Source: Alphaproteobacteria bacterium (GTDB lineage Bacteria > Pseudomonadota > Alphaproteobacteria > Rhodospirillales > Casp-alpha2). Taken from it: 64,000 bases of DNA. Each line of letters starts with the position of its first letter. The stretch's first letter is position 1. Positions 1 through 64,000 of the stretch are shown here, piece after piece. Position numbers and translations under genes: made by a program. The notes under the pieces are model-generated. The model made no database searches, was not told where the DNA came from, and saw nothing but the letters and a program-made list of their open reading frames with translations. The stretch is taken from the NCBI GenBank assembly GCA_024279135.1, contig JAJRRU010000001.1:1-64000 (forward strand), given 5' to 3'.

Positions 1-69
1 CTTAGCCCCGGCCTCGGCCTGTTTCAAAATGTTCATGATTTGGCTGTCTGAATAACGTGACTTTTTCAT
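1..69 (-). CDS. IS3-family transposase OrfA, N-terminus (partial)
   Basis: This is the first 23 codons of a gene that runs off the left edge, reading MKKSRYSDSQIMNILKQAEA and then GAK. The opening is typical of the HTH-bearing OrfA of IS3-family elements, which binds the IS ends and is joined to OrfB by frameshifting. A CAGGAG ribosome-binding site lies just upstream of the ATG at 69. The rest of the IS is outside the window, so intactness cannot be judged. Confidence 0.75.
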   Translation of the reverse strand, partial: MKKSRYSDSQIMNILKQAEAGAK

Positions 70-110
70 GTTGAATCTCCTGCGTTTACATTACGAGAAA
101 ACTCTACTCA
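70..110. mobile_element. Probable IS3-family left end (upstream of orfA)
   Basis: On the minus strand the sequence from position 110 begins TGAGTAGAGTTTTC and leads into the OrfA start. IS3-family terminal repeats begin with TG, so 110 is a reasonable guess for the outer boundary. The matching repeat at the other end is outside the window, so this is a placement by analogy only. Confidence 0.35.
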
Positions 111-128
111 TGAAGACTATTAATTTGA

Positions 129-302
129 GGGAGTATTACCGAGCGGGCTTGGCAAAAAATTATTCCAAGTGGAAAAGTCGATTGCCAACGAATAGGACAA
201 ACAAATGATGACAAATACAAAACACTAGATTACGCAAGCAAATGTGTTGGGACTGACGATGGAATGGTAAATTTCATCATCTCTTCCACATTCCAAACTT
301 GA
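129..302 (+). pseudogene. Open-frame remnant next to the IS end, unknown
   Basis: A 57-codon open frame with no plausible start begins right after a TGA, about 20 bp from the presumed IS end, and finishes at TGA 300-302. The reading (for example YASKCVGTDDGMVNFIISST) looks protein-like but was not recognised. It may be the 3' part of a gene cut by the IS. It could equally be a chance open frame, as no codon-bias test was run. Confidence 0.22.
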
Positions 303-424
303 TAGTCGCCTTATCGCCACGCGAACGGATATCACTGCTTGTGCCACGAATAAAGATGCCCGAACGGTTGCCAACCAAGGAACCGTATTCCTGACGCTTA
401 TCAAAAAGAAAGAGAGATTAAAAA

Positions 425-703
425 ATGACAGATAACCCATTCAACAAGTGGAACAATGATTACCTACGATTATGCAAAAGCAAAAAGTATGATGATTTTT
501 TTAAAAATATAAAATTGGTAGATATTAAACCTTCTTATCATGAAAAGTTTGAAGGCATCCAAGAACAATATTTAAGGCTTGGATATATGTCTCCAGCACA
601 GGCAGAAACTATAGAATATGCAAACAAGAAAAAACCAAAAAATGGTGTATCACCGAGAAGTTTTAGAGGGCTTCCCCGTGTCCTCAATGAAGGTATTTAT
701 TGA
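425..703 (+). CDS. Island hypothetical protein (92 aa)
   Basis: Unrecognised protein of 92 residues, preceded by an AGAGAG purine stretch 6 nt before the ATG. It is rich in charged and aromatic residues, with an amphipathic middle (LRLGYMSPAQAETIEYANKK) and a basic C-terminal part ending SFRGLPRVLNEGIY. No signal peptide or membrane segment is visible. The GLPRVLN block recurs in the broken gene at 992-1494 with only third-base differences, so the two genes probably share ancestry or a conserved peptide. The function is unknown. Confidence 0.5.
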   Translation: MTDNPFNKWNNDYLRLCKSKKYDDFFKNIKLVDIKPSYHEKFEGIQEQYLRLGYMSPAQAETIEYANKKKPKNGVSPRSFRGLPRVLNEGIY

Positions 704-733
704 AAGTGTGAATTCGTCAGAATGTTAAAAATA

Positions 734-742
734 TGATATAAT
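734..742 (+). promoter_or_regulatory. Extended -10 promoter of the small island operon
   Basis: TGATATAAT matches the extended -10 form TGnTATAAT exactly. No good -35 is present at 17 bp, which such promoters tolerate. It lies about 40 bp upstream of the AGGAGG-preceded micro-ORF at 782 and is the likely start of transcription for 782-1494. Confidence 0.55.
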
Positions 743-781
743 AATTTCAATGAAATTGAACAGGAGGGACCAAGGGGTTCT

Positions 782-823
782 ATGCCTAAATCAAGAAAGA
801 AAGTGAGGAAAAATGAACAATGA
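782..823 (+). CDS. 13-residue basic peptide, coupled to the next gene
   Basis: The ORF reads MPKSRKKVRKNEQ and stops at TGA 821-823, overlapping the next gene's ATG (820-822) as ATGA. A strong AGGAGG lies upstream at 761-767, with a longer-than-usual spacing to the ATG. Seven of the 13 residues are lysine or arginine. It could be a real micropeptide or a leader whose translation delivers ribosomes to the 820 gene. The ribosome-binding site, the overlap and the good promoter upstream argue for translation; the function is unknown. Confidence 0.45.
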   Translation: MPKSRKKVRKNEQ

Positions 824-1002
824 ATAGCATTGAGAAAGCAACAAAACGAAACACATCCAAAGGACGCCAAGCGAAAACACTCATCGCCAGAGCAACGCCA
901 GAACAAATAGCAATAGCCGAAATAGCATTTAGCAGAAGTGCCCCAACGTGGGCAGATTTTGAGTTTGTCGGTCCTATAATTTATGGAGCAAATGAGCAGT
1001 AA
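820..1002 (+). CDS. Island hypothetical protein (60 aa)
   Basis: Unrecognised small protein of 60 residues. It has a basic N-terminal third (KATKRNTSKGRQAKT) followed by a segment with an alanine-rich helix (RATPEQIAIAEIAFSR) and a short hydrophobic C-terminus. Its start overlaps the stop of the 13-residue ORF as ATGA, and its own end overlaps the ATG at 992 of the following broken gene by 11 nt, so the three form one translationally linked operon. A DNA- or RNA-binding role would fit the basic N-terminus but is only a guess. Confidence 0.5.
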   Translation: MNSIEKATKRNTSKGRQAKTLIARATPEQIAIAEIAFSRSAPTWADFEFVGPIIYGANEQ

Positions 1003-1494
1003 AATTATCGCACAAAGTGCGAAAACGGGCTTCCTCGCGTGCTAAATCACCAACAATTTTTTAGCATTACAGTCATATCCAATGGCTTGGAAAGCCTCCA
1101 TAAATATGCAAATGATTTAGATAAGGTAACAAAGCGTATTCACGGGCGCACATTCACGGTTCGTGTGAATGGAATTCAGTCCCAAATACCAAAATCTATG
1201 AGCCTTGGTAGTGCAATGTCTTTTGCATCAGAGCTCATACGACAGCATCATATAGCGATTGGACTGAAACCTAATGTAGATACCATTGGTGCTGGTGAAA
1301 GAGCGCTGGTGAAAGCTTTTGTAGCTCAACAGGCAAGGTTAGTCAGGTCTCGACCATCGGGAGGCAGGAATGCAGGCTCGCTTCGTCAGCAAGCCATTAA
1401 AGCTTTCGTTCAGGCAAATGCCATCCTTCCAAATAACAGTGTTATTGATACGGTGTTGGCGGGATTGAGAGGGCAAAAGATTTTTCAAGTATGA
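992..1494 (+). pseudogene. Frameshifted island gene, unknown (about 167 aa if repaired)
   Basis: Translation from ATG 992 gives MSSKIIAQSAKTGFLAC and stops at 1045. Shifting by one base at the A-run 1022-1025 would instead read SAKNGLPRVLN and continue uninterrupted to 1494. The downstream frame has no ATG, GTG or TTG before GTG 1039, yet the GLPRVLN codons at 1027-1047 match those at 668-688 except at third positions, so protein-level selection acted upstream of 1039. This points to a recent 1-nt deletion, or less likely an assembly error or programmed shift. The repaired protein is basic and has no recognised domain. Confidence 0.5.
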
Positions 1495-1586
1495 TTGAGG
1501 GTGGGCGGTTATTGGGTTTGACATTGAATGTGACACCTGGCGGCTTATGCACGCGGCCGACACAGTATTTTTTCAGATTTTCAGCA

Positions 1587-1620
1587 ACTAAATCCCTTGG
1601 TATCTTCCAAGGGATTTAGT
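1587..1620. repeat. Perfect 14-bp inverted repeat with 6-nt loop
   Basis: ACTAAATCCCTTGG at 1587-1600 and its exact complement at 1607-1620 flank the loop TATCTT. No T-run follows on either strand, so this is not a standard intrinsic terminator. It sits about 90 bp after the broken gene and marks the start of the gene-free stretch. It may be a terminator-like RNA hairpin, a protein site or a recombination site. Confidence 0.6.
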
Positions 1621-1801
1621 ATATCGCCCTCCTAATAGCAAGGGATAAGCTAAATCTAATAGTTGGTATGTTTTGAAAGAGATTAAAAAATCTCCACGAA
1701 AGATTTAAGATGAAAGGAATGATTGAAAGACTAAGTAATAAATTACCATTCCAAGTTAAATATATGTAAAAATAAAGAACAGTAGTTGTTCTCAAAATAA
1801 A

Positions 1802-1830
1802 TATTCAATATTTTCAATCTATATTGAATA
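1802..1830. repeat. 10-bp AT-rich inverted repeat
   Basis: TATTCAATAT at 1802-1811 is exactly complemented by ATATTGAATA at 1821-1830, with a 9-nt spacer. In so AT-rich a region chance is a real possibility. Its position, 26 bp after the AGAACA/TGTTCT dyad, is what makes it worth noting. Confidence 0.35.
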
Positions 1831-2068
1831 ATGAAGTATATATTTATTTTTAAATTAAAAAATTAAGTAATTTTCAAATACAGATTATAACCCATTGATA
1901 TTGCTGACATTTTTATGGAAGAATTAAATTTTTCTGACTGGGGATTTTGTATATTTATCAATATGTTAGTGGTTGGTTCAAATAAATGCACTGATTAAAT
2001 CAATAAAATCAAGCTCTTAAACCACGACTACCTTAGAAAGCTTGAAGTAATGTAAAGTATTGAATTTA

Positions 2069-2097
2069 TTGATTTTTTTGCCATTTCAGCCTATTCT
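2069..2097 (+). promoter_or_regulatory. Promoter of the 2148 gene
   Basis: TTGATT (2069-2074), a 17-bp spacer and TATTCT (2092-2097) give a sigma-70-like promoter with a predicted start near 2104. The leader then contains an imperfect dyad GGACgGAG/CTCtGTCC at 2109-2128 before the AAAGGAAA ribosome-binding site, which could fold in the RNA or bind a regulator. Confidence 0.5.
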
Positions 2098-2147
2098 TTT
2101 GTGACTGGACGGAGGCTGTCTCTGTCCTATTTACAAAGGAAATTGAA

Positions 2148-2636
2148 ATGCTAAATACACAATTACTGATAGATAAATTTAAAGACAATATTGGAAGTAA
2201 GTCAGATTACCTTCCAAAAACACTAAATGAAGCTCGTAAAGATTTCATTCATCGGGCTAAAACGACCGTTGTTTTATTAAGAGATGGTCAAGTTCGTCCC
2301 TACCACCCTGCGCCAATGGCTAAGCAACAGAAAATGGCTAAAAGCTTTTGTGTCAAAATTGGCTACGGAAATAACAATGCCTATTTTGCCAATAATGTTC
2401 TTATAGCCAGCCAGGTTTTGAAATATAAAACAGCAATTGAGGCTGCTTCATGTATTGAAGAGTTGATTATTCCTTTGGCTGAAGATGGAGCATTTGATGA
2501 TGGTCTTAAAGATACCCTTGAAGGGCATAAGAAGCGCGCTGAAGCCCGTAAAAAGACTGAAGCATGTAATCGTGAGGCTTTTTCTAATGCTAATCAGGCA
2601 ATTGATAATGAGCCTGAGGCGATGGTCGCTGAATAG
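2148..2636 (+). CDS. Island hypothetical protein (162 aa)
   Basis: Unrecognised 162-residue soluble protein with a good AAAGGAAA ribosome-binding site and its own promoter and terminator, so a monocistronic unit. The middle (residues 45-100) is a mixed alpha/beta region with conserved-looking RDGQVRPYHP and KIGYGNNNAYFANN stretches. The C-terminal 50 residues are a charged, probably helical tail rich in Lys, Glu and Ala. There is no signal peptide or membrane segment. Position next to the excisionase-like gene and integrase suggests element maintenance or cargo; the function is unknown. Confidence 0.6.
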   Translation: MLNTQLLIDKFKDNIGSKSDYLPKTLNEARKDFIHRAKTTVVLLRDGQVRPYHPAPMAKQQKMAKSFCVKIGYGNNNAYFANNVLIASQVLKYKTAIEAASCIEELIIPLAEDGAFDDGLKDTLEGHKKRAEARKKTEACNREAFSNANQAIDNEPEAMVAE

Positions 2637-2640
2637 GAAT

Positions 2641-2690
2641 ATCCTGGGGAGTAATGCTGGTTGTTAGCTATTCTCCCCAGGATTTCTATT
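2641..2690 (+). terminator. Strong hairpin terminator after the 2148 gene
   Basis: ATCCTGGGGAG (2641-2651) pairs perfectly with CTCCCCAGGAT (2673-2683). Inside it AAT-GCT pairs with AGC-ATT around a 7-nt loop, leaving single T bulges at 2652 and 2669. The hairpin starts 5 nt after the stop codon and is followed by a T-rich run. It covers the upstream ATG at 2654, which supports starting the next gene at 2708 instead. Confidence 0.65.
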
Positions 2691-2707
2691 TGCACAGGAA
2701 TTATCCT

Positions 2708-3046
2708 ATGGAAATCACCACATATAAAGCAGAAGCACAGCTTCCGATTAAGAAATATTTTAGTCGGGAAGAGGCTGCGACTTGGCTCAGTGTGTCGGTG
2801 GATACATTTATGAGTTTAGAAATTCGTTATTGTGACTTTGGCCCCCGCACAAAGCGATGGGACATTGTTGATATAATCTACTATGCAGAGCATACTAAGT
2901 CCTGCGACAGCGCCCGAACCTCTGCACAGAAAATAATGAGGAGAAGGCAATTATGCGTATCTATAAAAGAAAAGGCTCCCCGAATTGGTGGGTCAACTGG
3001 AATGACCAGAGTGGAAAGCGACATCGCAGAAGTTCTGGAACTATAG
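2708..3046 (+). CDS. Small HTH, AlpA/excisionase-like protein (112 aa)
   Basis: The start at 2708 has an AGGAA site 7 nt upstream; the alternative ATG at 2654 lies inside the terminator hairpin. Residues 15-40 (KKYFSREEAATWLSVSVDTF) resemble the winged-HTH opening of AlpA and excisionase-type proteins, which bind element ends and bias integrase toward excision. It is immediately upstream of the integrase and overlaps its first 94 nt in another frame, so the C-terminal third may be shaped by the integrase sequence. The assignment is by motif look and context only. Confidence 0.55.
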   Translation: MEITTYKAEAQLPIKKYFSREEAATWLSVSVDTFMSLEIRYCDFGPRTKRWDIVDIIYYAEHTKSCDSARTSAQKIMRRRQLCVSIKEKAPRIGGSTGMTRVESDIAEVLEL

Positions 3047-3996
3047 ACCGTAAGTTAGCAGAAGTGCTCGCGGCACAGTGGGTCAAGGAAGATTTTATGG
3101 AAGAACACTTTGGGAAAAAACCTGAAGTATTATTTTCAGAAGCTTTGTTAAAGTATGCGAAGGTTCATAAACGGGACCACTCAAAGCACTTTATGGAAAA
3201 AACCCGCTATCGACTGAAAATGCTTTCAGAGTGGTTTGGAGAGTTCAATCTTTCTGAAATCACGCTGGCGGTGGTTCAGGAATATATGGATGAAAGGCTT
3301 GCGAATGTTAGTCTTGCAACAGTTCAAAAGGATGTATCAACATTGCGAGCTATCTTGAACAAGGCATATAGAGAAGACTTTTTAGATAAGGCTCCTAAGT
3401 TCCCGAAGTTTAAAACTTTGAAGCCTCGGGACCGCTGGCTTACTTCAGAAGAAGAAGAACGTTTGGTGAGGTCTGCTTCATCACATTTAGTTCCATTAAT
3501 CATTTTTGCTGTAGAAACAGGCGGCAGACTTTCAGAACTTTTGGGGCTTGATTGGCATAATGTTGATTTGCCAAATAAACGGGTCATTTTCAGAAAAACA
3601 AAAAATGATGAGGACAGAACCGTCCGTCTTTCAGATAGGGCATGTGCTGTATTGGCAGGATTTGTATCTATGGAAGATGGACCTGTATTCACTTATAAAG
3701 GAAGGGCAATAAAGCGTGTGAAAACGTCCTTTGACAATGCTCGAAAAAAAGCAGGCCTTGATGATGTTCGTTTTCACGACCTTCGTCACACCTTTGTATC
3801 ACGTCTCGTTCAAGGTGGTGTTCAACTTTATGACGTGATGCATCTTACAGGTCATAAGTCGTTGGATATGGTGCAGCGATATGCCCATTTAGCCCCTAAT
3901 TATCAAGATGGTGCTATTCGAGTTCTTAACGACCGCTGGCACAATTTGGGCACAGTAGATTTGAGTTGTGTTGATGGAGAGAGGTTAAGTGCTTGA
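2953..3996 (+). CDS. Tyrosine recombinase/integrase
   Basis: A 347-residue integrase of the phage/ICE tyrosine recombinase family. It cuts and rejoins attachment sites through a covalent phosphotyrosine. An N-terminal core-binding SAM-like domain lies at about 60-150 and the catalytic domain at 160-330. The full catalytic set is visible: R192 (ETGGRLSELL), a lysine in the hairpin near 215, H275 and R278 (FHDLRHT), H301 (LTGHKS) and Y310 (MVQRYAHLAP). A GAGGAG site precedes the ATG. The gene ends 6 bp before the tRNA-Pro CCA, so that tRNA is the likely integration site. It appears intact. Confidence 0.93.
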   Translation: MRIYKRKGSPNWWVNWNDQSGKRHRRSSGTIDRKLAEVLAAQWVKEDFMEEHFGKKPEVLFSEALLKYAKVHKRDHSKHFMEKTRYRLKMLSEWFGEFNLSEITLAVVQEYMDERLANVSLATVQKDVSTLRAILNKAYREDFLDKAPKFPKFKTLKPRDRWLTSEEEERLVRSASSHLVPLIIFAVETGGRLSELLGLDWHNVDLPNKRVIFRKTKNDEDRTVRLSDRACAVLAGFVSMEDGPVFTYKGRAIKRVKTSFDNARKKAGLDDVRFHDLRHTFVSRLVQGGVQLYDVMHLTGHKSLDMVQRYAHLAPNYQDGAIRVLNDRWHNLGTVDLSCVDGERLSA

Positions 3997-4002
3997 TTTA
4001 AT

Positions 4003-4030
4003 TGGTCGGAGTGAGAGGATTTGAACCTCC
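4003..4030. other. Presumed attachment site (tRNA-Pro 3' end)
   Basis: Tyrosine integrases of this type usually recombine within the T-arm and acceptor 3' half of a tRNA, and the integrase stop is only 6 bp away. The exact core cannot be set because the second copy at the far end of the element is outside the window. Confidence 0.45.
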
Positions 4031-4079
4031 GGCCCCCGCCTCCCGAAGACGGTGCTCTACCAGGCTGAGCTACACTCCG
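4003..4079 (-). tRNA. tRNA-Pro (CGG), CCA encoded
   Basis: Read on the minus strand, CGGAGTG pairs with CACTCCG as acceptor stem. The D-arm GCTC/GAGC, anticodon stem CCGTC/GGCGG with loop TTCGGGA (anticodon CGG) and T-arm around GGTTCAAATCC follow. The 3' CCA is encoded at 4003-4005. Its 3' end faces the integrase gene and very probably forms the attachment core of the island. Confidence 0.95.
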
Positions 4080-4087
4080 ATACTGTG

Positions 4088-4117
4088 ATTATAGTGTATG
4101 GTTCACTTAACTGACAG
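4088..4117 (-). promoter_or_regulatory. Promoter of tRNA-Pro
   Basis: On the minus strand CTGTCA (4112-4117), 18 bp and a perfect TATAAT (4088-4093) stand directly upstream of the tRNA. It lies in the short gap between the tRNA and the end of the polyprenyl synthase gene, so the tRNA keeps its own promoter on the chromosomal side of the insertion. Confidence 0.6.
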
Positions 4118-4144
4118 TCTTTCAGGGCTGTTCTTGTTGTGGGC

Positions 4145-5161
4145 TCAATAGGGGCGGTCGATACAAAATTCGATAAGCTCCAGCAATGCCTGTTTGGCCG
4201 GACACTCGGGGAAAATGCCCAGTGCATCGCGGGCGATGGAACCATAGTGGCGGGCCCGCTCTACACTGTCGTTCAGGGCATCGTGGGCGCGCATCAAACC
4301 CAGGGCATGATCCAGATCGCCATCCTTCTGGTCGAGATCTTCGAGGGTTCGACGCCAGAAAATCCGTTCTTCGTCATTGCCGCGCCGAAAAGCCAGAATA
4401 ACCGGCAGGGTAATCTTGCCTTCGCTGAAATCATCACCGATGGTCTTGCCCAGTTCGGCCTGCACGGCCGAATAATCCAGCACATCATCGATCACCTGAA
4501 AGGCGATGCCCAGATTCTGGCCGAATGATTTAAGGGCTTCTTCTTCCACCGCCGGGCGTTCGGCGACCACGGCACCGATCCGGCACGCCGCGGCGAACAG
4601 CTTGGCGGTTTTTGCGGCGATCACATCGAGATATTCCGCCTCACCCGTTTCGGTGTCGTTGGAGGTCATGAGTTGCAGGACCTCGCCCTCGGCGATGACC
4701 GATGAGGCATTGGACAGAATTTTCAGAATCTCCAGCGATCCGTCTTCGACCATCAATTCAAACGAGCGGCTGAACAGGAAATCACCGACCAGCACGCTGG
4801 CCTTGTTGCCCCAGATGGCATTGGCTGATTTATTACCCCGGCGCAAATCGCTTTCATCGACCACATCATCATGCAACAGGGTCGCGGTGTGGATAAATTC
4901 CACACAGGCCGCCAGGGCAATATGGCGTTCACCCTGATAACCACACATCCGCGCCGCAGCCAAGGTCAGCATGGGGCGCAACCGTTTGCCACCGGCGGCA
5001 ATAATGTGGCCGGCCAGTTGCGGGATCATTGCGACGGGGCTGTGCATACGGGCTAGGATTTGTTTGTTGACGGCCTTGATATCGTCTTCCACAAGGCTGA
5101 CCAAAAGATCTAGCGATGGTTGCTTGGTCTGTTTTTCGTCCAGATTAATGACAACGCCCAC
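4145..5161 (-). CDS. ispB: Polyprenyl (octa/decaprenyl) diphosphate synthase
   Basis: A 338-residue trans-isoprenyl diphosphate synthase that extends farnesyl diphosphate with isopentenyl diphosphate to make the ubiquinone side chain. The first aspartate-rich motif is HDDVVDESDLRRG (D98, D99, D102) and the second is QVIDDVLDYS near residue 224. The GGKRLRP substrate-binding motif is at 58-64. The length is normal for the family. It is divergent from the methyltransferase at 5316 with a shared promoter region. Chain length (C40 versus C50) cannot be read from the sequence; alphaproteobacteria usually make Q10. Confidence 0.92.
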   Translation of the reverse strand: MGVVINLDEKQTKQPSLDLLVSLVEDDIKAVNKQILARMHSPVAMIPQLAGHIIAAGGKRLRPMLTLAAARMCGYQGERHIALAACVEFIHTATLLHDDVVDESDLRRGNKSANAIWGNKASVLVGDFLFSRSFELMVEDGSLEILKILSNASSVIAEGEVLQLMTSNDTETGEAEYLDVIAAKTAKLFAAACRIGAVVAERPAVEEEALKSFGQNLGIAFQVIDDVLDYSAVQAELGKTIGDDFSEGKITLPVILAFRRGNDEERIFWRRTLEDLDQKDGDLDHALGLMRAHDALNDSVERARHYGSIARDALGIFPECPAKQALLELIEFCIDRPY

Positions 5162-5194
5162 GATGGAATTCCTACGGTATATAAATTAAATCTC

Positions 5195-5235
5195 ATTATA
5201 CCATATTCCGGTCTCTCGGAAAATTCTGGTATAAT
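5195..5235. promoter_or_regulatory. Divergent extended -10 promoters arranged as an inverted repeat
   Basis: TGGTATAAT at 5227-5235 (plus) and the same nonamer on the minus strand at 5195-5203 form a perfect 9-bp inverted repeat. Each matches TGnTATAAT and faces outward, one to ispB and one to the TrmN6-like gene. Between them is a second dyad, TTCCG-N6-CGGAA (5206-5221). The two promoters must compete for space or be co-regulated. Confidence 0.65.
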
Positions 5236-5315
5236 TGCAACTGGAAGAATAGATTTCTTGAGCAGGGTGGGTCAAGTAAAGAGCACATCATTTAAAGACG
5301 GGTAGCGGAATAATT

Positions 5316-6068
5316 ATGTCAGATGAAACCAGTTCGGATTCTCTGCTTGGCGGACGGATCATGTTTAACCAGTTCCTGAGCGGATACCGGGCGGCCATTG
5401 ACCCTGTGTTACTGGCCGCCTCAGTGGACGCCCAGCCCGGCGAACGGGTGCTTGATCTGGGATGTGGCAGCGGGGCGGCGTGCCTGTGCCTTGCCGCTCG
5501 ATTGGCCAGTGTATCGATAGATGGTCTGGAACTGAATGAGCCTATGGCGCAGTTAGCTCGACAAAACGTGCTGGCCAACGATTTCCAGGACAGGCTCACG
5601 ATTATAGATGGTGACATTGCCGATCCTCCGCCTGCCATCACAGCCGAACCTTACGACCATATTATGGCCAACCCACCCTACATGCCTTCTTCAGCCGGTA
5701 ATCAGCCGCGCGATCAGGGCAAGCTGGTTGCCACGGTGGAAGGGGCCGCCGGGCTGGACATCTGGATCGATCTCGCCTGGCGATTGTTGCGTCACAAGGC
5801 CACCCTGACATTGGTTCACCGGGCCGATCGGCTGGGTGATATTCTGGTCGGTCTTCATAAACGGTTTGGCGGGGTCGTGGTGTTTCCCTTGTGGCCGGGG
5901 GGTGGCGGCCATCATCCGGCACGTCGGGTGATCGTGCGTGCCATCAAAAACAGTAGGGCTCCTTTGTATCTCTCACCCGGGCTGGTGCTGCACCTTGATG
6001 ACGGAGAATACAGCTCCAAAACCCAGGGTATTTTACGCCACGGCGATGCTCTGGACTTACAAGGATAA
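5316..6068 (+). CDS. TrmN6-like tRNA1(Val) adenine N6-methyltransferase
   Basis: A 250-residue class I SAM-dependent methyltransferase. The SAM-binding loop VLDLGCGSGAA is at 45-55, the acidic ELNE that contacts the ribose at about 72-75, and the NPPY motif of amino-N methyltransferases near 119. The family methylates N6 of A37 in tRNA1(Val) (YfiC/TrmN6). The opening (SLLGGRIMFNQFLSGYRAAIDPVLLAA) matches that family well, but HemK-type relatives share NPPY, so the substrate is inferred. It is transcribed divergently from ispB. Confidence 0.78.
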   Translation: MSDETSSDSLLGGRIMFNQFLSGYRAAIDPVLLAASVDAQPGERVLDLGCGSGAACLCLAARLASVSIDGLELNEPMAQLARQNVLANDFQDRLTIIDGDIADPPPAITAEPYDHIMANPPYMPSSAGNQPRDQGKLVATVEGAAGLDIWIDLAWRLLRHKATLTLVHRADRLGDILVGLHKRFGGVVVFPLWPGGGGHHPARRVIVRAIKNSRAPLYLSPGLVLHLDDGEYSSKTQGILRHGDALDLQG

Positions 6069-6112
6069 GCTAAATCCTTGACCGAGTGACACTTGCGAGC
6101 CTAAAAGGGCAT

Positions 6113-6376
6113 ATGTTCGGATTCAGCTTTCAAAAGTTACTGTTTACAGGATTGGTCATTGCTGCCGTTTTTTACGGCTTCCGCTGGCTTACAAACTTGC
6201 AACACCGCAAAGAAATGCTAGCGCGCAAAAAGGCTTCTTCGTCCGGTGGCTCGCGGTCTGCACCGGCTGGCCATGACGACGCGGAATTGATGATCGAATG
6301 TAAAACCTGTGGCTCATATGTGGCGGCAAGCGGGGCCAGATCATGCGGCCGGGACGATTGTCCCTATCCGGGTTAA
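6113..6376 (+). CDS. Small membrane protein with zinc-ribbon-like tail (87 aa)
   Basis: Unrecognised protein with one N-terminal membrane span (about residues 8-24), a basic stretch (HRKEMLARKK) that predicts a cytoplasmic C-terminus, a flexible Ser/Gly linker, and a Cys-rich end (ECKTCGSY, then SCGRDDC) that looks like a small zinc ribbon. I chose ATG 6113; a GTG at 6086 would add nine residues but has no ribosome-binding site. It sits between the methyltransferase and glyQ and may be co-transcribed with the former. Confidence 0.6.
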   Translation: MFGFSFQKLLFTGLVIAAVFYGFRWLTNLQHRKEMLARKKASSSGGSRSAPAGHDDAELMIECKTCGSYVAASGARSCGRDDCPYPG

Positions 6377-6392
6377 TACCGGGTTCCCTGTG

Positions 6393-6430
6393 TTGACCAG
6401 TCTTTGAGGGATGGTTATTGTGCAGTGCAA
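6393..6430 (+). promoter_or_regulatory. glyQ promoter with overlapping TGC-N3-GCA site
   Basis: TTGACC (6393-6398), 17 bp and TATTGT (6416-6421) form a fair sigma-70 promoter for glyQS. The sequence TTGTGCAGTGCAA at 6418-6430 covers the -10 and start region and contains the same TGCASTGCA core seen three times at the phasin promoter. A shared regulator such as PhaR is possible, but a single chance match is also plausible. Confidence 0.4.
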
Positions 6431-6455
6431 TGAAAGCTCTGAGGGGATCTAATCT

Positions 6456-7388
6456 ATGGCCCAGACGGCCACCACTGGCGCTGTTATAACGGCGGACAAA
6501 AAAACCTGTTTTCAGTCACTTTTTCTCGGTTTGCAGACCTTTTGGGCTGAACGCGGTTGTGTCATCCTGCAACCCTACGACAGCGAGGTTGGCGCCGGAA
6601 CGTTTCATCCCGCCACCACACTGGCCGCCTTGTGGCCCGAGATATGGAATGTGGCTTACGTGCAGCCCTCGCGCCGCCCGACCGACGGGCGGTATGGCAA
6701 AAATCCCAACCGATTACAGCATTATTACCAGTTTCAGGTTTTGATGAAACCATCACCCGATGACATCCAGGACATGTATCTCGACAGCCTGCGCCAGATC
6801 GGTATTGATCCCGACCGTCATGATATCCGTTTTGTCGAGGACGACTGGGAAAGCCCCACGCTGGGGGCCTGGGGATTGGGCTGGGAAGTCTGGTGCGACG
6901 GCATGGAAGTTTCGCAATTTACTTATTTCCAGCAGGTTGGTGGCATGGATTGCTCGCCAGTGCCGGTGGAGATCACCTATGGTCTGGAGCGTCTGGCCAT
7001 GTATGTTCAGGGCGTGGAAAACGTCTACGATTTGGACTGGGACGGCGTGCCCAAGGATCGCGGCGGCAAAACCTATGGTGATATTTTCCTGGAAAATGAA
7101 CAGCAGCAATCGGCCTATAACTTTGAAATCGCCGATACGGACATGCTGGTTCGTCATTTTGCCGAAGCGGAAAAGGAATGTGGCGCGATCCTGTCGGCCG
7201 GTAAACCATTGCCAGCCTATGACCAGTGTTTGAAAGCCAGTCATTTGTTTAATCTGCTCGATGCCCGCGGGGTGATCAGCGTGACCGAGCGGGCGTCCTA
7301 TATTGGCCGGGTACGCGCTCTGTCAAAGGCCGTGTGCGAGATGTGGGTCGACAGCCATAAAACGCCTGATACCGGGGGGCAGGGCTGA
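6456..7388 (+). CDS. glyQ: Glycyl-tRNA synthetase alpha subunit
   Basis: A 310-residue class II catalytic subunit of the bacterial alpha2beta2 glycyl-tRNA synthetase, which activates glycine and charges tRNA-Gly. Family blocks are clear: LILRLQ-type start region ([18 protein letters not shown]), [20 protein letters not shown] and [20 protein letters not shown] at about 53-93, and the motif 3 region [11 protein letters not shown] near 173. The start is slightly longer than in E. coli (about 12 residues). Its TGA overlaps the ATG of glyS, so the subunits are translationally coupled. Confidence 0.97.
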
Positions 7389-9433
7389 TGGCTGAATTGT
7401 TGCTGGAAATCCTGTCAGAGGAAATCCCGGCCCGAATGCAGGCCCGTGCCTGTAATGATCTCAAACGATTGATGTGTGATGGTCTGAAGGCCGCCGGGCT
7501 TGAGTTTTCTAACGCACGTTCGTTTGTTACCCCGCGCCGCCTGATCTTTGTGGCCGATGGTATCCCGCAGCGCACACCCGATATTGCCGAGGAACGCAAA
7601 GGCCCGTCCACCAGCGCGCCCGACAAAGCCATCCAGGGTTTTTTAGGCTCTATCGGCATGACCCTGGAGCAATGCGAGAAACGCCAGTTGCCCAAGGGTG
7701 AGTTTTATTTCGTGGTCATCAACAAATCCGGTGTGGACGCTGCAAGTGTATTGCCGGGGATTATCACCACCGCCCTAGCCGCCTTGCCGTGGCCCAAATC
7801 CATGCGCTGGGCCGGGTATGACATGCGCTGGGTTCGCCCCATCAACAGTATTTTATGCCTGTTTGGCGGCTCGGTTCTGGAGTTTGATTTCGGGCCGGTT
7901 TCGTCCGGTATGCAAACACGCGGCCACCGGTTTTTATCCACCGGAACAATCCCGGTTTCCGGCTTCGATGATTACAAGACCAAACTGAATACCGCCAACG
8001 TGATGATCGACCCCGCCGAGCGGCGTGAACTGATTGCGACCGGTGCGGCCAAACTGGCGGCCAGTGAAGGATTGAGCCTGAAAGACGATAGGGGCCTGCT
8101 TGATGAAGTTACCGGGCTGGTGGAATGGCCGGTGGTGTTGATGGGCAAAATCGATGATGATTTCATGGACCTGCCGCCCGAGGTGCTAAGCACTTCCATG
8201 CGCGCCCACCAAAAGTATTTTTCCTGTCTCAATGGGGACGGCGCTCTGGCCAACCGGTTTATCGTGGTGGCCAATACCGAGACCGTCGATGGCGGTAAAC
8301 AGGTGGTTGCCGGTAATGAGCGGGTGCTCAGTGCCCGGCTCGCAGATGCACGGTTTTTCTGGGATACCGATCGCACCATCCCACTGGCTGAGCGGGTAGG
8401 CGCACTGGCTGATCGGGTATTTCATGCCAAGCTGGGCACACTGGCCGACAAAATCGAGCGGATCGCCTCGCTGGCCGAAGAATTAACAAAATATGTTCAG
8501 GGCAGTACACCGGAAAATGCCCGCCGTGCCGCCCATCTGGCCAAGGCTGATCTGTCAACCGGCATGGTCGCCGAATTCCCCGATCTGCAAGGGGTTATCG
8601 GGCGCTATTACGCGCTGGCTGATGGCGAAAATGATGGCGTTGCCCATGCTATTGCCGATCACTATTCGCCACTTGGTCCCGGTGATGTCTGTCCCGACAA
8701 ACCGCTTAGTGTGTGTGTGGCGCTGGCTGACAAAATTGATACTCTGGTGGGTTTTTTCGGGATCGATGAGAAACCGACAGGTTCGAAAGACCCGTTTGCC
8801 TTGCGCCGGGCGGCACTGGGTGTGATCCGGTTAATCATCGAGAACAAACTGCGCCTGCCACTGGGTTTGGTTATTGCTTTTGCCGAAGACCTGTATGGTC
8901 GCAAGGCTGATGGCCTGATGGACTTCATTGCCGAACGACTGAAAGTCCACCTTCGCGAACGTGGTGTCCGCCATGATTTAATCGACGCGGTGTTTGCCCT
9001 TGGCGGTGAGGACGATCTGGTTCGCCTGCTGGCCCGGGTTGATAGTCTCGGTGTATTTCTGAAATCCGAAGACGGGGCCAATATGCTGAACGCCTATAAA
9101 AGGGCCAGCAATATCCTGCGCATCGAGGAAAAGAAAGACGGTGTTGCCTATGATGGTCACGTTGACGCGGGTGCTTTGGAACAAGACGAGGAAAAGGCCC
9201 TGATGGCTCATTTGCAGACCATCACCCCGGAGATACTGTCGGCTCTGGATACCGAAAATTTTGCCAACGTGATGGGCTGTCTGGCGACGGCTCGACCGGT
9301 GGTGGATGATTTTTTCGATCACGTGACCGTCAATAGTGAAGACCTTGATTTACGCACTAACAGGCTCAATTTATTAGCCAGTGTGCGGCGCACGTTCGAT
9401 CCCATTGCGGATTTTTCAAAAATTGAAGGCTAG
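7388..9433 (+). CDS. glyS: Glycyl-tRNA synthetase beta subunit
   Basis: A 681-residue beta subunit that supplies tRNA recognition and is required for charging. It opens [18 protein letters not shown], the hallmark of the family, and the HD-like and C-terminal DALR anticodon-binding regions follow ([14 protein letters not shown] near 563). It lies directly behind glyQ with a 1-nt overlap and 17 nt before ppdK, an arrangement common in alphaproteobacteria. Confidence 0.96.
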
Positions 9434-9450
9434 TCTGGAAAGACCCTAAT

Positions 9451-12117
9451 ATGAAGAAGAACATTTATACATTTGGTGGTGGCAAGGCCGAAGGCAACGC
9501 CGGAATGAAGGCTCTGCTGGGTGGCAAGGGAGCCAATCTGGCAGAGATGTCATCACTGGGTATCGATGTTCCGCCCGGTTTCACCATTACCACGGAAATC
9601 TGCAACTATTATACCGCCCATGGAAACACCTTCCCCGATACTCTGGAAGCCGAAATGGGCGTGGCTATGGCACAGATGGAAGACATTATGGGCGAGCCGT
9701 TTGGTTCAGGCGACAATCCCATGCTGGTTTCTGTTCGCTCAGGTGCCCGGGCGTCCATGCCGGGTATGATGGATACGGTGCTTAATCTGGGGCTGAATGA
9801 TCAAACAGTGGTTTCGCTGGCCCAGGCCAGTGGCGATGAGCGGTTTGCCTATGACAGTTATCGCCGCTTTATCCAGATGTACAGTGATGTGGTTCTCGGT
9901 GTGGATTATGCGATCTTTGAAGATATTCTCGAAGATACCAAACTACGCCTGGATGTGACGCTGGATACGGATTTGACTGCGGAATACTGGAAAGACATCA
10001 TCAACCAGTACAAACGTGAAGTGGAAAACGAAACCGGCAAGGCTTTTCCGCAAGATCCCAATGAACAGTTATGGGGTGCCATCATTGCAGTCTTTAAAAG
10101 CTGGATGAATGAGCGGGCCAATGTCTATCGCAAGCTGCACAGTATTCCCGAAAGCTGGGGTACCGCAGTTAATGTTCAGGCCATGGTGTTCGGCAATATG
10201 GGCAATGAATGTGCCACCGGGGTTTGTTTTACCCGCAACCCGGCGACCGGCGAAAACCAGTTTTATGGCGAGTACTTGATCAATGCTCAGGGCGAAGATG
10301 TGGTTGCAGGCATCCGCACCCCTCAGCCTCTGACCAACGCGGATCAGGAAACCCAGTACGGTGACTTGCCAACCTTTGAAGATACCATGCCCGATGAATA
10401 TGCCGAGCTTTGCAAGGTGCGCGAAGTGCTGGAGCATCATTATAAAGACATGCAGGATATGGAATTCACGGTGCAAAAGGGTCGCCTGTGGATGTTGCAG
10501 ACCCGCTCTGGCAAACGGACAGCAAAAGCCGCCCTGACCATTGCCCTCGATATGCACAAACAGGGATTGTTGAGCAAGTCCGAAGCCATCATGCAGATCG
10601 ATCCTCATCTGCTTGACCAACTGTTGCACCCCATGCTGGATCAGGACGCCGAACGCACGATTATTGTTACCGGGTTGCCGGCTTCCCCGGGAGCGGCTGT
10701 GGGGCGAATTGTTTTTACCTCCAAGGATGCCGAAACCTGGGTCGCCAACAAGGAAAACGTTATTCTGGTTCGCACCGAAACCAGCCCGGATGACATTAGC
10801 GGCATGTATGTCTCGCAAGGCGTGCTGACGGCCCGTGGTGGCATGACCAGTCACGCCGCTGTGGTGGCTCGTGGCATGGGAACACCGTGTATTTCCGGCG
10901 CCGGAGATCTGAAAATCGATTACACCAGTAAGACCATGACCGTTTACGGTACGGTTTACCGTGAAGGTGATATCATCACCATCGATGGCACCTCCGGCGA
11001 GGTCATGGAAGGGGCTGTGCCCATGGTTCAGCCCGAACTGAGCGGGGCCTTTGCCGAGTTGATGGAGTGGGTCGACGAGATCCGTACCATGGGTGTGCGC
11101 ACAAACGCCGAGACGCCGCTCGATGCTGCCACGGCGCTAAAATTCGGCGCCGAAGGCATCGGTCTGAGCCGAACCGAACACATGTTTTTTGACCCCGCGC
11201 GCATCATACACATGCGCGAGATGATCCTGGCCAGAGACATCGAGACCCGAAAAATTGCCCTGGCTAAATTATTACCCTACCAGCGGGCTGATTTTATCGA
11301 GTTGTTCAATATTATGGAGGGTCTGCCGGTCACAATCCGCCTGCTCGATCCACCCTTGCATGAGTTCATCCCCCACGGAGAGGAGGAAGTCGCCGATGTT
11401 GCGGTCGCCGCCGGTATCGATGTGGCGGCTGTCCATGCCCGCGCCGAGGAGCTGCGCGAGGTCAACCCCATGCTCGGTCACCGTGGCAGTCGTCTGGGTC
11501 TGACCTACCCGGAAATCTATGAAATGCAGGCCCGGGCAATCTTCGAGGCGGTCGCCGATATTACCGCCGGTGGGGGCAAGGTGGTTCCTGAGGTGATGAT
11601 ACCGCTGATCGTAAACTTGCGTGAATTTGAATTTTTCAAGGTACTGGTTGATCGTGTTGCCGATCAGGTCAAGGCTGAAAAATCAATAGAATTTGACTAT
11701 CTGGTGGGTACCATGATCGAGCTGCCCCGGGCTGCGTTGCGGGCTGGCGAGATCGCCAAATCCGCCGAATTTTTCAGTTTTGGCACCAATGATCTGACCC
11801 AGACCACATTTGGTTATTCCCGCGATGATGCTGGCTCGTTCCTGGATGATTATTATGCCCAAGGTATCCTGACCCATGATCCGTTTGTGACCCTCGATCA
11901 GGAGGGCGTCGGGGAACTTATAACCCTCGCAAAAGAGCGTGGAGAAGCCACACAACCGGGCATGAAAATGGGTATTTGCGGCGAACATGGTGGCGATCCG
12001 GCGTCCGTTGAGTTTTGCTATCGCATCGGGTTGAGTTATGTTTCGTGCTCGCCCTACCGGGTGCCCATTGCCCGGCTTGCCGCCGCCCAGGCGGTGATTA
12101 AAGGCCGGGATACATAA
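9451..12117 (+). CDS. ppdK: Pyruvate, phosphate dikinase
   Basis: An 888-residue enzyme that interconverts pyruvate, ATP and phosphate with PEP, AMP and diphosphate. The N-terminal nucleotide-binding domain spans 1-350 (GGKGANLAEM at 24-33). The swivelling phosphohistidine domain carries GGMTSHAAVVARGMG with catalytic H468 and the regulatory-type T466. The C-terminal PEP/pyruvate domain follows from about 530, with the GICGEHGGDP catalytic cysteine near 847. The length is normal. No PDRP regulatory protein gene is adjacent. It could run gluconeogenically or in pyrophosphate-dependent glycolysis. Confidence 0.96.
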   Translation: MKKNIYTFGGGKAEGNAGMKALLGGKGANLAEMSSLGIDVPPGFTITTEICNYYTAHGNTFPDTLEAEMGVAMAQMEDIMGEPFGSGDNPMLVSVRSGARASMPGMMDTVLNLGLNDQTVVSLAQASGDERFAYDSYRRFIQMYSDVVLGVDYAIFEDILEDTKLRLDVTLDTDLTAEYWKDIINQYKREVENETGKAFPQDPNEQLWGAIIAVFKSWMNERANVYRKLHSIPESWGTAVNVQAMVFGNMGNECATGVCFTRNPATGENQFYGEYLINAQGEDVVAGIRTPQPLTNADQETQYGDLPTFEDTMPDEYAELCKVREVLEHHYKDMQDMEFTVQKGRLWMLQTRSGKRTAKAALTIALDMHKQGLLSKSEAIMQIDPHLLDQLLHPMLDQDAERTIIVTGLPASPGAAVGRIVFTSKDAETWVANKENVILVRTETSPDDISGMYVSQGVLTARGGMTSHAAVVARGMGTPCISGAGDLKIDYTSKTMTVYGTVYREGDIITIDGTSGEVMEGAVPMVQPELSGAFAELMEWVDEIRTMGVRTNAETPLDAATALKFGAEGIGLSRTEHMFFDPARIIHMREMILARDIETRKIALAKLLPYQRADFIELFNIMEGLPVTIRLLDPPLHEFIPHGEEEVADVAVAAGIDVAAVHARAEELREVNPMLGHRGSRLGLTYPEIYEMQARAIFEAVADITAGGGKVVPEVMIPLIVNLREFEFFKVLVDRVADQVKAEKSIEFDYLVGTMIELPRAALRAGEIAKSAEFFSFGTNDLTQTTFGYSRDDAGSFLDDYYAQGILTHDPFVTLDQEGVGELITLAKERGEATQPGMKMGICGEHGGDPASVEFCYRIGLSYVSCSPYRVPIARLAAAQAVIKGRDT

Positions 12118-12148
12118 TCCGCTTCAAACCAGTATTAAAGGCAGTGTC

Positions 12149-13069
12149 TTGGATCAGTGGGATCAGTGGGGTTGGGTTGTCTTAACCCTTTTTGCCGTGG
12201 CCATGCAGTCTGTTCGCACCGCCGGTCAGCGACAACTGACCCAGCACCTTGATGCCATGGGTGCGACCATGGTGCGCTTCGTCTTCGGCCTGCCCTTTGC
12301 CGCGATATATTTGTGGGCTGTTATGGTATGGTTCGAATTATCGCTGCCGTCCTTTAATCAGGATTTTCTGGTTTTCACCCTGATCGCAGCCCTGACCCAG
12401 ATCATCGCCACGGCCTTGCTGGTTTATCTGTTTACCCTGCGCAATTTTGCCGTTGGGGTAACCTATGCGCGGATTGAAACGGTGATGACGGCCTTTATCG
12501 GGTCGGTGTTTTTCGGCGAAGTTTTCGGTCTGGGGGTGTGGTTGTCGGTCGTCGTCAGTATGGCCGGGGTGATGGTGCTCAGTGCGGCACGCTCGGGAAC
12601 AGAAGGTGCGCGGTTAATCGACAGGTTATGGAGCAAATCGACTCTCGTCGGGCTCAGTTCCGGCCTGGCATTTGCGGTATGCAGCCTGTCTATCAGACGG
12701 GCCAGCCTGTCCTTCGGGCTGGATGATTATTTGTTTACCGCCGGGCTGGTTCTGATCGTGATGCTGATTATCCAGAGCCTGACGACTGTGGTCTATATAG
12801 CCTTTGACAGTGCCCACCAGTTTCGCCTTGTGGCCCGGCAATGGCGGTTATCGTTGTTTGTCGGTATTACGTCTGCTTTGGGCTCCATTGGCTGGTTTGT
12901 GGCCATGACCCTGGAGCGGGCAACATTCGTGAAAGCCCTGGGCCAGATCGAGTTCCTGTTTGCCCTGGCTATCTCATACTTCTTTTTCCATGAGAAAATA
13001 TCCCGTCTCGAGCTGATTGGCATGGCTCTGGTGGCCAGCGGTATTCTGTTGTTATTTGTTTATGCCTGA
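12149..13069 (+). CDS. EamA/DMT-superfamily transporter
   Basis: A 306-residue membrane protein with about ten hydrophobic segments in two repeats of five, the architecture of EamA-type drug/metabolite transporters; the substrate is unknown. The start is TTG 12149 behind an AAAGG site. The next in-frame ATG would cut away the first membrane segment (WVVLTLFAVAMQSVRTAGQ), so TTG is preferred. The repeated ALGQIEFLFALAISYFFF motif region near the C-terminus fits the family. It converges with the methyltransferase gene, the two stops being 3 nt apart. Confidence 0.8.
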   Translation: MDQWDQWGWVVLTLFAVAMQSVRTAGQRQLTQHLDAMGATMVRFVFGLPFAAIYLWAVMVWFELSLPSFNQDFLVFTLIAALTQIIATALLVYLFTLRNFAVGVTYARIETVMTAFIGSVFFGEVFGLGVWLSVVVSMAGVMVLSAARSGTEGARLIDRLWSKSTLVGLSSGLAFAVCSLSIRRASLSFGLDDYLFTAGLVLIVMLIIQSLTTVVYIAFDSAHQFRLVARQWRLSLFVGITSALGSIGWFVAMTLERATFVKALGQIEFLFALAISYFFFHEKISRLELIGMALVASGILLLFVYA

Positions 13070-13072
13070 TGA

Positions 13073-13813
13073 TTATGTACGACGCACAAGAATGGTAAAA
13101 TCGGGCAGGCCGTAATCGGTGATGAGTTCTACGGAATTGGACAGATGGCTGCGGCAAAATCCCTCAAACACTGATGGGTCCGCATAATACAGGCCATCGG
13201 GTGTGCTTTTGGCCCTGATGTCGAGCATATTGAAAGCCAGTCCTTTTTCCGTTTTATCCCAGATATCCTGTAAGGACGCCAGAACATAGGCCAGCCACTG
13301 GTTCTCATCGGCGTTGACGTTCAGATTAAAGGTACCTGATATTATGGAATAGTCGGCATCCTGTGTGGCGCGCATGGAATGATGAAACTGGACACGCGGA
13401 TCATTGATACGGTCCTTGCAGGCATCGAGCAGGTCTTCACAGATATCGTAGCCGTGATAGGTGCCCCCGCGCATGACCGGGTGGCCCGACAGGTAATCAT
13501 ACAGCGCACCGTAACCGCATCCCAGATCGGCAATGGACGCTTCACCGCCTTTGATATCGTCTGGCTCGAAAATCTGACACAACAGCTCGAAGCGTTGCTG
13601 GACACTTTGGGCACTGCTCCAGTAGACACCACGCGGTTGCGAACCGAATTCCATAAACCGGCGACGGTAGGCCGTATTGACAATTTTCAGCATGTCCCGC
13701 GAAAGGTTCAGCACCGCGTCGCTGGTCCCCGGTTCGCCAAAGGAATTATAGCCGACCCGCCTGGTATCAGACGGGAAGGCTGCCCGGAAAAGATTTTTCA
13801 GAAAATCGCCCAA
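13073..13813 (-). CDS. Class I SAM-dependent methyltransferase
   Basis: A 246-residue protein with the SAM-binding glycine loop IADLGCGYGALYDYL at about 93-107 and a following acidic position (YHGYDICEDLL). It is soluble with no signal peptide. The substrate cannot be read from the sequence. It overlaps the end of ygfZ by 16 nt, so the two minus-strand genes form an operon. The residues YWSSAQSVQQRFELL just before the SAM domain suggest a small-molecule or polyketide-type methyltransferase, but that is weak. Confidence 0.75.
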   Translation of the reverse strand: MGDFLKNLFRAAFPSDTRRVGYNSFGEPGTSDAVLNLSRDMLKIVNTAYRRRFMEFGSQPRGVYWSSAQSVQQRFELLCQIFEPDDIKGGEASIADLGCGYGALYDYLSGHPVMRGGTYHGYDICEDLLDACKDRINDPRVQFHHSMRATQDADYSIISGTFNLNVNADENQWLAYVLASLQDIWDKTEKGLAFNMLDIRAKSTPDGLYYADPSVFEGFCRSHLSNSVELITDYGLPDFTILVRRT

Positions 13814-14670
13814 AAGGGTTTCCTCGGGGTCAGGGTGGCGTTCTCGGTGCTCAGGGTGCTTGATGTTTCAATACAATGTTTGAAATAGTCCAGTTTAACC
13901 AGCGCCAGTCCCTGATTTCCAAGGCCCGAGCGCATCTCGCCAGCATCGCGGTCACCGGCCATAATCCGGCTGCCTGGGTGGGGTGTTTTGCCGTCAATAT
14001 GGACGCAGACAAGCCTTTTCTTGACCAGTCCGCGATGTTTGGTCCGGGCCGTGACTTCCTGGCCCATGTAACAACCTTTCTGCCAGTCGATAGCGTTCAG
14101 TTCATCGAAGCCATATTCCAGCAACATGGATTTCTCGGCAATCAGGTCAAGCCCGCTATCGGGTAACCCCAAAGCCAGACGGTGTTGTTCATAGACCTCT
14201 GGTGAGCCGCTGTTGTTTGATACGGCGGATGGATCATCGAGCGGCATGATGGTGCGCTGACCTGCCTTGCTGAGCCGGGGGTCGGTATAGATCAGGCCGC
14301 TGCCACGTTGTTGTGTGCTGCCAGCTTCGGATTCTTCGCTTGCGCCCCCGAACAAGGCACTGATCTGATATTGATCGCTTACATCGTTCAGGGCCACATC
14401 AGCGCGTAATTTATAGAGCGATAGTCGTTTGATGAAATCACCGATGCGGGATTTTTCTACATCCAGCAACAAGGCGCCATCCCGTTCGGCTATGAAAAAA
14501 TCAAACAGGTATTTCCCCTGAGGTGTCAGGAAGGCACCGTAAAGGGTTGTCCGGGACGAGACCTTGTCTACGTCACAGGTGACGATGCCTTGCAGAAACT
14601 CACGGGCATCGCTGCCGTTGATGGCGATCACCCCACGTTGTTTCAGGATAACACAGGTACTGTCTGTCAT
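13798..14670 (-). CDS. ygfZ: Folate-binding YgfZ/CAF17 family protein
   Basis: A 290-residue protein of the GcvT-related YgfZ/CAF17 family, which binds tetrahydrofolate and helps assemble or repair certain iron-sulfur enzymes such as MiaB. The signature KGCYxGQE is present as KGCYMGQEVTART near residue 200, including the conserved cysteine. The start is placed at ATG 14670, 7 nt behind AGAGA; an in-frame ATG at 14685 would add five residues. It is followed by the methyltransferase in a 16-nt overlap. Confidence 0.9.
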   Translation of the reverse strand: MTDSTCVILKQRGVIAINGSDAREFLQGIVTCDVDKVSSRTTLYGAFLTPQGKYLFDFFIAERDGALLLDVEKSRIGDFIKRLSLYKLRADVALNDVSDQYQISALFGGASEESEAGSTQQRGSGLIYTDPRLSKAGQRTIMPLDDPSAVSNNSGSPEVYEQHRLALGLPDSGLDLIAEKSMLLEYGFDELNAIDWQKGCYMGQEVTARTKHRGLVKKRLVCVHIDGKTPHPGSRIMAGDRDAGEMRSGLGNQGLALVKLDYFKHCIETSSTLSTENATLTPRKPFWAIF

Positions 14671-14729
14671 GATGCTTCTCTCCATGGCCTATCATATTTA
14701 AGAGATACCATTATCTTTGCAAGCCCCTA

Positions 14730-14996
14730 GGGTCAGACCCTATTAATTCCATCCATTCTGCGGAGGAAATTTTGCCCTCTGGTTAGGCGGAAAGGCGCAG
14801 GCAACCCCATGGTTTTCAAGTCTTTTCAACGTAGCCAGAGGGCAAAATTACCCCGCCCGAAAGGGTTGATCAGGAAGGCTACGCCTACCTGCGAAAACAA
14901 TGCTCGAATATGCCCGGCATGTCCTTGCGCTTGCCTTCTTGTATTCGTATCCTTCCTGACCAACAGAATTGTATGGAATTAATGGGGACTGACCCT
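14730..14996. repeat. 267-bp inverted-repeat element (MITE/REP-like)
   Basis: The outer ends are a 23-bp inverted repeat with 21 matches: 14730-14752 (GGGTCAGACCCTATTAATTCCAT) against 14974-14996. Inside is a perfect 15-bp inverted repeat AATTTTGCCCTCTGG (14768-14782/14835-14849) around a 52-nt loop. No transposase gene is present. The form resembles non-autonomous elements mobilised by REP-associated (IS200-like) tyrosine transposases. It fills most of the 350-bp gap between ygfZ and the GT9 gene and supplies a spurious upstream start for the latter. Confidence 0.65.
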
Positions 14997-15020
14997 GAAT
15001 ATGGACGTATAAAGCAATCT

Positions 15021-15977
15021 ATGAAAATTCTTTTTATCACAGCTACCCGAATCGGCGATGCAATTCTTTCCACAGGGTTGCTGCATCACCTGTTAGAGCG
15101 TCACCCCGGCGCCAGGGTGACGGTTGTCTGTGGCCCGGATGCGGCAAGCTTGTTCGAGGCTGTGCCGGGGCTGGAACGGGTTATGGTCATGCGCAAGAAA
15201 CGCTGGTCACTGCACTGGATTGATATGTGGCGTGCCTGTGTGGGCAATTATTGGGACTGCATTGTCGATATCCGAAATACGCCCTTGTCGTATCTGTTGG
15301 CAAATAAACAAAACTGGCATCTGGGACGATCACACCTGTCTGATCACAAGGTTATCCGGCTGGCCGCCATGATGGGTCTGAAAGACAATCCGCCGGGTCC
15401 ACGGTTATGGTATAACGAACAGCAATCTCGCAAGGCAGAACAGATCGTTCCACCCGGCACCCCGGTTATCGCCATTGCTCCGGTTGCCAACTGGAAACCA
15501 AAGACCTGGTCAGCCGGTAATTTTGTCGATTTGGTGGGTAGGCTGACCGGAGATCAGGGTATCCTGCCCGGCGCCAGGGTATTGGTGTTTGGGGCCGAAA
15601 GCGAACGTCATCAGGCCACCGATCTGTTTTCGGGCATCGCCCGGGACCAGATGATTGATTGCATGGGAAAACTGAGTTTGCTGGAGGTTTATGCCTCACT
15701 GGAAAGGACGGATTTATTCATTGGCAACGATTCCGGGCTGATGCACATGGCGGCTGCCGCAAACATCCCCACATTGGGATTGTTCGGACCGTCGCGTGAA
15801 GAGAATTACGCACCGTGGGGTAACAAAGCTATGTCTGTGCGCGGCGATCTGGACTGTGCGGATGTGTTCCCGCCAGATTACGATCACCGCAATGCTGACC
15901 ATCTGGATTTAATGGCCAGCCTGTCGGTGGACCGGGTTGAACAAGCCGCCCGCGAACTCTGGCAGAGGGTAAGCTGA
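15021..15977 (+). CDS. Glycosyltransferase family 9 (heptosyltransferase-like)
   Basis: A 318-residue GT9 protein, the family of ADP-heptose:LPS heptosyltransferases. It opens MKILFITATRIGDAILSTG and carries the GT9 signature FIGNDSGLMHMAAAANIPTL followed by GLFGPS near residue 240. The start is set at ATG 15021; an upstream in-frame ATG (14910) lies inside the repeat element and is unlikely. It heads a four-gene polysaccharide operon, its TGA overlapping the next ATG. hldD at 52911 shows that ADP-heptose is made, consistent with an inner-core LPS role. Confidence 0.88.
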   Translation: MKILFITATRIGDAILSTGLLHHLLERHPGARVTVVCGPDAASLFEAVPGLERVMVMRKKRWSLHWIDMWRACVGNYWDCIVDIRNTPLSYLLANKQNWHLGRSHLSDHKVIRLAAMMGLKDNPPGPRLWYNEQQSRKAEQIVPPGTPVIAIAPVANWKPKTWSAGNFVDLVGRLTGDQGILPGARVLVFGAESERHQATDLFSGIARDQMIDCMGKLSLLEVYASLERTDLFIGNDSGLMHMAAAANIPTLGLFGPSREENYAPWGNKAMSVRGDLDCADVFPPDYDHRNADHLDLMASLSVDRVEQAARELWQRVS

Positions 15978-16735
15978 TGAGCAACATCGCCCTGAGTGCG
16001 CTGGTCGTTGCCCATAATGAAGAAGACCGTCTGGCGGCCTGTCTGGACCGGCTGGGGTTTGCCGATGAAATTGTCGTGGTGCTGGATAAATGCAGTGATG
16101 ACAGCAAAATTATCGCCATGAGTTATACCCAGCGATTGCTGGAAGGATCGTGGGATATCGAGGGCGACCGACGTAATGCCGGGCTGGAGCATTGTCAGGG
16201 TAGCTGGATTCTGGAAGTCGATTGTGACGAACTGGTCAACGATGAACTGGCCCGATGTGTACTTGAGGCAGTTAAGACGTCGAGTTATGGCTGGCACGAG
16301 GTACCCATTGATAATTACATCGGCGTGCGGCTGGTACGCTATGGTTGGGGCGCGTCTTTCGGCACGTCTGCGGTGCCCCGGTTGTCGCGCAAAGGCGTCA
16401 AGACATGGGGGGCTCAACGGGTCCACCCCAGCCTGACATGGACAGGAACCAAGGGGCCGCGACTGGGCGGCGCGCTGGAGCATTATGTTGATCGCAACAT
16501 ATCCGATATGATCCGCCGTCTTGACAGTTATTCCACGGCCAAGGCCCGCGATATGCGTGAGCTTGGCGAGATCGGCTCGACGGCCAATAACGTGCGGCGT
16601 GTATTTTCACGATTTTTTAAATGTTACGTATCGCGCAAAGGTTATCGCGAGGGCGGTTACGGTTTGTTAATCGCCATCTGCGCCGGGCTGTATCCGCTGA
16701 TTTCTCACCTCAAGGCTAAACTGGAGAACGACTGA
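15977..16735 (+). CDS. Glycosyltransferase family 2 (WaaE/KdtX-like)
   Basis: A 252-residue GT-A glycosyltransferase. It begins with the family-2 core ALVVAHNEEDRLAACLDRLG, contains EVDCDELVNDEL in place of the usual DxD region near residue 77, and ends with a hydrophobic segment (GYGLLIAICAGLYPLISHL) that probably holds it to the membrane. This size and C-terminal region fit LPS core glucosyltransferases of the WaaE/KdtX type. The start overlaps the GT9 stop and the stop abuts the GT4 start, so it acts in the same pathway. Confidence 0.83.
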   Translation: MSNIALSALVVAHNEEDRLAACLDRLGFADEIVVVLDKCSDDSKIIAMSYTQRLLEGSWDIEGDRRNAGLEHCQGSWILEVDCDELVNDELARCVLEAVKTSSYGWHEVPIDNYIGVRLVRYGWGASFGTSAVPRLSRKGVKTWGAQRVHPSLTWTGTKGPRLGGALEHYVDRNISDMIRRLDSYSTAKARDMRELGEIGSTANNVRRVFSRFFKCYVSRKGYREGGYGLLIAICAGLYPLISHLKAKLEND

Positions 16736-17779
16736 ATGCGTGTGCTTCAGGCCATGGCCGGGGCCGATAACGGCGGCGCGGAAGCCTTTTTCGAGCGTCT
16801 GGCTATAGGTTTCCAGCGGGCTGGTCTGGATCAGAAAATCGTTATCCGAAAAAATACAGGGCGTGCTTCTCGCCTGCGCGAAGCTGGCATTGAGCCGGTT
16901 CAGTTGGGCTTCGGCGGCGGGCTGGATTTCAAGACACCCCGCCAGCTGAAACAGATTGTGGATGACTACAAACCAGATATTGTGCTGACCTGGATGAACC
17001 GGGCAACAAAAATGATGCCAGCCAGTAACCATACAGATGGCGGTTACAAACTGGTCGCCAGACAGGGCGGGTTTTATAATCTAAAATACTATCGCCACTG
17101 TGATTATATTATTGGCAATACCCACGGGATTGTTGATTATCTCATCGCTGAGGGCTGGCCCGGAGAGCGGGCCCAGTACCTGCCGAATTTTGTTACCATC
17201 GATCCGGCTCAGGCGGTCTCAAGGCAAGACTTTTCGACGCCTGACGGGGCACCGTTATTGTTATCACTGGGCAGGCTGCACACCAACAAGGCGTTCGATG
17301 TTCTGCTTGATGCGGTGGCCCGGCTCGATGGTGTGTATGTGTGGATTGCGGGCGAGGGGGGGCAACGTGGTGCCCTGGAAGCCCAAGTGCGTACATTAAA
17401 CCTTACTGACCGGGTGCGTTTTCTGGGCTGGCGACAGGATGTCTCGGCTTTGCTGGCCAGTTGTGATGTCATGGTATGCCCATCACGCCATGAACCCTTG
17501 GGTAATGTTGTGATCGAAGGCTGGGCCGCCGGGCGTCCGGTGGTTGCCGCAGCCTCACAAGGACCAACTGAGCTGATACGGGCCGGTGAGAACGGGATGT
17601 TATGTCCTGTTGATGACTGTGAGGCTCTGGCATCGACCATCAAATCCGTGCTGGATGATGATGAGTTATCGGTTGGGCTGTCGCGCAACGGCCGGGCGGC
17701 TTATGAAGCAAGCTTTACCGAGGCGGCTGTTGTGGCCCGGTACAAGGACTTCTTTGCACACATTACGGGGCCGGGATAA
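16736..17779 (+). CDS. Glycosyltransferase family 4
   Basis: A 347-residue retaining GT-B glycosyltransferase. The C-terminal domain shows LLSLGRLHTNKAFDVLLDA, then CPSRHEPLGNVVIEGWAAG, which contains the E-x7-E motif that binds the nucleotide sugar. The N-terminus (MRVLQAMAGADNGGAEAFFE) is typical of cytosolic LPS or exopolysaccharide transferases. It is contiguous with the GT2 gene (no gap) and its TAA overlaps the ATG of the asparagine synthase-like gene. Confidence 0.88.
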   Translation: MRVLQAMAGADNGGAEAFFERLAIGFQRAGLDQKIVIRKNTGRASRLREAGIEPVQLGFGGGLDFKTPRQLKQIVDDYKPDIVLTWMNRATKMMPASNHTDGGYKLVARQGGFYNLKYYRHCDYIIGNTHGIVDYLIAEGWPGERAQYLPNFVTIDPAQAVSRQDFSTPDGAPLLLSLGRLHTNKAFDVLLDAVARLDGVYVWIAGEGGQRGALEAQVRTLNLTDRVRFLGWRQDVSALLASCDVMVCPSRHEPLGNVVIEGWAAGRPVVAAASQGPTELIRAGENGMLCPVDDCEALASTIKSVLDDDELSVGLSRNGRAAYEASFTEAAVVARYKDFFAHITGPG

Positions 17780-19608
17780 TGTGTGGCATAGCCGGCTTGC
17801 AAACACTCAATGGAGAGACACCGGACCAGTCTTTGTTGGACCGGTTGTCCCACGCCATGGCCCACCGTGGCCCCGATGGACAGGGTTACCATGTGCGCCC
17901 TGGGCTGGGTCTGGTCCAGACACGACTGGCAATCATCGATCTGGCTGGCGGTGACCAACCGCTTTATGGCCCGGATGGTAAATCCGGCGGCCCGCAGGGT
18001 AAATTCAGAGTGGCCCTGATTGCCAACGCCGAGATCTATAATTACCGGGAATTGCGTCAGGGCCTGACGGATTGTAATTTTACGACCAATTCGGATTGCG
18101 AGCCACCGCTCCATCTTTATGGTCGATATGGGCTGGATTTCGTTCGACACCTGCGCGGCATGTACGCCATCGCCATCGATGATCCGGTAAAAGACAGGTT
18201 GGTACTGGCTCGCGATCCGTTTGGCATCAAACCGCTTTATTATACCCAGACGTCACAAGGTTTTGCTTTTGCGTCGGAGCCTCAGGCCCTGATCAAGGCT
18301 GGATTGGTAAATGCAGAACTGGTTACAGACAAACGCGATGAACTGCTGCAATTGCAATTTACCACCGGCCGCCAGACGCCCTTTGCCGGGATCGAGCGGG
18401 TAATGCCTGGCGAGGTGCTGGTTGTCGAAAAAGGCCGCATTGTAGAGCGCCACCTGCATCAGGCTCTGCCGGTTGGCGAGGTGCGCGGGCTGACCGAAGA
18501 AGACGCCATGGTGCTGCTTGATCAATATCTGGAAGAAAGTATCGACTTGCATCAACGAGCCGATGTGGATTACGGCATGTTCCTGTCGGGCGGTATCGAC
18601 TCGTCGGCTGTGCTGGCCATGATGGCAAGGCTGAACGTGCGTCCGGTTTATGCCTTTACCGCCGGGTTTGATAGTGATGCGGTTCATGACGAACGCGCCC
18701 ATGCCCGAAAACTTGCGGCCCGGGTAGGTGCCGAGCATGAGGAAGTCAGTTTCGGTGAAGAGGATTTCTGGAACCTGCTGCCCAGGGTTGCCGCAGCCAT
18801 GGACGACCCGGTGGCCGATTATGCTATTCTGCCCACTTATAAACTGGCCATGACCGCGCGCGAGGCCGGGATCAAGGTTATCCTGTCCGGCGAAGGTGGG
18901 GACGAACTGTTCGCCGGTTATGGCCGCTACAGATCGGCCATGCGCTGGCACATTCTGGGTGGTCGCCCCATGCGCAGGCGGGGGATTTTTGACGGTCTTG
19001 GAATTTTACGCCGCGAACCGCCCGATTGGCGCTTCGGCATTGCCCGTGCGGAAGCCAGTGAGGGAAATCTCCACCGTACCCGATTACAAGTCGCACAAGC
19101 CGTCGATATAGCCGACTGGCTGCCCAATGACCTGTTGACCAAGTTAGACAGGTGTTTGATGGCAAATGGCATCGAAGGCCGGGTGCCGTTTATCGACCCG
19201 GTGCTGGCAGATTTTGCTTTTCGGTTGCCCGATGCATTAAAGGTTCGCCGCACCGGCCTTAATCCGTTCGCCCCGACTTTGGGTAAATGGCTGTTGCGCA
19301 AGTGGCTCCATAAAACCCTGCCCGAGGCCGAACCGTTCGCGCGCAAAAAGGGTTTCACCGTACCGGTGGCCGACTGGATAGCGGCCAAAGGAGATCGGCT
19401 CGGCAAGATGGTCGCGGGCTCTCCGGCTATTGCGGAAATGTGCCAGCCTGGTTCGGTGGAAAGCTTATTCTCTGCTACGGGGTCTGCGCGTACGAAACGT
19501 CAGGGCCAGGCTGCCTGGAGCCTGTTGTTTTATGCCCTGTGGCACCGCTGTCATATTGAAGGTGTGCAGCCGCAAGGCGATGTTTTCCATAATCTTCATG
19601 CGCCGTGA
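17779..19608 (+). CDS. asnB: Asparagine synthase (glutamine-hydrolysing)-like
   Basis: A 609-residue two-domain enzyme. The class II glutaminase domain starts at Cys2 (MCGIAGLQT), as needed once Met1 is removed. The synthetase domain has the pyrophosphate loop LSGGIDSSAVLAMM near 270 and GEGGDELFAGYGRYR near 372. It could make asparagine or, given that it is the last gene of a glycosyltransferase operon, amidate a sugar acid; AsnB-like proteins often sit in such clusters. The gene overlaps the 3' end of the convergent DUF1989 gene by 13 nt. Confidence 0.87.
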   Translation: MCGIAGLQTLNGETPDQSLLDRLSHAMAHRGPDGQGYHVRPGLGLVQTRLAIIDLAGGDQPLYGPDGKSGGPQGKFRVALIANAEIYNYRELRQGLTDCNFTTNSDCEPPLHLYGRYGLDFVRHLRGMYAIAIDDPVKDRLVLARDPFGIKPLYYTQTSQGFAFASEPQALIKAGLVNAELVTDKRDELLQLQFTTGRQTPFAGIERVMPGEVLVVEKGRIVERHLHQALPVGEVRGLTEEDAMVLLDQYLEESIDLHQRADVDYGMFLSGGIDSSAVLAMMARLNVRPVYAFTAGFDSDAVHDERAHARKLAARVGAEHEEVSFGEEDFWNLLPRVAAAMDDPVADYAILPTYKLAMTAREAGIKVILSGEGGDELFAGYGRYRSAMRWHILGGRPMRRRGIFDGLGILRREPPDWRFGIARAEASEGNLHRTRLQVAQAVDIADWLPNDLLTKLDRCLMANGIEGRVPFIDPVLADFAFRLPDALKVRRTGLNPFAPTLGKWLLRKWLHKTLPEAEPFARKKGFTVPVADWIAAKGDRLGKMVAGSPAIAEMCQPGSVESLFSATGSARTKRQGQAAWSLLFYALWHRCHIEGVQPQGDVFHNLHAP

Positions 19609-20459
19609 TTGCCACCGTAGGTGTTTCGCACCGGTCCTGACCAGTCAGCAAGGAAAGCCTCGGCGGGTTTGAATATCTCTACCGATAAGGGGTAACAAGG
19701 CGTGTTGTCATCGGAATGGCTGCTGCCACAATCGCCGCCAGGACAGGCTGATAATGCACCCAGCAGGTCGATCTCGGCGAAAAATTCCAGATAATCACCG
19801 GGCCGCACCGGGCTTGCCTTCATGAAATACTGGTGGGTGTCTCGGGTAAAGCCGGTGCACATGAACACATTCAGGACGTCGTGGATGTTGGGTTCGGCGG
19901 CATCAACGGTGATGGATTTGGCCTTTGCCAGGGCGCGTGTCAGGTTTGAATGACAGCAATAATTGTAATCCACGCCTTTCAACATAAAGTTGGTGTAGGG
20001 ATCGCAGCGCGTGCCAATAACGTCATGCACACCGGCACCGTCTTCGTCCCAGCCGTACCAGCCCAGGGTATCATGGGTGATGGTTGCCATGGGTCGCAAT
20101 CCGGGCAGGGTGCTCCAGAGCCGGTCGCCGGTCGTGACATGGCTGGCATGGAGCTGTCTTGTCTTGCCGCTGAAAAAACGCTCGGTTAGATCATGGGCGT
20201 TCCACAGGTTCAGATCACCCACTTGCGGGCCGTCAACACTTATGATGCGGAAAAAATGCCCCGCCGGTACGGTGAAGGATGCCGCGTCGCGTGGTGGCAC
20301 GGTAATACGATCAATTTCCTGCATACCGGATCTGGCCCGATCATAAAAATCAGCATCAAAGTCCGGCAGACAATCAAGCTCATAACAGATGACCGGTTCG
20401 GCTGAGCGGCGGTTCTGGGCGTTGGGCGGAGGATTGGATGTGTCTTGCTGAATATTCAT
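19596..20459 (-). CDS. DUF1989 / urea carboxylase-associated family protein
   Basis: A 287-residue protein of the DUF1989 family, often called urea carboxylase-associated, whose members are found in urea, allophanate and amino-acid amide catabolism. Visible features are GHFFRIISVDGPQVGDLNLWN (about 69-89), repeated Asn/His-rich stretches, and the paired cysteines CPGGDCG near 240 that probably bind a metal. No urea carboxylase gene is in the window, so the role here is open. The upstream gap to 20571 is divergent and holds both promoters. Confidence 0.75.
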   Translation of the reverse strand: MNIQQDTSNPPPNAQNRRSAEPVICYELDCLPDFDADFYDRARSGMQEIDRITVPPRDAASFTVPAGHFFRIISVDGPQVGDLNLWNAHDLTERFFSGKTRQLHASHVTTGDRLWSTLPGLRPMATITHDTLGWYGWDEDGAGVHDVIGTRCDPYTNFMLKGVDYNYCCHSNLTRALAKAKSITVDAAEPNIHDVLNVFMCTGFTRDTHQYFMKASPVRPGDYLEFFAEIDLLGALSACPGGDCGSSHSDDNTPCYPLSVEIFKPAEAFLADWSGPVRNTYGGNHGA

Positions 20460-20570
20460 TTCGTGGCCTCGCAGAATTTAAGGAATTATTGAGTATAAAT
20501 CTTGTTTTAATTGTTTTCCACTATGGTGACGGCTTGTAAGACTAATTAAATAACGGATTGGAATGATACG

Positions 20571-21071
20571 ATGGCAAAGAAGAAGAAGGGCCATGATGCA
20601 GATGATGAAGTTGCCGAATTTGAGAATGAGCCTTCATCACTCGATGATCTGAGCCATGCCGAGCTTTGCATGTTGTATAAGGAGTCCACTGAGTCTATTC
20701 GTTTTACGAAGACTCAACAGTGGGGAACGGTCGGCGCCACGTTGTTATTGTTTGGCGGGATGATCACCATTGCCCATTTTGCCCCTCCCGGTAGTCGTCT
20801 GGAAGGTTACCTTTCGGGCTCTACAATCGTGATAGCCTGTGTGGCAATCTTTGTCCTGATTATCTATCAATTCTGGCAATATAACGAAGTGCGTAAAATT
20901 ACGTATATGGCAAAACAGTTTTCCAGCCTGCTCCGCGAAGTGCGGTCATTGAAATCCGCCAGCGAGGGAAATTTTCATCGTTATACATTTCTGATATTCA
21001 TGATTTCCATGGTTATTCTTGGCGCAAGTGTGTCGGTTGCCAGTATTGATAAAATGATTCGACAATTTTAG
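20571..21071 (+). CDS. Hypothetical membrane protein, three predicted spans (166 aa)
   Basis: Unrecognised protein. The first 45 residues are charged (MAKKKKGHDADDEVAEFENE) and cytoplasmic in style. Hydrophobic spans follow at about 51-70, 80-103 and 139-160, with a basic, probably helical loop (RKITYMAKQFSSLLREVRSLK) between the second and third. The start has only a weak upstream purine stretch (GGAATGATACG). It lies alone between the DUF1989 gene and pntAA. The function is unknown. Confidence 0.65.
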   Translation: MAKKKKGHDADDEVAEFENEPSSLDDLSHAELCMLYKESTESIRFTKTQQWGTVGATLLLFGGMITIAHFAPPGSRLEGYLSGSTIVIACVAIFVLIIYQFWQYNEVRKITYMAKQFSSLLREVRSLKSASEGNFHRYTFLIFMISMVILGASVSVASIDKMIRQF

Positions 21072-21251
21072 CATTCTCCTTAGCGTTCTTCTTGTATCCC
21101 TTGTGCCGATAGGGCATAACGTAACTTAACCGGTGTAGATGTCGCGGGGGCGGTTGTCGTTGTGTGTCTATGGCTGTTAATTCGTCAGGTAATCCTTTTG
21201 AATAACCAACGGCAAACCAGCCGTAAATATGACAGATACAGAGGCACAAGT

Positions 21252-22544
21252 ATGAAAATCGCCATTCTTAAAGAACGCCGTTCGGGCGAAACTCGCGTTG
21301 CTGGTTCACCCGATGTGGTCGGCAAACTGGTCGGGCTCGGGTTTGATGTGGTTATCGAGCAAGGTGCTGGAGATCGATCAAACATGACCGATCAGGCATT
21401 CAAGGATGCCGGAGCAACCATCGCCAAGGATGTGACAGCCGCCCTGAAAGGGGCTGGTCTGGTCATGAAAATTCAATGTCCCATTACATCCGGTGCGGGT
21501 GAGGAGCTTTCGAAGTTCGCCAAAGGCACCATGGTCCTGTCACAAATGTCGGCCTTGAATAATGCCGCAGATGTAGCGGCCTGTGCCAAGGCAGGACTGA
21601 CAACCTTCGCCATGGAATTAATGCCGCGTATCAGCCGTGCTCAAAGCATGGATGTGCTGTCATCCCAGTCCAATCTGTCAGGTTTCCGGGCGGTAATCGA
21701 CGCAGCCTATGAATATGGTTGTGCGTTCCCGATGATGATGACAGCCGCTGGCACAGTAGCCCCGGCCAAGGTCTTTATTATGGGGGTTGGTGTAGCTGGC
21801 TTGCAGGCCATTGCTACGGCCAGACGACTGGGTGCGGTGGTCACGGCTACCGATGTTCGCCCGGCGACCCGCGAACAGGTCGAGAGTCTGGGGGCCAAGT
21901 TCCTGGTCGTTGATCCCGAAATGGAAAAGGATGCCCAGACCGATACGGGCTATGCCAAGGAAATGCCACCTGAATATTTCGAAAAACAAAAACAGGTCGT
22001 CGCCGAGCACATCAAGAAACAGGACGTGGTTATTACCACCGCCTTGATCCCGGGCCGTCCGGCACCCAAGCTGATAACGGCTGAAATGGTCGCATCCATG
22101 AAAACCGGAGCGGTCATTATCGATCTGGCTGTTGAGGCAGGCGGTAATTGTGCCGGTGCCCAGGCCAACAAAATTGTTGTGAAAAACAACGTCAAGATCG
22201 TCGGTTATACAAACACGGCTGGCCGGGTACCGGGTAACGCCAGTGCTTTGTTTGCCAAAAACCTGTTTAATTTCATTGCCCCCCATGTGGACAAGGAAAC
22301 CAAGACACTGTCTTTTGACTGGGATGATGAAACCGTAAGCGGAACACTGGTTACACGCGATGGCGCGGTGGTCCATGAGCGACTGAAAAAAGCTCCGGCC
22401 AGTCCAAAATCAGGTGCGACACCGAAGGAAAAGGCCACTGCCAAACCCAAGCCTAAACCTAAACCCAAATCCAAGGCCTCGGGAACAGGTGGCAGCGCAA
22501 AACAATCAGGCAAGACCGCTGGTGCGGCTGGCAAAGGGAAATAG
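21252..22544 (+). CDS. pntAA: NAD(P) transhydrogenase alpha subunit 1, with Lys/Pro-rich tail
   Basis: The soluble NAD(H)-binding dI component of the three-gene proton-translocating transhydrogenase found in alphaproteobacteria, which passes hydride from NADH to NADP+. It starts MKIAILKERRSGETRVAGSP and has the dinucleotide motif GVGVAGLQA at 178-186. The protein is 430 residues; after about 378 comes a tail of Lys, Pro, Ala and Gly (PKPKPKPKSK at 398-407) not needed for the known fold. The ATG at 21252 is chosen because homology starts there. pntAB follows after 3 nt. Confidence 0.94.
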   Translation: MKIAILKERRSGETRVAGSPDVVGKLVGLGFDVVIEQGAGDRSNMTDQAFKDAGATIAKDVTAALKGAGLVMKIQCPITSGAGEELSKFAKGTMVLSQMSALNNAADVAACAKAGLTTFAMELMPRISRAQSMDVLSSQSNLSGFRAVIDAAYEYGCAFPMMMTAAGTVAPAKVFIMGVGVAGLQAIATARRLGAVVTATDVRPATREQVESLGAKFLVVDPEMEKDAQTDTGYAKEMPPEYFEKQKQVVAEHIKKQDVVITTALIPGRPAPKLITAEMVASMKTGAVIIDLAVEAGGNCAGAQANKIVVKNNVKIVGYTNTAGRVPGNASALFAKNLFNFIAPHVDKETKTLSFDWDDETVSGTLVTRDGAVVHERLKKAPASPKSGATPKEKATAKPKPKPKPKSKASGTGGSAKQSGKTAGAAGKGK

Positions 22545-22547
22545 ACC

Positions 22548-22970
22548 ATGGATGCGGTAACAATTCAGGATCAGACAACCAATCTGATTAATCATGCACA
22601 GGAACTGCTGGAAAAAGTCGAAAGACTGGCATCGTCGGCTGAAGTCGCCGTTGCACAGGCCCTGACTGCTGGAGGTGGGGTGGTGAGTGATCCGTTCCTC
22701 GGGCTTTTCACTATCTTTGTTCTGGCATGTTTTGTCGGATACTTCGTGGTGTGGAGCGTTACTCCGGCCCTTCATTCGCCTTTGCTGGCTGTGACCAATG
22801 CCATTTCATCGGTTATCATTGTCGGTGGTTTGCTGGCAGCCGGACCCGCCACTGATTATGATTTTTCACAAGTGATGGGGTTCTGTGCTGTGTTGCTGGC
22901 CTCGGTCAATATTTTTGGCGGTTTTACCGTAACCCAGCGCATGCTTGCCATGTTCAAGAAAAAGAAATAA
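22548..22970 (+). CDS. pntAB: NAD(P) transhydrogenase alpha subunit 2
   Basis: A 140-residue membrane subunit forming the alpha part of the dII proton channel. Residues 1-45 are a soluble helical extension. The conserved membrane part begins [20 protein letters not shown] and has three or four spans, ending MLAMFKKKK. It sits between pntAA (3-nt gap) and pntB (10-nt gap) and is certainly in one operon with them. Confidence 0.93.
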
Positions 22971-22980
22971 CGAGGATATC

Positions 22981-24372
22981 ATGACAGCTAATATGACAGG
23001 CTTTGCATACCTCATTTCATCGGTTTGCTTTATTATGGCCCTGCGAGGGTTAAGTTCGCCCGACACCGCGCGACGCGGCAACATGCTGGGCATTATCGGC
23101 ATGGTGATCGCCGTGGTTACCACGTTGTTGGATCAAAGTGTGATGAGTTACACCACGATCTTCATCGCCATCCTGATCGGCGGTTCCATCGGTACGGTGA
23201 TCGCCCGTAAGATCGAGATGACATCTCTGCCTGAACTGGTTGCCGGGTTTCACTCTCTGGTGGGGCTGGCGGCGGTCTTCGTGGCTTCGGCGGCGTTGTA
23301 CAACCCCGAGGCCTACGGTCTTGGCAGTTCGGGAAATATCGGTGCTGCCTCGCTGGTGGAAATGGCGCTCGGTGCCGGTATCGGGGCGATTACGTTCTCC
23401 GGTTCGATAATTGCCTTTGCCAAGCTGAAAGGCATCATGAGCGGTAATCCCATGACCTTTCCGGGGCAGCATATGCTCAATGCGACGATTGGAATTGTTA
23501 TCTTCGCGACCATCATTACGTTTGCCATGGGCGAATCGGTAGCGGCTTACTGGCTGTTGGTCGGTTTGTGTTTCCTGATCGGTGTGCTGTTGATTATACC
23601 CATCGGTGGTGCCGACATGCCGGTTGTGGTGTCCATGCTGAATTCCTATTCAGGCTGGGCGGCGGCTGGGATCGGGTTCACCCTGTCCAATCCGGCGTTG
23701 ATTATTACCGGCGCGCTTGTGGGCTCATCGGGTGCTATCCTGAGTTATATCATGTGCAAGGCCATGAACCGCTCCATCGTTAATGTATTGCTCGGCGGTT
23801 TCGGTGGTGATGCGGATGCGGGCGCGGCACAGACCTCCAGTGCAGACAAATCGGTCCGCTCAGGTGCCGGTGATGATGCCGCCTTTATCATGAAGAATGC
23901 CTCCAAGGTGATCATCGTGCCGGGCTACGGCATGGCTGTGTCACAGGCTCAACATGCTTTGCGTGAAATGGCCGACAAGCTCAAGGCCGAAGGGGTCGAG
24001 GTCAAATACGCCATCCATCCGGTGGCCGGTCGAATGCCCGGGCACATGAATGTTTTGCTGGCGGAAGCCAATATCCCCTATGATGAGGTCTTTGAGCTTG
24101 AGGAGATTAACCACGAGTTCTCGACTGCCGACGTGGCTTTTGTCATCGGTGCCAATGATGTCACTAACCCCATTGCCAAGACTGATCCGAGCAGTGCTAT
24201 AGCCGGTATGCCCATACTCGACGTGGACAAGGCGGGAACGATCCTGTTCCTCAAACGCTCTCTGTCGGTGGGCTATGCGGGTTGTGATAACCCGTTGTTT
24301 TACGCTGATAACACCATGATGCTGTTCGGTGATGCCAAAACAATGACAGAGGCAATCGGCCAGTCTTTGTAG
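22981..24372 (+). CDS. pntB: NAD(P) transhydrogenase beta subunit
   Basis: A 463-residue subunit containing the rest of the proton channel (about nine spans in residues 1-260) and the NADP(H)-binding dIII domain. The latter shows VPGYGMAVSQAQHALREM near 310, VKYAIHPVAGRMPGHMNVLLAE near 340, and GANDVTNPIAK near 400. ATG 22981 has a GAGGA site; a start at 22945 would only overlap pntAB. The operon supplies NADPH from NADH using the proton gradient and ends in a strong terminator at 24398. Confidence 0.96.
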   Translation: MTANMTGFAYLISSVCFIMALRGLSSPDTARRGNMLGIIGMVIAVVTTLLDQSVMSYTTIFIAILIGGSIGTVIARKIEMTSLPELVAGFHSLVGLAAVFVASAALYNPEAYGLGSSGNIGAASLVEMALGAGIGAITFSGSIIAFAKLKGIMSGNPMTFPGQHMLNATIGIVIFATIITFAMGESVAAYWLLVGLCFLIGVLLIIPIGGADMPVVVSMLNSYSGWAAAGIGFTLSNPALIITGALVGSSGAILSYIMCKAMNRSIVNVLLGGFGGDADAGAAQTSSADKSVRSGAGDDAAFIMKNASKVIIVPGYGMAVSQAQHALREMADKLKAEGVEVKYAIHPVAGRMPGHMNVLLAEANIPYDEVFELEEINHEFSTADVAFVIGANDVTNPIAKTDPSSAIAGMPILDVDKAGTILFLKRSLSVGYAGCDNPLFYADNTMMLFGDAKTMTEAIGQSL

Positions 24373-24397
24373 CTCGAACAAAGCGTCAAAATTATAG

Positions 24398-24429
24398 AAA
24401 AGGCGGGACCAGAGGGGTTCCGCCTTTTT
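24398..24429 (+). terminator. Intrinsic terminator of the pnt operon
   Basis: AAAAGGCGG (24398-24406) pairs with CCGCCTTTT and GACC pairs with GGTT (one G-U) inside it, giving a 13-bp stem with loop AGAGG, then a run of T to 24429. This is a textbook rho-independent terminator, 25 nt after the pntB stop. Confidence 0.92.
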
Positions 24430-24454
24430 ATATAGTGAGTATGCTTTTATTACA

Positions 24455-24482
24455 TTGACAACCACTTGGGTGTGAGTATAGT
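24455..24482 (+). promoter_or_regulatory. Promoter of rplU-rpmA
   Basis: A consensus TTGACA (24455-24460), a 16-bp spacer and TATAGT (24477-24482) sit between the pnt terminator and rplU. The predicted start near 24489 leaves a leader of about 70 nt that could hold L21 autoregulatory structure. Confidence 0.65.
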
Positions 24483-24559
24483 TCGGCCTCACTCAGCCGG
24501 TGGGTCCTTTGGTGGGCGCACTTGCGTTTTTTTGAATTTCTAGGTTTGTTGGGGCGAAA

Positions 24560-25114
24560 ATGTTCGCAGTCATTAAGACCGGCGGGAAACAGTACCGTCT
24601 TTCGAAAGACGATCTGGTCATCGTCGAAACTATTCCAGGTGAGCCAGGCGAAGTCATCGCACTGGACAACGTGCTGATGATCGGTGAAGAAGGCAAAGAG
24701 CCTACCGTTGGTGCTCCGCGCGTTGAAAAAGCCGCCGTGTTTGCTGAAATCATTGAGCAGAGCCGAGCAGACAAGATCATTGTCTTTAAGAAACGCCGTC
24801 GGCAAAATTATCGCCGTAAAAACGGTCACCGTCAGGAACAGACCGTTTTGCGTGTTCTGGAAGTCAGCCCGACTGGAACAAAACCAAAAGCTAAATCTGC
24901 GGCTAAAAAAGCCAAGGCTCCTGCTGAAGCCAAACCTGCGGCCAAGAAGCCAGCGGCTAAAAAAGCCAAGGCACCCGCAGAAGCCAAACCAGCCGCCAAG
25001 AAACCGGCAGCAAAGGCTAAAAAAGCTTCTGATGATGCAAAACCCGCGGCTAAAGAAACCGCAACCAAGAAACCGGCAGCAAAAAAGACCGCTGCCAAGA
25101 AATCTAAGGAGTAA
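24560..25114 (+). CDS. rplU: Ribosomal protein bL21 with long Lys/Ala-rich C-terminal tail
   Basis: Residues 1-104 are a standard L21 (FAVIKTGGKQYRLSKDDLV and KKRRRQNYRRKNGHRQ are clear). Ordinary L21 is about 103 residues; this one is 184. The extra 80 residues are a lysine-, alanine- and proline-rich, histone H1-like tail containing a perfect 18-residue tandem repeat at 114-131 and 132-149. Tails of this kind occur on L21 in some alphaproteobacteria and may reach out from the ribosome or bind nucleic acid. rpmA follows after 6 nt. Confidence 0.93.
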   Translation: MFAVIKTGGKQYRLSKDDLVIVETIPGEPGEVIALDNVLMIGEEGKEPTVGAPRVEKAAVFAEIIEQSRADKIIVFKKRRRQNYRRKNGHRQEQTVLRVLEVSPTGTKPKAKSAAKKAKAPAEAKPAAKKPAAKKAKAPAEAKPAAKKPAAKAKKASDDAKPAAKETATKKPAAKKTAAKKSKE

Positions 25115-25120
25115 CACCCC

Positions 25121-25378
25121 ATGGCACATAAAAAAGCTGGTGGTAGTTCCCGTAATGGACGCGATTCGGCCGGTCGCCGCCTCGGTGTAAAGAAGTATGG
25201 CGGGGAACTGGTTGTTCCCGGTAATATCATCCTGCGTCAACGCGGTACCAAATGGCATCCCGGTGAGAACGTGGGCATTGGCAAGGATCACACGATTTTT
25301 GCCAAAGTTGATGGAAACGTCACATTCAATAAAAAGACAGGCGGGCGGACATACGTTTCTGTTGTCCCGGTAGGCTAG
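25121..25378 (+). CDS. rpmA: Ribosomal protein bL27
   Basis: An 85-residue L27, opening [20 protein letters not shown], with the N-terminal tail that reaches the peptidyl-transferase centre. The Firmicutes-type cleavable leader is absent. It follows rplU in the usual order before obgE, from which it is separated by a terminator and structured spacer. Confidence 0.97.
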
Positions 25379-25390
25379 AGCAAATCTCAA

Positions 25391-25472
25391 GCAAACCGTA
25401 TGGTTTGCCGTGACGTATTATTAAGGTAAACGAGATCGTTTACCATGACGCATTTCACACTATTAATACGTC
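25391..25472. repeat. Cluster of three dyads downstream of rpmA
   Basis: Two short hairpins, GCAAACC-gtat-GGTTTGC (25391-25408) and GGTAAACG-agat-CGTTTACC (25425-25444), are followed by similar sequence (CGTGACGTATT and CATGACGCATT), suggesting a roughly 34-bp module duplicated in tandem. GACGTATTA (25412-25420) also pairs with TAATACGTC (25464-25472), enclosing the second hairpin. These may stabilise the rpmA mRNA end, act with the terminator at 25497, or be a small palindromic repeat family. Confidence 0.55.
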
Positions 25473-25496
25473 GTACTGGCCATAAGCCTGTTACGG

Positions 25497-25527
25497 AAAG
25501 GGGAATGGTCATCCATTTCCTTTTTTT
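25497..25527 (+). terminator. Intrinsic terminator between rpmA and obgE
   Basis: AAAGGGGAATGG (25497-25508) pairs with CCATTTCCTTTT (two G-U pairs) across the loop TCAT and is followed by a run of seven T. It ends 26 nt before the obgE start, so obgE needs either readthrough or a promoter within this short gap. Confidence 0.85.
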
Positions 25528-25531
25528 GTGA

Positions 25532-27741
<2,210 letters not shown>

Positions 27742-27753
27742 CGGGTGGCTGAT

Positions 27754-29025
27754 ATGAGCGTTATGGACAAAACAGATATACCTGCTCTGGTCCGTGATAT
27801 CGGGGCGCGTGCCAAGGCCGCCGCCCGCGTGTTGGCCCTTGCGCCTGCCCAGACCAAGGATACCGCCTTGCGGGCTGCCGCCGAGGCTCTGCGCGACCAT
27901 GGCCCGGCCATATTGAGCGCCAATGCAAAAGACATGGCTTTGGGCGAACAAAAAGGTCTGAGCGGGGCCATGCTTGATCGCCTGATGCTTGACGAGGCTC
28001 GAATAACGGCCATGGCTGGCGGCCTTGATGATGTGGCAGGCCTGGCTGATCCGGTGGGAACTGTTCTGGATGCCTGGGACAGGCCCAATGGCCTGCGCAT
28101 TGAACGGGTCAGGGTGCCGCTCGGCGTGATCGGCGTTATCTACGAATCACGACCCAATGTGACGGCTGATGCAGGGGCTTTGTGCCTGAAGGCCGGCAAT
28201 GCGTCAATTTTGCGCGGTGGTTCGGAAAGTTTTCATTCATCGGCGGCCATTCTTGAATGTCTGACTTTGGGCTTGCGGAAGGCTGACCTTCCGGAAGATT
28301 GTATATTGCGTATACCCACCACCGAGCGCGCCGCCGTGGGCGAAATGCTGCGCTTGAGCGATTATATTGACGTGATCGTGCCGCGTGGCGGAAAGTCACT
28401 GATCGAGCGTGTCACAGCCGAAAGCAAGGTGCCTTTATTCAAACACCTGGAAGGCATTTGCCATATTTATGTCGCAGCAGGTGCCGATCCGCAGAAGGCA
28501 CGTTCCATCGTGGTCAATTCAAAGATGCGCCGGACCGGGATTTGCGGTTCGGCAGAAACCCTGTTAATTGATCGGGCAGCCTTGTCTCTGGCGGGTGATA
28601 TCCTGGACGGCCTGATCGAGGCGGGTTGCACCATCCGGGGCGATGATGTGATGTGTGATCTCGATAGTCGCTGTCAGCCAGCCACCGATGAGGACTGGGG
28701 TACCGAATATCTCGATGCGATAATTTCCGTTGCCGTTGTTGACGGTGTGGGCGCGGCAATTGACCATATTGCCCGTTATGGATCGTCGCACACAGAAACA
28801 ATTATCAGCGAAGACCCCGCCTCCATTGCCCGTTTCCTCAATGAGGTCGACTCGGCCATTGTCATGCACAATGCGTCCACCCAGTTTGCCGATGGTGGCG
28901 AGTTCGGTATGGGTGCCGAGATCGGAATTTCCACCGGTAAACTTCATGCCCGCGGGCCGGTTGGCGTGGATCAACTGACCAGTATGAAATATCTGGTCAG
29001 GGGAGATGGTCATTGCCGGTCATGA
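27754..29025 (+). CDS. proA: Gamma-glutamyl phosphate reductase
   Basis: A 423-residue NADPH-dependent aldehyde-dehydrogenase-like enzyme that reduces glutamyl phosphate to glutamate semialdehyde. It contains [33 protein letters not shown] and the active-site cysteine in [14 protein letters not shown] chose ATG 27754 over GTG 27745 (three residues longer). It acts on the product of the upstream proB; ProC is encoded at 50944, far away. Confidence 0.95.
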
Positions 29026-29606
29026 TCCCACCCCCGCCAGGCAACCGGATTGGCTTGCTGGGCGGCTCTTTTAATCCGGCCCACGAAGGGCATCTGCATA
29101 TTACTGAACTGGCGCTGAAACATCTGGCTCTGGACCGGGTCATGTGGCTGGTCTCAATGCAAAACCCGCTGAAGTCAACGGAGGATATGGCGTCATTTGA
29201 TGAACGCATGGAACATTGCGAACACATGGCCCGACATAATCCGAATATTATTATCAGTGATGTGGAACATAAACTGGGCACCACCTTCAGTGCCGATACC
29301 CTGGGCCAGCTTACGGCCCGGTTTCCAAAAATCGGATTTGTCTGGATAATGGGTGCCGATAACATGTTACAAATTGATCAATGGAAGGAATGGAAATCCA
29401 TTTTTGATATACTGCCCATTGCGATTTTTTCCAGACCCGACTATTCTGAAAGTGTGCTATCATGCAATGCTGCAATGCATTTTTCGGGCCACCGCATGGA
29501 TGCTTTGAAAAGTGCGGAACTGGTTGATGCAACGGCACCAGCGTGGATGTTTCTGGAAACCCCTACAAATCCGGAATCATCGACCCGAATACGGTCGCAG
29601 GATTGA
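29013..29606 (+). CDS. nadD: Nicotinate-mononucleotide adenylyltransferase
   Basis: A 197-residue nucleotidyltransferase that makes deamido-NAD from nicotinate mononucleotide and ATP. The motif [12 protein letters not shown] is at 17-28 and SSTRIR near the C-terminus matches the (I/S)SxxxR motif. The TTG at 29013 has GGGGAG 7 nt upstream. An ATG at 29022, overlapping the proA stop as ATGA, has no such site, so the start is uncertain by three residues. The protein ends soon after SSTRIR, shorter than E. coli NadD. Confidence 0.92.
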
Positions 29607-29656
29607 TCCATCAATATGGACTAAATCAGGACCGTGAGCATTTTTTAACTCTTTAA

Positions 29657-29683
29657 TGCTATAATACTGTAATGTTACATTAC
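29657..29683 (+). promoter_or_regulatory. Extended -10 promoter and start-site palindrome before rsfS
   Basis: TGCTATAAT (29657-29665) is an extended -10 element. Right after it GTAATGT-T-ACATTAC (29669-29683) is a 7-bp palindrome with one central base, covering the predicted transcription start. A protein bound there would block the rsfS-rlmH promoter; alternatively it forms a tiny 5' hairpin. Confidence 0.5.
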
Positions 29684-29706
29684 GAGAGGAGACGACCATA
29701 GAGACT

Positions 29707-30069
29707 ATGAAAAAGGCACCCAGCGCCAATACTGCATTGGACATGGTGCAAACCTCGCTCGATGATGACAAGGCACAAGATATTGTCGTTATCGACCTCA
29801 AAGGCAAAACCAGTATTGCTGATTATATGGTTGTTGCCAGCGGCACCTCACAGCGCCAGATCAGCGCTATGGCGGACCATCTCCACAACACATTGAAAAC
29901 GGCCGGCTGTTCCGCCATTTCCGTAGAAGGGGCAGGCCAGTGCGACTGGGTTCTGATTGATACAGGTGATATTATCGTTCACCTGTTCCGCCCTGAAGTT
30001 CGCGATTTTTATAATCTGGAAAAGATCTGGACCGTACCGCCGAGGGATAATTCTGTCGCCTCGGCATAA
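29707..30069 (+). CDS. rsfS: Ribosomal silencing factor RsfS
   Basis: A 120-residue RsfS/Iojap protein that binds uL14 on the 50S subunit and blocks subunit joining in starvation. Conserved parts are DIVVIDLKGKTSIADYMVVASGTSQRQ and the DWVLIDTGDIIVHLF block. It lies between nadD and rlmH, the common order. A GAGAGGAG purine run lies about 10-15 nt upstream of the ATG. Confidence 0.95.
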   Translation: MKKAPSANTALDMVQTSLDDDKAQDIVVIDLKGKTSIADYMVVASGTSQRQISAMADHLHNTLKTAGCSAISVEGAGQCDWVLIDTGDIIVHLFRPEVRDFYNLEKIWTVPPRDNSVASA

Positions 30070-30090
30070 AGCTGATGCTCAGGTGCCGCC

Positions 30091-30549
30091 ATGAAAATAT
30101 CGTTGATTGCCGTGGGCCGCTTGAAAGCTGGCCCCGAAAAGGATCTTTTTGAGACCTATGCCAACCGGATTACCTGGCCTTTCGAGATGATCGAGGTTGT
30201 CGAGCACCGCAAGCTTTCAGCAGAGCAACTGAAACAACGCGAAGCGGCCCTGTTGAGCACCAAAATTCCCGAAGGTGCTGCCGTCATCGTGCTTGATGAG
30301 CGGGGACGCGAGCTGGCCAGCCGTGATCTGGCCCATAAAATAGAGCACTGGCAGGATAACGCCGTGCGGCATCTGGTGTTTATTATCGGTGGTGCCGACG
30401 GCATCGACGGCTCGCTTAAACAGCGCGCCGATCTGACCATTTCCCTGGGCCGCATGACCTGGCCCCACATGCTGGTCCGCGCCCTGGTCGCAGAACAGGT
30501 TTACCGTGCACAATGCATCCTGTCGGGCCATCCTTACCACCGTGATTAG
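30091..30549 (+). CDS. rlmH: 23S rRNA pseudouridine(1915) N3-methyltransferase
   Basis: A 152-residue SPOUT-class methyltransferase modifying pseudouridine 1915 in helix 69. The C-terminal knot region shows FIIGGADGIDGSLKQRADLTISLGRMTWPHMLVR followed by EQVYRA and a Tyr/His end (GHPYHRD). The N-terminus MKISLIAVGRLK is typical. It follows rsfS after 21 nt and ends 1 nt before the convergent DDAH gene. Confidence 0.96.
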   Translation: MKISLIAVGRLKAGPEKDLFETYANRITWPFEMIEVVEHRKLSAEQLKQREAALLSTKIPEGAAVIVLDERGRELASRDLAHKIEHWQDNAVRHLVFIIGGADGIDGSLKQRADLTISLGRMTWPHMLVRALVAEQVYRAQCILSGHPYHRD

Positions 30550-30550
30550 A

Positions 30551-31342
30551 TCAAAGGTTGAAACGCAGGGACATACAGCTCGGTCCGCCATCGACTAACG
30601 CGGCTTGTCCGGTGGGCACCACATCAACCAAAAATCCTGCTTTATCCAGCATCTCTGCTGTCTTGGGGAAACCCGCAGAGACGATAACCCGGTCATTGAC
30701 CCGGATTGAGTTGGCGGCGGTTTCTTCGCCGCGGGGGACTTCCAGCACGCGGAACTTCTGGAAACAATCCGCGCCGGACAGCCTGTAGCTGGCCAGTATG
30801 GTTTCGCTGTCCAGCAAGGAACAATCGGTTTTGAAATGCAGTACGCCATGCGGGGTATCAACGCTCTCAACGGTGTAATCCCACGGCATTAATTTGGCTC
30901 GCAGGTCATCGAGACCGGCCTGATTTGTGCGTTCGGATAATCCCACCAGAATGGCCGCATCGGTCATCATGATATCACCACCATCCATAAAGCCATTTTC
31001 GATATCCACAATATGATCGTAATGCCCGGCAAGGGCCTGTCTGATCGTCTCGCGTTCCCCCAGACGGCTTGGTGCGCCGGGTGCCAAGGTCACGGCAACG
31101 TCGCTCAGGCACAAGGCCGTATCTTCCACGAAAACCGAATCCGGGTATTCTTCCAGGGCGGGTAAAACTTCAACTGCGAGGCCTGCACGGCGTAAAGCGG
31201 CAATATAAAGCCCATGGTCTGCCTTGAATTGTTCGGCGCTGGGGTTGCCCAGGTCGTTGGCGCGCAGCCCCTCGGTGATGCTGTTGGACGGCGTTCGTGT
31301 GATCGCGGTGGTAAAATTATATGATGAGCCTTCTCGGTTCAT
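30551..31342 (-). CDS. Dimethylarginine dimethylaminohydrolase family protein
   Basis: A 263-residue guanidino-group hydrolase of the DDAH/arginine deiminase superfamily. DDAHs convert methylated arginines to citrulline. The catalytic cysteine is C256 in GGPSCMSLRFNL, the histidine is in GVLHFKTDCSLL near 166, and acidic partners are in DSVFVEDTALC and GGDIMMTDA. Size and C-terminal Cys fit DDAH better than the roughly 400-residue arginine deiminases. It is a single minus-strand gene among plus-strand genes. Confidence 0.86.
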   Translation of the reverse strand: MNREGSSYNFTTAITRTPSNSITEGLRANDLGNPSAEQFKADHGLYIAALRRAGLAVEVLPALEEYPDSVFVEDTALCLSDVAVTLAPGAPSRLGERETIRQALAGHYDHIVDIENGFMDGGDIMMTDAAILVGLSERTNQAGLDDLRAKLMPWDYTVESVDTPHGVLHFKTDCSLLDSETILASYRLSGADCFQKFRVLEVPRGEETAANSIRVNDRVIVSAGFPKTAEMLDKAGFLVDVVPTGQAALVDGGPSCMSLRFNL

Positions 31343-31438
31343 GAGGTTTCCTCGTCGGTATGATTTGGGTTGAGCCTTGAGTTTATAAATATGGCTAATT
31401 GTTTATGCTTTGTCTCGCCAAAGGGTGTGATCGTTCTA

Positions 31439-31444
31439 TATAAT
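31439..31444 (+). promoter_or_regulatory. Possible -10 of the gpmI operon
   Basis: A perfect TATAAT lies 33 nt before the gpmI start, in the divergent gap with the DDAH gene. No convincing -35 is at the right distance, so this is a tentative promoter for the gpmI-envC-ctpA run. Confidence 0.35.
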
Positions 31445-31477
31445 AATGAAAAATCCTAGAAAAATTCGGGAATCTTT

Positions 31478-33049
31478 ATGACTGACACACCCGCTACTGT
31501 TAATTCACGTGTAAACTCACGGGAAATCTCACGCCCCGTCGTTCTGTGTATCCTCGATGGTTGGGGCGACGGGCCGCGCACCGATGACAATGCCATCGCC
31601 GTAGGCCAGACACCCACCTGGGACGCTCTGGTGACCCGCTGGCCTGTGGGTCGCCTTCATACCAGCGAGGGGCACGTGGGCCTGCCCGATGGTCAGATGG
31701 GTAATTCCGAGGTCGGCCACACCAATATCGGTGCCGGGCGCGTGGTCATGCAAGACCTGCCGCGTATCAATGATGCCATTGCCAATGGGGAACTGGGCGA
31801 GATTGCTGCACTGAAGTCCCTGTGCGACCGGTTGATCGAGACAGGCGGGGTTTGCCATGTGACCGGGCTGTTGTCTCCGGGCGGGGTCCATTCCCATCAG
31901 GATCATATGGTGGAACTGGTGCGTTGCCTGTCAGACGCCGGTATAACCGTTGCCATACATGCCTTTCTCGATGGCCGCGATACACCGCCGACCAGTGCTC
32001 TGGCGTATATGGAACGGTTCCTGAACGATATATCCGGTTTTACTAAAGCCAGTATTGCCACGGTTTGCGGGCGGTTCTATGCCATGGACCGGGATAATCG
32101 GTGGGAGCGGGTATCTACTGCCGCCAATGCCCTGATTGATGGTGAGGCCGAGCGGGCAACTGACGCGCTCTCGGCCATCAAGTCCTGTTACGCCGCCCAA
32201 GGATCTGATGAATTCATGAACCCGGTGGTGATTGCAGAGTATACCGGCATGGCCCATGGAGATGGCCTGTTGATGGCGAATTTTCGGGCCGACCGGGTGC
32301 GTGAAATTCTCGCCGTACTGGTTGACCCTGACTTTGACGGATATGATCGCCCGCGGCTGGTGAATTTTGCGGCCTGTCTGGGTATGGTGGAATATTCCAG
32401 CCATCTTAATAAATTCATGAAAATTATGTTTCCCACCCTGGGCTTGCAAAATATTCTCGGCGAGATTGTCTCAAACGCCGGGTTGCGCCAGCTCCGTATC
32501 GCAGAAACCGAGAAATATGCCCACGTAACATTCTTTTTCAACGGCGGGCGGGAAGACGAATATCCCGGCGAAGATCGAATTCTGGTTCCCTCACCAAACG
32601 TCAAAACCTATGATTTGCAACCGGAAATGTCGGCCGCTCAGGTGACCGACCATCTGGTTCGGGTGCTCGGCGAGGCAACCTATGACTTTATCGTGGTCAA
32701 TTTCGCCAATGGCGATATGGTTGGTCATACGGGTATCATGCCTGCGGCCTGCAAAGCCGTGGAGGCTCTGGATCACTGTCTGGAGCGGCTGGAAGCTGCG
32801 GTGACCGCCTGCGATGGGGTATTATTAATTACCGCCGATCATGGTAATTGTGAGACCATGTCCGATGGCAATGGTGGTCCGCACACCGCCCACACCTTGA
32901 ACCGGGTGCCGGTGGTGCTGGTCAATGGCCCGGGCAGGGTCGCGGGGCTGAATGATGGCTCGCTTGCCGATCTTGCCCCGACCATCCTCGACTTGCTTGG
33001 ACTTGATCAGCCAGGCGATATGACCGGGCGGTCACTCATTGACACATAA
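31478..33049 (+). CDS. gpmI: 2,3-bisphosphoglycerate-independent phosphoglycerate mutase
   Basis: A 523-residue Mn-dependent mutase interconverting 3- and 2-phosphoglycerate. The phosphorylated serine is S77 in GQMGNSEVGHTNIGAGR. Metal ligands are visible in ILDGWG at the start and in NFANGDMVGHTG and TADHGNCE toward the end. An N-terminal extension of about 18 residues precedes the usual PVVLCILDGWG. It overlaps the start of envC by 11 nt; gpmI-envC is also the order in E. coli. Confidence 0.96.
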   Translation: MTDTPATVNSRVNSREISRPVVLCILDGWGDGPRTDDNAIAVGQTPTWDALVTRWPVGRLHTSEGHVGLPDGQMGNSEVGHTNIGAGRVVMQDLPRINDAIANGELGEIAALKSLCDRLIETGGVCHVTGLLSPGGVHSHQDHMVELVRCLSDAGITVAIHAFLDGRDTPPTSALAYMERFLNDISGFTKASIATVCGRFYAMDRDNRWERVSTAANALIDGEAERATDALSAIKSCYAAQGSDEFMNPVVIAEYTGMAHGDGLLMANFRADRVREILAVLVDPDFDGYDRPRLVNFAACLGMVEYSSHLNKFMKIMFPTLGLQNILGEIVSNAGLRQLRIAETEKYAHVTFFFNGGREDEYPGEDRILVPSPNVKTYDLQPEMSAAQVTDHLVRVLGEATYDFIVVNFANGDMVGHTGIMPAACKAVEALDHCLERLEAAVTACDGVLLITADHGNCETMSDGNGGPHTAHTLNRVPVVLVNGPGRVAGLNDGSLADLAPTILDLLGLDQPGDMTGRSLIDT

Positions 33050-34334
33050 TCAAATTTCATCCCCCGTCACAATACGATTGGCCCTGACTGGCATTCTGGT
33101 CTTTGTGGCGCTGGCCGGTGTGGCGCATGGCAAAACATCAGACGAAATTCAATTGCAGGGTCTGGAAGAAAATCTGCAACAAGATCGTAAACAGTCAAAG
33201 GATTTGAACCGGAAATCTCTCTCGCTGACCAGCGAGCTGAACGACATTACGGCCCGGCTTATCCGTTCGGCTAAGACCGTTCAGCAACACGAGGCCGCTG
33301 TTTTGGTGCTGGAAGATCAACTCATTGTGTTGCAATTCGAAGAAACGCAAATGGTCAAGCAACTGGCCCGCCAGCGTGTGCAGTTCTCGAAAGTCCTGAT
33401 GGCGCTGGAAAGACTGGCACGCTACCCCGCCGAAGCCGTCATTGCTCAACCGGGCGAGCCCGGCGATATCGTGCGCAGCGCCATTCTGTTGCGTTCGGTG
33501 GTGCCGGAACTGGAAAGCCGGGCGGCGGATTTGCGGTTGCAGATTGTTGGCCTTGCCGATGCCCGCGATCAGCTAAAAACCCAGCGCTTTGCCCTGGCTA
33601 GCGAGGCGGCCTTACTGGAAGGCGAAAATGTCCGGTTGAACGACCTGCTGGTCCAAAAGAAACGTCGTAAAGTCCAGACCGATGCCGAACGTAAGCAAAT
33701 AGCCTCGCGGGTTGCCAAACTGGCCAATGAAGCCAACAGTCTTCGTGATCTGATGGCAAGATTGGGGGCTCAACAGGCTCGTGCCCAGGCAGAAGCTGAT
33801 GCCCAGGCTCAGGCAGAGGCAGAGGCAAAGGCGGCGGCAGAGACCGAATCGACCATGCCGGTTGCCCCTTCCAAGCCCGATCTGGGCACACGTGAGACGA
33901 CGGTTGCATCATTATCGGCGAATTTACTCAGTGGTTTACCGATTACCACCCGACGGGGTAAATTGCCGTATCCGGTGGTCGGCAAACTTATTTCGCGCTA
34001 TGGTCAGGCTAATAAAAACGGCGTCTCGGAACGGGGAATCAAGTTCCGTACCCGACCTTCGGCCCAGGTTATTGCCCCTTACGAAGGTAACATAGCATTC
34101 GTAGGGGAATTCCGGGGATACGGCTTGCTCTTGATTATCGAACACCGTGGGGGATACCATACACTTCTTGCTGGCATGTCCCGGATCGACAGTGTTATGG
34201 GTCAGAGAGTATTAAGTGGGGAACCTGTGGGTATAATGGGTTCTTCTTCGGACACCAGGCCGGTGTTATATGTAGAATTACGTCGCGATGGACGGCCGAT
34301 TAATCCGTTACCATGGCTTGCGGCAAGTGGCTGA
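33039..34334 (+). CDS. envC: Murein hydrolase activator EnvC-like
   Basis: A 431-residue secreted protein: signal peptide in the first 31 residues, long coiled coil at about 35-270 (LQGLEENLQQDRKQSKDLNRK onward, ending in an Ala/Glu/Gln-rich stretch), and a LytM/M23 domain at 310-425. The LytM domain has RGIKFRTRPSAQV where active enzymes have a zinc-binding His, so it is degenerate. That fits EnvC, which activates septal amidases rather than cutting murein. The start is TTG 33039 inside gpmI, and no other start keeps the signal peptide. Confidence 0.9.
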   Translation: MTHNQISSPVTIRLALTGILVFVALAGVAHGKTSDEIQLQGLEENLQQDRKQSKDLNRKSLSLTSELNDITARLIRSAKTVQQHEAAVLVLEDQLIVLQFEETQMVKQLARQRVQFSKVLMALERLARYPAEAVIAQPGEPGDIVRSAILLRSVVPELESRAADLRLQIVGLADARDQLKTQRFALASEAALLEGENVRLNDLLVQKKRRKVQTDAERKQIASRVAKLANEANSLRDLMARLGAQQARAQAEADAQAQAEAEAKAAAETESTMPVAPSKPDLGTRETTVASLSANLLSGLPITTRRGKLPYPVVGKLISRYGQANKNGVSERGIKFRTRPSAQVIAPYEGNIAFVGEFRGYGLLLIIEHRGGYHTLLAGMSRIDSVMGQRVLSGEPVGIMGSSSDTRPVLYVELRRDGRPINPLPWLAASG

Positions 34335-34359
34335 ATATATAAGGAAGAATGTTATAGCA

Positions 34360-35679
34360 ATGAAAAATCATATGTTTAAATCTATGGCTGTTTTGGCATT
34401 CGCCTGGACGGTTATGATACCCGGTTCGCCGTTACGTGCAGCCAGTGATACACCCCTCCAGTCAGATACTTACGAAGTGCTGAATTTATTCGGTGAAGTT
34501 CTGGAGCGTATTCGCGCCGATTACGTGGAAGCACCAACGGATAAGGAACTTATTGAGGCGGCTATTTCTGGCATGTTGAGTTCACTTGATCCTCATTCCA
34601 GTTATATGGACGCCGAAAGTTACGGTGATATGCAGGTCCAAACCCGCGGTGAGTTCGGCGGGTTGGGTATCGAAGTCACCATGGAAAACGGATTGGTCAA
34701 GGTGGTTTCGCCAATTGATGACACGCCGGCCTTCCGGGCCGGACTGAAAACGGGTGATTTTATTTCCCATCTCGATGGTGAAGCGGTCATGGGGCTTAAC
34801 CTGAGCGATGCGGTCGATCAAATGCGTGGTAAGGTCGGCACGGACCTTATCCTGACCATCATACGCAAAGGTGTGGACCCGTTTGATGTGACTATCACCC
34901 GGGCGATAATCAAAATCCAGTCCGTTCGTTCCCATATGGAAGACGATATCGGCTATATCCGGATCACATCGTTTTCACAACGGACCGATGGCGGCGTACT
35001 CCGGGCTCTGGAAGAATTTCAGGCGGAAAAAGGTGATGAGCTTGCCGGGATCATTCTCGATTTACGTAATAATCCGGGTGGGCTGCTGGATCAGGCAATC
35101 GCGGTCTCCGATATTTTCCTGAGCAAGGGTGAGATCGTTTCAACCCGGGGTAAAAACCCCGCTGATACCCAGCGATTCAGCTCCAATACGGGGGATGCAA
35201 CAAATGATCTTCCCATGATAATTTTGATAAACGGCGGCTCAGCCTCAGCATCGGAGATTGTTGCCGGTGCCCTACAGGATCACGGTCGGGCCGTTGTGCT
35301 TGGAACGCAAAGTTTCGGTAAAGGTTCCGTGCAGACGATTATCCCCCTTGGCACCCATGGTGCCATGCGGCTCACCACATCGTTATATTACACCCCGTCG
35401 GGACGCTCTATTCAGGCCATGGGTGTGGAACCCGATATCCTGGTGGAACAGGCAAAACTTGAAAATATCTCGCCGGGTTTCTCCCGACGTGAAGCCGATT
35501 TACGCGGTGCCCTGTCCAATGGCAACAAAACCGATGCCGAGGAAAATGATAGTGATGAGGCAGCGGAAGAACCCGCCGCTGAGGATGACAAGCCACTGGA
35601 TTACCAGTTGCAACGGGCCATTGACCTGTTGCACGGGGTGTCGCTGTTTTCGTCCATGGGGGGGCAACAAAATAAATAA
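34360..35679 (+). CDS. ctpA: Carboxy-terminal processing protease, S41 family
   Basis: A 439-residue periplasmic serine protease with a signal peptide (FKSMAVLAFAWTVMIPGSPLRAAS), a PDZ domain at about 95-170 (GGLGIEVTMENGLVKVVSP) and the S41 core. The catalytic serine is in INGGSASASEIVAGAL and the lysine in TQSFGKGSVQTI. CtpA proteases trim or degrade envelope proteins, including murein hydrolases. The start at 34360 begins the signal peptide, with AAGGAAG upstream. The last 70 residues are acidic. It sits between envC and the deacetylase, suggesting a cell-wall role. Confidence 0.93.
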   Translation: MKNHMFKSMAVLAFAWTVMIPGSPLRAASDTPLQSDTYEVLNLFGEVLERIRADYVEAPTDKELIEAAISGMLSSLDPHSSYMDAESYGDMQVQTRGEFGGLGIEVTMENGLVKVVSPIDDTPAFRAGLKTGDFISHLDGEAVMGLNLSDAVDQMRGKVGTDLILTIIRKGVDPFDVTITRAIIKIQSVRSHMEDDIGYIRITSFSQRTDGGVLRALEEFQAEKGDELAGIILDLRNNPGGLLDQAIAVSDIFLSKGEIVSTRGKNPADTQRFSSNTGDATNDLPMIILINGGSASASEIVAGALQDHGRAVVLGTQSFGKGSVQTIIPLGTHGAMRLTTSLYYTPSGRSIQAMGVEPDILVEQAKLENISPGFSRREADLRGALSNGNKTDAEENDSDEAAEEPAAEDDKPLDYQLQRAIDLLHGVSLFSSMGGQQNK

Positions 35680-35762
35680 TCCTGGCTGTGCGTTCTGGTA
35701 CATACGCCGTGGGCAAGTTTATTGAAGGTTTGAGCGAGTGGAGGCATTGACCTATCGATTTT

Positions 35763-37355
35763 ATGAAATGGTTTCGTCGCAAAAAAGATGACGACGAAGA
35801 ATTTGAAGAAGATTTCGACTTCGATGATTTCGATGAAGAAATCGAGGAAGCCGTCAAGAGTACCGCCTCATCGGCGGAACCCGATGCTGTGCCTGAACCG
35901 CCACCCTCACCAGCGTCTTCATCATCGGCCCGCGAACCGGAGCCTGCCCGCGAAGATGGCGATGACGATGATGATGACCCCATGGGCAATCGTGAACATG
36001 ACCCTGATGATGATAATGACGACGACGATGATGATGATTACGATGACGATGATGACGACGGTGATGATTACGATGACGATGATGATGAATACGACGATGA
36101 CGATGATGAATACGACGATGAAGAAGGCATTTTTAGTGCGTTAGATGCCAAACTTGCCAAGAAAGTCGGCAAAAAATGGATGCGCCTGAGCATTTATGGC
36201 TCGATGGTTGTTATCTTCCTCGCCTTAATCGGTGGCGGGGCATTCATGTTCATTGTTGATGGCTCCGATACAGACCAGGTGGTGGCAACCGATGATGCGA
36301 TCGGGGCTGGCGGGCTGAAACCTCCTTCTACCGGTACCGGAGGTTTGAATACCCTGGACGAGGTCGCCGGTGAGGTTATCAGCGAGGAACGGGCTGAAGC
36401 CGGTATTTCAGCCTTCGAGGCCGGTGGTGGTCTTAATGTTGTTGAGGGGGGCGGGCAGGTATCAGATGGCGGCCTGATGGTGCAGGTGGCTTCACGTTTC
36501 GCCTACAGCCGATATCCTGATAAGGAAATCAAGGATTCCCTGCCCAAAGCACCGAATTCAGAACTGCTGGAATTCAGGGGTGAAACCATTCTGCCGTTAC
36601 CTCAGATTTCAAGTAAAGGGGCTGTTTCCTGGCGGGAATATGCCCGCCCCAGTGAGGTTGATCCGAGATTGATACGGGTCGGTGTTCTGATCACCGAATT
36701 GGGATTGAGCAAGACGGGCACTCTGGCCTCTATCAATAAGTTGCCGCCAGAGGTTACCTTGTCTTTCAGCCCTTATGCAGATGAACTCGATCAGTGGATG
36801 ATCCGTTCGCGACGGGCTGGTCACGAGGTAATGCTGGGACTGCCCCTGGAAACAAATCGTTTCCCCATTGAAGACCATGGCCCATTGGCCCTGAAAATAG
36901 ACACCCCGACAGAAGACCAGATGATACGCCTTGAAGAAATACTGGTCCTGCTTCAGGGCTCTATCGGTGTCGAGGTGTTGATGGGTTCCCGATTTGTCGG
37001 AAATATCAGTGCCGTTCGTGATGTGGTGACCATTCTGAACTCGCGCGGTTTGATGATTGTCGATAATAAAATAAACTCATTGTCCAAGATTCCCGAGGTC
37101 GCCGAGGCTTTGGGTGCGCCCTTTGTTGTCAGTAACGTGCGGCTCGATAGTGTCATGGCATCGTCTTCCATTACGGCACGCCTGAAAGATGCCGAACGGT
37201 TGTTAAAAAATGGCGAAAAGGTGATTATTACAACAACCATGACACCGGCGGTAATGGAGCATTTGCAAATATGGTTTTCGTCATTGTCTAAAATGGGTGC
37301 GGTTCTGGTTCCCGTGAGCTCGTTGGTAGAACTGGCAGAAGGTCGGGATGAATAA
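35763..37355 (+). CDS. Divergent polysaccharide deacetylase (YibQ-like) with poly-Asp cytoplasmic domain
   Basis: A 530-residue bitopic protein. Residues 1-140 are cytoplasmic, with an extreme acidic tract at 66-121 that is nearly all Asp with spaced Tyr. A membrane span lies at about 144-165, then a periplasmic linker and a divergent polysaccharide deacetylase domain at about 285-525 (RVGVLITELGLSKTGTLASINKLP and VGNISAVRDVVTILNSRGLM). The usual metal-binding residues of NodB-type deacetylases are not evident, as in the YibQ group. E. coli yibQ also lies next to envC. Its end overlaps rppH by 8 nt. Confidence 0.82.
   Translation: MKWFRRKKDDDEEFEEDFDFDDFDEEIEEAVKSTASSAEPDAVPEPPPSPASSSSAREPEPAREDGDDDDDDPMGNREHDPDDDNDDDDDDDYDDDDDDGDDYDDDDDEYDDDDDEYDDEEGIFSALDAKLAKKVGKKWMRLSIYGSMVVIFLALIGGGAFMFIVDGSDTDQVVATDDAIGAGGLKPPSTGTGGLNTLDEVAGEVISEERAEAGISAFEAGGGLNVVEGGGQVSDGGLMVQVASRFAYSRYPDKEIKDSLPKAPNSELLEFRGETILPLPQISSKGAVSWREYARPSEVDPRLIRVGVLITELGLSKTGTLASINKLPPEVTLSFSPYADELDQWMIRSRRAGHEVMLGLPLETNRFPIEDHGPLALKIDTPTEDQMIRLEEILVLLQGSIGVEVLMGSRFVGNISAVRDVVTILNSRGLMIVDNKINSLSKIPEVAEALGAPFVVSNVRLDSVMASSSITARLKDAERLLKNGEKVIITTTMTPAVMEHLQIWFSSLSKMGAVLVPVSSLVELAEGRDE
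35940..36125 (+). repeat. GAT/GAC simple-sequence tract encoding poly-Asp
   Basis: A run made almost wholly of GAT and GAC codons, broken by TAC, GGT and GAA, encodes the acidic region of the deacetylase-like protein. Because the unit is a codon, expansion or contraction would change its length without shifting the frame. Confidence 0.75.
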
Positions 37356-37854
37356 AAACAGCTCGCCACAATACCGTCCCTGCGTTGGTCTTATGGTGAT
37401 CAATCATCAGGGGCTTATATTTGTTGGACGGCGGATCGGCATTGAAGGCGGTGGTGCCAGTCAGGCCGATGTTTATGCCTGGCAGATGCCACAGGGCGGG
37501 ATCGATGACGACGAGGACATATCTTCTGCGGGCTTGCGCGAACTGGTGGAAGAAACCGGCATTGTTTCGGTAGAATTGCTGACCCAGTCCCGTGACTGGC
37601 TGCGTTATGATTTACCCGGTGGCATGGCAACGCGATGGAAAGGCCGGTATGTGGGGCAGGCACAGATGTGGTTAGCCCTGCGTTTCTACGGTAGCGATGA
37701 TGAAATAAACCTGAATTATTCCGGCCATGCCGAATTTTCTGACTGGCGTTGGGTTTCTGCCGAGCAAGTCATCAATGGGGTTGTTCCATTCAAGCGGGCA
37801 GTCTATCAATCAGTCATTGCTGAATTCACTGACCGGATTGTGCCACAAATATGA
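37348..37854 (+). CDS. rppH: RNA pyrophosphohydrolase (Nudix)
   Basis: A 168-residue Nudix enzyme that removes pyrophosphate from mRNA 5' ends. The Nudix box is at 50-72, GGIDDDEDISSAGLRELVEE followed by TGI, with the metal-binding RELxEE. The flanks YRPCVGLMVIN and YAWQMPQG fit RppH/IalA. Its start overlaps the previous gene and its stop overlaps the next ATG, so it is embedded in the operon. Confidence 0.93.
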   Translation: MNKNSSPQYRPCVGLMVINHQGLIFVGRRIGIEGGGASQADVYAWQMPQGGIDDDEDISSAGLRELVEETGIVSVELLTQSRDWLRYDLPGGMATRWKGRYVGQAQMWLALRFYGSDDEINLNYSGHAEFSDWRWVSAEQVINGVVPFKRAVYQSVIAEFTDRIVPQI

Positions 37855-38831
37855 TGTATTTTGAAGTCGTAGCGGGATTCCTCCTGTTGCTGGTTGCCGC
37901 AGAATTTATGGTTCGCGGGTCTGTTGAGATGGCCAAGAGGTTCTCTATTCCGCCCGTGGTAATCGGCATGACGATTATCGCTATCGGCACCTCGGCACCG
38001 GAACTCGTGGTCGGCATTGAAGCCGCCACGTCGGGTGCTCCGGGCATGGCGCTGGGTAATGTTGTGGGCTCTAACATTGCCAATGTGTTATTGATTCTCG
38101 GGGCAGCCGGGTTGGTCGCTACGGTGGTTTCCAAGCAAGGCGCATTGCTGCGCGACGGCCTTGTTCTGATTGCGGGAAGTTTGTTGTTTACCTATTTTGC
38201 CATGAGCGGTGAAATCGGCAAACTCAGTGGATTTGTTCTGGTTTCCGCATTGCTGTTATTTCTGGTTACGTCCTTTCGCCGCGAACAGGGGCAAGACAGC
38301 GAGGATGCCCAATTGCACTGTGAGGAAGTCGATGAAATCGGCTCCTTACCGAATAATCTGGCGATTGTTTTGCTGGCCCTGTTTGGTGGACTGGGCGGGA
38401 TTATTTACGGTGCGGATGTCCTGGTCGGCGGGGCGGTGGAGATTGCCCGCAACTTTGAGGTTTCCGAAGAAGTTATTGGGCTGACCATCGTCGCTTTGGG
38501 CACATCTTTACCGGAATTGGCCGCATCGGTTGTGGCGGCATGGCGGGGACATGCCGATGTGGCAATCGGTAATGTGGTCGGCTCTAATCTGTTTAATGTT
38601 CTCGGTATCGCCGGGGTCGTGGCCATCGTTGAGCCGCTTCCGGTCGTTGAACAGATCATGAGTTTTGACATCTGGATCATGTTGGCGGCGACCATGGCTA
38701 TCTTGCCGTTGCTGGTTCTGGGATGGCGTCTCACCCGCACTGTTTCGATTGTCTTTATCCTGTTATACTGTGGTTATATTGCTATGCAGGGATATGGCGT
38801 GGATAAAGCACTGGCACTGGTATCACTATGA
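37851..38831 (+). CDS. Calcium/sodium antiporter (CaCA family, YrbG-like)
   Basis: A 326-residue inner-membrane cation antiporter with ten predicted spans in two halves. Each half has the alpha-repeat motif: IGTSAPELVVGIEAA with GNVVGSNIANVLLILG in the first, and LGTSLPELAASVVAA with GNVVGSNLFNVLGIAG in the second. These acidic and polar residues bind Ca and Na in the family. An acidic loop near 145 separates the halves. It overlaps rppH and folB by 4 nt each. Confidence 0.92.
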   Translation: MMYFEVVAGFLLLLVAAEFMVRGSVEMAKRFSIPPVVIGMTIIAIGTSAPELVVGIEAATSGAPGMALGNVVGSNIANVLLILGAAGLVATVVSKQGALLRDGLVLIAGSLLFTYFAMSGEIGKLSGFVLVSALLLFLVTSFRREQGQDSEDAQLHCEEVDEIGSLPNNLAIVLLALFGGLGGIIYGADVLVGGAVEIARNFEVSEEVIGLTIVALGTSLPELAASVVAAWRGHADVAIGNVVGSNLFNVLGIAGVVAIVEPLPVVEQIMSFDIWIMLAATMAILPLLVLGWRLTRTVSIVFILLYCGYIAMQGYGVDKALALVSL

Positions 38832-39235
38832 TCCGAGAAACCCCTCAGGCCTTGAATGTGCAGACGGGTCAGGATGAAGATCATGTTTTCATTTCAGATC
38901 TGGCATTGCGCTGTTCTATCGGTATCCACGACCATGAAAAACAAACCCCGCAACGGGTTGTGATCAATGTGAATATGGCCGTGCACCCGGCCGGGGGGCC
39001 ATTGAATGATAATCACGATAATGTGGTCTGTTATGAAACCGTCGTTGATCAGATCAGGGCGCTGGCATCAAACGGACATGTCAATCTGGTTGAGACCATG
39101 GCCGATGAAATTGTTGAAATATGTTTCAGAAATACGCGGGTTCACAAGGTCAGGGTCCGGGTCGAGAAACCCGATATTATTGCCGATGCCGCAAGCGTCG
39201 GTATTGAGATAACCCGGTACAGATCGGCACTGTAG
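38828..39235 (+). CDS. folB: Dihydroneopterin aldolase
   Basis: A 135-residue FolB-type enzyme for the aldolase and epimerase step of folate synthesis. The core starts at HVFISDLALRCSIGIHDHEK near residue 19, with the conserved NLVETMADEI at about 86 and the terminal VRVRVEKPDIIADAASVGIEITR. The first 18 residues are an extension. It is the last gene of the run and overlaps the antiporter as ATGA. Confidence 0.9.
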   Translation: MIRETPQALNVQTGQDEDHVFISDLALRCSIGIHDHEKQTPQRVVINVNMAVHPAGGPLNDNHDNVVCYETVVDQIRALASNGHVNLVETMADEIVEICFRNTRVHKVRVRVEKPDIIADAASVGIEITRYRSAL

Positions 39236-39274
39236 CATAGGCAAAACTTTAGCTTGTGCGGCTAACATGTTGTA

Positions 39275-39304
39275 GGGAAACACTTTTCCCCCTGACAGTT
39301 TTTT
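39275..39304 (+). terminator. Weak terminator-like hairpin after folB
   Basis: GGGAAA (39275-39280) and TTTCCC (39285-39290) form a 6-bp stem with loop CACT, followed after 8 nt by six T. It is short, so termination would be partial at best. Confidence 0.35.
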
Positions 39305-39530
39305 GTGAGTTGTGCACAGGCAAAATTACCCCTATTAATTTTTCCTAACATAAATCATTTTACTTGTTTTTCAGTGGCTTGCCCTGATCGTTATAATTGC
39401 CATAATTGATTTATTTAATCATTTCAATATGTTACCATAAAATATAAAATTCATAAAAAAGCCCAAAATAATTAGGGGGATTTCAGATTTGTTGCCTTAT
39501 TGCGTTGAGGGAAATAATTTAGCCACAGGT

Positions 39531-39553
39531 TTATCCACAATTTTAGTGGATAA
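39531..39553. promoter_or_regulatory. Inverted pair of DnaA-box-like sites
   Basis: TTATCCAC (39531-39538) and GTGGATAA (39546-39553) form a perfect 8-bp dyad with a 7-nt spacer; the left member is the consensus E. coli box TTATCCACA. A near-box TTAGCCACA lies 3 nt further left. Confidence 0.55.
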
Positions 39554-39647
39554 GTTTTACCGAAAAATGGTTTATTTAACGGATTATGCTGAACACTGAC
39601 TTTTCAACCTTGACCTTTTCCGCTCACTTGTGCCTAGGCCGGTGAAA

Positions 39648-41606
39648 ATGAAAAATGCAGACAGCCAGAACGATACGATAGTGTTACAATCGGAAGTTTC
39701 AGAGCCCGATGGTGTTGCCATTGTTCGTTCATATCTGAATACCCTGCCCAATAGTCCCGGTGTTTACCGGATGATCAAAAGTGACGGTCGTGTGCTTTAT
39801 ATTGGCAAGGCCAAGAGCTTGAAAAAACGGGTTGCCAGTTATACCAATCTGGCCCGTCAGTCCAATCGGATCAGGCGGATGGTTTCAGAAACCAGTACCA
39901 TGGAATTTGTCACCACCCACACCGAAGCCGAAGCGCTGCTGCTCGAAGCCAGCCAGATTAAACGTTACACACCGCGCTATAATATTCTGCTGCGCGATGA
40001 CAAGTCCTTCCCGCAAATTCTGGTTACAGGAGATCATGATTACCCGCAGATTTTGAAACATCGCGGGGCGCGCAGCCGCAAGGGTGAATATTTCGGTCCC
40101 TTTGCTTCGGCCTGGGCGGTCAATGAAACCTTGTCGTTCCTGCAGAAAGTATTTTTTCTCAGAACCTGTACGGACTCGGTTTTCGAAGCACGGACCAGAC
40201 CATGCCTGCTATACCAGATCAAACGATGTTCGGCACCGTGTGTCGGGCGCATCAAGGACGAAGACTATAGCGATATGGTTGAGCAGGCCCGCAGCTTCCT
40301 GAATGGTCGCAGCACAGATATTCAACAAAAACTTGCACTTCAGATGCAACACGCCAGCGATACCCAGGACTATGAGCAGGCCGCCCAGTACCGCGACCGC
40401 ATTCGTGCCCTGACCCAGATCCAGTCCCACCAGGATATCAATCTGGCGGGGCTTGAGGCCAGCGATGTCATCGCCGTACATCATGTTGGTGGACAGAGTT
40501 GCGTGCAGGTGTTCTTCTTCCGCAGTGGCCAGAACTATGGCAATCGGGCGTATTTCCCGTCCCATGGCAACGACGCAGAAACCAGCGAGGTGCTGGAAGC
40601 GTTTCTGGCGCAGTTTTACGACAAGACCCAACCTTCCAAACAGGTTCTGCTTAATCTGGATTTGCCAAACCGGGCTTTGCTGGAAGAAGCCTTTTCAATC
40701 CGGGCCGGGCACCGGGTTCGAATTCTGGTGCCATCGCGAGGCGATAAACGCAAGCTGGCCCTGCTGGCCGAGACCAATGCGCGTAAATCCCTGGAGCGCC
40801 GCCTTGCCGAAAGTGCCACCCAGCGGAAACTTCTGGAAGATCTCAGTTCCATTCTCGGGCTGGACAGCTTGCCAGAACGTATTGAAATTTATGATAATAG
40901 CCATATCTCGGGGACCAATGCAGTTGGTGCCATGGTTGTGGCCGGGCCTGATGGATTTATCAAAAACGCCTATCGAAAGTTCAATATAAAAGGTGACAAG
41001 CCTCCCACCGGCACACCCTCCCATACTGGTGCGGGGCTATCGGATCATAACCAGGCCGCCTATACCGCCGGTGATGATTATGCCATGATGCACGAGGTCC
41101 TGACCCGTCGGTTTTCCCGCGCCATGAAAGAAGACCCTGACCGCAAAAGTGGTCAGTGGCCGGATTTGTTGCTGATCGATGGCGGTGCGGGGCAACTGGG
41201 CGTGGCCGTAGATGTGCTCTCGGAATTGGGTATCGACGATGTGGTTGTGGCCGGTGTGGCCAAGGGGGCGGACCGTCATGCAGGGCGTGAAACCATTTAT
41301 ATACCTGGCAAACCCCCGGTTAATCTGGAGCGCAAAGACCCGGTCCTGCATTTTATCCAGCGATTGCGCGACGAGGCCCACCGGTTTGCTATCGGGGTGC
41401 ACCGGGCCAAGCGTGGCAAGGCGGCAATTCGCTCGACGCTGGATGGCATACCGGGTGTCGGTGGTGTGCGCAAAAAAGCTTTACTGCATCACTTTGGTGC
41501 CGCATCGGCGGTTGCAAATGCCGGACTGGATGATTTGAAAGCCGTGGAGGGCATCAGCCGGGCCATGGCTGTGCGGGTCTATGAGTGGTATCATCCTGAA
41601 GACTGA
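39648..41606 (+). CDS. uvrC: UvrABC system protein C
   Basis: A 652-residue nucleotide-excision-repair nuclease making both incisions around lesions marked by UvrA and UvrB. The N-terminal GIY-YIG domain (SPGVYRMIKSDGRVLYIGKA) makes the 3' cut. The UVR helix pair for UvrB binding is near 215-245. The RNase H-like domain (IEIYDNSHISGTNAVGAMVV and LLIDGGAGQLG) makes the 5' cut. C-terminal HhH motifs (IPGVGGVRKKALLHHFG) bind DNA. I chose ATG 39648; GTG 39630 lacks a ribosome-binding site. Confidence 0.96.
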   Translation: MKNADSQNDTIVLQSEVSEPDGVAIVRSYLNTLPNSPGVYRMIKSDGRVLYIGKAKSLKKRVASYTNLARQSNRIRRMVSETSTMEFVTTHTEAEALLLEASQIKRYTPRYNILLRDDKSFPQILVTGDHDYPQILKHRGARSRKGEYFGPFASAWAVNETLSFLQKVFFLRTCTDSVFEARTRPCLLYQIKRCSAPCVGRIKDEDYSDMVEQARSFLNGRSTDIQQKLALQMQHASDTQDYEQAAQYRDRIRALTQIQSHQDINLAGLEASDVIAVHHVGGQSCVQVFFFRSGQNYGNRAYFPSHGNDAETSEVLEAFLAQFYDKTQPSKQVLLNLDLPNRALLEEAFSIRAGHRVRILVPSRGDKRKLALLAETNARKSLERRLAESATQRKLLEDLSSILGLDSLPERIEIYDNSHISGTNAVGAMVVAGPDGFIKNAYRKFNIKGDKPPTGTPSHTGAGLSDHNQAAYTAGDDYAMMHEVLTRRFSRAMKEDPDRKSGQWPDLLLIDGGAGQLGVAVDVLSELGIDDVVVAGVAKGADRHAGRETIYIPGKPPVNLERKDPVLHFIQRLRDEAHRFAIGVHRAKRGKAAIRSTLDGIPGVGGVRKKALLHHFGAASAVANAGLDDLKAVEGISRAMAVRVYEWYHPED

Positions 41607-41615
41607 TGGTATAAT
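41607..41615 (+). promoter_or_regulatory. Extended -10 promoter for pgsA and the moco genes
   Basis: TGGTATAAT begins the base after the uvrC stop codon and is identical to the two divergent elements at 5195 and 5227. It lies 60 nt before pgsA and would serve pgsA-mobB-moeA-moaD-moaE. Confidence 0.5.
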
Positions 41616-41675
41616 CTGGGTTGTGGGTATGTTCGCGGTTTTCATTGCACACCTTTCCGGTTAAAAAAGGCTATC

Positions 41676-42299
41676 ATGTACACATCGCTCCCAAATATAT
41701 TGACCTATACACGCATTGCCTCGATCCCTGTGGTTGCGGGATTGATATTTCTCGGCGATCCGCTGGGAAGCTGGCTGGCATTCTCAGTTTACACCTATGC
41801 CTGTATCACTGATTTTTTCGACGGGTATCTGGCTCGTGCCTGGCATCAGCAATCATCTCTGGGGCGCTTCCTTGACCCCATTGCCGATAAACTGCTGATC
41901 GCCGGCGTGTTGTTTGCCTTGTTGGGGGCCGATCGCATCACGGGTTTGCAGATTATCCCCGCCGGTATTATTCTGGGGCGTGAAATACTGGTTTCGGGTT
42001 TGCGCGAGTTCCTCATGGAGTTGCGGATCGGAATGCCGGTCAGCCAATTGTCCAAGTGGAAGACGACACTGCAAATGCTGGCTCTGGGTTTTTTACTGGT
42101 TGGCCCCAATGGCCCGGAATTCTGGTCGGTGCCGACCCTCGATATCGGCATCTACGGATTGTGGGCTGCGGCAATTCTGACGTTGGTTACCGGGTATGAT
42201 TACCTGCACGCTGGCCTGAAGCATATCGCCGAAACAGATCATGCCCCGGCTGGCCGACATCCCGAGCATGACGAAACAGAAGAGTCAGGACAAAAATGA
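41676..42299 (+). CDS. pgsA: CDP-diacylglycerol-glycerol-3-phosphate 3-phosphatidyltransferase
   Basis: A 207-residue membrane enzyme making phosphatidylglycerol phosphate. The CDP-alcohol phosphotransferase motif DFFDGYLARAWHQQSSLGRF then LDPIADK shows the D-x2-DG-x2-AR-x8-G-x3-D-x3-D pattern at about 49-71. Five or six spans are predicted and a hydrophilic His/Glu-rich tail of 25 residues ends the protein. It overlaps mobB by 4 nt. pgsA followed by moaD/moaE-type genes is a recurring order in alphaproteobacteria. Confidence 0.94.
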   Translation: MYTSLPNILTYTRIASIPVVAGLIFLGDPLGSWLAFSVYTYACITDFFDGYLARAWHQQSSLGRFLDPIADKLLIAGVLFALLGADRITGLQIIPAGIILGREILVSGLREFLMELRIGMPVSQLSKWKTTLQMLALGFLLVGPNGPEFWSVPTLDIGIYGLWAAAILTLVTGYDYLHAGLKHIAETDHAPAGRHPEHDETEESGQK

Positions 42300-42814
42300 A
42301 AATATTCGGTTTGGCGGGCTGGAGCGGTAGCGGAAAAACTACATTGATTGTCGAGTTAATCCCGGAAATTACCGCGCGCGGTGTTGTGGTTTCTACCATG
42401 AAACACACCCATCACAGGTTTGATATCGATAGACCCGGCAAGGATTCCTTTAATCATCGCCAGGCCGGGGCCCAGGAAGTGATGATTGTCTCATCCACAC
42501 GTTGGGCTTTAATGAACGAATTACGCGACAAACCGGAACCTAGCATCAATGAATTGCTGGACCGTATGTCGCCGGTCGATCTGGTCCTGATCGAAGGGTT
42601 TAAATCTTACCCGCATCCTAAAATCGAAGTGTACCGTCCTTCTATCAACAAACCCATGTTGTGCTCCGAGGACCCCAGTGTGGTTGCCATCGCAACCGAT
42701 GAACCCTTGCAGGGTGTCAGCCTGCCCATTCTGGATTTGAATAATGCAACCATGATCGTAAATTTTATCCTCGATTATGTTGAGTTAAGCGAGGCTCGTC
42801 GTGGTACAGCTTAA
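42296..42814 (+). CDS. mobB: Molybdopterin-guanine dinucleotide biosynthesis adaptor MobB
   Basis: A 172-residue GTP-binding protein with the P-loop GWSGSGKTT at 8-16 and STMKHTHHRFDIDRPGKDSF as the second family block. MobB assists MobA in attaching GMP to molybdopterin, although MobA is not in the window. It overlaps pgsA by 4 nt and moeA by 14 nt. Confidence 0.92.
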   Translation: MKIFGLAGWSGSGKTTLIVELIPEITARGVVVSTMKHTHHRFDIDRPGKDSFNHRQAGAQEVMIVSSTRWALMNELRDKPEPSINELLDRMSPVDLVLIEGFKSYPHPKIEVYRPSINKPMLCSEDPSVVAIATDEPLQGVSLPILDLNNATMIVNFILDYVELSEARRGTA

Positions 42815-44081
42815 GGATGATTGTTTCGCATCAGGTGAAACATTGTTACGGCTCGATCAGGCTTTGGCGCAAATTCGCCAACGCGTCGACGTGGTTGTGG
42901 ACCACCAGATATGCGATCTGGACGATTGTCTGGGCCGTGTGTTGGCCGAAGATGTTGTCTCGGACGTAAATGTTCCTCCCCATGATAACAGTGCGGTGGA
43001 TGGTTATGCGGTTTATCACGATGATCTGAACCCGGACGGGGAAACCCGGCTGCCGGTCACCGGGCGCATAGCCGCCGGTCATCCACTTGACCGTCAGGCT
43101 GTTCGAAATGAAGCCTTGCAGATATTCACCGGTGCGCCCATGCCATTGGGGGCGGACGGCAGGCAAAGCAGCGGCCCCGATACGGTGTTCATGAAAGAAG
43201 ATGTTGAGCGTGACGGCGACGATGTGGTTCTTCCCCAAGGTCAGAAACCCGGTGCCAACCGCCGCTTTGCCGGTGAAGATATAAAACAAGGTGCCAGCAT
43301 TCTGAAACCCGGAATGCGGCTGCGCGCCCAGGAACTGGGTCTGGCGGCATCGGTCGGGCGTGATCGTTTGAAGGTTTATAAACCCTTGCGGGTTGCGGTG
43401 TTTTCCACCGGCGACGAAGTCCGCGACCCCTCTGGTGAGGTGCAACAGGGCTGTATATTCGATTCAAATCGGTTTGCCATCAAGGCCATGTTGCGCGGGT
43501 TGGGGTGCCAGGTTACCGACCTTGGTATCATGCCCGACGAACTGGATGTCATACAGAGTTCGTTGGCTGAGGCCGGCGTGGGGCATGACCTGTTGATCAC
43601 ATCCGGCGGTGTGGCGGTGGGCGAGGAAGATTACGTCAAGACGGCTGTTGAGGCTCTGGGCAGCTTGCATATGTGGCGGCTTGCCATCAAACCAGGGCGA
43701 CCTATTGCGTTGGGTCAGATCGGCGACACGGCTTTCGTTGGCTTGCCGGGAAATCCGGTGGCGGTCATGGTGACCTTTCTGGTTATCGCCCGCTCTCTGG
43801 TGCAGTGGATGTCGGGGGCTGAAGCTAAACCGGCCCCGCGTTATGCGGTTATCGCCGGGTTCGATCATGGCAAAAAAACCGGACGGCGTGAATGGGTGCG
43901 GGTGCGGGTGGACCGGGATGAACAGGGCGTGTTAACTGCCTATCAGGATCATTCAGGCGGTGCCGGTATCCTGACGTCCATGGTCGGTGCCGATGGATTG
44001 TTGGAACTGGATGAAGACTGCGATGGTATTGTCACCGGACAGCCGGTTAATTTCCTGCCCTTTAAGGAGGTTTTGTCATGA
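42801..44081 (+). CDS. moeA: Molybdopterin molybdenumtransferase
   Basis: A 426-residue MoeA that inserts molybdate into adenylated molybdopterin. Family blocks are VPPHDNSAVDGYAV near 53, QGQKPGANRRFAGEDI (153 on), VFSTGDEV, the catalytic-domain SGGVAVGEEDYVK and FVGLPGNPVAVMVTF, and a C-terminal beta domain. The start is GTG 42801 within mobB. moaD follows with an ATGA overlap. No MogA-like domain is fused. Confidence 0.95.
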   Translation: MVQLKDDCFASGETLLRLDQALAQIRQRVDVVVDHQICDLDDCLGRVLAEDVVSDVNVPPHDNSAVDGYAVYHDDLNPDGETRLPVTGRIAAGHPLDRQAVRNEALQIFTGAPMPLGADGRQSSGPDTVFMKEDVERDGDDVVLPQGQKPGANRRFAGEDIKQGASILKPGMRLRAQELGLAASVGRDRLKVYKPLRVAVFSTGDEVRDPSGEVQQGCIFDSNRFAIKAMLRGLGCQVTDLGIMPDELDVIQSSLAEAGVGHDLLITSGGVAVGEEDYVKTAVEALGSLHMWRLAIKPGRPIALGQIGDTAFVGLPGNPVAVMVTFLVIARSLVQWMSGAEAKPAPRYAVIAGFDHGKKTGRREWVRVRVDRDEQGVLTAYQDHSGGAGILTSMVGADGLLELDEDCDGIVTGQPVNFLPFKEVLS

Positions 44082-44329
44082 AACTGGTATATTTTGCCTG
44101 GGTACGCGAAAAAGTCGGCAAGTCGGGTGAAGACGTCAGCCCGCCGCCCACGGTTGAAACCGTTACCCAGCTCATTGACTGGCTGATCGCCCAGGGTGAT
44201 AACTACCGGGTGGCCTTCGGCGATATGAAAATAATCCGGGTTGCGGTTAACCAGCAATATGTGACCACGGACACTCCCGTTCAGCCCGGCGATGAAGTAG
44301 CCTTTTTCCCACCGGTTACGGGCGGTTAA
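44078..44329 (+). CDS. moaD: Molybdopterin synthase small subunit MoaD
   Basis: An 83-residue ubiquitin-fold sulfur carrier ending in the required Gly-Gly (FFPPVTGG), whose C-terminal thiocarboxylate donates sulfur to the pterin. VGKSGEDV and QPGDEVAFFPPV are typical. It overlaps moeA as ATGA and lies 4 nt before moaE, its partner subunit. Confidence 0.95.
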   Translation: MKLVYFAWVREKVGKSGEDVSPPPTVETVTQLIDWLIAQGDNYRVAFGDMKIIRVAVNQQYVTTDTPVQPGDEVAFFPPVTGG

Positions 44330-44333
44330 TTCT

Positions 44334-44804
44334 ATGATCCGGGTCCAGCAGGAAGATTTTGATGTGAGCCGGGAAATTGCTTCCTTGCGCGCCGGGGATC
44401 TATCCATTGGTGGGATCTGTAGCTTTATCGGCACGGTTCGCGAACTCAGTGGCGGGGCCGCCATTTCATCTATGACCCTGGAGCATTACCCCGGTATGAC
44501 CGAACGGGCGCTGAGCGATATTGAGGCGCAAGCCTGCGCACGCTGGCCCCTGTCAGGCTGCCTGATTATACACCGTTATGGTAAACTGGAACCCGGTGAC
44601 CAGATCGTTCTGGTGGTCACTGCCTCAGCCCATCGCCAGGCTGCCTTTGATGCCTGTCAGTTCCTGATAGACTGGTTAAAGACCAAGGCACCGTTCTGGA
44701 AACTGGAAGCCGGCACCGATGGGGCTGATAAACATTGGGTCGAAGCCAATGGTTCTGATACCCTTGCGGCAAATCGCTGGGATGACACCCAAGACAAGAC
44801 CTGA
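44334..44804 (+). CDS. moaE: Molybdopterin synthase catalytic subunit MoaE
   Basis: A 156-residue MoaE that converts precursor Z (cPMP) to molybdopterin with MoaD. It shows GGICSFIGTVRE near 23, LEHYPGMTERAL, IIHRYGKLEPGDQIVLVV and the active-site lysine region LKTKAPFWKLE near 119-129. MoaA and MoaC are not in the window. Confidence 0.95.
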   Translation: MIRVQQEDFDVSREIASLRAGDLSIGGICSFIGTVRELSGGAAISSMTLEHYPGMTERALSDIEAQACARWPLSGCLIIHRYGKLEPGDQIVLVVTASAHRQAAFDACQFLIDWLKTKAPFWKLEAGTDGADKHWVEANGSDTLAANRWDDTQDKT

Positions 44805-44821
44805 ACCAATGGGAGACACGC

Positions 44822-45643
44822 ATGTCTAAAGACGATAAAGATCAATCTACCCCGGTTTTTTATCAAGATGATAAATTTCTGGAAGGGGATTATGGTCGCT
44901 CTATTCGAATTCTGTCGGAATACCTGGGCCCGTTATCCCGGTTCACGGAAAAAAAGATCAGTGATACCATTGTGATGTTTGGTTCAGCCCGAACTCTGCC
45001 CCAGGATGTCGCCGACGCCAGGCTCAAAGAAGCGAAGAAAACGGGTGAGGGGCTGGTCGAAGCCGAAAGGGCTGCAAAAAATGCCCTATATTATGAGGCC
45101 GCACGCGATCTGGCTCGACGGCTGACCAAATGGGCACGCGATATCGATGAGGAAAAACAACGGTTTGTGGTGTGTTCGGGCGGTGGTCCGGGTATTATGG
45201 AAGCGGCCAATCGTGGCGCCCATGAAGCCGGTGGAACGAACATCGGCCTGAATATCGAGCTGCCTTTCGAACAATCAGAGAACCCCTATATTTCCGACGC
45301 CCTGTCATTCCAGTTCAAATATTTTTTCATGCGCAAGTTCTGGCTGGTCTGTCTGGCCAAGGCGATTATTGTTTTCCCCGGTGGTTTTGGAACCTTTGAC
45401 GAATTTTTTGAGGTCATGACCTTAAACCAGACCGGGAAACTGGATCACAGGATTCCCATCGTCTTGTTTGGTGCGGAGTATTGGGACCGGGCGATCAATT
45501 TCGACGTATTAATAGAAGCCGGAACCATCGGGCCGGATGATGTAAATCTATTCTTCCGGACCGACAGTGTGGATGATGCCTATAAATATATCATTGAAGA
45601 CCTGAAGGCACATTCCATGGACGTGCCGGGCCTGATCCTTTAG
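44822..45643 (+). CDS. LOG family protein (TIGR00730 type)
   Basis: A 273-residue Rossmann-fold protein of the LOG/lysine decarboxylase-like family, with the signature PGGFGTFDEFFEVMT near 186 and GGGPGIMEAANRGA near 121. Relatives are nucleoside 5'-monophosphate phosphoribohydrolases that release cytokinin-type bases or free nucleobases. This longer type, with an N-terminal helical extension including a charged stretch (RLKEAKKTGEGLVEAERAAK), is common in bacteria and its natural substrate is unsettled. It converges with ilvE, overlapping by 4 nt. Confidence 0.85.
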   Translation: MSKDDKDQSTPVFYQDDKFLEGDYGRSIRILSEYLGPLSRFTEKKISDTIVMFGSARTLPQDVADARLKEAKKTGEGLVEAERAAKNALYYEAARDLARRLTKWARDIDEEKQRFVVCSGGGPGIMEAANRGAHEAGGTNIGLNIELPFEQSENPYISDALSFQFKYFFMRKFWLVCLAKAIIVFPGGFGTFDEFFEVMTLNQTGKLDHRIPIVLFGAEYWDRAINFDVLIEAGTIGPDDVNLFFRTDSVDDAYKYIIEDLKAHSMDVPGLIL

Positions 45644-46542
45644 GCAGCGTTGATATTTTCCTCAGGCGTTTTGCCGACCAGTATTTCATATGCCTCGCGG
45701 ATGGATTTGGTGATCTCGCCTACACTGTAGGTGATGTCGTCAATCCGCCCAACCGGGGTAATCTCGGCGGCTGTGCCGGTTAAAAATACCTGGTCGGCCT
45801 TGGCCAGTTCATCGGGCATGATCGTGCGTTCGATGACCTCGATGCCTTTTTCCTGGGCCAATTCGATAACCGTCTGGCGGGTGATGCCGTTGAGAAAACA
45901 ATCGGGTGTCGGTGTGTGCAATTTGCCATCGTTGAAGGTCATGAAAATATTTGCCCCCGTGGCCTCGGCAACATGGCCGCGATAATCCAGCATCAGGGCA
46001 TCTTCGAAACCGGCGTCTTCGGCGGCGTGCTTGGACAGGGTACAGATCATATATAATCCGGCAGCCTTGGCGTGGACCGGGGCTGAGGCCGTAGCCGGTC
46101 GAAGCCATTTTGAGGTGCTCAGCGAGATGCCTTTATTACGGGCTTCCGGTGAAAAATAGGACGGCCATTGCCAGGCAGCGATTGCCAGATTGATTTTATT
46201 CTTCTGGGCGCTGATGCCCATCATCTCACTACCCCGCCAGGCAACGGGGCGAACATACCCGTCGATGATGTTATTGATGCGCAGGGTTTCGCGACAGGCT
46301 TCATCAATATCTTCGACACTATAGGGGATGTCAAATCCCAGAATTTTGGCAGAATCGATGAGCCGCTGGGAATGTTGCGTCAGTTTGAAAATCTTCCCGC
46401 CATAGGCTCTGTCGCCTTCAAACACGGAAGAAGCGTAATGCAACCCGTGTGTCAGAATATGGACGTTGGCTTTCCGCCAATCCGTGAATTCACCATTATA
46501 CCAGATCTGGCCGTCATGTTCGGCAAAAGAAGGAGCGGACAT
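45640..46542 (-). CDS. ilvE: Branched-chain amino acid aminotransferase
   Basis: A 300-residue class IV PLP aminotransferase for Leu, Ile and Val. The PLP lysine is K159 in SAPVHAKAAGLY; E193 is in HVAEATGANIF; THGLHYASSVFEG lies near 31-43 and RPVAWRG near 98. It is divergent from the MarR-family gene, and a clear palindrome in the shared promoter region suggests regulation by that protein. Confidence 0.92.
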   Translation of the reverse strand: MSAPSFAEHDGQIWYNGEFTDWRKANVHILTHGLHYASSVFEGDRAYGGKIFKLTQHSQRLIDSAKILGFDIPYSVEDIDEACRETLRINNIIDGYVRPVAWRGSEMMGISAQKNKINLAIAAWQWPSYFSPEARNKGISLSTSKWLRPATASAPVHAKAAGLYMICTLSKHAAEDAGFEDALMLDYRGHVAEATGANIFMTFNDGKLHTPTPDCFLNGITRQTVIELAQEKGIEVIERTIMPDELAKADQVFLTGTAAEITPVGRIDDITYSVGEITKSIREAYEILVGKTPEENINAA

Positions 46543-46609
46543 AGCATTAATCTTTCGTTTTGCGGGGTTGTTTAATAATAATCTTGCAATTCCTACCAGT
46601 GTCAGGCAT

Positions 46610-46632
46610 ATATGTCAACAAGGCTGACATAT
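46610..46632. promoter_or_regulatory. Palindromic operator in the ilvE-marR promoter region
   Basis: ATATGTCA (46610-46617) and TGACATAT (46625-46632) form a perfect 8-bp dyad with a 7-bp spacer. On the minus strand the left half contains a TTGACA that could be the ilvE -35. A flanking CTGACA/TGTCAG pair (46600-46605, 46624-46629) adds a second overlapping dyad. The size and position fit autoregulation by the MarR-family protein. Confidence 0.6.
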
Positions 46633-46668
46633 TATTTTTAAGAATTTTTCTTGAAGGACGATTCGGTT

Positions 46669-47139
46669 ATGAGCCGTGCTAATCCGCTTTATCTGCGTGA
46701 CGCTGATTTGCGTAATGCTATGGAATTATTGTTTTTTGCCTATCGTGATTTTACGGCAGAACCTGACTCTATTCTGGCCCGTTATGGATTTGGTCGTGCT
46801 CACCACCGGGTGATCTATTTTGTCGGGGCCAGTCCGGGCATGGCGGTAAATGATTTGCTGGGTATCTTGAAGATTACCAAGCAAAGTTTATCACGGGTTC
46901 TGAGCCAGCTACTGCGTGGTGATTTCATCGAACAGAAAACCGATAAAACAGACAGGCGGCGGCGATTGTTGTTTCTGACTGAAAAGGGGCGTGAACTGGA
47001 AGCCCTGATCAGCGAGCGGCAAAGTGCGTTGATCGCCCGGGCCTACCGCGAAGCCGGTGCCGATGCGGTCGCCGGGTTTTGTACGGTGCTGCGGGGACTG
47101 ATCAATGAACAAGACAGGAATCGTTTCCCTGGCGAGTAA
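46669..47139 (+). CDS. MarR-family transcriptional regulator
   Basis: A 156-residue winged-helix regulator. The DNA-binding segment is NDLLGILKITKQSLSRVLSQ (about 64-83) with a charged wing (KTDKTDRRRRLLFLTEKGRE). Helices at both ends would dimerise it. I chose ATG 46669, with AAGGA upstream, over an in-frame TTG at 46651. It is divergent from ilvE and 48 nt ahead of a response regulator, so it may control one or both. Its ligand is unknown. Confidence 0.88.
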   Translation: MSRANPLYLRDADLRNAMELLFFAYRDFTAEPDSILARYGFGRAHHRVIYFVGASPGMAVNDLLGILKITKQSLSRVLSQLLRGDFIEQKTDKTDRRRRLLFLTEKGRELEALISERQSALIARAYREAGADAVAGFCTVLRGLINEQDRNRFPGE

Positions 47140-47187
47140 ATTTTGGTACTCTGTCTTCATGCACAGGCGACCAGCCGGGAAACCAGA

Positions 47188-47868
47188 ATGACCATAGACC
47201 AGCCCCATATCCTCGTTGTTGATGATGACGATCGTTTGCGCGATCTGTTGCGTCAGTATCTGACGGAGAATGGATTTATTGTCACTGTGGCTCACAATAC
47301 CAAAGACGCCAGAGCACGCATTGCCATCCTGGCTTTTGATTTGATCGTACTTGATCTGATGATGCCGGGTGAGACAGGGTTGGAATTTGTCGCCGATTTC
47401 CGCACCTTCAATACCACGCCCATCTTGATGCTGACGGCCATGGCTGAGACCAATGACCGGATAATCGGGCTGGAACATGGCGCCGATGATTACCTTACCA
47501 AGCCCTTTGAACCCAAAGAGCTGTTGCTTCGCATCCAGAGCATCCTGCGCCGAATTCCGGCGGTGGTCTTGCAGGAAGAATTATCGCTCGGTGACTGCGT
47601 CTTTTCCTCAGAACGCGCCGAATTGTTCCGTTCCGGCAACCGGGTTCATTTAACCGATATCGAGACCGCTTTGCTGATCGCACTGGCCAGACAACCCGGG
47701 GTTATTCTCAGTCGTGAAAAATTAATCGATATTACTGGCACCGCAGCTTCTGACCGGGCCGTCGATGTTCAGATAACCAGGCTGCGTCGCAAGATCGAAA
47801 ATGATCCCAGAATGCCGCGATATCTTCAGACCGTGCGGGGGCAGGGCTATGTCCTGCGTCCCGATTAA
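47188..47868 (+). CDS. OmpR-family response regulator
   Basis: A 226-residue two-domain regulator. The receiver has acidic residues VVDDDDRLR at 10-18, phospho-acceptor D56 in FDLIVLDLMMPG, and the conserved Lys in DDYLTKPFEP. The C-terminal winged helix (AVDVQITRLRRKIENDPRMP and TVRGQGYVL) is of OmpR type. ATG 47188 is chosen; an upstream TTG would add 15 non-homologous residues. The sensor kinase gene follows 15 nt later. Confidence 0.94.
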   Translation: MTIDQPHILVVDDDDRLRDLLRQYLTENGFIVTVAHNTKDARARIAILAFDLIVLDLMMPGETGLEFVADFRTFNTTPILMLTAMAETNDRIIGLEHGADDYLTKPFEPKELLLRIQSILRRIPAVVLQEELSLGDCVFSSERAELFRSGNRVHLTDIETALLIALARQPGVILSREKLIDITGTAASDRAVDVQITRLRRKIENDPRMPRYLQTVRGQGYVLRPD

Positions 47869-47883
47869 GAGGAGCGTTCGATC

Positions 47884-49203
47884 ATGCTGCTAACCGCTCT
47901 GATGAAACGTATCCTGCCCAAGTCACTGCTTGGTCGGTCTTTGTTGATTATTATCACGCCGCTGGTGTTGTTACAGGTTGTCTCGGCAGTCATATTTTAT
48001 GAAACTCACTGGGCAAAAATAACCCGGCGTCTGGCGATTGGTGTGGCCGGAGATATTGCCGCGGTCATTGAGGTCATGCGGGAAAATCCATCACCGGAAG
48101 GCCGTGCCTGGGTCTTCAGGCTGGGTGCGGGCACCATGAGTCTGGTGCTGGATTTTCGTGAGGGTGATGTTATTGAATCCGTCACCACGGAAATCAGTGG
48201 CAGCATGGAAAAGGCTTTGCTGAGTGCCCTGGAAAATCATGTGCATAAACCCGTCATGATCGACTCGGTGAGCCTGGACCGCCATGTCATCATCGAAGTT
48301 CAGTTGTCAGATGGCGTGTTGGAAGTCATCACCTCGCGCAAACGACTGTTCAGCTCAACGACGTATGTTTTTGTGCTGTGGATGATCGGCACATCCATGA
48401 TCCTGTTTGGTGTGGCGACCATCTTCATGCGTAATCAGGTCAAACCCATACGCCGACTGGCTGCGGCGGCGGATAATTTTGGCAAGGGCCGCGAGGTTGG
48501 CCCGTTCAAACCCGAGGGTGCCATCGAGGTTCGTCAGGCATCGCAGGCTTTTATCGCCATGCGCGAACGGATTGCCCGCCAGATCAGCCAGCGCACCGAT
48601 ATGCTGGCCGGGGTGTCCCATGATTTGCGCACCCCCATAACCCGGATGAAGTTGCAACTGGCCCTGCTGGGCGATGTCAAAGGTGTCGAAGAACTGAAAG
48701 CCGATATCGATGAGATGGAATACATGCTGGGGGAATATCTGGAATTTGCCCGTGGCGAAGGAACCGAAAAACCCATTGAGACCGACCTTAATGAATTGCT
48801 CCGCCAGGTTGCCAATCAGGCAAATCGTAACAGTGCCCTGGTGGATTTGCATGTTGAAGAAATAATCTCCATTCCCCTGCGGCCCAACGCTTTCCGGCGG
48901 TCCATTTCCAATTTGGTGGAAAATGCCCTTAAATTTGGCAGTCACGTCTCGATCAGCGCCGGGTTCCGTGGTGATGTGGTGGAAATCATTGTGGATGATG
49001 ACGGTCCGGGCGTACCCGAAGACAAACGCGAAGACGTGTTCAAGCCATTCGTCCGTCTTGAAGGCTCACGAAATCGTCAGACCGGTGGTGTGGGGCTGGG
49101 TCTGAGCATCGTTCGCGATGTGATCCGTGGTCATGGCGGTGAGGTGGGCCTGGGCCAGTCACCCCTGGGTGGTCTACGGGCGGTGGTACGGATACCGATC
49201 TGA
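47884..49203 (+). CDS. EnvZ-like sensor histidine kinase
   Basis: A 439-residue membrane kinase. Spans lie at about 19-38 and 162-182, enclosing a periplasmic domain of about 120 residues. HAMP follows at 183-235 (RNQVKPIRRLAAAADNFGKG), the phospho-acceptor H246 is in GVSHDLRTPITRMKLQ, and the HATPase domain has the N box (NLVENALKFG), G1 (DDDGPGVPED) and G2 (TGGVGLGLSIVRD). A GAGGAG ribosome-binding site precedes the ATG. It pairs with the response regulator upstream; the stimulus is unknown. Confidence 0.95.
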   Translation: MLLTALMKRILPKSLLGRSLLIIITPLVLLQVVSAVIFYETHWAKITRRLAIGVAGDIAAVIEVMRENPSPEGRAWVFRLGAGTMSLVLDFREGDVIESVTTEISGSMEKALLSALENHVHKPVMIDSVSLDRHVIIEVQLSDGVLEVITSRKRLFSSTTYVFVLWMIGTSMILFGVATIFMRNQVKPIRRLAAAADNFGKGREVGPFKPEGAIEVRQASQAFIAMRERIARQISQRTDMLAGVSHDLRTPITRMKLQLALLGDVKGVEELKADIDEMEYMLGEYLEFARGEGTEKPIETDLNELLRQVANQANRNSALVDLHVEEIISIPLRPNAFRRSISNLVENALKFGSHVSISAGFRGDVVEIIVDDDGPGVPEDKREDVFKPFVRLEGSRNRQTGGVGLGLSIVRDVIRGHGGEVGLGQSPLGGLRAVVRIPI

Positions 49204-49205
49204 AT

Positions 49206-49222
49206 GGGTCCTGACCCTAGGT
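49206..49222. repeat. Possible solo end of the 14730 repeat family
   Basis: Right after the kinase stop, GGGTCCTGACCCTAGG reads on the minus strand as CCTAGGGTCAGGACCC. The outer end at 14727 reads CCTAGGGTCAGACCC. The match is short and the partner end is missing, so a remnant is only a possibility. It lies in the 32-bp gap between convergent genes. Confidence 0.3.
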
Positions 49223-49235
49223 GATCTGAACTGTA

Positions 49236-49571
49236 TTAATAAAGCCTGCCGCCATTGGGGACTTTCCGGTCGGGGGCTATCATGACCACCGCACCCTGAT
49301 CGTCGGGGAAACCCAATACCAGACATTCGCTCATGAACTTGCCAATCTGCTTGGGCGGAAAGTTTACCACCGCGGCAACCTGTTGGCCGATAACACTTTC
49401 GGGCTTATAGTGTCTGGTGATTTGGGCAGAAGTTTTTTTCTCGCCAATTTCCGGGCCAAAATCAATCCACAGCTTGATGGCGGGAACCCTGGCTTCGGGG
49501 TAGGGCTCGCTGCGCATGATGGTGCCAACCCGGATGTCAACTTTCAGGAAATTATCGAATGTCAGGCTCAT
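49236..49571 (-). CDS. csaA: tRNA-binding CsaA-like protein
   Basis: A 111-residue OB-fold protein of the CsaA/tRNA-binding domain family. It begins [20 protein letters not shown] and contains [23 protein letters not shown], both hallmarks. CsaA proteins bind tRNA and have export-chaperone activity in Bacillus; the proteobacterial role is less clear. It converges with the sensor kinase gene. Confidence 0.88.
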
Positions 49572-49599
49572 GGGCGAATGCTCCGATAGGGGGAATTGT

Positions 49600-49638
49600 A
49601 AAAAAAATGGGACACAAACCCGAAGGTCTGTGCCCCAT
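49600..49638 (-). terminator. Intrinsic terminator of the phasin gene
   Basis: On the minus strand a 14-bp stem (12 matched pairs) from ATGGGGCACAGACC, with loop TTCG, is followed by eight T (49607-49600). It lies 44 nt after the phasin stop and separates it from csaA on the same strand. Confidence 0.85.
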
Positions 49639-49682
49639 AAAATGTCAAAATTTGAGCGTTGTCAAAAATTAACAGGGAGGAA

Positions 49683-50162
49683 TTATTTGCCGGCTGCTGC
49701 GGACATGGTTTTGGCTTCTGCAAAACCTTCCTGGATGCGGGCCGAAATTGGCGCAATGGCATCGGCGTTAACCTTGGAAATCATGGAACCCAGTTCGTTC
49801 ATGTCCTTGACGGCTTTGTCATAGGAACCCTTCGCCAGATCAATCTGTTTTTCAACGGCTTCCTGAGGGTTGGCAACATTGCCCATGGACTGGAACATGT
49901 TGGAAGATTTCTGAACGGCTTCCTGGATGATTTCGCTCTGGCGTTCGGCAACGGCGCGAACACCGTCAAGAACCATCTGATTAGCCACGTTCAGGGCTTC
50001 AACGCTTTTGTGCTGGCTGGCCGTCAGGGCATCAACATCAACCTTGGGCAGGTTCATATCAGAAAACATTTTGGTGAACTGCTCGGTAGCTTTTGAGGGA
50101 TCAAAATCTGTCCATGATTTGTACATGTCGAAATTCATGAAGGGGTTGGTTTTCTTGGTCAT
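49683..50162 (-). CDS. phaP: Phasin family protein
   Basis: A 159-residue phasin, a small amphipathic helical protein that coats polyhydroxyalkanoate granules. The sequence is almost wholly helical with heptad-like spacing, for example AERQSEIIQEAVQKSSNMFQ and KQIDLAKGSYDKAVKDMNEL, and has the phasin_2-type NPQEAVEKQIDLAKGSYDKA block. It has no signal peptide. It has its own promoter with TGC-N3-GCA operator-like sites and its own terminator, pointing to high, regulated expression. PHA synthase genes are not in the window. Confidence 0.87.
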   Translation of the reverse strand: MTKKTNPFMNFDMYKSWTDFDPSKATEQFTKMFSDMNLPKVDVDALTASQHKSVEALNVANQMVLDGVRAVAERQSEIIQEAVQKSSNMFQSMGNVANPQEAVEKQIDLAKGSYDKAVKDMNELGSMISKVNADAIAPISARIQEGFAEAKTMSAAAGK

Positions 50163-50201
50163 CGGGGTATCTCCTGGATACGAGTTTTCAATGTAAAGTT
50201 A

Positions 50202-50293
50202 TTGTGCACTGCAATATGAGGATAATATGGGGAAAGAAGAGGGGAATGTCAATATTTATTGTGCACTGCACAAAAAATAGTTGCAGTGCACAA
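50202..50293 (-). promoter_or_regulatory. Phasin promoter with three TGCASTGCA operator sites
   Basis: On the minus strand TTGACA (50247-50252), 17 bp and CATATT (50224-50229) form the promoter. Site 1, TTGTGCACTGCAA (50202-50214), falls just after the predicted start. Site 2, TTGTGCAcTGCACAA (50259-50273), a perfect 7-bp palindrome, and site 3 (50281-50293, the same 13-mer as site 1 on the other strand) lie upstream of the -35. TGC-N3-GCA is the inner part of the CTGC-N3-GCAG pattern reported for the PHA repressor PhaR in Rhodobacter. Confidence 0.7.
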
Positions 50294-50319
50294 ATTCGAA
50301 TACAAATCCGGGTTGCTGG

Positions 50320-50919
50320 TTATTGTGCCGCTTCGGGTGACGGGCGGACAGAACACAATTTACAGGCCATGCCATCGACCCTGCGAAGCCCCAGATCCAG
50401 GGCCGCCATGGAGGCACCCTGGTCTTCGGTATCATCTTTTAACCAGACCCGCAGGGTATTGAGAAAAACAACCGCCAGGCCATTTATTTTAACCATACCC
50501 GCCGGACCGCTTGTGCTGACCCCGGCGGTTTCCAGCATCAACGCCATGGATTGCATGAAACGGGGCAGGCGGCACATGGCCCGCATGGGGTGTTTCAGGG
50601 TATCACACACGATGGCGCCTATTGCAGCGCGGTGCGGTGCCAGGGCATCCAAACGCGCCATGAGCAAGGCAAATAGTTTGTCCTTGATGGAATCGTATTC
50701 ACCAAAACCGGAACTTTCATTGAGGGCGGCTGTATCGACTCGTTGCATGACGCCGTCCAGCAATGCCGCTTTATTCGCGTAGATTTCAAGTGCCTGGGTC
50801 AGGGGCACCTTTGCATGGCTCGCAATGGTCGTCATGTTCAGGTCCGACCAGCGCTGGGTGGTCGCCAAATCAAAAGCCGCATCGATCAATTTTTGCGAGA
50901 TGTCCGGTTTTTTTGCCAT
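50320..50919 (-). CDS. TetR/COQ9-like regulator
   Basis: A 199-residue protein with a TetR-type N-terminal HTH at about 10-50 (KLIDAAFDLATTQRWSDLNM, then TTIASHAKVPLTQALEIYAN) and a helical ligand-type domain resembling the COQ9/TetR C-terminal group of alphaproteobacteria. It ends near the phasin operator region and is read in the same direction. It could be an upstream partner in phasin control or unrelated; its target is unknown. Confidence 0.7.
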   Translation of the reverse strand: MAKKPDISQKLIDAAFDLATTQRWSDLNMTTIASHAKVPLTQALEIYANKAALLDGVMQRVDTAALNESSGFGEYDSIKDKLFALLMARLDALAPHRAAIGAIVCDTLKHPMRAMCRLPRFMQSMALMLETAGVSTSGPAGMVKINGLAVVFLNTLRVWLKDDTEDQGASMAALDLGLRRVDGMACKLCSVRPSPEAAQ

Positions 50920-50943
50920 GGCACTACTGTAGCATATATCGGC

Positions 50944-51759
50944 TTAACCTGCTAATTCCCGTGAACGACGGGCAGCGGCAATGATGGCGCGGCTCATCAG
51001 GGCCTGCAATCCGTCAGGCGACATGAGTACGGCCAGAGCCTCGGCCGTGGTGCCGCCGGGGCTGGTTACATTCTGGCGCAGGGTCTGGGCGGTTTCGCTG
51101 GCCTGATGGAGCAGCTCACCCGATCCGGCAACGGTCTGTCGCGCCAGTTTCATGGCCAGATCCTCAGGCAGTCCGGCGTCCATACCGGCGCGTGCCATGC
51201 ATTCGACCATGAGAAACACGTACGCTGGACCGCTGCCCGACAGTGCCGTCACGGCGTCTATCAAGGCTTCATCGTCGATCCATTCGACACTGCCAACGGC
51301 TTGCAACAAGGAGGTACCAAGGTCGCGCTGGTGCGCAACGACTTGTGAATTGGCGTAGGTAACCGTTATGCCCCGGCGCACGGCGGCCGGTGTATTGGGC
51401 ATAGCACGAATAATAGCCGCATCGTGCCCCAGGTGTCGTTCAAAATAGGCAATGGTTTTGCCTGCTGCGATGGACAGAAACACACAATCAGGACTTTTGA
51501 AGCGGGCATAAAGCGGGACCACACTATCCATGGCCTGTGGTTTGACGGCCAGCATCACCACGTTGGGTTTCAGGTCTTCCTGCAATTGCTCGGGCGCGGC
51601 ACAGGTATTGACGCCGTAATCTGTGAAAAGTTTATCCCGGGTCTCGGCATTGGGATCGACGATGGTGATCTGTTCGGCACTGATGCCGCGTTGCAACCAG
51701 CCACCGAGCAAGGCACCGCCCATCTTGCCACACCCGGCAAGCAACAGGGACATGGTCAT
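50944..51759 (-). CDS. proC: Pyrroline-5-carboxylate reductase
   Basis: A 271-residue NAD(P)H-dependent reductase for the last step of proline synthesis. The dinucleotide loop LLAGCGKMGGALLGGWL is at 5-21, IRAMPNTPAAVRRGITV lies near 115, and the dimer-domain signature TALSGSGPAYVFLMVE is near 166. It completes the pathway begun by proB-proA at 26.6-29 kb. It lies 1 nt behind the YbjN-like gene, so the two are co-transcribed. Confidence 0.94.
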   Translation of the reverse strand: MTMSLLLAGCGKMGGALLGGWLQRGISAEQITIVDPNAETRDKLFTDYGVNTCAAPEQLQEDLKPNVVMLAVKPQAMDSVVPLYARFKSPDCVFLSIAAGKTIAYFERHLGHDAAIIRAMPNTPAAVRRGITVTYANSQVVAHQRDLGTSLLQAVGSVEWIDDEALIDAVTALSGSGPAYVFLMVECMARAGMDAGLPEDLAMKLARQTVAGSGELLHQASETAQTLRQNVTSPGGTTAEALAVLMSPDGLQALMSRAIIAAARRSRELAG

Positions 51760-51760
51760 G

Positions 51761-52264
51761 TTAACACTCGCCGACCGTATCGATCAGGGAAACCTCAAGT
51801 GCCTCGGTGGGCTCTTTACCACCCCAGATGACATACTGGAAGGCCGGGTAAAAGCGTTCGCATTCGATCATGGCCGTATCGATCAGGTCTTCGATTTGCT
51901 CCTGAGAGGGCTGCGAGGCACCGCGCAAAGGGAGCGCGTGACGGAACATGGGTAGGCCTTCTTCGCTCCAGATGGAAAAATGCCCGAGCCAGAGCTGTTC
52001 GTTGATGATGGCCATCAGCTCGTAGATTGGCGTCAGTTTTTCCTTCGGTACCCGCATGTCAAAAGCGCAGGTGAAATGCATGGCATCAGCAGAATTGTTC
52101 CAGGCGAAATGCATACTGTAATCACACCAGCGTCCGGGGACCTGAACGGCCAGTTCCTCGTCATTGCGCCGATCAAATGACCAGTCATTGTATTCGACAA
52201 TCTGCTCGATAACATCAAGCGGATGGAATGATTGATTTTCGGTGCTGGAGCTTATGTTCGTCAT
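51761..52264 (-). CDS. YbjN-domain protein
   Basis: A 167-residue soluble protein of the YbjN family (type III secretion chaperone-like fold). Recognisable parts are VIEQIVEYNDWSFDRRNDEE, WCDYSMHFAWNNSADAMHFT, and NEQLWLGHFSIWSEEGLPMF. Members are regulators or chaperones of uncertain function; in alphaproteobacteria this type is often next to proC, as here. It is the first gene of the ybjN-proC pair. Confidence 0.8.
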   Translation of the reverse strand: MTNISSSTENQSFHPLDVIEQIVEYNDWSFDRRNDEELAVQVPGRWCDYSMHFAWNNSADAMHFTCAFDMRVPKEKLTPIYELMAIINEQLWLGHFSIWSEEGLPMFRHALPLRGASQPSQEQIEDLIDTAMIECERFYPAFQYVIWGGKEPTEALEVSLIDTVGEC

Positions 52265-52498
52265 GCCCGTTCCCTTCGTTAAATAGGAACATTCCTGAAC
52301 CGTAGATCCGGTGTCGGAATGTGCGACCGGGTGGCAATAACAATATATAGTGTAACCCTCAATATTTAGTTACTGTCTGCCACTCCAACCACTAGGGTTA
52401 GATTGCCATTAGTTTTAAACGGGCGCAAGAGAGCATATGGTTAACGGATGATGAAAGTTGTGGACGAAATCCACCGCGCTAACTGCTGGTGCAGTTTT
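52265..52498. other. Intergenic gap between ybjN and ubiK
   Basis: A 234-bp gap upstream of ybjN on the minus strand. AT-rich TATATA-type sequence at about 52343-52350 could be its -10, but no convincing -35 was found. GTGGA-N5-TCCAC near 52461 is a short dyad. No gene was seen. Confidence 0.3.
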
Positions 52499-52780
52499 TC
52501 ATTTCGCTTTGGGTTGTTTTTTCACCCTGGAAGTCTTGCCGAGAGCGGCTTCCAGCACATTAACGCGTTTTTCAAGCGCTTCTTGTTGCAGGCGGGCTTC
52601 TACGGCGACGGCTTTGACGGCGTCAAATTCTTCACGGGCAACCAGGTCGTTGCTAACCAGTAACTTGTCGATTTGCTGGCGAATCAATGTTTCGATTTCG
52701 CCTTTCAGCCCACTGAGAGTCGTGACGGCACCGGTGGCGACTTTGGCCAGATCATCGAACAGGCGGTTTGAAGTTTGCAT
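52499..52780 (-). CDS. ubiK: Ubiquinone biosynthesis accessory factor UbiK
   Basis: A 93-residue coiled-coil protein of the BMFP/UbiK family. It has an amphipathic N-terminus (LFDDLAKVATGAVTTLSGLK), a long helix with EEFDAVKAVAVEARLQQEAL, and a short basic tail (VKKQPKAK). UbiK assists the UbiJ-scaffolded ubiquinone complex under aerobic conditions in enterobacteria. It is divergent from hldD. Confidence 0.82.
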   Translation of the reverse strand: MQTSNRLFDDLAKVATGAVTTLSGLKGEIETLIRQQIDKLLVSNDLVAREEFDAVKAVAVEARLQQEALEKRVNVLEAALGKTSRVKKQPKAK

Positions 52781-52910
52781 GGCTGTAAGCTTTCATTAGT
52801 GTTGACCCTGTCGTCCTTTATATATGCGCAATGATCGGTGTTTGCAAATACCTATAAGTCTTTATCAGCGCTTGCGGGTAATATATAAACAGGGTTGCAA
52901 CCCGTAACAT

Positions 52911-53948
52911 ATGAGTAATTCCATGAACGAGTCTCAAAACGCGCCCGATTTATCCAATCGTGGTCTTTATCTGGTAACCGGAGCGGCCGGGTTTATTGGA
53001 TCGAACATAGCCGCCGCCCTTGATGCGCGGGGTGCGCGGGTGGTGGTTTGTGACTGTCTGCGCAGCGGTGAGAAATGGCGCAACATCTCCAAACGAGAAA
53101 TTTCATCGATCATTCATCCCGATGATCTGGAAGATTTCCTGCACGGTCACGAAGGCGCTGTCGAGGCGATCATCCACATGGGGGCCATCAGTTCGACCAC
53201 CCAAACCGATGTGGATCTGATCATCGAGACCAATTACCGACTGAGTATCATGTTATGGGACTGGTGTGCCCATCGTAATGTTCCATTCCTGTACGCTTCA
53301 TCTGCGGCGACCTACGGCGATGGCGCGCAGGGCTTTGACGATGATTTCAGTCTCGATAGTCTGGCGCGGTTGAAGCCGCTCAATGCCTATGGCTGGAGCA
53401 AACACCTGTTCGACCGGCGTGTGGCAAGAACCGTTGCGCGCTCTGATCTGACGCCGCCCCAGTGGGCCGGGTTTAAATTTTTCAATGTTTACGGGCCCAA
53501 TGAATATCACAAAGATTCCATGCAGAGCGTGGTGGCAAAATTGTACCCTGCAGCCGTGGCCGGTGAGAAGGCCATGTTGTTTCAGTCCCATAATCCTGAG
53601 TATGAGGACGGCGGCCAGTTGCGAGATTTTATCTGGGTCGGCGATTGTGTCGATATTGTAATGTGGTTTCTTGATCATAATTCCGTGAGCGGAATATTTA
53701 ACTGCGGCACGGGCCAGGCCAGGAGTTTCAAAGATCTGGCACGGGCAGTTTACACAGCACTCGAGCGCAATGTGGATATAGAATACAAACCCATGCCGGA
53801 AAATATCCGTGAAAAATACCAGTATTTCACCCAGGCCAACATGTCACGCCTGATAGATGCCGGGTATGACAAGCCCATGACGTCCCTGGAGGACGGTATC
53901 TCTCAATATGTCTGTGACTACCTCCACACGGACGATCCCTATAGATAA
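52911..53948 (+). CDS. hldD: ADP-L-glycero-D-manno-heptose 6-epimerase
   Basis: A 345-residue short-chain dehydrogenase-type epimerase that makes the L,D-heptose donor for LPS inner core. The NADP-binding loop TGAAGFIG is at 23-30 and the YxxxK pair is Y160/K164 in NAYGWSKHLF. The segment EKWRNISK near 54-61 and FFNVYGPNEYHKDSMQSVV match HldD and not other epimerases. It has a 16-residue N-terminal extension; ATG 52923 is an alternative start. Its product would feed the GT9 heptosyltransferase-like enzyme at 15 kb. Confidence 0.92.
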   Translation: MSNSMNESQNAPDLSNRGLYLVTGAAGFIGSNIAAALDARGARVVVCDCLRSGEKWRNISKREISSIIHPDDLEDFLHGHEGAVEAIIHMGAISSTTQTDVDLIIETNYRLSIMLWDWCAHRNVPFLYASSAATYGDGAQGFDDDFSLDSLARLKPLNAYGWSKHLFDRRVARTVARSDLTPPQWAGFKFFNVYGPNEYHKDSMQSVVAKLYPAAVAGEKAMLFQSHNPEYEDGGQLRDFIWVGDCVDIVMWFLDHNSVSGIFNCGTGQARSFKDLARAVYTALERNVDIEYKPMPENIREKYQYFTQANMSRLIDAGYDKPMTSLEDGISQYVCDYLHTDDPYR

Positions 53949-53962
53949 AGAGTAAAATTCCC

Positions 53963-54766
53963 ATGCTGTTCGCTATCCCTTTTCCGGTCATTGATCCGGT
54001 TATTGTTGAATTTGGCCCTTTGGCCATCCGCTGGTACTCACTGGCCTATATTTTCGGACTGGTGCTGGGTTGGCGTCTCATGCGCCACCTGTCCCGCCGG
54101 GTGGAAAAAAGCGTCACCCTTATCGATACGGATGATTTCCTCATGTGGGCAACCCTGGGGGTAATCCTTGGTGGTCGTCTGGGGTATGTGCTGTTTTACC
54201 GGTTTGAGTATTACATCAATGACCCCATGAGTATTCTTGCCGTGTGGCAGGGCGGCATGTCGTTTCATGGCGGTTTGACCGGGGTGATAATCGCCACGCT
54301 GTTATTTACCCGCAAGCGCAAGATACCGTTGTTGATATTTGCCGATATTCTGGCCGTGGCTTCACCCATCGGGCTGTTTTTTGGCCGGCTTGCCAATTTC
54401 ATCAATGGTGAGTTGTTTGGCCGGGTAACGGACGTGCCGTGGGCCATGGTTTCCCCCCGTGGTGGTCCCTTTCCACGTCACCCCAGCCAGTTATACGAGG
54501 CCGCTCTTGAAGGTCTGCTGTTATTTCTTGTTCTATTGCTGGTTTCAAGGTTTAGCTTTGTGCGACGTCATCCGGGCATATTAAGTGGTGTTTTTATTCT
54601 CGGTTATGGGCTGGCCCGTTCGGTGGTCGAGCTGTTTCGTGAACCCGATGCCCACCTTGGTATCTTGTCGGCGGGTGCCACCATGGGACAATGGTTGTCC
54701 CTGCCCATGATTATTTTCGGGATTGGCCTGATGGTTTATGGGTCGCGCCATGAACGCACTGTTTGA
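53963..54766 (+). CDS. lgt: Prolipoprotein diacylglyceryl transferase
   Basis: A 267-residue, seven-span membrane enzyme that attaches diacylglycerol to the lipobox cysteine. Signature parts are IRWYSLAYIFG, GRLGYVLFY, MSFHGGLTG and FFGRLANFINGELFGR. It would modify the two lipoproteins encoded 2-3 kb downstream in the same run of genes. Its end overlaps the following methyltransferase by 17 nt. Confidence 0.95.
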   Translation: MLFAIPFPVIDPVIVEFGPLAIRWYSLAYIFGLVLGWRLMRHLSRRVEKSVTLIDTDDFLMWATLGVILGGRLGYVLFYRFEYYINDPMSILAVWQGGMSFHGGLTGVIIATLLFTRKRKIPLLIFADILAVASPIGLFFGRLANFINGELFGRVTDVPWAMVSPRGGPFPRHPSQLYEAALEGLLLFLVLLLVSRFSFVRRHPGILSGVFILGYGLARSVVELFREPDAHLGILSAGATMGQWLSLPMIIFGIGLMVYGSRHERTV

Positions 54767-55847
54767 CAAGCTTCGCCAGGAAATAATCGAGACCGGTCCC
54801 CTGACCGTCGAGCAATTTTTGACATCGGCCCTGAGCGATCCCGATCATGGTTATTATATCACCCGCGATCCCTTTGGTGCCCGCGGTGACTTTACCACAG
54901 CCCCGGAAATCAGCCAGATATTTGGCGAACTGATCGGTTTGTGGTCTGCTGCGCTTTGGCAGTCCATGGGCGAGCCGCACCTGTTTAACTGGGTTGAATT
55001 AGGTCCGGGTCGTGGCACATTGATGGCCGATGCCGTGCGGGCAACCCGCAAAATCATAGGCTTCCACGAGGCATGTCACATCCACATGATCGAGACCAGC
55101 CCAGTGCTGAGAGCCAGTCAGCAAAAATCCCTGACAGGGGCCGGTGTGGAGGCCCCACATTGGCATACACAGTTGTCGCAGGTTCCCGCCGGGCCTATGA
55201 TATGCATTGCCAATGAATTTTTCGACGCCCTGCCGGTTCGTCATTTCAAACGTAACATCACCGGCTGGGTGGAAAGAATGGTCGGCCTGAACACGGCCCG
55301 CGACGGGTTGGCCTTTTTGTGGTCGGCACAGATCGTCAAACAAAACCTGATCCCGGAAGTATTCAGCCAGGCTGATGACGGGACCTTGATCGAGACCTCG
55401 CCGGCTGGTTTGCAAATCATGAGTGATCTGGCCGCTCGTATCGCCACATACGGCGGGGCCGGGCTGGTCCTCGATTATGGACATACCCGTTCGGCCCACG
55501 GGGAAACCTTGCAGGCTTTGCGTGATCACCAATACACAAACGTGCTGGACGCGCCGGGTGAGCAGGACCTGACGGCCCATGTAGATTTCGCCGCTCTTGG
55601 CCGGGTGGCGCAAACTGCCGGGCTCCGGGTTCATGGCCCGTGTACCCAAGGCGCGTTCCTCAATGGCCTGGGTCTGGGGTTGCGCACACGCGCACTACAG
55701 GATAATGCCGGATCACCGCAACAGGCGCGCGCTGTATTTGACGGGGCTAACCGTCTGGTCGATCCGGCACAAATGGGCGACCTGTTCAAGGTGCTTGCCA
55801 TCGCCCATGAAACACTTGAGGCATTACCCGCCTTGCCATTAAAATGA
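54750..55847 (+). CDS. MidA/NDUFAF7-like SAM methyltransferase
   Basis: A 365-residue protein of the DUF185/MidA family; the mitochondrial member NDUFAF7 methylates an arginine in a complex I subunit. Clear blocks are GPLTVEQFLTSALSDPDHGY, GARGDFTTAPEISQIFGELI, the SAM loop VELGPGRGTLMAD near 83-95, and ANEFFDALPVRHF. A bacterial complex I target is inference from the family. ATG 54750 is preferred to 54738. pgeF follows after 24 nt, a conserved order in alphaproteobacteria (lgt, midA, pgeF). Confidence 0.9.
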   Translation: MNALFDKLRQEIIETGPLTVEQFLTSALSDPDHGYYITRDPFGARGDFTTAPEISQIFGELIGLWSAALWQSMGEPHLFNWVELGPGRGTLMADAVRATRKIIGFHEACHIHMIETSPVLRASQQKSLTGAGVEAPHWHTQLSQVPAGPMICIANEFFDALPVRHFKRNITGWVERMVGLNTARDGLAFLWSAQIVKQNLIPEVFSQADDGTLIETSPAGLQIMSDLAARIATYGGAGLVLDYGHTRSAHGETLQALRDHQYTNVLDAPGEQDLTAHVDFAALGRVAQTAGLRVHGPCTQGAFLNGLGLGLRTRALQDNAGSPQQARAVFDGANRLVDPAQMGDLFKVLAIAHETLEALPALPLK

Positions 55848-55871
55848 AGAATAATAAAACAGGCGCTTATA

Positions 55872-56654
55872 ATGCATAAATCTAAAACCCTTTCCGGTAT
55901 TGATGGCATTTCCCATGGCTTTTTCTCCCGAAAGGGGGGCCATAGCCAGGGCATTTATCAGTCATTGAATTGTGGTCGCGGTTCTGACGATGATCCAGAT
56001 GATGTGGCGCGCAATCGCCGTGTGGTTGCCGGGGAGCTTGGGGTCGTGTCGGACAACCTTTTGTCGGTGTATCAAATCCATTCGCCCAGCGTGGTGGTGG
56101 TGGATGGCCCATGGAAGCCGGAAGATGTACCACAGGGTGATGCCATGGTGTGCAACAGGCCGGGTTTCGGCCTCGGTATCCTGACCGCCGATTGTGCACC
56201 TGTGTTGTTGTCCAATTCTTCGGGTTCGGTTATCGGTGCGGCTCACGCCGGATGGAAGGGTGCCCTCGGTGGGGTAATCGAGGCTACGATTGATGCCATG
56301 GAGGGCCTCGGTGCCCGGCGTAACGAGATCTATGGCGTCGTCGGTCCTTGTATTCGCTCACAGTCATATGAAGTGGGCAGCGATGTATATGACCAGATAA
56401 CTGCTGTCGATCCGATTTATGCGCAATTTTTTGATCCCGGCAATCGGGCCGGGCACTATCAGTTTGACCTGCCGTGTTACGCGCTTTACCGGCTTGCCAA
56501 ATCAGGCATTGGCATGGTTGAAGACACCCCCGGCGATACCTACGCGGATGAAGATATCTATTTCAGCTATCGCCGGGCAACCCATCGTGCAGAGGCCGAC
56601 TATGGCCGCCAGATTTCGGCTATTGCCATCAACCATAAGGATGAAATGGACTGA
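55872..56654 (+). CDS. pgeF: Peptidoglycan editing factor PgeF (YfiH/laccase domain)
   Basis: A 260-residue YfiH-type protein. The metal/active-site residues are H70 (VYQIHS), C108 (TADCAPVLL) and H125 (GAAHAGWKG). PgeF removes mis-incorporated serine-containing murein precursors in E. coli, and homologues show polyphenol oxidase or purine nucleosidase activity. It lies between midA and a micro-ORF, in the envelope-related run that starts at hldD and lgt. Confidence 0.92.
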   Translation: MHKSKTLSGIDGISHGFFSRKGGHSQGIYQSLNCGRGSDDDPDDVARNRRVVAGELGVVSDNLLSVYQIHSPSVVVVDGPWKPEDVPQGDAMVCNRPGFGLGILTADCAPVLLSNSSGSVIGAAHAGWKGALGGVIEATIDAMEGLGARRNEIYGVVGPCIRSQSYEVGSDVYDQITAVDPIYAQFFDPGNRAGHYQFDLPCYALYRLAKSGIGMVEDTPGDTYADEDIYFSYRRATHRAEADYGRQISAIAINHKDEMD

Positions 56655-56661
56655 ATTGGGT

Positions 56662-56733
56662 ATGCCCTACATAACGACAATCATCATCGTCTTTTTTGGT
56701 TCCCTGCTGGTTATGTGTGTGATGGTGGTATGA
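56662..56733 (+). CDS. 23-residue single-span membrane peptide
   Basis: The ORF begins MPYITTIIIVFFGSLLVMCV and ends MVV, almost wholly hydrophobic, one membrane span. It starts 8 nt after the pgeF stop and its TGA overlaps the next gene's ATG as ATGA, the coupling used by many gene pairs here. An upstream ATTGGG is a poor ribosome-binding site. It is either a small membrane protein or a translational relay into the lipoprotein gene. Confidence 0.45.
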   Translation: MPYITTIIIVFFGSLLVMCVMVV

Positions 56734-57800
56734 CAAAAAACACCTGCAACAGGGCACAGGCTCGCGGGCATTCACAGCCCATTTGGCGGTCAGCTCTGGG
56801 CGTTATTCTGTTCTCTATGGTGGTGGCATCGTGCGCAATTAATACACCCCGGCCCTCGGGCACGGCTCAGGTTATCGCCGTTCATCAACCAGTTGGCCCA
56901 CCGCCGCCCCTGGCCAGGGCTCTGGCCCAGTCGGTGGTAACAGAACTTGAACACCGCGGTTACATCGCCGGGCTGGCCGGTACCCTCAAGGCTCAGTTGG
57001 ATCTCACCGGGAAAGCCGAGACTTTGGATGCGTCTCATGCCCCAAGTGTCGCCTTGATTTCGTGGACTTTGCTCGATGGTAAACAAACGGAAGTTGCTTT
57101 CTTGCGACAATACATCAATGGCAGCTCTGATGCCTGGGCCTATGGCTCACCGGCCATGATCCGTGTGATCGGCGAAAAAACCGCAAATGATCTGTCACCT
57201 TTCCTGGCCGACCCACCCCGGAAACGGGTCGGCTCTGCACCACGACTGCCACCGGTTATTAATGAAGCCCGATCCCTTGAAGAGCTGTTTGATCTGCAAC
57301 CTGCAAGTCAGGATACCGGGTCTTCTGCAGCGCAGGGAAAGACAATAAATCAATCCCCATCGTCGGCTACCCAGGCCAGCACACAACAGCCTCAGGCAGC
57401 TCTGCCCGTTGTGGTGACGGGTGGGCAGAACCGACCCTTTGGCCTGTGGGTCGATGCGGTCACCGGGGCACCGGGTGATGGTAATGCCTCGCTTACGGGG
57501 TTTATGCTGGAGATGCTGGAAAACGCCGGTGTGCCGTTCGCCCGAACCGCAGGCACGGCCAGTCACTATATTCAAGGTGTTGTTGATGTAGAGGCCCTCG
57601 ATGCTACCTTGGAACATGTGACGATTACCTGGATAATCCTCAATTCATCGGGACAGGAACTGGGCCGTGTTAACCAGAGTAATGATATCGTCCGCGGATC
57701 ATTGCATCAGGAATGGCGCGATACGGCGCGGTTTGCCGCACAAGGCGGTGTCGAAGGCATTATGGCAATTCTGGAACGCAATATGGGCGCGGTGCAATAA
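56730..57800 (+). CDS. Lipoprotein of unknown function, paralogue 1 (356 aa)
   Basis: A signal peptide (residues 17-34) ends in the lipobox VASC with C35 as the lipidation site. Residues 50-160 form one domain and 225-350 a second, joined by a Ser/Gln-rich linker. The second begins GAPGDGNASLTGFMLEMLEN (246 on) and has SHYIQGVVDVE, ITWIILNSSGQELG and NDIVRGSLHQEW. The same pattern ends the next gene's product, and weaker traces appear in the N-terminal domain, suggesting a duplicated fold. No known family was recognised. ATG 56730 is chosen for the ATGA overlap. Confidence 0.75.
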   Translation: MTKNTCNRAQARGHSQPIWRSALGVILFSMVVASCAINTPRPSGTAQVIAVHQPVGPPPPLARALAQSVVTELEHRGYIAGLAGTLKAQLDLTGKAETLDASHAPSVALISWTLLDGKQTEVAFLRQYINGSSDAWAYGSPAMIRVIGEKTANDLSPFLADPPRKRVGSAPRLPPVINEARSLEELFDLQPASQDTGSSAAQGKTINQSPSSATQASTQQPQAALPVVVTGGQNRPFGLWVDAVTGAPGDGNASLTGFMLEMLENAGVPFARTAGTASHYIQGVVDVEALDATLEHVTITWIILNSSGQELGRVNQSNDIVRGSLHQEWRDTARFAAQGGVEGIMAILERNMGAVQ

Positions 57801-57867
57801 TGCCCTGTGATGTTTAGCGGGTATTAAGGGCTTGCTCATTTTAGGGCTCGTTGGCTACCATCGTGAT

Positions 57868-59310
57868 ATGAGCAAACGATTCGCCATGATCGCAACAATA
57901 TTAATTGTCGCGTTTCTTGCGGGGTGTGCGACCGCGCCCGTGGTTGTGCAGGAAATCCCGGCTGTTCAGACCCAACAACCCGTCGTAAAGCCAGCACCCA
58001 GAAACCTGCTGGTTCTACCCTTAACGGGGTTGGCACCAAGAATAGGCATTGCCGTGGGCATCAGGACCGCCTGGACCTTGCGTCAGGCAGGTTATCCGGC
58101 CCGCCACGTGACCGTATCGGATGGCATTAACCCGGTCCTGAGCGGAACCATTACCCAGACCTCCGGAGACGGGGACATTATCTGGCTGGATATTGACTGG
58201 GCGGCTTATCATGCCGATGGCTCGCTGATCGGTAAATATTTACAAAAAACCGCCGTTCCGCAAGGTAGCTGGCGGTTGTTATCCACAGAGACACTGGGTG
58301 TTGTTGTCATCGAAGCCATGCCAGGGATCGATACCTTGATCCGCACCAAGATGTTTCCACCCGGATCACAAATGGCGTCTGCCAACCAGCCTGTCCAGGC
58401 CGTGGACAACCTGGTGTACCGCCCCGACGATACGGTGATCGTGTCTGGCCAGGGTATGGCCAGGGTTAATAATGTTGGGCGTAAAGTCTGGGAACCGCTG
58501 GTATCGGTTTCCACCGAAAGCGGGATCGTAACCCTTGTTAAGCCTGCCGACCGACAAGTTGCCCTGGACCCTGTGGTACTGATCGATCCATCGGCCCGCA
58601 GAAACCAGTTTGGTGTTTATGTGGCTGATAACCTGACCGAAGAATATGCCCGGGAAATCGATACAAATTTGCCTTCGGTCGATGATATCACCGACTTGCC
58701 GCACCCGACCTCGCAAACCATGATATCGTCTGATCCCACACCCAGGACGCCGCGTCAGATTGCCGATGAAAAAGCCTTGGAAGAAGTCGAGGTTCTCGCC
58801 GCTCTCGTCACCTTGCAGGCTGACGTTCCAGCCGAGCAACCCGAAGATGCTGTCAGCGAGGTTGGCAAACAGATTTTGGCTGCTTTTGCGGCCCTGCAAA
58901 AACCCCCTGTGTTTCTGGTTCGCCAGGTCATTGGTGCCCCGGGTGATGGCGGGGTAACCTTGCGCAATGCCATGCGCAAGGCGTTACGCAACAATGACGC
59001 CATGATCAGTGATGACATGGACCAGGTCAGTCATATTGTGCAGGGCACGGTCCGTGTTGAAGTCCCCTTTACCGGCAAGCAGCGGGTCCGGATCGTGTGG
59101 ATGATTACCGATACATCCGGTCTGGAAATGGGTACCGCCCTGCAGGAAAATGATGTGCCCGAAGGTTCGTTAAATGAGGCCTGGGGGCCGGTTGCCCAAT
59201 CTATTGCCGATGCGGCCGTGCTGGGTATTGCACAATTGTTTGAAACGGGTCTGGATGCAGGCGGAGCAGGGGGACGATTAGCCCAACCGGATCTGCCACA
59301 TTTGCAATAA
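57868..59310 (+). CDS. Lipoprotein of unknown function, paralogue 2 (480 aa)
   Basis: The signal peptide ends in LAGC with C20 lipidated. The N-terminal domain (about 45-160) contains LSGTITQ, IIWLDIDWAAYHADGSLIGK and a VPQGSW turn. The C-terminal domain (350-460) repeats the plan: IGAPGDGGVTLRNAMRKALR, SHIVQGTVRVE, IVWMITDTSGLEMG, NDVPEGSLNEAW. It aligns with the C-terminal domain of the preceding lipoprotein throughout. A middle segment (180-345) is unique to this protein. ATG 57868 starts the signal peptide. Probably outer-membrane anchored; the function is unknown. Confidence 0.75.
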   Translation: MSKRFAMIATILIVAFLAGCATAPVVVQEIPAVQTQQPVVKPAPRNLLVLPLTGLAPRIGIAVGIRTAWTLRQAGYPARHVTVSDGINPVLSGTITQTSGDGDIIWLDIDWAAYHADGSLIGKYLQKTAVPQGSWRLLSTETLGVVVIEAMPGIDTLIRTKMFPPGSQMASANQPVQAVDNLVYRPDDTVIVSGQGMARVNNVGRKVWEPLVSVSTESGIVTLVKPADRQVALDPVVLIDPSARRNQFGVYVADNLTEEYAREIDTNLPSVDDITDLPHPTSQTMISSDPTPRTPRQIADEKALEEVEVLAALVTLQADVPAEQPEDAVSEVGKQILAAFAALQKPPVFLVRQVIGAPGDGGVTLRNAMRKALRNNDAMISDDMDQVSHIVQGTVRVEVPFTGKQRVRIVWMITDTSGLEMGTALQENDVPEGSLNEAWGPVAQSIADAAVLGIAQLFETGLDAGGAGGRLAQPDLPHLQ

Positions 59311-59420
59311 TCTGTTCGGCGTTCAGGTAATCAGCGGGACGAATGAGGGGAAATATCGGCAAAAACCCTTAAAATCGTCAAAATATCCAGAAAACACGGC
59401 TTTTAAATCTTTGTGACAGG

Positions 59421-59449
59421 TTTACTTGGCTTCATGGCGTTGATATATT
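59421..59449 (+). promoter_or_regulatory. Promoter of prs
   Basis: TTTACT (59421-59426), 17 bp and TATATT (59444-59449) fit sigma-70 spacing and lie 39 nt before the prs start, in a 177-bp gap after the second lipoprotein gene. Confidence 0.5.
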
Positions 59450-59487
59450 CCGCCGCGTCTGGCGAATAGAAGAATTGATATCACACC

Positions 59488-60420
59488 ATGAAAATTTTAT
59501 CCTGTAATAGTAACCGACCGCTGGCTGAAGCTATTGCCAGCTATCTGGAAATCCCCCTCGCGATCGCCACTGTACGGCGGTTTGCTGATATGGAGATATT
59601 CGTCGAAATTATGGAAAACGTTCGCGGCGAGGATGTTTTTGTCATCCAGCCAACGTCTTACCCCGTGAACGATAACCTGATGGAACTGTTGGTCATGCTG
59701 GACGCCTTGAAACGAGGATCGGCCAGGCGTATCACAGCCGTGATGCCCTATTATGGTTACGCCCGACAGGACCGTAAGTCCGGCCCCAGAACACCTATTT
59801 CAGCCAAGCTGGTGGCGAATTTGATTACCAAAGCCGGTGCGGACCGTGTCCTGACCGTTGATTTGCATTCTGGTCAGATACAAGGGTTTTTTGATATCCC
59901 CACGGACAACCTGTTTGCCGAACCGTATTTGTGCCGTGATGTGCAAAGCCGGGTAGGTGTCCGGGATCTGGTGATTGTTTCACCCGATGTGGGCGGTGTG
60001 ATTCGCGCGCGTGGCATGGCTAAGCGGCTCAATGCAGGGCTGGCGATTATTGATAAACGGCGGGAAAAAGCCGGGGTTTCCGAAGTCATGAATGTGATCG
60101 GCGATGTGGAGGGTTTCCACTGTATTCTGATTGATGATATCGTCGATTCTGCGGGAACCCTGTGCAATGCGGCCACAGCCCTTATGGAAAAGGGTGCACT
60201 GGATGTATATGCCTATGTAACCCACGGGGTGCTGTCGGGTACGGCCACCACACGGGTTAAGGATTCCCCCATCAAGAGCCTGGTTATAACCGATAGTATT
60301 CAGGCAACCGAGGATGTAATTTCCACACCAAACATCGAACAAATGACCATTGCGCCATTATTGGCAGAGGCAATCAGTCGAATAAGTAATGAGACATCAG
60401 TATCCAGTCTGTTCCGCTAG
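59488..60420 (+). CDS. prs: Ribose-phosphate diphosphokinase (PRPP synthase)
   Basis: A 310-residue class I enzyme making PRPP from ribose 5-phosphate and ATP. It contains [20 protein letters not shown] near 90, the metal site [15 protein letters not shown] near 128, and the PRPP loop [12 protein letters not shown] near 213. It heads the prs-rplY-pth-ychF run, a common order in alphaproteobacteria. Confidence 0.96.
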
Positions 60421-60441
60421 GTAGCGCCAGACTAATGACCC

Positions 60442-60467
60442 TGTCGGCACCCCTGGAGGTCGACAGA
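60442..60467 (+). promoter_or_regulatory. Hairpin in the rplY leader
   Basis: CTGTCG and CGACAG pair perfectly, with an inner ACC/GGT pairing, about 25 nt before the rplY start. It may be an autoregulatory leader element for L25 or a weak attenuating stem between prs and rplY. No T-run follows. Confidence 0.35.
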
Positions 60468-60492
60468 TTTAACCAACCAAAGGAGTTATATA

Positions 60493-61173
60493 ATGGTTGA
60501 TTTTAGACCACTCGTAGCGCATTCGCGCGACCGTGCAGGTAAGGGGGCAGCTCGGGCCGTAAGGAAAGCCGGTTTTGTACCCGCTGTCATTTACGGCGAC
60601 AAGAAAGCCCCAACATCGATTTCAATTGAACCCATTCAATTAACCAAGGAACTGGACACCGGATCGTTCTTTACCAACGTTTACGAAATCGATATTGACG
60701 GAACATCTGAACGGGTTCTGCCCCGCGATGTTCAATTCCATCCGGTCAATGACAAACCCTTGCATGTGGATTTCATGCGCTTTGGCAAGAATACCATGTT
60801 TGCCATTGAGGTAACCGTTGAATTCATCAATGAAGAAGACTCTCCCGGCCTGGTCCGTGGTGGTGTGCTGAACGTGGTTCGTTACTCCGTTGAATTGATG
60901 TGTTCTCCGATTAATATTCCCGATACGATCGTTGCCGATCTGACCGGTCTTGATATTGGCGACAGCTTGCACATCAGTCAGATTGAACTGCCTGAAGGCG
61001 TTGCGCCGACCATTACCGATCGTGATTTCACCGTGGCGACCATAGCAGCACCAAGCGTTGAAGAGCTTCCTGAAGATGAGGAAGTCGATGAAGATGCAGA
61101 GCTGGCCGAAGGTGAAGAAGGTGAAGAAGGTGAGGAAGGCTCAGAAGAATCCGATGGTGGTTCTGAGGACTAA
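60493..61173 (+). CDS. rplY: Ribosomal protein bL25 (Ctc type) with acidic tail
   Basis: A 226-residue long-form L25/TL5/Ctc that binds 5S rRNA. The L25 domain is at 1-90 (ARAVRKAGFVPAVIYG and LPRDVQFHPVNDKPLHVDF), followed by the beta-rich TL5 C-terminal domain. The last 35 residues are a Glu/Asp/Gly tail containing EEGEEGEEGSEES. GGAG lies upstream of the start, and pth follows after 26 nt. Confidence 0.95.
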   Translation: MVDFRPLVAHSRDRAGKGAARAVRKAGFVPAVIYGDKKAPTSISIEPIQLTKELDTGSFFTNVYEIDIDGTSERVLPRDVQFHPVNDKPLHVDFMRFGKNTMFAIEVTVEFINEEDSPGLVRGGVLNVVRYSVELMCSPINIPDTIVADLTGLDIGDSLHISQIELPEGVAPTITDRDFTVATIAAPSVEELPEDEEVDEDAELAEGEEGEEGEEGSEESDGGSED

Positions 61174-61199
61174 GACCCTAATATTCCGGGAGTACTGCC

Positions 61200-61802
61200 A
61201 TGTTTCTGCTTGTGGGGCTCGGTAATCCCGGTTCGGGGTATATTCGCAACAGACATAATGTTGGGTTTATGGCGGCGGATGAAATTGTCCGCCGTCATGC
61301 CTTGGGTTCGTTTCGTGATAAATTTCACGGTGAATTATCCGATGGCCAGATCGATGGTCATAAAGTCCGGGTGCTCAAACCCCTGACATTCATGAACGAG
61401 TCGGGTCGTGCGGTTCAGGCCGCCATGACCTTTTTCAAGGTTAACCCCAAACATGTCATAGTGTTGCACGATGAATTGGACCTGGTCGGTGGTAAAGTCC
61501 GTATAAAACGGGGCGGTGGCCATGCCGGTCATAATGGCTTGCGCAGTATCCATGCCCACGTGGGGCCTGATTATGGCCGTGTGCGTATCGGTATCGGCCA
61601 CCCCGGGGACAAGGACCGGGTGGTCTCGCATGTGTTGAAGGATTTTTCCAAACAGGAAGATATCTGGCTCGACAAGGTGCTTTGCGCCATTGCGGATCAT
61701 ATGGGCATCCTGATAGACGGTGATGACGGCCTGTTTCAGACCAAAGTCGCGCAAAACGTGAACCCCAACATAAAAAATGACATTAATAAAGGGACTGAAT
61801 AA
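61200..61802 (+). CDS. pth: Peptidyl-tRNA hydrolase
   Basis: A 200-residue enzyme that recycles peptidyl-tRNA. Catalytic H19 is in RNRHNVGF, N9 in GLGNPG, FMNESG binds the tRNA end, and the LHDELDL acid block is near 96. GGHAGHNGLRSI is typical. Its stop overlaps the ychF start by 1 nt. Confidence 0.96.
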   Translation: MFLLVGLGNPGSGYIRNRHNVGFMAADEIVRRHALGSFRDKFHGELSDGQIDGHKVRVLKPLTFMNESGRAVQAAMTFFKVNPKHVIVLHDELDLVGGKVRIKRGGGHAGHNGLRSIHAHVGPDYGRVRIGIGHPGDKDRVVSHVLKDFSKQEDIWLDKVLCAIADHMGILIDGDDGLFQTKVAQNVNPNIKNDINKGTE

Positions 61803-62902
61803 TGGGTTTTAATTGCGGCATTGTAGGGCTTCCCAATGTGGGAAAGTCCACATTATTCAATGCGTTAACCGCGACAGCCTCGGCGGAAGCCGCCAATTTC
61901 CCGTTTTGCACAATCGAGCCCAATGTGGGCCGGGTCGCGGTACCGGATAGTCGGTTGAACAAAATTTCAGAGATTTCGAAATCAGCCAAGTTAATTGCTA
62001 CCCAGCTTGAATTTGTCGATATTGCCGGACTGGTTCGCGGTGCGGCAAAAGGCGAGGGGCTGGGTAATCAGTTTCTCGGCAACATCCGTGAGGTGGACGC
62101 CATAGTCCATGTGCTGCGGTGTTTTTCCGACGATAACGTGACCCATGTGGAAGGTACAATCGACCCGGTAAATGATGCCGAGACTGTCGAAACAGAACTG
62201 ATGCTGGCCGATCTTGAAAGCCTTGAGAAACGCGTGCAACCCCTGGAGAAGAAAATTCGTGGCAATGACAAAAATGCCATGGCACAACTGGATCTGGTCG
62301 AACGATCCCTGGTAACTTTACGCGACGGCAAACCGGCACGCCTGGTGGAGATCGCCGACGACGAGCAGAAAAATTTCCGCATGTTGCAATTGCTGAGCGC
62401 CAAACCTGTTTTGTATGTCTGCAATGTGGATGAGGCGTCTGCCGCATCGGGCAATGATTTTTCGGCTCGCGTCGAAACCATGGCAACCGAACAAGGGGCC
62501 GAATGTGTGGTCATCTCGGCCCAGATCGAACAGGACATTGCCCAGATAACCGACGCCGGGGAACGGGCCGAATTTCTGGACGCGCTGGGGTTGGAAGAAA
62601 CCGGCCTGACACGGGTTATTGCGGCAGGCTACCATTTGCTGGATCTGATTACATTCTTTACATCCGGGCCAAAGGAAACCCGGGCCTGGACGGTTTCACG
62701 CGGTGCTCTGGCCCCCCAAGCCGCCGGTGTTATTCACTCCGATTTTGAACGGGGTTTCATCCGCGCCGAGACGATTTCCTTCGATGACTTCATTCAATAT
62801 GGCGGTGAACAAGGCGCTAAGGATGTGGGTAAGATGCGCCAGGAGGGTAAAACCTATCAGACCCGCGATGGTGATATCATGCTGTTCAGGTTTAATGTGT
62901 AA
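61802..62902 (+). CDS. ychF: Redox-regulated ATPase YchF
   Basis: A 366-residue Obg-related P-loop protein. The G1 motif GLPNVGKST is at 9-17. The base-recognition motif reads NVDE instead of NKxD, the change that switches the family from GTP to ATP. A coiled-coil insert lies at about 125-160, and the TGS domain forms the C-terminus (FFTSGPKETRAWTV onward). YchF binds ribosomes and modulates oxidative stress responses. Confidence 0.96.
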   Translation: MGFNCGIVGLPNVGKSTLFNALTATASAEAANFPFCTIEPNVGRVAVPDSRLNKISEISKSAKLIATQLEFVDIAGLVRGAAKGEGLGNQFLGNIREVDAIVHVLRCFSDDNVTHVEGTIDPVNDAETVETELMLADLESLEKRVQPLEKKIRGNDKNAMAQLDLVERSLVTLRDGKPARLVEIADDEQKNFRMLQLLSAKPVLYVCNVDEASAASGNDFSARVETMATEQGAECVVISAQIEQDIAQITDAGERAEFLDALGLEETGLTRVIAAGYHLLDLITFFTSGPKETRAWTVSRGALAPQAAGVIHSDFERGFIRAETISFDDFIQYGGEQGAKDVGKMRQEGKTYQTRDGDIMLFRFNV

Positions 62903-62954
62903 CGGTATTATAGCTGCGACCGTATAGATATTGACCCCGGAAAGGACATGAACC

Positions 62955-63839
62955 GTGAACCATTCAGGCAAGCCCGTTATCGGCGTAATCGGTGGCAGTG
63001 GCGTTTATGAGATCGAAGGACTGACCAATACACGCTGGCAGTCAATTGAAAGCTCATTTGGAACGCCCTCCGATGAGCTTTTTTTCGGCGAACTTGATGG
63101 CCAGCAACTGGTGTTTCTGCCACGCCACGGCCGGGGTCATAAAATACCACCCAACAAGGTAAACTACCGGGCCAATATTGACGCCATGAAGCGGGCAGGG
63201 TGCACCGAGCTGCTTTCCATCAGCGCTTGCGGTTCCTTGCGTGAAAATCTGCCGCCGGGCACCTTTGTCATTGTTGATCAGTTTATTGACCGCACCATTG
63301 ACCGTGAGAAAAGTTTCTTTGGCCCCGGAATGGTGGCCCATGTGGGGCTCGGTCATCCGGTTTGCGCTCGGTTGAGCGATAAACTGTATGAATGTGCGCA
63401 AAGTCTCGGCATTGATACCGTCAAGGGTGGCACATATCTGGCCATGGAAGGTCCTCAATTCTCGACCCTGGCGGAATCCGAGTTGTACCGTCAATGGGGC
63501 TGTGACGTAATCGGCATGACCAACATGCCCGAGGCCAAACTGGCCCGGGAAGCCGAGCTGTGTTACGCCAGCGTTGCCATGGTTACCGACTTCGATTGCT
63601 GGCATCCCGACCACGACCATGTGACGGTTGATGCCATTATCGCCGTGTTGATGCAGAATGCCGACAAGGGTCGCGAACTGGTCAAAGCCACCGCACCGGA
63701 GCTTGCCGGTCGGAGCGAGCCGTGCGAGTTCGGGTGTCACCGGTCCCTGGAAAACGCCCTGATTACCGCGCCCGATGCCCGTGATCCGGCCATGATTGAA
63801 AAACTGGACGCCGTTGCCGGGCGCATTCTGGATCGCTGA
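62955..63839 (+). CDS. mtnP: 5'-methylthioadenosine phosphorylase
   Basis: A 294-residue purine nucleoside phosphorylase-family enzyme that splits methylthioadenosine to adenine and methylthioribose 1-phosphate. It has IGVIGGSGVYEIEGL at the start, FLPRHGRGHKIPPNKVNYRA, SISACGSLRE, and MEGPQFSTLAESELYR. The start is GTG 62955 with AAGGA upstream. It overlaps the following mtnA-like gene by one base, giving two consecutive steps of methionine salvage. Confidence 0.94.
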   Translation: MNHSGKPVIGVIGGSGVYEIEGLTNTRWQSIESSFGTPSDELFFGELDGQQLVFLPRHGRGHKIPPNKVNYRANIDAMKRAGCTELLSISACGSLRENLPPGTFVIVDQFIDRTIDREKSFFGPGMVAHVGLGHPVCARLSDKLYECAQSLGIDTVKGGTYLAMEGPQFSTLAESELYRQWGCDVIGMTNMPEAKLAREAELCYASVAMVTDFDCWHPDHDHVTVDAIIAVLMQNADKGRELVKATAPELAGRSEPCEFGCHRSLENALITAPDARDPAMIEKLDAVAGRILDR

Positions 63840-64000
63840 TGAAAGTCAACAACACACCCTATCGCACCATCTGGCTGGCCGATGATGGCTGGGCGGTGGA
63901 AATCATCGATCAGACAAAATTACCGCATAATTTTATTACCGTCAGACTGGAAAACCTCGCCGATGGCATTCATGCCATTGCCGACATGCTGGTCCGTGGA
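63839..64000 (+). CDS. mtnA: Methylthioribose-1-phosphate isomerase, N-terminus (partial)
   Basis: The first 54 codons of a gene running off the right edge. The reading begins MKVNNTPYRTIWLADDGWAV and continues with IIDQTKLPHNFITVRL, the typical MtnA opening, in which the 'ID' and 'LP' positions are conserved. Its ATG overlaps the mtnP stop (TGATG). MtnA acts directly on the product of MtnP, which supports the call despite the short sequence. Confidence 0.82.
   Translation, partial: MKVNNTPYRTIWLADDGWAVEIIDQTKLPHNFITVRLENLADGIHAIADMLVRG

Follow-up and report, generated by a model that had tools for sequence, protein, structure and literature searches.

Tandem two-module lipoproteins between pgeF and prs represent a new alphaproteobacterial family within a known fold superfamily

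The lipoproteins PqiC, PelC and LptE are grouped together in the accessible text of PMC10897342, in which PqiC is described as an octamer and PelC as a dodecamer. TraT is the subject of PMC11733297 and PMC12658005. Two further outer-membrane lipoproteins, DalA and LpoB, act on the wall machinery according to the available text of PMC10470522. The same text states that homologues of Lpp and of LpoA/LpoB are not known in Alphaproteobacteria, which would leave open how outer membrane and wall growth are coupled in this class.

Here we analyse two tandem genes, A and B, in a stretch of alphaproteobacterial DNA of 64,000 nucleotides (called below the window; features are collected in Table 1). By Pfam matches, the order of genes is an epimerase, lgt, a Methyltransf_28 protein, pgeF, A, B and prs, followed downstream by an L25-type ribosomal protein (rplY), a peptidyl-tRNA hydrolase (pth), YchF and a phosphorylase. 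The PF02578 neighbour is presumably pgeF, the gene of the peptidoglycan editing factor. Gaps are 75 bp between pgeF and A, 67 bp between A and B and 177 bp between B and prs. Rfam gave zero matches in positions 52000-64000, and a scan of 55700-59700, set aside here, returned 8 promoter-like sites (3.5 expected) and one terminator-like site, on the - strand. Each of the two proteins starts with a signal peptide and a lipobox, and neither matched a Pfam or NCBIfam model at cut-off. Both show the features by which we define the family: a lipobox, an N-module followed by a C-module, and location in the slot between pgeF and prs.

Table 1. Features of the lipoprotein locus and its neighbours, in window coordinates
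Feature	Coordinates	Strand	Evidence
lgt, prolipoprotein diacylglyceryl transferase	53963..54766	+	PF01790, E 5.5e-78
pgeF (assumed name)	55872..56654	+	PF02578, E 4.9e-66
Lipoprotein A, 356 aa, two modules	56730..57800	+	ORF, translation, relatives, model
A lipobox cysteine Cys35, VASC, +2 Ala	56832..56834	+	sequence
A N-module, residues 44-162	56859..57215	+	model, profile match to C-modules, fold rows 46..162
A C-module, residues 237-354, GAPGDGN and NDxxxGSLxxxW loops	57438..57791	+	sequence, conservation, model, fold
Lipoprotein B, 480 aa, two modules and linker	57868..59310 (from ATG)	+	ORF, translation, relatives, model
B lipobox cysteine Cys20, LAGC, +2 Ala	57925..57927	+	sequence
B N-module, residues 45-165	58000..58362	+	model; 15.8 bits vs C-only HMM; fold rows 42..168
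B C-module, residues 346-462	58903..59253	+	E 1e-20 vs A; model; fold rows 345..465
prs, ribose-phosphate pyrophosphokinase	59488..60420	+	PF13793, E 1.1e-52

The initial annotation had read A and B as tandem paralogous lipoproteins with a shared C-terminal domain, and this reading held. Both C-modules carry GAPGDG, then SHYIQGVVDVE in A and SHIVQGTVRVE in B, a strand with TW or VW, respectively, SGQELG or SGLEMG, and finally the NDxxxGSLxxxW site (NDIVRGSLHQEW in A, NDVPEGSLNEAW in B). The Smith-Waterman score of the two C-modules (181) was equalled in none of 500 shuffles, and BLASTP aligned A with B at E 1e-20.

A faint copy of the same plan had also been claimed in the N-terminal halves, making four related modules in all. 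Out of 500 shuffles, the real pair score was equalled by 14 for the N- and C-modules of A, 11 for A-N with B-C, 6 for A-C with B-N, 5 for B-N with B-C and 390 for the two N-modules with each other. Because comparing the four window modules in pairs gave no proof, profile tests were used for the N copies. An HMM trained solely on C-modules scored 79 of 95 N-terminal parts higher than any of 570 decoys, either shuffled or reversed, in a set that kept five three-module ORFs whose N part contains an extra C-module. The N-module of B in the window passes this test (15.8 bits, E 6e-5); that of A is marginal (E 0.045), its 6.6 bits falling slightly short of the top decoy at 6.9 bits. Comparison of an N-profile with a C-profile, each from 66 A-type sequences, gave a probability of 98.6% and E 1.3e-15 over 114 columns. 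One iterated search had admitted N-modules into its profile and was discounted as proof. It is confirmed that each lipoprotein holds N- and C-terminal copies of one module; judged by sequence, the N copies are unprovable from the two window proteins alone and firm once relatives are added. The faint copy is thus real in profiles and models, and the letters quoted for it, DGSLIGKY and VPQGSW, are found in B only, A reading differently.

In AlphaFold2 models of A and B, all four modules have the same order of elements, namely a strand, a helix, three long strands and a helix (some modules add one short strand), and the halves of each protein come out as related. For A (66 sequences) pLDDT is mostly >90 in the modules and 80.7 over the whole chain, with a pTM of 0.46. 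The corresponding values for B (19 sequences) are mostly >85, 68.2 and 0.38, and its linker of ~180 residues is mostly <50. As pTM is low, the relative placing of the two modules within A or B is unpredicted.

Foldseek with A as query gave 8 rows at E <=0.001, one of them a ribosomal chain; LptE, Cj1090c, PelC and 3bf2 were retrieved at E 2e-4 to 6e-4, with LptE structures on top. The B model retrieved PelC (E 1.6e-4) and 3bf2 (E 7e-4). These scores are modest, with low TM-scores and large rmsd, because the query had two modules. A structural aligner matched FlgT, TolB, DUF330/PqiC, CsgG, CC_3750, PelC, TraT, HpaA and LptE at Z 8-11, a little higher than the best Z of 7 to 8 that it usually gives without a true match. 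Its rows cover both halves of A and mostly the C-module of B, with PelC, HpaA and PqiC placed on the N-module of B too (42..168). Many of these fold matches belong to one superfamily.

A sequence search of the PDB with two profiles returned nothing below E 0.5. Against Pfam, the C consensus matched ABC_trans_aux at E 0.004 and the N consensus matched LptE at E 0.087 over positions 4-110 of 118, both below cut-off. When 20 proteins were tested individually, the relatives L159 and L166 reached 27.0 and 26.1 bits, for an ABC_trans_aux cut-off of 26, the match lying on their N-modules. Rows below cut-off were set aside: TraT in 7, LptE in 3 and ABC_trans_aux in 2 of the 66 members, a CBP30 row for A, and TsaE, AAA and Zeta_toxin rows around the C-module of L150. 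The fold is already known; the pair forms a new family within a known superfamily. The label 'undescribed' given to the pair is right for the family, as A and B match no Pfam or NCBIfam model at cut-off and no description of them was found in the literature, where text searches easily miss a family that has no name and subscription journals are mostly uncovered; the fold itself is characterised. A match to a characterised family exists in the same limited sense: it is there for the fold, and at family level A and B stay below the cut-offs, L159 and L166 just passing. PapS of Rhodospirillum and LppA of Sinorhizobium were considered as namesakes and set apart by description, the former having an OmpA-like domain (accessible text of PMC11369160) and the latter being 148 aa long (accessible text of PMC10659215).

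PqiC (ABC_trans_aux, PF03886, DUF330) is a lipoprotein of the same module fold as A and B: 2iqi fits the C-module of A at Z 10.5 (3.4 A over 114 residues), and 8q2d fits the N-modules of A (Z 8.9) and of B (Z 9.7, 3.6 A over 113). In contrast to PqiC, A and B have two modules per protein and no adjoining MCE gene, and PF03886 matches neither at its curated cut-off. CsgG, PelC and TraT, all outer-membrane lipoproteins, share the module fold at Z 9 to 11, whereas secretion or conjugation genes are not adjacent to A and B. With such ring formers (PqiC/DUF330, PelC, CsgG, TraT) among the closest folds, with the octamer and dodecamer cited above and with L159 and L166 lying 1.0 and 0.1 bits above the ABC_trans_aux threshold, the modules might oligomerise at the outer membrane like PqiC, PelC and TraT, as a ring or toroid of envelope transport that receives a partner or passes on a substrate. 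However, A and B have no adjoining transport gene, and the PqiC-type protein of the host is encoded elsewhere (C4:116274), 0.8 kb from an MCE gene (C4:115201) and not at 56730-59310, and we consider such a ring somewhat unlikely. The host MCE and PqiC-type genes stand together at G000:C4:115201-116651, on the same contig and outside the window.

LptE (PF04390) shares the module fold as well (3bf2 at Z 9.9 and 4rh8 at Z 9.3 on A; 3bf2 at Z 10.5 on B), and differs from A and B in that these have two modules and a Pfam score below cut-off. An LptE-like accessory of LPS assembly, binding LptD alongside the ordinary LptE, would agree with the LptE structures at the top of the Foldseek list for A, with the weak match of the N consensus and with weak matches to the LptM signal model of NCBIfam in 10 of 66 members (best E 0.068). 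Yet every LptE or LptM score is below cut-off, the ordinary LptE of the host is a separate gene at C2:142708 (25.6 bits for a cut-off of 23, the sole PF04390 match in the host), and an lpt gene is absent from the nine neighbours tested; this role is very doubtful.

The N-terminal domain of TolB and FlgT also share the module fold (Z 9 to 11; compared by fold alone), and differ from A and B in domain make-up. The putative lipoprotein CC_3750 of Caulobacter (4kwy) matches the N-module of A at Z 10.1 and the C-module of B at Z 9.8; its chain of 132-137 residues holds a single module, versus two in A and B.

Profile searches, proposed earlier for the distribution of these proteins, show the family to be widespread; it is unnamed, and no curated model covers A or B. 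The two-module profile matched 131 of 385 genomes of the class. Across 398 genomes sampled from the phylum, 29 matched, 28 of them in the class (host counted) and one, weakly, outside; this last (G717, E 4e-5 over 53 positions) was rejected, its region L186 giving no module match at E 0.01. With B as query 52 of 61 genomes were matched, and with A also 52 of 61. Within the window's family (37 genomes), two C-modules were found in 25 genomes, one in 8 and none in 4; in the 25, they lie in one fused ORF in 5 cases and on different contigs in 4. One of the four family genomes with no match is the sole congener in the sample (G001, 78% complete, 600 contigs). Among the other 24 genomes of the order, 19 have one C-module and 5 have none. 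Of the 116 family ORFs, fragments counted, 94 carry two modules, 17 carry one and 5 carry three. A stop within the C-module splits the gene at L080:4959-5855, by decay or assembly error. A scan of named genomes, in which 79 loci were kept out of at least 465 relatives, includes Gluconobacter, Roseomonas, Thalassospira, Tistlia, Pacificispira, Aestuariispira and Magnetovibrio among the genome titles. Found so broadly in the class, mostly in one gene slot, and uncurated, the family merits a Pfam entry and is a target for deletion.

For the 79 named loci, with a limit of 2.5 kb, pgeF was found upstream in 67, prs downstream in 59 and both in 49. Many of the 30 loci without both neighbours stop at a contig edge. 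Nine have room and no prs within 2.5 kb (L096, L098, L106, L108, L109, L113, L116, L128, L134), three have room and no pgeF (L071, L139, L140), and L110 and L118 were counted as failing because the stop-to-stop frame extends back over pgeF. At some loci an extra gene separates pgeF from the lipoprotein, an M24 peptidase in 4 of 5 tested (L063:3681-4847, L083:3730-4887, L111:3306-4487, L133:3719-4870); the window has none at that place.

Outside the order, a one-module lipoprotein of 198-282 aa is encoded between pgeF and prs in five genomes of families f194 and f197, taken here to be Rhizobiales; the module match is weak in two of the five (L183, E 5e-4; L184, E 2e-3). A profile of these five proteins matched 27 of 385 class genomes, in many cases by way of the N-module of a protein with two modules. 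Among 12 class genomes picked mostly for having no family match, prs lies closely behind pgeF in four (L212, L215, L217, L220), with no lipoprotein recognised between them.

A module tree was built from 126 of 200 module rows over 125 columns, A-type loci being randomly thinned from 80 to 43 and B, fused and one-module rows retained; it is weak in detail. N and C sides are split with support 100/99, the N side holding 43 A-N, 16 B-N and 3 one-module rows and the C side 43 A-C, 16 B-C and the 5 third modules of fused ORFs. The 16 B-N rows cluster with one row from a single-gene contig (97/82). The 16 B-C rows cluster with the five fused third modules (100/83; B-C alone, 87/88). Because the tree separates N from C, internal duplication in one gene would have come first and gene duplication later. 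The fused ORFs (L081, L086, L089, L095, L101) are of 506-610 aa and have the order N-C-C, and as their third module groups with the C-module of B, A and B seem to have been fused and the N-module of B lost. The simplest account, from tree and synteny, would then be that a single gene in the pgeF-prs slot gained a second module through internal duplication, that the entire gene was then doubled into A and B in the window's family, and that in one genus the two were fused and the N-module of B disappeared. The one-module form may be ancestral or a product of loss; its position inside the N clade was discounted because the rows join a long branch (L187) and only three of the five relatives were used. 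Together, the single-module, two-module, two-gene and fused forms offer a natural series on what module duplication adds.

The pair had further been taken for an envelope 'system'. This is not shown, since A and B look like a later duplication of one gene and the pair is confined to the window's family in the order sample (two C-modules in 0 of the 24 genomes outside it). On our reading, A and B are lipoproteins of an unnamed family of known fold rather than a new kind of system.

Over the family, a lipobox was found in 99 of 116 ORFs, with Asp at +2 in only 1 of the 99. In E. coli, Asp at +2 leads to retention of a lipoprotein in the inner membrane. The outer membrane is the probable anchoring site of the paralogous lipoproteins A and B, which would face the periplasm. 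The mature N-terminus CGPLPRPF recurs after the lipobox cysteine in many A-type relatives (for example L076, L071 and L093).

Mean column identity over 66 sequences is 22%, and nine columns are invariant, eight in the C-module and the ninth at the lipobox cysteine, Cys35 of A. Two loops of the C-module (strand 1-helix 1 and last strand-helix 2) have a conservation of 0.53 versus 0.40 elsewhere (p 0.0074 in a permutation test whose neighbouring positions are non-independent), and the corresponding N-module loops are not more conserved (p 0.24). The predicted order of elements places the two conserved loops on one edge, and from the conservation of the C-module we infer that it docks a partner.

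Our main reading, to which we give a probability of about 0.4, is that A and B are non-catalytic adaptors or scaffolds whose C-module edge docks a periplasmic partner, likeliest the machinery of peptidoglycan synthesis or division. Each protein would present tandem LptE/PqiC/CsgG-type modules on a single lipid anchor, the N-module near the membrane and the C-module beyond the linker, with the GAPGDGN and NDxxxGSLxxxW loops forming the docking edge. In action this would resemble LpoB (PF13036) or DalA. The likeness concerns proposed action only and no relationship by sequence or structure is claimed; LpoB is not among the 50 fold matches listed for A and B, and PF13036 has no match at cut-off in the host genome.

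The case for the wall as site of action is modest, and draws on two SPOR fusions, on the pgeF neighbour and on a lack of LpoB in all but one of 31 relatives. In 2 of 65 relatives the modules are followed by a C-terminal SPOR domain (E 2.5e-16 each), and SPOR is not among the 25 families listed for the 66 members. One fusion, L058:1171-2466 (= L226:8458-9753), has two modules and lies in the pgeF-prs slot. The other, L204:1417-2922 (= L225:3950-5455), counts against the wall, having one module, with a long linker, and lying outside the slot, on a contig of 9.7 kb without pgeF or prs and with a chemoreceptor-like frame upstream, recognised by eye. The lack of LpoB in 30 relatives and in the host is in line with the statement on Alphaproteobacteria in the available text of PMC10470522. 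Also counting against the wall, prs, rplY, pth and ychF are housekeeping genes with no envelope role, so gene order may be inheritance only, several class genomes have no gene in the slot, and four genomes of the window's family gave no match.

A loosely constrained structural lipoprotein, that is, an envelope spacer or tether with no specific partner, inherited with the conserved gene order, would fit the low mean identity and the four loci where prs soon follows pgeF with no lipoprotein gene recognised. The invariant columns, nearly all in the C-module, and its conserved edge favour a specific contact instead, and we hold such a spacer to be unlikely. As an extension of the adaptor reading, A and B might be the missing LpoB-like regulator of Rhodospirillales and relatives, with the C-module edge activating a peptidoglycan synthase and the two proteins as paired specialists; this is quite unlikely. 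If true, the regulator would be encoded with pgeF and lgt, and one lineage would have added a septal SPOR domain.

The single LpoB match among the 31 relatives, a clear one (G045:C128:3844-4272, 84.7 bits), lies in a genome of the order that also has the A/B family (L023).
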